Source: Gemmatimonadota bacterium
GTDB lineage: Bacteria > Latescibacterota > UBA2968 > UBA8231
Direction of reading: 5' to 3'
NCBI GenBank assembly: GCA_002712305.1
Contig: PATE01000006.1
Location: 8,364 to 29,556, forward strand
Length of the DNA: 21,193 nucleotides
Of the stretch, positions 1-21,193 are shown in pieces (the first letter of the stretch is position 1; each line of letters begins with the position of its first letter). The translations under genes and the position numbers were made by a program. A model generated the notes under the pieces. That model worked only from the letters and a program-made list of their open reading frames with translations, made no database searches and was not told the origin of the DNA.

Positions 1-363
1 TTCTTCCGCCGGCTGCCCCATCTGGCCGACCGCATGGATCCGCTGATTGTAGAAGGTGTCAAAGCCGATACATCATGGGAACGACGCATCGAACTGCTGG
101 CGATGATGGCGGACATGTTGGACGAACGCATGGTGAAAATGGGCGTCATCCCGGCGCACCCTGCCTTTGAGGGGTCGGACACGTCGAGTTATCGGTTGCT
201 TGAACACGCCTACGGCGCGATTCTGCAGAAACTGCCCGAGGACGTGGTCCATCACGTCCCGTGCTGGGATCAGATCCCGCTGGAGGAGTTTCACACCGGC
301 TACGTGGCGACCCTACCCATCGACGAATGGGATTCGATTCTGAATCTGAAGCCCCTGAGCTAG
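1..363 (+). CDS. C-terminal part of an unrecognised protein (5' end outside window)
   Basis: The reading frame is open from base 1 and begins FFRRLPHLADRMDPL, so the gene starts upstream of the window; the ATG at 34 is internal in this reading. About 120 codons are visible, ending in TAG at 361-363. The visible part is soluble and acidic, with a Met-rich helix (ELLAMMADMLDERM) and a Trp/Pro-rich tail (HHVPCWDQIPLEEFH, then LPIDEWDSI). I do not recognise a family. It converges on the minus-strand tag operon with only 15 bp between the two stop codons and no clear hairpin terminator. Coding status is supported by the continuous frame and codon use like the neighbours; function is unknown. Confidence 0.6.
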   Translation, partial: FFRRLPHLADRMDPLIVEGVKADTSWERRIELLAMMADMLDERMVKMGVIPAHPAFEGSDTSSYRLLEHAYGAILQKLPEDVVHHVPCWDQIPLEEFHTGYVATLPIDEWDSILNLKPLS

Positions 364-378
364 GAAACTTCAGTTAGC

Positions 379-903
379 CTACACTTCGCCGCGCGCCCTG
401 GCTTCGAGATGCCGACGAATCCGGACGACGGTTTTGGGGCCGATGCCGTGTAGGGTGCCTAGGCGGTGATTTTCCAACGCTCGTTCGAGAGCGGGCAGTC
501 CATCGATGCCGTAGCCCTGATACATCATGACCGCCGTCTTCACACCCAACCCGGGAATGGCCACCAGATCGAGGACGGACTCGGGCACTCGCTGTGACCA
601 CTCCGTCCACTTGTCACAGGTTCCCGTATCGACGTACTGCTGCAACATGTGCTGAATCGTGGTTCCGATGCGAGGGATCTTCCGCAATCGCCCCTCGTGC
701 CGCATGGCCTCCATCGACTCAGGCCAATGCGCAATGGTATCGGCGACCCTCCTGAAATGAGCCACCTTCAGCTCTTCCATCCCCCCGATCACGAGGTAGT
801 CGGCCAATCGCCGCAGCTTGTCTGCGATCTCCAGATTGCCCTTCCACTGAGTCTTGCCATCACCATCGGTCACAGGCGTGTCGTCGAGAGGAAATCCGGT
901 CAT
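379..903 (-). CDS. Stand-alone PolX/Pol-beta N-terminal-like helix-hairpin-helix protein
   Basis: This 174-residue protein resembles the N-terminal 8-kDa plus HhH part of family X DNA polymerases: IADKLRRLADYL at about 26-37, then three HhH hairpins with cores IPRIG (76-80), IPGLG (116-120) and LHGIG (151-155). It stops there, with no nucleotidyltransferase palm (no GS/DxD motif) and no PHP domain. HhH hairpins bind the DNA backbone non-specifically, so a DNA-binding role is likely. The hairpin that carries the dRP-lyase lysines of Pol beta (GTKIAEK) reads GTTIQHM here, so lyase activity is not expected. The ATG at 901-903 overlaps the TGA of tag (ATGA, 900-903), implying translational coupling and a shared role in base-excision repair (inference). 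The alternative is a protein-interaction module related to archaeal or bacterial HhH proteins. Confidence 0.75.
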   Translation of the reverse strand: MTGFPLDDTPVTDGDGKTQWKGNLEIADKLRRLADYLVIGGMEELKVAHFRRVADTIAHWPESMEAMRHEGRLRKIPRIGTTIQHMLQQYVDTGTCDKWTEWSQRVPESVLDLVAIPGLGVKTAVMMYQGYGIDGLPALERALENHRLGTLHGIGPKTVVRIRRHLEARARGEV

Positions 904-1496
904 CGCACAGAGGCACCCGCAAGTGCGGCAACCTGTTCGTGACGAAAGCAGTCGACCACGTGGTCGTTGACCATTCCTGTGGCCTGCATCAGCGCATAAC
1001 AGATCGTGGGCCCCACGAAGGTGAACCCGCGCATCTTCAGATCCTTGCTCATCGCCTTTGACAGATCTGTCTCAGCAGGTAGATCGTCCATCGTCTTGAA
1101 TCTGTTCTGGATTGGCGTGCCTTCGACGAATCCCCAGATGTATTCGTCCCACGTGCCGACCTGGTCCACGACAGCCAGAAAGGCCTTCGCATTTCGTACC
1201 GCAGCACGCACCTTGAGACGATTCCGCACGATACCCTCGTCCTGCAGCAACTCGGCGATCTTGCGTTCGTCATAGCGAGCCACCTTGTGGGGATCGAATT
1301 CATCGAAGGCACGTCGGTAGTTGTCGCGTTTGTTGAGGATCGTGGACCAACTCAGTCCAGCCTGCGCGCCCTCCAGGATGAGGAACTCGAACAGACGCTG
1401 ATCATCGTGCAGAGGGGTTCCCCAATCCTCATCGTGATAGGCCTGCATCGCTTCGTGTTCACCCGCCCACGCACAGCGCACCCGCTCGCCCGCCAT
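900..1496 (-). CDS. tag: DNA-3-methyladenine glycosylase I
   Basis: Tag removes 3-methyladenine from alkylated DNA, leaving an abasic site, in the cytoplasm. The 198-residue length is close to the usual 185-200. The N-terminus RCAWAGE...YHDEDWG matches the Tag signature. The structural zinc ligands of the family are all present: C8, H21, and H179 with C183 in NDHVVDCFRH. The core AGLSWSTILNKRDNYRRAF and the SKDLKMRGFTFVGPT segment (glycosylase fold) are intact. The start is supported by a purine-rich Shine-Dalgarno (AAAGGGGTAGGG) directly upstream of the ATG at 1496. It is the first gene of a two-gene minus-strand operon and overlaps the downstream HhH gene by 4 bp. Function is recognised with high confidence. 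Confidence 0.95.
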   Translation of the reverse strand: MAGERVRCAWAGEHEAMQAYHDEDWGTPLHDDQRLFEFLILEGAQAGLSWSTILNKRDNYRRAFDEFDPHKVARYDERKIAELLQDEGIVRNRLKVRAAVRNAKAFLAVVDQVGTWDEYIWGFVEGTPIQNRFKTMDDLPAETDLSKAMSKDLKMRGFTFVGPTICYALMQATGMVNDHVVDCFRHEQVAALAGASVR

Positions 1497-1766
1497 CCCT
1501 ACCCCTTTCTCAACTCTTTGCGGATCACAAGCTTCAGCCCGTACCAGACTGGTGACTACCTAATGAAGATGGGCGGAGGAGACCAGATGAACCTGTCTAC
1601 CGGCGACATCATTACCAGCTTTTAGGATCGGGGGTCTGTTGCAGGACATTCTATACGGGAAGTTGTCGTAAGGATGCCTGGAGGGTGACAAAAGGGGACG
1701 AATGATGGACGTCTCTCTCAGAAGCCTGCCGGGTCGGATCATCCAGTACAGCATTTCCGGGGACGG
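1497..1766. other. Non-coding stretch upstream of tag, possible short peptides only
   Basis: This 270-bp stretch lies between the tag start and a small minus-strand frame. I see no recognisable gene. Two very short plus-strand frames have purine-rich leaders: ATG at 1587 after GGAGGAGACCAG, giving 12 codons (MNLSTGDIITSF), and ATG at 1702 or 1705 after AAAAGGGG, giving about 25 codons ending at 1777-1779. Neither shows family resemblance, and both may be chance. Together with the recombinase remnant further right it makes up a 580-bp gene-poor patch. The tag promoter should lie here, but I could not pick convincing -35/-10 boxes. Confidence 0.4.
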
Positions 1767-1955
1767 TCACAGCTTGTAGCGACCGTAAAGGGTTTTGCCG
1801 CGATAAAAGTACTCATCCCACTCATCATCTGTCGGCTCCCTTCCCATCTGCTCTGCGAGTTTCTCCCTTTTGGCCCACTCTTCGTCTCTCTCCTTGGCCC
1901 ATTCCTGCTCCCGTAAAGCTGTGCCGGAGAGTATGTGGTGACAATCTGACTCCAT
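1767..1955 (-). CDS. Small charged hypothetical protein, possibly a gene fragment
   Basis: An ATG at 1955 (or TTG at 1958) opens about 62 codons. The second half is strongly charged and helical (EWAKERDEEWAKREKLAEQ), ending REPTDDEWDEYFYRGKTLYGRYKL with Trp/Tyr-rich character typical of real protein rather than of a shadow frame. I do not recognise a family. Its upstream end overlaps, in another frame, the HTLRHSF part of the tyrosine-recombinase remnant, so this could be the surviving 3' end of a different gene joined to the recombinase scar, or the shifted continuation of the same broken gene. No good Shine-Dalgarno is seen. Real small gene and pseudogene fragment are about equally likely. 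Confidence 0.35.
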   Translation of the reverse strand: MESDCHHILSGTALREQEWAKERDEEWAKREKLAEQMGREPTDDEWDEYFYRGKTLYGRYKL

Positions 1956-2046
1956 CAAGGTCGATTTTCTTGCCTAACCTCTTGAATACCAACTGAATAG
2001 CTCGTGAGGTCAGTGGTTTTCCTTGTTCGGTAAGGAATTGGTTAAA
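1912..2046 (-). pseudogene. Tyrosine recombinase (phage integrase/Xer family) remnant
   Basis: Between a TGA at 2047-2049 and the point where similarity is lost, the minus strand reads about 45 codons in one frame: FNQFLTEQGKPLTSRAIQ, then LVFKRLGKKIDLDGVRLS, then PHTLRHSFTG. This is the pattern of the catalytic domain of tyrosine recombinases: the 'FLT..GKPLTSRAIQ..FKR' segment followed by the box II H-x-L-R-H motif with catalytic His and Arg. The box I arginine and the nucleophilic tyrosine are absent, an in-frame stop lies just upstream, and no start is present, so it cannot be functional. By my count 1961-2050 is about 60% A+T, richer than the flanking genes, consistent with acquired DNA. 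It marks an old integration or excision event. Confidence 0.8.
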
Positions 2047-2078
2047 TCAAGAGAAGTGATCGGCTCGCCGACGAAGGT

Positions 2079-3038
2079 CTAAGCGCGAAGTCCAGCGAGA
2101 ATGGCTTCGCACAGTTCCATCGTCTTCACCGCCTCGTCCAGGTTTGCCGCCGGCAGGCCGATGGGCCGATGGTCTCGGACACAGTCAAGGAAGTAGCGAG
2201 CCTGAGCTGTGGCTCCATCGGGTCGGTCCGTCGCCATCGGCTGAGGATCATCGCCGACGGTGTGAATCGTGCCGCCGCGGATGCCCTCCAGGTAGGCAGA
2301 GATGCCGTCGCCGTGCAGTTCATAACGCTCGAGTCGGCCGCCGGACGTGTAGTTGTGCGTGAGTTGAGCCACCACGTCGTTGTCGAACCGAATCAGGGCA
2401 GCGTGCACGTCTTTGTAATCTCCCGTCGCGCGCCGTACGACACTGTGCACTTCAGCCACATCGCTGCCCGCCATGGCGCGCACGACGTCGATGGAATGAA
2501 TCGGCGTCTCCAGGAGCATGTTGTCTTTCAGGCTCTCTGGAAACCGAGGATCGTCGATCGTCTTGTTAGGCTTGTGGAATTCGCCCACCAGTTGGATCAG
2601 TGGCCCCTTTTCGGCGATGGCCGCACGCGCCTCGACAATCCAGGGATTGAAGCGACGGTCCCAGGCGACCATCCCCCGGGCACCTGATGTGGCCGCAACA
2701 TCGCGAAGTCGACGCGTCTCCTCCGCGCTCAGTCCGGGAGGTTTCTCGAGAAGGGTGTCGACGCCACGCTCCAGGCTGATCGCCGCCGTGGGAGCATTGA
2801 GATGAGCCGGTGTGGCCAGAAACACAGCATCCACCTCGACCTGATCCAACAGGGCACCGATCTCGTCGAATTGACGCTCCACGCCGTAGGTCTCCCCCAC
2901 CTGCGCACGAGCATCGGCCGACGCGTCAGCGATGCCCACCACCTCGACATCGTCGAACTCAGATAGTCGCTGCAGGTGGTGTTTACCACGCCCCCCACAG
3001 CCAATTACGCCCACGCGGATTGCTTTGGCCTCGCTCAT
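2079..3038 (-). CDS. Gfo/Idh/MocA family NAD(P)-dependent oxidoreductase
   Basis: A 319-residue cytoplasmic dehydrogenase of the glucose-fructose oxidoreductase / inositol dehydrogenase family. The Rossmann dinucleotide loop is near the start (VGVIGCGGRGKHH; G13-x-G15-x-x-G18), and the first acidic turn VVGIADAS follows. The conserved EKPP (98-101) corresponds to the family EKP lysine. H181 and D184 in ETPIHSIDVVRAM match the family HxxD catalytic pair. The C-terminal alpha/beta domain carries the substrate site and is complete. Length and motif order are typical. It is the last gene of the minus-strand cluster, 22 bp after the FGE-like pseudogene, and its company (isomerase, GH-like protein) suggests sugar or polyol oxidation. 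Substrate cannot be assigned. Confidence 0.9.
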   Translation of the reverse strand: MSEAKAIRVGVIGCGGRGKHHLQRLSEFDDVEVVGIADASADARAQVGETYGVERQFDEIGALLDQVEVDAVFLATPAHLNAPTAAISLERGVDTLLEKPPGLSAEETRRLRDVAATSGARGMVAWDRRFNPWIVEARAAIAEKGPLIQLVGEFHKPNKTIDDPRFPESLKDNMLLETPIHSIDVVRAMAGSDVAEVHSVVRRATGDYKDVHAALIRFDNDVVAQLTHNYTSGGRLERYELHGDGISAYLEGIRGGTIHTVGDDPQPMATDRPDGATAQARYFLDCVRDHRPIGLPAANLDEAVKTMELCEAILAGLRA

Positions 3039-3060
3039 CGATCCAGCTCTCTCTTTCGAT

Positions 3061-3800
3061 TCAAGGTTCGATCAGATCCTCAGTGCTGCCGGCACACCGG
3101 AATCCGATGTTTGCGGCTGCGGCCCTGCTGCTGTCGCGGACTGCGACCCCTGAACTGATGCCACGCACGACCCACACCTCGTCGGGCGTTCCTGGGGCAT
3201 GCGGGTTTCGCGCCGGGCTCCGACCATAGAAATCAGCCGCGAAGCCATCCGCCACCCATTCGCCGTGCCCGTCTCCAAGTTCGTATACGCCATAGAAGGA
3301 GGCTTCGTGGGTTCGTTAGTCATCGGGTATGTTGCCCCAGACAAAGAGTCGCCCATATCGGTGAGCAACAGCACTTGCGACAGATAGGCCTGTCCGTCCT
3401 CCACAGCGACGGAAAACCACAGGTCGTTGAGATAGCTGACATAGTCGCCGACGGTCACCTGGAATTGATCGACATAGAACGAATCGAGGTCCACCACATG
3501 CGCCGGCATCGCAGCAGGGCACGCGTCCAGCAACACCCCAGCCTCCAGCAGCGCGCCCTCCGCTTCAGGGGTCAACCCCATGAGAAACTCCCCGGCCGAG
3601 ACCAGGCGCATCTGGTGCTCGGTATGGGCCGGCGACCGATCCACGAAGTGACCGGGTGCACCTTCAGCCGGCGTAGAGGCTCCGGCGGTCGTGCTTCGGC
3701 CGCAGGACAACACAGAGATGGAAAGAGCAAGCACGAGCCCCATCGGGCCAAACCACCCCTTAGCGGACAGATCTTCCTCAGGGCGCCTGAACGTCGGCAT
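3061..3800 (-). pseudogene. Frameshifted formylglycine-generating-enzyme-like (SUMF1/FGE-sulfatase domain) lipoprotein
   Basis: The first part reads MPTFRRPEED, a hydrophobic run LVLALSISVLSC with lipobox Cys33, then FGE-sulfatase domain features: MRLVSAGEFLMGLTPEAE and FYVDQFQVTVGDYVSYLND (family 'FYIDKYEVTNAQY'). After about 3390 the family pattern moves to a second frame: RYGRLFVWGN, FYGVYELGDGHGEWVADGF, then VWVVRGISSGVAVRDSSR and IGFRCA, ending in TGA at 3061. That second frame is also broken by TAA at 3316-3318. The segment usually reading RLPTEAEWEYAAR is missing or eroded, and the total is shorter than intact homologues. So there is one frame change plus one in-frame stop. The CYRYRC-type active-site cysteine pair of true FGE is absent, so it was probably an FGE-like binding lipoprotein even when intact. 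Assembly error is a weaker alternative. Confidence 0.8.
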
Positions 3801-3806
3801 CGCCCG

Positions 3807-4628
3807 TCAGGCGCCTTCGGCGATCACGTCGCGAAGATGCGCCACGGCGAGTCTCGTCGCTTCATCAATATCGCATTGATTCCGATCGCCCAGTTCAAAA
3901 ACCAGGCCGATCGTTCCATTGTAGTTGGCATCCCGAAGGATGCCGAGCACCCGCCGGTAGTCGATCCACTCCTCCCGGCCGCCGTCGATCTTGTAGATCT
4001 TGGCGCGTACGTAAACCGTCTGGGCCGCCATCGGTCGCAGATAGTCTTCGTAGAGATCGACTGCCGAATCAAACTCACCGCGCGGATGAGATCCGATGGC
4101 CCCCTTCCATTGCCCCGTGTCCATCAGAAAGTGGAAATTGGGGCGATCCACATCGGCGAGAATCTGTTTCGCCTGCGACGCGGTCATGCAGAAACTGCTC
4201 TCATCATGATTCTGTAGGCCGAGGGACACGCCCTGGTCGGCAGCGTAGTCGGCCAGTTGCTGAAAGCTGTCCACCATCGGCCCCCACAGCCTTTCCTGCT
4301 CGGTGACATCCTCAGGCCACGCGTGCCGAGCAAAAACCCGCAGCAGCTGGGCACCGAGCAGGGCTCCCGCATCGACGTCCCGGCGCCCCTGAGAGAGCCG
4401 CTCCTGCTGGCCTTCGGATTCCCCCACGAAGGTGCCAGATCCTGCATAACCAATCGTCAGACCGTGCTGCAAGCAGGTCCAGCGCACCTTTTGCAGATAG
4501 CTCAGTTCGCGGTCCATTCCTGACAGGTGGATATCGACGCCATCCAACCCGAGTCGAGCCGCCCGGACGATCACCTCTTCGATGGTAGCGTCCGGTGTCT
4601 CGCGAGCCATGGTACTGAGACGAATCAT
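3807..4628 (-). CDS. Sugar phosphate isomerase/epimerase-like TIM-barrel protein (AP endonuclease 2 fold)
   Basis: A 273-residue soluble TIM barrel. Landmarks: beta-1 IRLSTMARETP; AARLGLDGVDIHLSG (about 23-37); LLRVFARHAWP (95-104); VSLGLQNHDES (134-144); FHFLMDTGQWKG (165-176); VYVRAKIYKIDG (206-216); IGLVFELGD (240-248). This is the xylose-isomerase-like / AP_endonuc_2 family, whose members isomerise or epimerise sugars using a divalent metal. Two usual ligand positions differ: Q139 where Glu is common (ENH) and R208 where His is common, while D170 and E245 remain. From memory, a subgroup shares these 'QNH' and 'VRAKIY' forms, so they need not mean inactivation. It lies 10 bp after the GH-like gene and 6 bp before the FGE-like pseudogene, in one operon. 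Confidence 0.85.
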   Translation of the reverse strand: MIRLSTMARETPDATIEEVIVRAARLGLDGVDIHLSGMDRELSYLQKVRWTCLQHGLTIGYAGSGTFVGESEGQQERLSQGRRDVDAGALLGAQLLRVFARHAWPEDVTEQERLWGPMVDSFQQLADYAADQGVSLGLQNHDESSFCMTASQAKQILADVDRPNFHFLMDTGQWKGAIGSHPRGEFDSAVDLYEDYLRPMAAQTVYVRAKIYKIDGGREEWIDYRRVLGILRDANYNGTIGLVFELGDRNQCDIDEATRLAVAHLRDVIAEGA

Positions 4629-4638
4629 CGGTTGCGTT

Positions 4639-6210
4639 TCACGTGGTAAGAGGTGACAGACGCGACGAACCGAGTCCGTGAGGGCGCTGCATATCCCGGT
4701 ATCTCAGATATAGCTCGACGCCATTCAGCTCCCGCGAGAACGTGGCGCGTTCATCTCGATTCACCATCTCGACCTCAACTGTATTAATACCGGGCAGGAT
4801 CCACTCGGCGGGAAGTCGGAAGCGAAGCCAGTGAAAGGCGCCCGCCAATGGGGCCTGTACCGATTGAGCTCCGTACAGACGAACCGGCATCGTCACGGCC
4901 CGCTCGTCGGTGATGTCCGCCGTTTCGAGATGCAGCGCCTGATCGTTGAAGCGGAAAGACATTTCGTCGTCTGCGCACATCTGTTGAATCCGCAGGGTCA
5001 ACTCCGCCGCTTTCATCTCGCCATCCTGACGGGCGCTCTCTACGTCATCGGCAATCTGTATCTGCACGGTCGCCTTCGTCCCCGGCTCGAGAGGAATCGG
5101 CAGCTGGCGATCGGGTGTCGAGGTGGGTGTGTCCATGGCGCCTTCCCTCGGCTGCAGAAAGTATCGCTTGTCGCGCCGACATGTCGTCTCGGGATAGGCC
5201 ATTTCGCGCAGAAACTGATACTGCTCATCGGCCAGCGGCCAGGGCATATAGCCGTGGTACAGCCCATTCCACCCACCCGACAAAAGAGTGTGCCGCAGTG
5301 CACGCGACATCTCGATATGAAGGAATCCCGTCGCCTCGTGATAGACCCGACGCGGTGGTCGATAATAGGTGGCCGTGTTCGAATCAGCCGCAAGATCTGG
5401 AAGCCACGACGGTTTCGGCTGTGTATCGGTAAGTACTCGTTCATCCTGTGCACAGACCCAGTCTACGTGCCCCGATCTGATCCAGGCGCCCACGTCGAGC
5501 CCACTCGATCGATTTCGCTCTTCGTCCAGGCTGACACGCGCACTCACCGAGAATCGCCGTCCCTTCTTCTCCCCGACTTCGTCGGCCAGACGCCGGACCT
5601 CGGCCACGAACTGCGTCATCCGGGGCGTGCCCTGCTCTACCTCCCCGGTTTTGAAGAAACGCAGATCAAACATGAAGTCGAGTTCGATCCCATCGGGCCC
5701 ATAGTCCTCGAAGATCTCGCGCAAGACGGCCAGTTTGTCTTCGTGCACCGCATCGTGCATGAAGTCATAGCCCCACAGATAACGACCCTCCTCACCGATA
5801 CAGATGCCTTCGGGACTGCCTTGCTTCAGAAGCCCCGCGCGATCCGACCCCGGCGCGGCCGGGTCCTGCAGTTTCAGACTTGGAACGACACGCGTGCCAA
5901 GCTCCCTGCCTCGTTCGACGACGGTCCGCAGTTGATCGGTCCCCAGCCGCCGTGCCTCTTCGACCATGCGCATGATGCGCCAGTCGATATAGTTGCCCCA
6001 CGATGTCTGCCCCTGGCCAACGACTCGGCCCACCTTGCTGTCGTGGAAGTACACATCTCCATAGCCAAGTCCGAGCACGAGAGTATCGGCGCCCGTTCCT
6101 GCCAACTCATCCACCGGCCACTGCAGCATGTGCTCCGAGGCTGGTGGCTCAATGCGCTTTGCGTGGAAGTGGTGGGCGTCGTTGTAGTAGATGAATCGTG
6201 GATGTGCCAT
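4639..6210 (-). CDS. GH-like (GHL10/DUF4015-type) TIM-barrel protein with C-terminal beta domain
   Basis: A start at 6210 gives 523 residues beginning MAHPRFIYYNDAHHFHAKR. It has a clear Shine-Dalgarno (CCAGGAGTCCC-ATG), whereas the longer frame to 6345 would run through the divergent promoter region with no such signal. The N-terminal two thirds read as a glycosidase-like TIM barrel: DTLVLGLGYGDVYF, GTRVVPSLKL, then GPDGIELDFMFDLRFF with acidic residues at the end of a strand as in catalytic barrels, and SVSARVSLDEE. The last 170 residues (from about TKATVQIQIADD) look like a beta-sandwich. No signal peptide or membrane segment, so it should be cytoplasmic. It heads the minus-strand operon. 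Carbohydrate-active function is inference; I cannot name a substrate or a numbered GH family. Confidence 0.8.
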   Translation of the reverse strand: MAHPRFIYYNDAHHFHAKRIEPPASEHMLQWPVDELAGTGADTLVLGLGYGDVYFHDSKVGRVVGQGQTSWGNYIDWRIMRMVEEARRLGTDQLRTVVERGRELGTRVVPSLKLQDPAAPGSDRAGLLKQGSPEGICIGEEGRYLWGYDFMHDAVHEDKLAVLREIFEDYGPDGIELDFMFDLRFFKTGEVEQGTPRMTQFVAEVRRLADEVGEKKGRRFSVSARVSLDEERNRSSGLDVGAWIRSGHVDWVCAQDERVLTDTQPKPSWLPDLAADSNTATYYRPPRRVYHEATGFLHIEMSRALRHTLLSGGWNGLYHGYMPWPLADEQYQFLREMAYPETTCRRDKRYFLQPREGAMDTPTSTPDRQLPIPLEPGTKATVQIQIADDVESARQDGEMKAAELTLRIQQMCADDEMSFRFNDQALHLETADITDERAVTMPVRLYGAQSVQAPLAGAFHWLRFRLPAEWILPGINTVEVEMVNRDERATFSRELNGVELYLRYRDMQRPHGLGSSRLSPLTT

Positions 6211-6270
6211 GGGACTCCTGGGGAGTTGGCCAGTTGCGCTGGTTGAACTAGGTTGCTCGTTGAATTGAGC

Positions 6271-6299
6271 CGTATAGAATTGCGCCGTCTGGTCGACAA
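6271..6299 (-). promoter_or_regulatory. Candidate sigma70-type promoter for the minus-strand GH-like operon
   Basis: On the minus strand TTGTCG (6294-6299) is followed after exactly 17 bp by TATACG (6271-6276). Each box matches four of six consensus bases. It lies about 60 bp upstream of the start at 6210. On the plus strand the same spot offers TTGCTC (6253-6258), a 16-bp gap and TAGAAT (6275-6280) for the gene at 6362, so the two -10 boxes would overlap. The sigma factor of this organism is unknown, and this is a by-eye call. Confidence 0.4.
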
Positions 6300-6361
6300 G
6301 AAAGGGCGCCACCGGGTCGGGGGAAACCCCACCGGCCACTATCACTCCGGAGCTTCACTGC

Positions 6362-7522
6362 ATGTGCGCATCAACCGCTTTGCGTAGTGCCCTGTTTGCC
6401 TATCCCTGGGCCCTGCAGCGCCCGAACCTGGACGCCGCGTTGGATCGTGTTGTTGCCAGCGGCTGCGACGAGCTTGTCGTAACGCCCTGCTACCACCGTG
6501 CCGATTTCTTTCAGCCCGCCGATCCATCCATGCCCATCTGTTATGGCGAGTATGGAGCGGTATTCTTTGGCATCGACGAATCTCTATACGATGAGACCCC
6601 CATTCGACCGCGCCTAAGCAGACTCGTGGACGATCCGGATGATCTTCTACGCGCCGCAGAGGCCGTCCGTGCGCGCGATATCGAGTTGTCTCTGTGGATG
6701 ATCTACAACTTTCAGGACGAGCTCAGTGATGTGTTTCCCCAGTTTGCCCGGCACGACCCATTTGGCAATGCGCACCGTGGAGGACTCAGTCTGGGGGCAC
6801 CTGAGGTCGCGGCCTACTTCCTCGCTCAGACCCGCGATGTTCTGACGCGCTTCAGCCCATCTACGGTCTGGATCGAGTCCTTGTATCGACGCGGGATGGG
6901 GATGCCGAGCAAGAGCAGGGGCCCCATTACGCCGAGATCTCAGTTCCTTCTCTCTCTCGACTGGAATCAGGGAATGCGGTCTCAGGCTGAGGCGTCTGGT
7001 GTTCCTGCCGATGCGCTGTGCGCAGACGTGGCGAACTGGCTGCGAGACGATCTGGCACGCATGCCCACGAACGAAACCAACGGCGCCGTTGATGAGGACT
7101 GGCTTGCCGGCGCCTTCGACGGCGGGCTGGGCGCCTACGTGGATCTGTGCCGTGAAGTAACGACCCGCCTTTGGGAGCAGACCGGTCAGTTGATCCACGA
7201 CGCGGGCAGCCGGATCTATCATCAGCCGGCAGGTGCCAACTCCCTCGGCACCGATTTGGATGCTCGCGTGAACGCCAGCATGGATCGTCTGATGATCTCA
7301 CCCGCCGACGCCGCGGAGTTACAGGCGGCGCGCGAAGGAATTGATTCAAGGCAGATCTATGTCCCCTATCATGGTCAGTATGACGACAAGGAAACGCTCG
7401 TGCACGATGTGCAGCACGCGTCGTCCATCGGTGCTGACGGCGTCAGCTTCTATGCGTACGGCCTGCTACGTGATGAGCAGTTGTCGTGGATCCGTGAAGC
7501 GGTGCGGAAGACGGCCGGATAG
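6362..7522 (+). CDS. Uncharacterised TIM-barrel (glycosidase-like) protein
   Basis: A 386-residue soluble protein. The ATG at 6362 has GGAG 9 bp upstream. The sequence begins with a barrel-like strand and helix (LFAYPWALQRPNLDAALDRV), then CDELVVTPCYHRADFF, YGAVFFGIDESLYDETPIRP, RDIELSLWMIYNFQDELSDV, DPFGNAHRGGLSLGAPEV, STVWIESLYRRG and GADGVSFYAYG. The order 'YHR.DF..P / VYF..D...Y..T.I.P / ...W.. / NAFG' is one I associate with a widespread uncharacterised family of glycosidase-like barrels; I know of no assigned activity. No signal peptide, so probably cytoplasmic. It is divergent from the GH-like operon across a 151-bp promoter region (6211-6361), which also contains a GGGG-AAA-CCCC hairpin flanked by CCGG arms (6312-6335) just before the start. 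Confidence 0.8.
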   Translation: MCASTALRSALFAYPWALQRPNLDAALDRVVASGCDELVVTPCYHRADFFQPADPSMPICYGEYGAVFFGIDESLYDETPIRPRLSRLVDDPDDLLRAAEAVRARDIELSLWMIYNFQDELSDVFPQFARHDPFGNAHRGGLSLGAPEVAAYFLAQTRDVLTRFSPSTVWIESLYRRGMGMPSKSRGPITPRSQFLLSLDWNQGMRSQAEASGVPADALCADVANWLRDDLARMPTNETNGAVDEDWLAGAFDGGLGAYVDLCREVTTRLWEQTGQLIHDAGSRIYHQPAGANSLGTDLDARVNASMDRLMISPADAAELQAAREGIDSRQIYVPYHGQYDDKETLVHDVQHASSIGADGVSFYAYGLLRDEQLSWIREAVRKTAG

Positions 7523-7661
7523 CTGAGGGGCTCGGGCCTGCAACCTTCGGCGCTTCAGTGTTGTGGCTTTATGCGACCTGTAGTCCTGGGGCCAACGTCC
7601 GGTTTGCGCCATCGTCCTAGACAGACCCCCTTGAGCCTCAACACCTGACCAGATCGAGATC
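7523..7661 (+). other. Intergenic region before the DUF4838 lipoprotein gene
   Basis: A 139-bp gap between two plus-strand genes. I found no open frame, no strong hairpin with a T-run, and no convincing promoter pair. The only ribosome-binding hint is GAGATC just before the ATG at 7662. Confidence 0.3.
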
Positions 7662-9932
7662 ATGACCGCACCCAAGCACCGCTATAGGATCGCTCTGCCC
7701 ATCATCGCCGTGCTCACGCTCTCTCTGTACGCCTGCAAGGAGTCCGACATGTTTGTCCTGTCCCCGGGTGCCGCCCAGCAGGTCCATATCACGGTGCCCA
7801 CAGCTGCCTCACCATCGCAGACACGCGCCGCCGAGGTGCTCGCAGAGCACCTCGGTATGGTTCTGCCGGCGACACCGACCGTGGGGTCGGCGACACGAGA
7901 CGCCGACCTGACGATCCTCATCGGGCCCGGCAAATGGACCGATGATCTGGGTCTGCTGGCCAATGTGGACACCCTTGGCCCGGATGGATTCCACCTGTCG
8001 GTCTCAGGTTCTCAGGCCGTCATCATCGGTGGCCACGACAAGGGCGCGACCTACGGTGCCTATGAGCTTCTCGAGGAACTCGGTTTCCAGCTTTGGACAC
8101 CCGGTGCCCTCACCGTCCCTGAAGGAGAGGTCATGCTGCCCGAGGAGCTTTCCCGCACCGAGATCCCCGTCATCGAATACCGAGATACCCACTACACTCC
8201 TGGCCACGATCCAGCCTTTGCCGAATGGCATCGCCTCGATCGCTTCATCTACGACTGGGGCATGTGGGTCCACACCTTTGGCAGGCTTGTTCCACCCGAT
8301 GAGCACTTTCATGACCACCCTGAATGGTTCGCCGAGGTCAATGGCAAACGCATTCCGAGTGGTCAGCTCTGCCTGACCAATGAAGGCCTGTATCAGGCAT
8401 TGTTGCATGAGCTTCGCATCCGCATCGAGGCCGAGCCGGACAAGCACTACTGGTCGGTCAGCCAGAACGACACCTTCGGATACTGCACGTGTTCCAACTG
8501 CGCCGCCATCGATGCGCGTGAAGATGCCCATTCCGGTGCGCTGATCGCATTCGTCAATCGGCTCGCCGCCGAATTCCCCGACAAGACGATCTCTACGCTT
8601 GCTTACCAGTACTCCCGCAAGGCACCCAAGCATCTTCGGCCTGCGGACAATGTTCTGATTGTCCTGGCGCCCATCGAGCTCAATCGCTCAAGGCCCGTCG
8701 TGGATGACCCATCGGCCGCAGCCTTTCGCACCGAGTTGGAGGACTGGGCACGGATGACCGATCGGCTGCTGATCTGGGACTATGTCATCCAGTTCGCCAA
8801 TCTCGTGAGCCCCTTCCCGAATCTGCGCGTTTTGCAGCCGAACCTCCGCTACTTCGTCGACCACCACGCCATCGCCCACTTTCAGCAGGGCAATCGTGAG
8901 GTCGGTGGAGAATGGGCGGAACTGCGCACATGGATGATCGCACAGCTGCTGTGGAATCCCAATGAAGACACGGATGAGCTGATCGACGAATTCCTCACAG
9001 GATACTACGGAGCCGCAGCCCCTCATCTGCGGGCTTACATCGACAGCCAACACGCCGCACTCGAAGCGTCTGGAGCCGGCCTTGGCATCTTCGGCAATCC
9101 CATCAGTGCCTCGAAGACCTACCTGAAGCCTGAACTACTCGAGACGTATGACGCTCAGTTTGATGCCGCAGAAGCGGCCGTCATCAACAGCCCCGTTCTT
9201 GGTCAGCGAGTGACGTGGGCCCGCCTGCCCCTGCACTACGCCCGCCTTGAACAGGCCAAGACACGGGCCACCGGTGATGGCGGACTCTTCACCCAGACCA
9301 TCGATGGCTGGGAACCGCGTCCTGAGATATTGAGGCGCCTCGACCATTTCGTCGATACGGCGATCGAACAAGGCGTTACGCGCGTGACCGAATGGCACAC
9401 AACACCTGCCGAATATCGTGAGCGTTACTACGAGGTCCTGAAACGGGTGCCCATCGAGCACCTGGCGGCAGGCATCGAGCCTCAGTTCAGCGTGCCCTTC
9501 AGCCCGAAGTATCCAGCAGATGGCGCCATGACATTGACCGACGGACTCCGCGGGCCCGTCGACTACCGATATGGCTGGCTCGGGTGGGAGGGCCAGGATA
9601 TGGAAGTCACCGTCGATCTCGGCGACGCCCAATCCGTACAACGCGTGTCGGTGGACTTTCTCCAGGACGTGGGCGCATGGGTCTTTATGCCCCTGGAGAT
9701 CGTGGTGGAAGTGTCAGGCGATGGCGACACCTTTCGTACCATGGGTGGAACAAGCGTGACCACCGACGAACGCCAGGCGGGCGTGCGCACAGAGCGTTTT
9801 ACCGTGGAGATGGCACCGACGACGACTCGATACGTCCGGGTCAAGGCGGCGTCGCGAAAAACCTGCCCCCCATGGCATGGCGGTGCAGGAGGAAAAGCGT
9901 GGATCTTCGCCGATGAGATCGTGGTGGAGTAA
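7662..9932 (+). CDS. DUF4838 glycosidase-like lipoprotein with C-terminal discoidin-like domain
   Basis: A 756-residue exported lipoprotein: basic n-region, hydrophobic core IALPIIAVLTLSLYAC with lipobox Cys25. Residues about 45-150 form an alpha-glucuronidase/GH20-type N-terminal domain (AAEVLAEHLG ... LTILIGPG ... GATYGAYELLEELGFQLWTP). DUF4838 follows, with HPEWFAEVNGKRIPSGQLCL, YWSVSQNDTFGYCTCSNC (cysteines C275, C277, C280) and QLLWNPNEDTDELIDEFLTGYYG. The last about 125 residues (from about 630) fit an F5/8 type C or discoidin fold (VTVDLGDAQSVQRVSVDFLQ ... TTRYVRVKAAS), often a sugar-binding module. DUF4838 proteins are thought to act on polysaccharides, but I know no measured activity. 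The anchor implies a role at the cell surface or in the periplasm. It ends convergently with the DUF6785-like gene, 57 bp away. Confidence 0.88.
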   Translation: MTAPKHRYRIALPIIAVLTLSLYACKESDMFVLSPGAAQQVHITVPTAASPSQTRAAEVLAEHLGMVLPATPTVGSATRDADLTILIGPGKWTDDLGLLANVDTLGPDGFHLSVSGSQAVIIGGHDKGATYGAYELLEELGFQLWTPGALTVPEGEVMLPEELSRTEIPVIEYRDTHYTPGHDPAFAEWHRLDRFIYDWGMWVHTFGRLVPPDEHFHDHPEWFAEVNGKRIPSGQLCLTNEGLYQALLHELRIRIEAEPDKHYWSVSQNDTFGYCTCSNCAAIDAREDAHSGALIAFVNRLAAEFPDKTISTLAYQYSRKAPKHLRPADNVLIVLAPIELNRSRPVVDDPSAAAFRTELEDWARMTDRLLIWDYVIQFANLVSPFPNLRVLQPNLRYFVDHHAIAHFQQGNREVGGEWAELRTWMIAQLLWNPNEDTDELIDEFLTGYYGAAAPHLRAYIDSQHAALEASGAGLGIFGNPISASKTYLKPELLETYDAQFDAAEAAVINSPVLGQRVTWARLPLHYARLEQAKTRATGDGGLFTQTIDGWEPRPEILRRLDHFVDTAIEQGVTRVTEWHTTPAEYRERYYEVLKRVPIEHLAAGIEPQFSVPFSPKYPADGAMTLTDGLRGPVDYRYGWLGWEGQDMEVTVDLGDAQSVQRVSVDFLQDVGAWVFMPLEIVVEVSGDGDTFRTMGGTSVTTDERQAGVRTERFTVEMAPTTTRYVRVKAASRKTCPPWHGGAGGKAWIFADEIVVE

Positions 9933-9989
9933 CTCGCCGCCGATGGCGCCATGGTCGTGGCACTCAGTGAACGACTCTCCCCCCGACGT

Positions 9990-11906
9990 CTAGAGCCACC
10001 ACACCAGATTGTCCATCATCCCCGTGAACCCGTCGACGATAACCCAGCTCGCCATCGACAGGAATTGGCCGACCACGAGACCGATAAAGAGGGGCTTGCC
10101 GCGCTCGTAGAGACGCGGTCCCCCGTATCTCAAGATCATCAGCTTGATCAGCCACGACAGGAAGACACTGAGCACGATGGTATCCGTCATCCACATGGAA
10201 CTGACGGGTAGACTGATGGGGTGTACCGGCCACCAGATGAAACGCTGTCGTGCGAGCATCAGCAGTCCCATCAGCGTGCCACCCCAGGCGGTCCACCCCC
10301 ATCCGACCCAACTGACGGGCGTACTGTTGTTCAGGTTGCGGGAGATGAAATTGAAGGGATAGTTCACCAGACTTGTGTGGAAGTTGCTCAGATTGATGCC
10401 ACCGTAGCGGTAGCAGAGACTCAACTCCATCCAAACTGAAGCCCACACGCTGAGCAGAATCGCACCGAGCATGACCCACAGAAGTCGACGTCGATTCCCA
10501 CCGATCATCTGCGCCACCTTGAGGGCATTGGCGCATGCTGCCATGACGAAAATTCGCATTTCGCCCGCCCAGACGAAGCTATAGCCGAGACCCGTCACCC
10601 CTGCCGTTCCCAGCGCGTCGACACCGACTCCGGAAACGATCGCATTGCCCGGATTGATCGGAGCACGAGTGATAAAGAATCCACCCTCCGTCACCATGCG
10701 TGTGAGCCCCACGAGCAGGACCATACCCACAAACAATACTGCCGCTGCCGTCCAGGCGGGCATGCCCGTGCGCCAGAGCCACCACCACAGGAAAGGCCCC
10801 CCTGCCAGAACGCTGAGCCAGGCCACGCGATAGGACATGATCTCGTCGGTGTCGCCGTGGTCGGCACCCTTGTCTCCTCGATGCAGCGCGATATCCAGGG
10901 TCGTTCGCAGATGTCTACGCCCCGTCCACAGCCCCCAAAGGACGAGAATCGTCATTGCTCCCAGACTCTGATGAGCCAGATACGGCACCGTCACCCATTC
11001 CATCGTCTCTTCGCTGGCGATCCCCAACACGTTGAACGCCCCCTCTTCACACTTGGCGAGCATGTTGAAGAGCCAGATACCGAGGGAGATGTCGGAACTG
11101 AGGAAATAGGTGAAACCGAGGGTTGTGAAGCTCAGCGCCGCACGCACTGTCGTCGTCTGGCGGAACATGGTGAAGCGTTGTTCCAGTTGCAGCGTCGGAA
11201 TGAACTCGTAGTAGGCATGCAGTCCGTTGATCAGCCCCACAACCAGGGGAATGGCGATGCCCACCCAGAGCAGGGGCGACCGACACAGCTTGGGCAGCAG
11301 AGATTGCGGCTCTCGATCGATCAGAGCCAGCGAAGGCTGCATGAGCGGATAGAGCAGACGCTCGTTCTCCATCCATTGGCGCCGCAAAAGAACGGAGATG
11401 GCCACCATGACCAGGTAGAGGACGGCCAGGAAAGCGCCCCATGCCACCAGGGGTTCGACCCAGGCACTCCAGGGAATGCGGGTCACCCCTGTCGGATTGC
11501 CTTCGAAGTAGCGCTGCACCGCCGTCGCGTCCTGGACGATCATCCACGACGGTACGTGCTCCAGAAACAGCGTCGCCCATTCGTTTTCTATGCTTGCGTA
11601 GTATTGAGCGCCTGTGAGGTAGCTGAGGAAGAATCCCGTCAGCCCCATGGAGGGAATTGCCGTGGCGAGCAGAGCCATAATGTAGACGACGGCGACTTCG
11701 TCAGAAGTCAGTTGCCAGCTGCGCCGCAGGAGCCCGAGGAGAGGGTTGAGGAACAGAACGAGTGCAGCGAGGGTTGCCAGTGCGACGGGCGAACCAAAGT
11801 CGAGAGCCAGATAGGATCCACGAATCGCGTTGTCCGCATACGCGACGCCCGCGCCAATTCCGGCACTGATCGCACCACCGACCGCCACACTACGCAGGGT
11901 AACCAA
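9990..11906 (-). CDS. DUF6785/DUF6784 (OPT-like) polytopic membrane protein
   Basis: About 638 residues, mostly hydrophobic, with roughly a dozen or more membrane segments: for example SPVALATLAALVLFLNPLLG, EVAVVYIMALLATAIPSMG, LVAWGAFLAVLYLVMVAISV, LLWVGIAIPLVVGLING, TAAAVLFVGMVLLVGLTRMV and LLWVMLGAILLSVWASVWM. Landmarks include MENERLLYPLMQPSLAL, KCEEGAFNVLGIASEE and TRMVTEGGFFITRAP. This matches large uncharacterised membrane proteins (DUF6785 plus DUF6784), distantly like oligopeptide transporters and often found near sulfatases and oxidoreductases in Planctomycetes/Latescibacteria-type genomes. No ATG exists near the N-terminus; TTG at 11906 or GTG at 11888 must start it. It is 15 bp after the sulfatase stop, in one operon. 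Transport is inferred; cargo is unknown. Confidence 0.8.
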   Translation of the reverse strand: MVTLRSVAVGGAISAGIGAGVAYADNAIRGSYLALDFGSPVALATLAALVLFLNPLLGLLRRSWQLTSDEVAVVYIMALLATAIPSMGLTGFFLSYLTGAQYYASIENEWATLFLEHVPSWMIVQDATAVQRYFEGNPTGVTRIPWSAWVEPLVAWGAFLAVLYLVMVAISVLLRRQWMENERLLYPLMQPSLALIDREPQSLLPKLCRSPLLWVGIAIPLVVGLINGLHAYYEFIPTLQLEQRFTMFRQTTTVRAALSFTTLGFTYFLSSDISLGIWLFNMLAKCEEGAFNVLGIASEETMEWVTVPYLAHQSLGAMTILVLWGLWTGRRHLRTTLDIALHRGDKGADHGDTDEIMSYRVAWLSVLAGGPFLWWWLWRTGMPAWTAAAVLFVGMVLLVGLTRMVTEGGFFITRAPINPGNAIVSGVGVDALGTAGVTGLGYSFVWAGEMRIFVMAACANALKVAQMIGGNRRRLLWVMLGAILLSVWASVWMELSLCYRYGGINLSNFHTSLVNYPFNFISRNLNNSTPVSWVGWGWTAWGGTLMGLLMLARQRFIWWPVHPISLPVSSMWMTDTIVLSVFLSWLIKLMILRYGGPRLYERGKPLFIGLVVGQFLSMASWVIVDGFTGMMDNLVWWL

Positions 11907-11921
11907 GGCGAGAGGCTCTGA

Positions 11922-13400
11922 CTAGCGCAGCGTCTGCGCCCAGTGCTCGGCGCGTTGATCTTCGTGTCGCATGCGCCATTGGAGCAGCTGCTGTGTCATC
12001 TTCAGAAGCGTCTCTGCATAGGAGCCCTCATCGGCCACGTTGTTCAGCTCCTGCGGATCTCGCTCCAGATCGAACAGAAGGGGTGGCATGTTGGGATCGG
12101 CGAAATGGACGAGTTTGTGGCGCTCGTCGCGCAGCACCCACATGAGATGCTCGTCAGGGTCTTGAGCGCCAGCGGCGAACGCCCCCTGCCGATAGTCGAA
12201 CTCGTAGTTGATCCGCTGTTTGTGGGACGACAACAGGCCATGGAGTACAGGCAGAACACTCTTGCCCTGAAAACGATCGGGGATCGGCTCCCCAAGCCAC
12301 TGCATGATGGTCGGTGCCGAGTCGATGGCCTCCACGAAGGTATCGAGCACTTGCCCACGGGTGACATCCGCTGCGGGTCGGGGATCTCGCACGATATAAG
12401 GAATGCGCATCCCCCCGTCATACAATTGCCCCTTCCCTGTCAGATAGTGATCGCCCAGGTGTTCTGCGTGATCGGCAGAGAAGATGATGAGCGTGTCCTC
12501 CCACTGCCCACTGTCTTCAAGGGCGGCAAACAAACGCCCCAGGTTGTCATCGACTTCCGTCACCATCCCGTAGTAGCAGGCCTGATACTCACGCAGATGT
12601 TGCTCGTCTACAAGAGCGTCGGGTGCAAGGGCGGCGAGATAGGGGTGTTTGGGGGACAGTTCATCGCTGCTTCGAGCCGGGGCGGGCATCGACGCAGGAT
12701 CGTACATGTCGTGATAGGGCTCGCAACAAATGTTCGGCGGGTGGGGCTTGATGTAGTTGACGCTGAGCACCCCCCCGCGATCAGCCTGTTGCGAACTTCG
12801 TTCACGGACGTAGTCGATGGCCCGGTCCGTCACATACGCGCATTCGGAGTGTTCGGCGTGGTATTTGGCCGGAAAGTGCTGCGGCAGGTGTGGCCCCGGC
12901 CCGTCTGCAGGAACGTCCGGTTCGTGAATAGCTGAGTGGGAAAGGAGGCTTTCGTCATAACCTTTATCGCGCAGCCAGTCGAAATACTCTTCGCTGTCGT
13001 ATTCGTGATAGTAGACACGCTCGAAGCCCGGCAGGCAGTTGTCGTACGTCAGGCGCTCCTGACGCTCGTCCCCCTCCTCGAGGATGCCCGGATCAGGTGT
13101 ATAGTCGTTGTAGCCGACCAGTCCCGGATTCCAGCCCGCGTCATGCAGGTGTTGTGGCAAGGCCTCGTGGGCATCACGCAGCGGCGTGAAGTTGTTCACC
13201 GCCCGCGTGGAGCACATGTAGCGACTCGTATAGATGCACATCCGGCTCGGGCCGCAGGGTGCTGCCTGGTTGAAGCCTCGAGTGAATGAAGCCCCTTCTG
13301 CGGCGAGTCTGTCCAGATTCGGTGTACGGATCACGTCGTTGCCCATGTGTCCGAGACAATCGACGCGAAACTGATCAGCGAGGATAAACAGAACGTTCAT
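11922..13400 (-). CDS. Formylglycine-type sulfatase / phosphonate monoester hydrolase-like enzyme
   Basis: A 492-residue alkaline-phosphatase-superfamily hydrolase. The formylglycine motif is C49-G-P-S-R53 (AAPCGPSRMC), so C49 needs conversion by an FGE. Other expected metal and active-site residues are visible: D9 (ILADQFR), K218 and H220 (NYIKPHPP), D310-H311 (FSADHAEHLGDH) and K323 (TGKGQLYDGG). The 'ADQ' form, PCGPSR and the stretch RAVNNFTPLRDAH...LVGYNDYTPDP resemble rhizobial phosphonate monoester hydrolase more than polysaccharide sulfatases, so phosphate, phosphonate or sulfate monoesters are all possible. No signal peptide, hence probably cytoplasmic. AGGA lies about 7 bp before the ATG at 13400. 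First gene of a two-gene operon with the DUF6785-like protein, divergent from the DUF362-ABC operon. Confidence 0.9.
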   Translation of the reverse strand: MNVLFILADQFRVDCLGHMGNDVIRTPNLDRLAAEGASFTRGFNQAAPCGPSRMCIYTSRYMCSTRAVNNFTPLRDAHEALPQHLHDAGWNPGLVGYNDYTPDPGILEEGDERQERLTYDNCLPGFERVYYHEYDSEEYFDWLRDKGYDESLLSHSAIHEPDVPADGPGPHLPQHFPAKYHAEHSECAYVTDRAIDYVRERSSQQADRGGVLSVNYIKPHPPNICCEPYHDMYDPASMPAPARSSDELSPKHPYLAALAPDALVDEQHLREYQACYYGMVTEVDDNLGRLFAALEDSGQWEDTLIIFSADHAEHLGDHYLTGKGQLYDGGMRIPYIVRDPRPAADVTRGQVLDTFVEAIDSAPTIMQWLGEPIPDRFQGKSVLPVLHGLLSSHKQRINYEFDYRQGAFAAGAQDPDEHLMWVLRDERHKLVHFADPNMPPLLFDLERDPQELNNVADEGSYAETLLKMTQQLLQWRMRHEDQRAEHWAQTLR

Positions 13401-13469
13401 GCCAGATCCTGGTTTGGAAGTCTGGGGGTGGCTGCAGATTAGGCAAAGTTCCTACCCTGCGCACCCCGA

Positions 13470-13493
13470 CGTCAAGGTGCCCGGATCTTGACA
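13470..13493. promoter_or_regulatory. Divergent -35-like boxes forming a GTCAAG-N10-CTTGAC dyad
   Basis: Between the divergent sulfatase (start 13400) and DUF362 (start 13588) genes, GTCAAG (13471-13476) and CTTGAC (13487-13492) form a perfect 6-bp inverted repeat with a 10-bp spacer. The arms contain TTGACA on the plus strand (13488-13493, a perfect -35) and TTGACG on the minus strand (13470-13475). The matching -10 boxes are poor: TCTTGT at 13512-13517 (18-bp spacing) and TAGGAA on the minus strand (15-bp spacing). It may be two divergent promoters, an operator, or both. Confidence 0.4.
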
Positions 13494-13587
13494 GCCCATC
13501 TGGCAAAGCCATCTTGTCGTCATGGGCTTTGGGGCCACCGGCGGGCCCTTGTCTTGCCTCGTCCCCCACTCGCAGAGAGAATCATCG

Positions 13588-15756
13588 ATGCATCGGACGA
13601 ATCCGCGCAGATTTCGGCTGGAGCTACTAGGCCTGGCCATCGTGATCATCGGTCTGGATCTGGGCTTCAATGCCGCTCCAAACACATTCGTCATCTCATC
13701 TCTCGACTCCCAGCCACCAGCTGGAGAGCCTCTGCAGGTGCCCGGGATGCCACTGTTGCGTCCCGGAACGGTGACGCTAGGTGAAGGTCTGCCGGTTGTG
13801 TCCATCGCGGCTTCCGATGATTCCGAGCTACCCATGCCGGCTCCGATCGATGCGAGTCTCTCCTATGAGCAGGTGAATGACATCGTGCGACGAGCCCTCG
13901 ACCTCGACCAATCCGGTCGTTCCCTTCGCGATGTCATCGCCCCCGGCGATTGGGTTCTGATCAAGGTGAACAGTGTCAGCAATCGCGGTGATCTCGGATC
14001 CCAGGGTGACTGCTGCTCACGATATACGCACGACGGCACCGAACACCCCGGTCAGATCACCGACCTGCGCGTCGTGAAGAGTGTCGTCGATTATCTCCTC
14101 GATCATACAGAAGCGGCCCGTATCGACATCGCCGAAGGCGGTTCGGGATCGCCCGCCCGTGGTAAACGCGGCTTCCCGAGTTATGCCACCGAAGACAGTT
14201 GGTCGGCGACGTATCCGGAATTCGCCGATCTGTCTTACGAGTTGATCGTTGCCCAGGCCAATGCCAGGGGCACGGCGACGATCGTGGACACACTGGATCT
14301 GAACTACGCACCCTATCGTCAAGAGCCAATTCCTGGTGGTCCCGTCTCACGAACGCGCGTATCTCGCCTGACGTACGAGGGTGCTCAGTATGGTTTTCAT
14401 GTGGATGGCACCGGATCATTCCGCGACGAAGGATTCTTCGTGCCGGAAGCTGTCCTCGATGCGGACAAGATCATCTCCATACCAGCGATGAAGACGACAA
14501 TCTATGGAGCCACGCTCGGGATTAAGAATTACGTAGGTGTGTTGGCGCCCCTCGCGTATGGTTCGGGAATAGGAAAGGGGGCTCACGCGGCGAACAACCC
14601 CGAGCAGGGTTACGTGGATCTGTTCTCTTACAATCCTGCTGCGTATACGGTCATTGAGGGATTCTGGAGTACAGAGGGCAACGGGCCCCAACGCGGCGAC
14701 AACGTGCAGCACAATGTGATCATCGCCAGCTCCGACCCGGTCGCCGCCGACGCCATTGGCAGTTTTGCCATGGGCTTCAACCCCCTCGACCTCGAGCACC
14801 TCTATCTGGCAGCAGCCAAGGGGTTCGGTACGTTCGACATGGAGAAGATCCGGATCGCCGGCCGTCCACCGGAGACGGTTCGTCGCGATTTCGTCAAATC
14901 CAGAGCGGTCAGTGCGGCTGAGGGACGTACCATGTTCTATGGCCGTGGCATTCGCCGGTGGCTTCTGGCGGGGCCCTTCCCAGGGCGGGATGTCGATATC
15001 GTTCGAGCCGATGATGAGGCAGGGCTGAGACCGATGGCGGGGCAGTCCATCGGTGAAGGTGCGTGGGAAGTCGTAGAACACCTCGGCTATTCGGCGGAGC
15101 GACTGCAGATCAGCGAAATCCACGGGACCGGTGTCGACGTACAGAGCATGGCTTTTACCCTCATTGACTCCCGCCACGAGCAGGATGGTTTTCTCTGGCT
15201 CGGATACGATGACGTGGTGAAAGTCATCTGGAATGGCGAGACGATCTACAGCGACAACGAGCCACGCGGATTTCACCTTGCCGACGAGCAAATTCCCCTT
15301 CGATTGCAGCGTGGCGAGAACCGACTGCTGCTGAAAGTCGGCAATCGAGGTGGCCGTAGTGTCGTGGCGGCTCACATCGTCGACGAAGACGGTGATCGGC
15401 TGCCTCACATCGACTTCCGTCTGCCTGGTGAGATCCCGACGGCCATCGTCAGTGAAGAGGGTGCACCTCTTCCCCAGCAGTCGAGCCTCGTGAGTCTGTA
15501 TCCCAATCCCTTCAACGCGACGGCGCGGATCCGATTTGATCTGGCCCATGGCAGCGATGTGGATCTGGCTGTTTTCGACGTCCTCGGGCGACGTGTGAAG
15601 ACGCTGGTCTCCACTCCACTGCCGCCAGGCGTCCACGAGATGGATTGGGACGGTCGAGCCGACGACGGATCACGTGTGGCGACCGGCGTCTACCTTGTTC
15701 GCCTGCAGGCGGCAGGCGGCGTAGCTTCAACACGTTCTATTACGCTGTTGCGTTAG
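13588..15756 (+). CDS. Secreted DUF362 protein with beta-sandwich and FlgD-like C-terminal sorting domain
   Basis: A start at 13588 gives 722 residues, MHRTNPRRFRLELLGLAIVI, a basic-hydrophobic signal or anchor preceded by AGAGAGA; the longer frame from 13522 adds 22 residues that spoil the signal. DUF362 spans about 90-430 (DWVLIKVNSVSNRG at about 121, DADKIISIPAMKTTIYGATL at about 291, LGIKNYVGV, SDPVAADAIGSFAMG). Residues about 455-608 look like a jelly-roll (RRWLLAGPFPGRDV ... VKVIWNGETIYSDNEPRG ... RGENRLLLKVGNRGG). The end (about 632-722) is a FlgD-Ig/type IX-style domain: LYPNPFNATARIRF, VFDVLGRRVKTL, WDGRADDG, GVYLVRL. That tail sends proteins to the surface in FCB bacteria. DUF362 has no settled role, and the ferredoxin CxxCxxC cluster of some relatives is absent. 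It leads the ABC operon, 5 bp before the binding protein. Confidence 0.85.
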   Translation: MHRTNPRRFRLELLGLAIVIIGLDLGFNAAPNTFVISSLDSQPPAGEPLQVPGMPLLRPGTVTLGEGLPVVSIAASDDSELPMPAPIDASLSYEQVNDIVRRALDLDQSGRSLRDVIAPGDWVLIKVNSVSNRGDLGSQGDCCSRYTHDGTEHPGQITDLRVVKSVVDYLLDHTEAARIDIAEGGSGSPARGKRGFPSYATEDSWSATYPEFADLSYELIVAQANARGTATIVDTLDLNYAPYRQEPIPGGPVSRTRVSRLTYEGAQYGFHVDGTGSFRDEGFFVPEAVLDADKIISIPAMKTTIYGATLGIKNYVGVLAPLAYGSGIGKGAHAANNPEQGYVDLFSYNPAAYTVIEGFWSTEGNGPQRGDNVQHNVIIASSDPVAADAIGSFAMGFNPLDLEHLYLAAAKGFGTFDMEKIRIAGRPPETVRRDFVKSRAVSAAEGRTMFYGRGIRRWLLAGPFPGRDVDIVRADDEAGLRPMAGQSIGEGAWEVVEHLGYSAERLQISEIHGTGVDVQSMAFTLIDSRHEQDGFLWLGYDDVVKVIWNGETIYSDNEPRGFHLADEQIPLRLQRGENRLLLKVGNRGGRSVVAAHIVDEDGDRLPHIDFRLPGEIPTAIVSEEGAPLPQQSSLVSLYPNPFNATARIRFDLAHGSDVDLAVFDVLGRRVKTLVSTPLPPGVHEMDWDGRADDGSRVATGVYLVRLQAAGGVASTRSITLLR

Positions 15757-15761
15757 CCATA

Positions 15762-17057
15762 GTGCGCAGATCTGTCCTTCTCCCATCCCTGGGCAGTCTG
15801 TGCCTGGCGGCGGCGCTCGCCTTCGCACCTGGATGCTCAGGCTCGAATCAGGACGAGGATGGCAAAATCGTCCTTGAGTTCTGGACGATCGCCCTCGGCG
15901 ATGCCTTCGCCGACTATATCAACGGCATGATCGCCGACTACGAGGCACAGAATCCGGGAATCCGCGTAGAGTGGGTCGATGTAAGTGGCGGTGAGGTGGC
16001 GGAGAAGTTCATCGCCGCTCTTGTTGCCGGAGATCCACCCGATCTGGCCAACGTCTACGACCTGCCGCGGTTTCTTGAATACGATGTCCTGAGCAACCTC
16101 GACAGCCTCGTCACCGACGAAGAGCGCGATCGTTTTCTGCCAGGGTTCTGGCGAGGCATGGGTCAGTATCACGGGGCCAACTACGCCATCCCTTTCTATG
16201 CCAGCGTGAACATGATGTGGTACAACAAGGAGATCTTTGCCGCTGCCGGTCTCGATCCCGAGCGTCCACCGACGACGATGACCGAGATGCTGAAAATGGG
16301 GCGGATCATCCATGAGAGGACTGGCAAATACGGCGTCTCGTGGCGCCTGCATCCTTCTCTCGTCGGTCCCCCGTGGGTCCTTCTCCGGCAGGAAGGGATC
16401 TGGCCTTTGTTCAACGAGGACCGATCACGGACAACGATCAACAATCCACAGGCACTCGAGCTGTTTGAGAGCTGGATCGACGCCTACAAACATGGGGCGA
16501 TTCCACCAGAGGCCCTGGCCGCAGCATCCCGGGACGAGGTGAACTGGTTCATCGAGGGTCGTGCGGCGATGTTGCCGTTCTCGGGTGGCTGGATCACCCG
16601 CTACTTCGACAAGTCCTTCGAGGGCAAGGTGGGGATGACGTCCCATCCGCGTGGTGCTCTGGGTCTCGTACCGGGCACCAGTCAGGTCCTGGTCGTGCCG
16701 CGCATGTCACCTCACAGGGAGGAGGCTGTCGATTTCGGCTTGTTTGTGACCAGTCCAAGGTATCAGCTTGAGTTCTGTTCGTACGTCGCCATCCTGCCCA
16801 CGACCAAGGAAGCTGCGGCGGATCCGTTCTTCAGTCAGCCACCACGAAACATCTCCGACGAAGCCAATCAGATTTCCGCCGCCGATCTACCCAATTCCTT
16901 CGTCGCCGCCCCACCGGATACGAAGAGTTGGAGCCGAATGGAGGACATTCTCTATGAGGAATTCGCCAAGGCTATGGGCGGCCAGCAGTCTGCGCAGGAG
17001 GCACTGACGCGAGTCGAACGAAAGTGGAACCACCTGCTCCGGTTCACCGCCCTATGA
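15762..17057 (+). CDS. ABC transporter sugar-binding lipoprotein (MalE/UgpB-like, family 1)
   Basis: A GTG at 15762 gives 431 residues with a textbook lipoprotein signal, MRRSVLLPSLGSLCLAAALA then FAPGC (Cys25). The upstream extension from 15645 lies inside the DUF362 gene in another frame and is not used. The mature protein is a solute-binding protein of the carbohydrate class: LEFWTIALGDAFADYINGMI, ADYEAQNPGIRVEWVDVSGG, FIAALVAGDPPDLANVYD, YAIPFYASVNMMWYNKEIFA, AAGLDPERPPTTMTEMLKMG, FIEGRAAMLPFSGGW and RMSPHREEAVDFGLF. It captures the ligand outside the membrane for the two permeases that follow. It starts 5 bp after DUF362, suggesting reinitiation since no good Shine-Dalgarno is visible, and its TGA overlaps the next ATG (ATGA, 17054-17057). 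Confidence 0.93.
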   Translation: MRRSVLLPSLGSLCLAAALAFAPGCSGSNQDEDGKIVLEFWTIALGDAFADYINGMIADYEAQNPGIRVEWVDVSGGEVAEKFIAALVAGDPPDLANVYDLPRFLEYDVLSNLDSLVTDEERDRFLPGFWRGMGQYHGANYAIPFYASVNMMWYNKEIFAAAGLDPERPPTTMTEMLKMGRIIHERTGKYGVSWRLHPSLVGPPWVLLRQEGIWPLFNEDRSRTTINNPQALELFESWIDAYKHGAIPPEALAAASRDEVNWFIEGRAAMLPFSGGWITRYFDKSFEGKVGMTSHPRGALGLVPGTSQVLVVPRMSPHREEAVDFGLFVTSPRYQLEFCSYVAILPTTKEAAADPFFSQPPRNISDEANQISAADLPNSFVAAPPDTKSWSRMEDILYEEFAKAMGGQQSAQEALTRVERKWNHLLRFTAL

Positions 17058-17998
17058 ACAAGGGGATTCCCTTCAGACAGCGGGCCACACCGTACGCCTT
17101 CATCGCGCCAGGACTGCTGTTGCTGGCAACCTTCTTCACCTACCCGCTGCTCGATACATTCTGGCTGAGTCTTCACCGCTACAACATCTTCCATCCACCC
17201 GTGTGGGTGGGCCTCGACAATTTCCGTCGCGCCTTCGGGGACGAACTGTTCTGGCGGGTCACGGCCAACACTCTCCTCTACGCGGCGATGGTTGTGCCCG
17301 CACTGGTGGTGGTCTCTTTCATCCTCGCCCTGCTGGTCAATGCCACGATACGTGGCATCCGCATCTTCCGCACGGCGTACTACATCCCCGTGGTGACGTC
17401 CATTGTGGTTGCCGGTATTGCATGGAAGTGGCTCTACAATTCTGACGGGTTGATCAACGCACTGTTACGCGGGTTCGGAATCGCCGGACCTTCGTGGCTT
17501 GCCGACACCCGTGGTGTGCCTGCGGCACTGTTGAACTTCATCGGACTGGAAGTCACGTCCGGTTGGTTCTCCGAACCGTGTATCGCCCTCGCGTCGGTTG
17601 CGATGGTGACGATATGGAAGGCCTCACCGTACTACATGATCATCTATCTGGCCGGCCTGCAGGGCATCCCGCCCCAACTGGAGGAAGCGGCGAGGGTTGA
17701 TGGAGCCGGATGGTGGCGGATCGTCAGGCACATCACCATACCTTCGATTCAACCCTACACGCTGGTTGTGAGCATCATCGCTACCATTGGCGCCTTGCGC
17801 ACCTTCGGAGAGGTCTACGTGATGACCAGTGGCGGCCCGTTCCACCGAACGAATCTGCTCGCCTACTACATCTACACGCTCGGCTTCAAATACTTAGAGG
17901 TCGGGTATGCCGCAGCCGTGTCGCTGCTACTTCTCGTGTTGATTCTGGTCTTCGCCATCATCAATTTTCGCGTCGCCGGTGGCGACGCAGACAAATGA
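17054..17998 (+). CDS. ABC sugar transporter permease, MalF/UgpA type
   Basis: The ATG at 17054 overlaps the binding-protein stop (ATGA), giving 314 residues; the in-frame ATG at 17024 lies inside the upstream gene and is less likely. About six membrane segments: YAFIAPGLLLLATFFTYPLL, LYAAMVVPALVVVSFILALL, TAYYIPVVTSIVVAGIAW, CIALASVAMVTIW, LVVSIIATIGAL and VSLLLLVLILVFAIINF. The EAA loop that docks the ATPase is at about 210, EEAARVDGAGWWRIVRHITI followed by PSIQP. FTYPLLDTFWLSLHRYN and MTSGGPFHRTNLLAYYIY are typical of carbohydrate-uptake permeases. It pairs with the next gene to form the channel. Its TGA overlaps the first of three successive ATGA sites. Confidence 0.94.
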   Translation: MNKGIPFRQRATPYAFIAPGLLLLATFFTYPLLDTFWLSLHRYNIFHPPVWVGLDNFRRAFGDELFWRVTANTLLYAAMVVPALVVVSFILALLVNATIRGIRIFRTAYYIPVVTSIVVAGIAWKWLYNSDGLINALLRGFGIAGPSWLADTRGVPAALLNFIGLEVTSGWFSEPCIALASVAMVTIWKASPYYMIIYLAGLQGIPPQLEEAARVDGAGWWRIVRHITIPSIQPYTLVVSIIATIGALRTFGEVYVMTSGGPFHRTNLLAYYIYTLGFKYLEVGYAAAVSLLLLVLILVFAIINFRVAGGDADK

Positions 17999-18026
17999 GC
18001 GACGCCAAATGAGTGGCGGCAAATGA
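17992..18026 (+). repeat. 14-bp tandem repeat of a start/stop junction, encoding two 5-codon mini-ORFs
   Basis: The unit CAAATGAGCGACGC (17992-18005) is followed by CAAATGAGTGGCGG (18006-18019) and a third CAAATGA (18020-18026). Each copy carries ATGA. The permease TGA (17996-17998) overlaps ATG 17995; that frame reads MSDAK and stops at 18010-18012, overlapping ATG 18009; that frame reads MSGGK and stops at 18024-18026, overlapping ATG 18023 of the second permease. As 14 is not a multiple of three, each step changes frame. Confidence 0.85.
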
Positions 18027-18871
18027 CGCCCCTCGAACAACAAGCCTGGATGGGGCGCCTGCGTCTTACGGGCCAGTATGTCGCATTGATGGCTGTGGGC
18101 AGTGTCCTGTTGGCTCCCTTTGCGTGGCTGTTGGCCACATCTCTCAAGTCCGAGTCCGCCGATCTGTTTGCCTATCCGCCAGAGTGGATACCCGACCCGG
18201 TCGTGTGGGGCAATTTCGCCAAGGCCTGGTCCATCCTGCCCTTTCCGCTGTACATCTTCAACACCTTCTTCATCGCCATTACCACCGTCTTCCTCACGCT
18301 GTTCCTCTGCAGCCTCACGGGGTACGCCCTCGCCCGGATGCGTTTCCGCGGACGAAAGGTCATCCTCTACGCCGTGTTGGCCACGACCATGGTGCCCTTT
18401 CAGGTCCTTCTGATTCCCCTGTTCATCGTGACCCTTCGTCTGGGGCTCGTCGACTCGTATGCCGGTGTGATTCTGCCTGTCGCCGTGAATGCTTTTGGCA
18501 TCTTCCTCATGCGCCAGGCCTTCACGACGATCCCCATCGACCTTGAGGATGCTGCCCGCATTGATGGTTGTGGAGATTTCACGATCTATGCCAGAATCAT
18601 GTTGCCCCTGGTGAAGCCGGCTATGGCGACGCTGGCAGCTTTTACCTTTGTCGCTCAGTGGAATGACTTCCTCTGGCCCTTGGTGGTTCTCAAGAGTCGA
18701 GATCTGTATACACTTCAGTTGGGTCTTGCCAGTCTGCAGGGCGTGTTTGGTGTCAACTGGCGGTATATCTCCGCCGCGTCGATCATTGCCCTATCCCCAA
18801 CCATCGCTTTCTTCCTGCTCACGCAGCGATTCTTCACACGTGGGCTCGCGGCGGGTGCCGTCAAGGAGTAG
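18023..18871 (+). CDS. ABC sugar transporter permease, MalG/UgpE type
   Basis: 282 residues from the ATG at 18023. Membrane segments include YVALMAVGSVLLAPFAWLLA, LYIFNTFFIAITTVFLTLFL, VILYAVLATTMVPFQVLLIP, GVILPVAVNAFGIFLM and ISAASIIALSPTIAFFLL. The EAA loop is at about 174 (LEDAARIDGCGDFTIYARIM then LPLVKP). FAWLLATSLKSESADLFAYP and QWNDFLWPLVVLKS are typical of the MalG side of carbohydrate importers. No independent Shine-Dalgarno is apparent; translation seems to depend on the ladder of overlapping stop/start codons before it. No ATP-binding subunit follows, so an ATPase encoded elsewhere, such as a shared MsmK/UgpC-like protein, is presumed to energise the complex. Its stop is 6 bp before the CBM9-like gene, whose AAGGAG ribosome site lies in the last codons of this gene. 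Confidence 0.94.
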   Translation: MTPLEQQAWMGRLRLTGQYVALMAVGSVLLAPFAWLLATSLKSESADLFAYPPEWIPDPVVWGNFAKAWSILPFPLYIFNTFFIAITTVFLTLFLCSLTGYALARMRFRGRKVILYAVLATTMVPFQVLLIPLFIVTLRLGLVDSYAGVILPVAVNAFGIFLMRQAFTTIPIDLEDAARIDGCGDFTIYARIMLPLVKPAMATLAAFTFVAQWNDFLWPLVVLKSRDLYTLQLGLASLQGVFGVNWRYISAASIIALSPTIAFFLLTQRFFTRGLAAGAVKE

Positions 18872-18877
18872 CAGTTC

Positions 18878-18913
18878 ATGAAAACGAGTTCACTGATGAA
18901 AACATCGTATCTG
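18878..18913 (+). repeat. In-frame 18-bp imperfect duplication at the CBM9-like gene start
   Basis: ATGAAAACGAGTTCACTG (18878-18895) is followed at once by ATGAAAACATCGTATCTG (18896-18913), giving MKTSSL-MKTSYL. Both copies begin with an ATG, so the gene has two near-identical start contexts. The nearby nonamer CAGTTCATG also occurs twice, just before and shortly after this stretch. Confidence 0.6.
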
Positions 18914-19717
18914 CGTTGTCGCCTGGGGATGTCTCAGTTCATGGTCCGATGCTGGATGGCGTCGCTCCTCACGATGGCTGCGTCATCGCTCGGGTTCGCT
19001 GGTGAGGGGGATCGTGTCCCACAACCCCCTCTCGACATTCCCCACTATGTGATCGAACGGGCCGCCACACCGATCACGATCGATGGCAAGCTCGACGCCG
19101 CCGAGCCCTGGTCAGCGGCGACGACGATCGATTCCTTCCAGTTTCCGTGGTGGACGGCAGGTGCTCGTGAAGCCACCACAGCCCGCATGCTCTGGGATGA
19201 GGCCTTCCTCTATGTCGCCTTCGAGGCACAGGACGCGCATATCTCTGCCTATCTCACCGGCAGAGATTCACCCGTGTCTCGCGACGATGCGGTAGAAGTC
19301 TTCTTCGCCTGTGACCCGATGGATGTGAGCATCTATTTCAATTTCGAGTTCAATGCGATTGGCACCATCCTCGACCGTTCACCGGCCAACAACCGTGATG
19401 GAACATGGAACAGTGAAGGTGTGCGCGTTGGAATCTCGATCGATGGTACTCTCAACGACTCCACCGACACCGATCAGGGTTGGACGACGGAAATCGCCAT
19501 CCCCTTCGAAGATCTGGCGCCGCACGCGCCGCGACTTCCACCTCATGATGGAGATCAGTGGCGGCTGAATCTGTATCGCATTGGCGGCGAGGTGAACCCG
19601 CAGTTCAGCCTATGGTCCGATACACGGACCGAGCGGCCCCAATATCACAAGCCCGATCGTTTTGGTATGGTCCGCTTTTCGGGGCGGTTGGCAGGCAGTG
19701 CCGTGACCTCTCCGTGA
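18878..19717 (+). CDS. Secreted CBM9/DOMON-like carbohydrate-binding protein
   Basis: 279 residues; the ATG at 18878 has AAGGAG 9 bp upstream. The export signal is MVRCWMASLLTMAASSLGFA at about 22-41, likely cleaved before GEGDR. The rest is one CBM9-like fold: TPITIDGKLDAAEPWSAATT at about 64-83, ARMLWDEAFLYVAFEAQDAH, SRDDAVEVFFACDP, YFNFEFNAIGTILD, GWTTEIAIPFEDL, DQWRLNLYRI and FGMVRFSG. This is the pattern of family 9 carbohydrate-binding modules found alone in secreted proteins of this type. No catalytic domain is attached. The mature protein probably binds sugar outside the inner membrane and may assist the ABC importer (inference). Internal Met codons 7, 18 and 22 could also serve as starts. 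Its TGA overlaps a GTG of the next gene (GTGA, 19714-19717). Confidence 0.85.
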   Translation: MKTSSLMKTSYLRCRLGMSQFMVRCWMASLLTMAASSLGFAGEGDRVPQPPLDIPHYVIERAATPITIDGKLDAAEPWSAATTIDSFQFPWWTAGAREATTARMLWDEAFLYVAFEAQDAHISAYLTGRDSPVSRDDAVEVFFACDPMDVSIYFNFEFNAIGTILDRSPANNRDGTWNSEGVRVGISIDGTLNDSTDTDQGWTTEIAIPFEDLAPHAPRLPPHDGDQWRLNLYRIGGEVNPQFSLWSDTRTERPQYHKPDRFGMVRFSGRLAGSAVTSP

Positions 19718-21193
19718 CCGGAACAAAGCACCCAACGATCAAAGGCATGGTCAGGGTCCTCGCCGGAGGGGTAGTCTGGCTGATCGGTGCCGGCCTGATC
19801 AGTGCGGGCCTGGTCGGCTGTGAATCATCCCCCTCGACGTCGCCAGAGCGACCCGCCTCGGCCGATTGGGCCATTCACTTCACTCAGATCGCTGAAGCCA
19901 GCGGCCTTCGCCATCGCAACATCTCCGGAGACCCCGAGCAGCGGTTCATTGTCGAGAGCATCTCCGCCGGGGTTGCCGTCCTCGACGTCGATGGCGATGG
20001 CTGGTTTGACCTGTTCTTTGTCGGCGGCACACGCGCAACCGATCCGCCAGAGGCACCAAGCCACGAACTCTATCTCAATGAAGCCGGCCACGACGGTCGG
20101 CGCTTTCGTCGTGTCACAGACGAGTCGGGGCTGTCCACCCAGGGTTGGGGAATGGGTACGGCCATAGGTGACATCGACAACGATGGGGACCCGGATCTGT
20201 ATGTCACCTATTGGGGACGCGACCAACTGTGGCGCAATGACTCATCTGCTGGGAACGTTCGATTCACCGAGATCACCTCGGCGGCTGGAATTCAGAATGA
20301 CGACTGGGGTACTTCGGCCGCTTTTGCCGACATCGACGCAGATGGATGGCTCGATCTCTACGTGACCAACTACCTCGATTTCGACCTGAACGCCCCACCG
20401 GCTGACGGTAGTTGGTGTCACTTCAAGGAGGTGGAGTCCTTCTGCGGTCCAGAAGGGATTCCCGCCCAGAGCGACCGACTCTACCACAATCTCGGAGACG
20501 GTCGCTTTGAAGAGATCAGCCAGAGCAGTGGCATCGGGTCGATCTCCTATCCGGGCCTCGGTGTCCTGTTCACGGATATCGAGGACGACGGAGATCTCGA
20601 TATCTATATCGCCAACGATTCCGAGCCGAATTTCTTGTTTCGCAATGACAGTTCAGCCGAGGAGATTCGTTTCGAGCAGGTCGGCACTCGACTTGGCGTC
20701 GCCTACAGTGAAGGCGGGCTGGCCCAGGCCGGAATGGGCGTAGACGGTGGCGACATCGACAATGACGGAGACCGGGATCTGTATGTGTCCAACTTCTCCG
20801 ATGATGTGAACACGCTTTATGCGAACAATGGCCATGGATGGTATACCGACGCGACCTATGCTACCGGCATGGGTCGTGTCGTGCGACCATTCCTTGGCTG
20901 GTCGACAGCCTTTGCCGACTACGACAACGATGGCTGGCTGGACCTGTTCGTTGCCAACGGGCACGTCTACCCGGCGTTGCAGCAGGTTCCAGGTGGCCTC
21001 AGATACGCCCAGAGGAACCTCCTGTATCACAACGAGGCGGGACGTTTCACCGAGATCGGGCAAGACATTGGACTCCACCGTGTCAGTACGAGCCGCGCTG
21101 CGGCACCGATTGATTTCGACAACGACGGCGATCTGGACCTTGTCGTGGCCAATCTCAACGACACACCCAGCCTGTGGCGCAATGATGGCGGCA
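19714..21193 (+). CDS. CRTAC1/ASPIC-type FG-GAP (VCBS) repeat lipoprotein, 3' end outside window
   Basis: The frame is open to the window edge. It can start at GTG 19714, overlapping the upstream TGA, or at ATG 19747; the latter gives a cleaner lipoprotein signal, MVRVLAGGVVWLIGAGLISA then GLVGC (Cys25). Counting from 19747, seven calcium-type FG-GAP motifs are visible: DVDGDGWFD (80), DIDNDGDPD (142), DIDADGWLD (195), DIEDDGDLD (277), DIDNDGDRD (336), DYDNDGWLD (391) and DFDNDGDLD (456). FCGPEGIPAQSDRLYHNLGD is the hallmark of CRTAC1/ASPIC-UnbV proteins, so an ASPIC/UnbV domain may follow beyond 21193. Such proteins form a beta-propeller outside the cell and are thought to act in adhesion or ligand binding; no enzymatic role is known to me. 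Last visible gene of the DUF362-ABC operon. Confidence 0.9.
   Translation, partial: MTGTKHPTIKGMVRVLAGGVVWLIGAGLISAGLVGCESSPSTSPERPASADWAIHFTQIAEASGLRHRNISGDPEQRFIVESISAGVAVLDVDGDGWFDLFFVGGTRATDPPEAPSHELYLNEAGHDGRRFRRVTDESGLSTQGWGMGTAIGDIDNDGDPDLYVTYWGRDQLWRNDSSAGNVRFTEITSAAGIQNDDWGTSAAFADIDADGWLDLYVTNYLDFDLNAPPADGSWCHFKEVESFCGPEGIPAQSDRLYHNLGDGRFEEISQSSGIGSISYPGLGVLFTDIEDDGDLDIYIANDSEPNFLFRNDSSAEEIRFEQVGTRLGVAYSEGGLAQAGMGVDGGDIDNDGDRDLYVSNFSDDVNTLYANNGHGWYTDATYATGMGRVVRPFLGWSTAFADYDNDGWLDLFVANGHVYPALQQVPGGLRYAQRNLLYHNEAGRFTEIGQDIGLHRVSTSRAAAPIDFDNDGDLDLVVANLNDTPSLWRNDGG

Follow-up and report, generated by a model that had tools for sequence, protein, structure and literature searches.

The 21,193-nucleotide stretch of DNA analysed here (the window) comes from the 4.77-Mb genome (G000) of an uncultured Latescibacterota species, which we compared with Latescibacterota relatives that include a sister species (G001). 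The window carries two consecutive ABC sugar permease genes, one malF/ugpA-like and one malG/ugpE-like (Table 1), whose products matched UgpA (NF007852, E 2.2e-37) and UgpE (NF008210, E 1.7e-38), respectively, each under the curated cut-off. Upstream of malF lies a solute-binding-protein gene; its stop and the malF start share a single ATGA (17054-17057). The malF reading frame closes with GAC AAA TGA, and the junction that runs from its end to the malG start, GGTGGCGACGCAGACAAATGAGCGACGCCAAATGAGTGGCGGCAAATGACGCCCCTCGAA, contains three ATGA overlaps at a spacing of exactly 14 nt, so that the direct gap from malF to malG amounts to +24 nt and two predicted five-codon mini-ORFs stand between the genes. 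The initial annotation had described these three overlaps, the 14-nt repeat and the mini-ORFs MSDAK and MSGGK as a ladder of start/stop codons, with one restart step gained per unit; its coordinates, its frames and the ladder itself are borne out.

Table 1 Features at the malF/malG junction, in window positions
Feature	Position	Strand	Description
malF/ugpA-like ABC sugar permease gene	17054..17998	+	314 aa, BPD_transp_1 (PF00528); stop TGA 17996-17998
Perfect stem, 8 bp, GGU loop	17970..17988	+	GCGTCGCC-GGT-GGCGACGC; malF end, GC-rich
Repeat unit 1 (rung 1)	17992..18005	+	CAAATGAGCGACGC; ATGA 17995-17998, includes malF stop
Mini-ORF 1, MSDAK	17995..18012	+	ATG AGC GAC GCC AAA TGA; predicted, window species only
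Repeat unit 2 (rung 2)	18006..18019	+	CAAATGAGTGGCGG; ATGA 18009-18012
Mini-ORF 2, MSGGK	18009..18026	+	ATG AGT GGC GGC AAA TGA; predicted, window species only
Repeat unit 3 core (rung 3)	18020..18026	+	CAAATGA; ATGA 18023-18026 = malG start
malG/ugpE-like ABC sugar permease gene	18023..18871	+	282 aa, BPD_transp_1 (PF00528)

The array was detected independently by TRF (period 14, 2.5 copies, 85% matches, score 49). Every copy has the identical 7-nt core, CAAATGA, and the two spacers are unlike at 3 of their 7 positions; an intact core beside diverged spacers is weakly suggestive of constraint (3/7 vs 0/7, P about 0.1 by hand). A search of 737 kb of G000 gave one instance of three identical NNNATGA cores at exactly 14-nt spacing, and four first-order Markov shuffles gave none; three plain ATGA motifs at this spacing occur once in the same 737 kb against 0.25 expected; across the whole G000 genome the window array is the sole instance of the latter. 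Three identical cores so spaced are not expected by chance. The array spans 35 nt, far less than a read length, and its units have diverged from each other, in a genome that is a draft. Short arrays as such are not rare, given that a second 2.5-copy array in the window, a 15-bp repeat (CTGATCGGTGCCGGC) at 19780-19817, outscores the ladder in TRF with 55. This second array lies close to the start of an FG-GAP-like ORF.

Comparison with the sister species points to how the ladder arose. The MalG proteins of the two species are 95% identical (81% nucleotide identity for malG, with 132 synonymous and 15 non-synonymous codon differences), and the junction in G001 (locus L004), ...GGTGGGGATGCCGACAGATGACACCCCTTGAG, has one ATGA, so that the unit count, which the initial annotation had proposed to compare among related genomes, is one in the sister and three here. 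The window thus differs by exactly two extra units, a clean +28-bp insertion between a conserved malF end (VAGGDAD-K/R) and a conserved malG start (MTPLE). Of the first four codons that follow the malG ATG, three differ from their G001 counterparts only by synonymous changes (ACG/ACA, CTC/CTT and GAA/GAG). We conclude that coding sequence genuinely ends and begins at these two points and that position 18023 is a well-supported start. A single ATGA, the state of G001 today, was most likely ancestral, and two more 14-bp units then arose by local duplication. The end of malF immediately before the array (17979-17988, GTGGCGACGC) is similar to the inserted spacers GCGACGC and GTGGCGG, a likeness expected under local duplication, and the hairpin overlapping this segment (Table 1) may have favoured slippage; RNA folding around the junction gave nothing out of the ordinary (z -1.39). 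The mini-ORF is absent from the sister junction, MSDAK and MSGGK differ from each other, and the mini-ORF of another genus (g5, below) is different again, so that the conserved short ORF or peptide by which a regulatory leader peptide or uORF is recognized was not found at the malF/malG junction.

We read 13 orthologous malF/malG junctions besides that of the window. In all 13, the stop-to-start spacing lies between -4 and +7 nt, indicating that the family as a whole keeps the two genes close together. Three genomes (G018, G021 and G007) have TAATG or TAGTG (-1), six (G013, G016, G020, G022, G023 and G024) have TGAGATG or TAAGATG (+1 nt), and G012 has either TTGA (-4) or a GTG at +2. In G005 and G009, which belong to the other genus, a GTGA overlap is followed by a 4-codon mini-ORF, MSRA, and then by the RTGA of the MalG start, which makes two rungs 11 nt apart whose half-units are similar. 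The three-rung state is thus unique to the window species among the orthologs read, and another genus acquired a shorter ladder. In a wider set of 65 scored MalF/MalG loci, mostly from other phyla, we found one two-rung ladder and no three-rung ladder. Two marks of a coupled gene pair are present: a -4/-1 overlap at every rung and in G001, and tight spacing in the orthologs.

Coupling by termination and reinitiation at 4-nt (ATGA) and 1-nt (TGATG) overlaps is a known system (PMC6728339, PMC10666635). Every rung in the window is a standard -4 overlap of this kind, and the genes on either side code for subunits of a single complex; unlike such pairs, the window strings three overlaps together with two 5-codon ORFs between them, and its direct malF-malG spacing is +24 rather than -4. 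Very short ORFs that affect a following gene are also known. In E. coli, ORF27 has a stop that overlaps the start of iraD (PMC5574718), passing ribosomes on as we propose for the window; ORF27, however, is a leader under CsrA control that has an SD of its own (PMC5574718), whereas the window mini-ORFs lie between two coupled genes, have no SD and derive from a repeat. The two-codon minigene inside axe-txe likewise lies upstream of a second gene and alters translation in a frame- and distance-dependent manner, yet it has neither an overlap chain nor a tandem repeat, and its effect possibly stems from mRNA protection (PMC8708949). In the literature, we found no description of serial stop/start ladders made by tandem duplication, an absence that is not proof.

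We favour, with a probability of roughly 60%, the reading that the ladder arose when an ordinary 4-nt ATGA overlap underwent lineage-specific tandem duplication, and that a relay through its rungs likely keeps malF and malG coupled. A duplication across the overlap leaves malF whole up to its first stop and malG whole from its last start. It necessarily copies a start together with a stop, and any length of 2 mod 3 closes the resulting mini-ORFs automatically; 14 is such a length, so each further unit closes a 5-codon ORF whose stop lies in the next overlap. A ribosome stopping at 17996 would restart on the overlapping AUG, read five codons and stop, and after two such steps would start malG, every restart being held at -4. 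The relay would preserve a coupling that would mostly be lost over a bare 24-nt gap, perhaps at the price of a somewhat lower MalG yield, since with a per-restart efficiency e the output would follow e cubed instead of e. The initial annotation had likewise envisaged a ribosome restarting at each rung, which is plausible, although translation of the mini-ORFs is something we infer.

The case for such a relay rests on distance and on initiation signals. In two-reporter experiments, re-initiation in E. coli fell by 40-80% at +14 nt and was almost abolished at +38 nt, and in H. volcanii it was abolished at +22/23 nt (PMC10666635). The SD-like tetramers AGGA, GGAG and GAGG were sought upstream of all three rungs and none was present, which favours coupled over independent initiation. 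With a +24-nt gap, no such tetramer and the published loss with distance, a bare gap would be a poor way of reaching malG, and the tight spacing in orthologs, taken together with that loss, makes a stepwise relay the likeliest route to malG.

Whether ladders are enriched more generally was addressed in 837 close same-strand ORF pairs from 2.3 Mb (737 kb of G000, 1.2 Mb of G001 and 0.4 Mb of G018), in which ORFs were called mechanically and some pairs are spurious. Direct -4/-1 overlaps exceeded a permutation control (70 vs 50 in G000, 139 vs 95 in G001), an excess known for coupled genes. Two-rung ladders did not clearly exceed permutation (8 vs 7.0 in G000, 21 vs 16.8 in G001), nor did those of at least three rungs (3 vs 1.6 and 3 vs 2.4, respectively). 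Ladders as such mostly arise by chance, and the match to permutation rules out a genome-wide system.

These counts bear on the main competing account, in which the duplication is an inconsequential scar, MalG is initiated independently or reached by scanning over 24 nt, and ribosomes seldom or never translate the mini-ORFs. Ladders occur near chance frequency, tandem arrays touch or lie near the upstream stop in roughly 1-2% of close gene pairs here, and the mini-ORF peptides are unconserved. As two-rung ladders are no commoner than in the permutation control, selection for relays is not demonstrated, and ribosomes could come to 18023 without any relay, whether by independent initiation or directly by scanning. 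Against this stand the lack of an SD-like motif before 18023, the tight spacing at the junctions of relatives and the published distance dependence of re-initiation (PMC10666635), and we regard a scar of no consequence as possible but unlikely.

The initial annotation had further suggested that the ladder tunes the subunit ratio. As a selected dosage control, unit number would set MalG:MalF by multiplied restart efficiencies, perhaps switching through gain and loss of units. The difference between one unit in G001 and three in the window would suit this idea, as would the identity of the ATGA core in all copies and the two-rung GTGA-11 nt-RTGA step at the same junction in G005 and G009. Permease heterodimers of MalFG-type importers, however, need their subunits at about 1:1, which weighs against a dosage control, and 11 of the 13 orthologs have no ladder, none has three rungs, and two-rung ladders occur at about the permutation rate. 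Imperfect units are also poor substrates for frequent slippage: in place of the near-identical, readily slipping repeats of a VNTR-type switch, the junction has 2.5 copies at 85% with spacers that differ at 3 of 7 sites. There is no sign of the ladder as a tuned control, and we hold this suggestion to be quite improbable. Still less credible, to the point of being very improbable, is read-through of the TGA at 17996 to give a fused MalF-MalG protein. The annotation was right that the two genes share a frame and that the in-frame path from 17996 to 18023 (TGA GCG ACG CCA AAT GAG TGG CGG CAA ATG) contains no second stop, and right that each 14-nt step shifts the frame, by -1; three overlaps, however, lead back to the MalF frame, making the common frame and its open path an arithmetic by-product of rung number. 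In the sister species, with its single -1 overlap, malF and malG are not in a common frame, and no stop-suppression signal was identified, nor does anything else indicate read-through.

As it stands, the ladder is a duplication scar of one species, across which malF and malG translation is probably linked. If the relay works, it offers a natural experiment on ribosome hand-over through several serial mini-ORFs and bears on how post-termination ribosomes find the next start, by restarting in place or by scanning. It would also represent a simple way for overlapping gene pairs to separate in one step without uncoupling.

Ladders made by tandem repeats form a rare, distinct class, comprising the window and two loci of G001. 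At L290 (L290:9060-9110; G001:C20:109060-109110), an exact 20-bp duplication (TCAACGTCACATGAAGCAGG twice) across the ATGA overlap between an Amidohydro_2 gene and a Beta-lactamase-family gene produces a 7-codon mini-ORF, MKQVNVT. The equivalent locus of G012, 89% identical over 3.6 kb, has a single ATGA; this unduplicated state polarizes the change and shows that the process acted, again in one step, at a junction unrelated to malF/malG. At L186 (12423-12465, minus strand; G001:C29:272423-272465), a tandem repeat separating a UDG-superfamily gene from an unassigned ORF has three TGATG rungs at 14-nt spacing. Duplications of 2 mod 3 would yield a closed mini-ORF relay, those of 0 mod 3 an N-terminal extension and those of 1 mod 3 the wrong frame; all three ladders joining both genes by overlaps have lengths of 2 mod 3 (14, 14 and 20), in a sample that is far too small and was not drawn blind. 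That junctions generally evolve via self-preserving mini-ORF relays, tolerated mainly when ribosomes still reach the next gene and with unit number able to set subunit dosage, is in our judgement a doubtful extension.

We considered whether the 14-nt period is itself special and rejected this. Arrays of three ATGA motifs in genera g1 and g5 numbered seven at 14 nt, three at 13 nt and none at 11 nt, a weak excess because those at 14 nt mostly lie in leaders, intergenic stretches or antisense rather than at gene-gene overlaps and because TRF periods outside ORFs are broad. Matches at 15 nt were dominated by apparent in-frame coding repeats, and in the wider phylum the control pattern also gave many matches. 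A further survey call of three rungs, at L178, was set aside, as the true upstream stop is likely a TAG 5 nt before the first ATG, which makes it a leader repeat. This 14-bp tandem repeat (L178:2008-2043; G001:C29:102008-102043), CAAATGAGGAGACA/CAGATGAGGAGACG/CCCATGAG, lies in the leader of a PhyH-family gene, with an ATGA in each unit and a GAGGAG motif in the first two. In G009, several exact 13-14-bp tandem arrays contain ATGA (L197:1501-1532; L200, L203 and L206), and a 276-aa ORF has one of them, made of ATGACCCAGAATCC repeats, at its start codon. Elsewhere in the window genome, around position 6757 of L135 (G000:C17), a 38-bp repeat of 2.8 copies lies where a 468-codon open frame has its stop codon.
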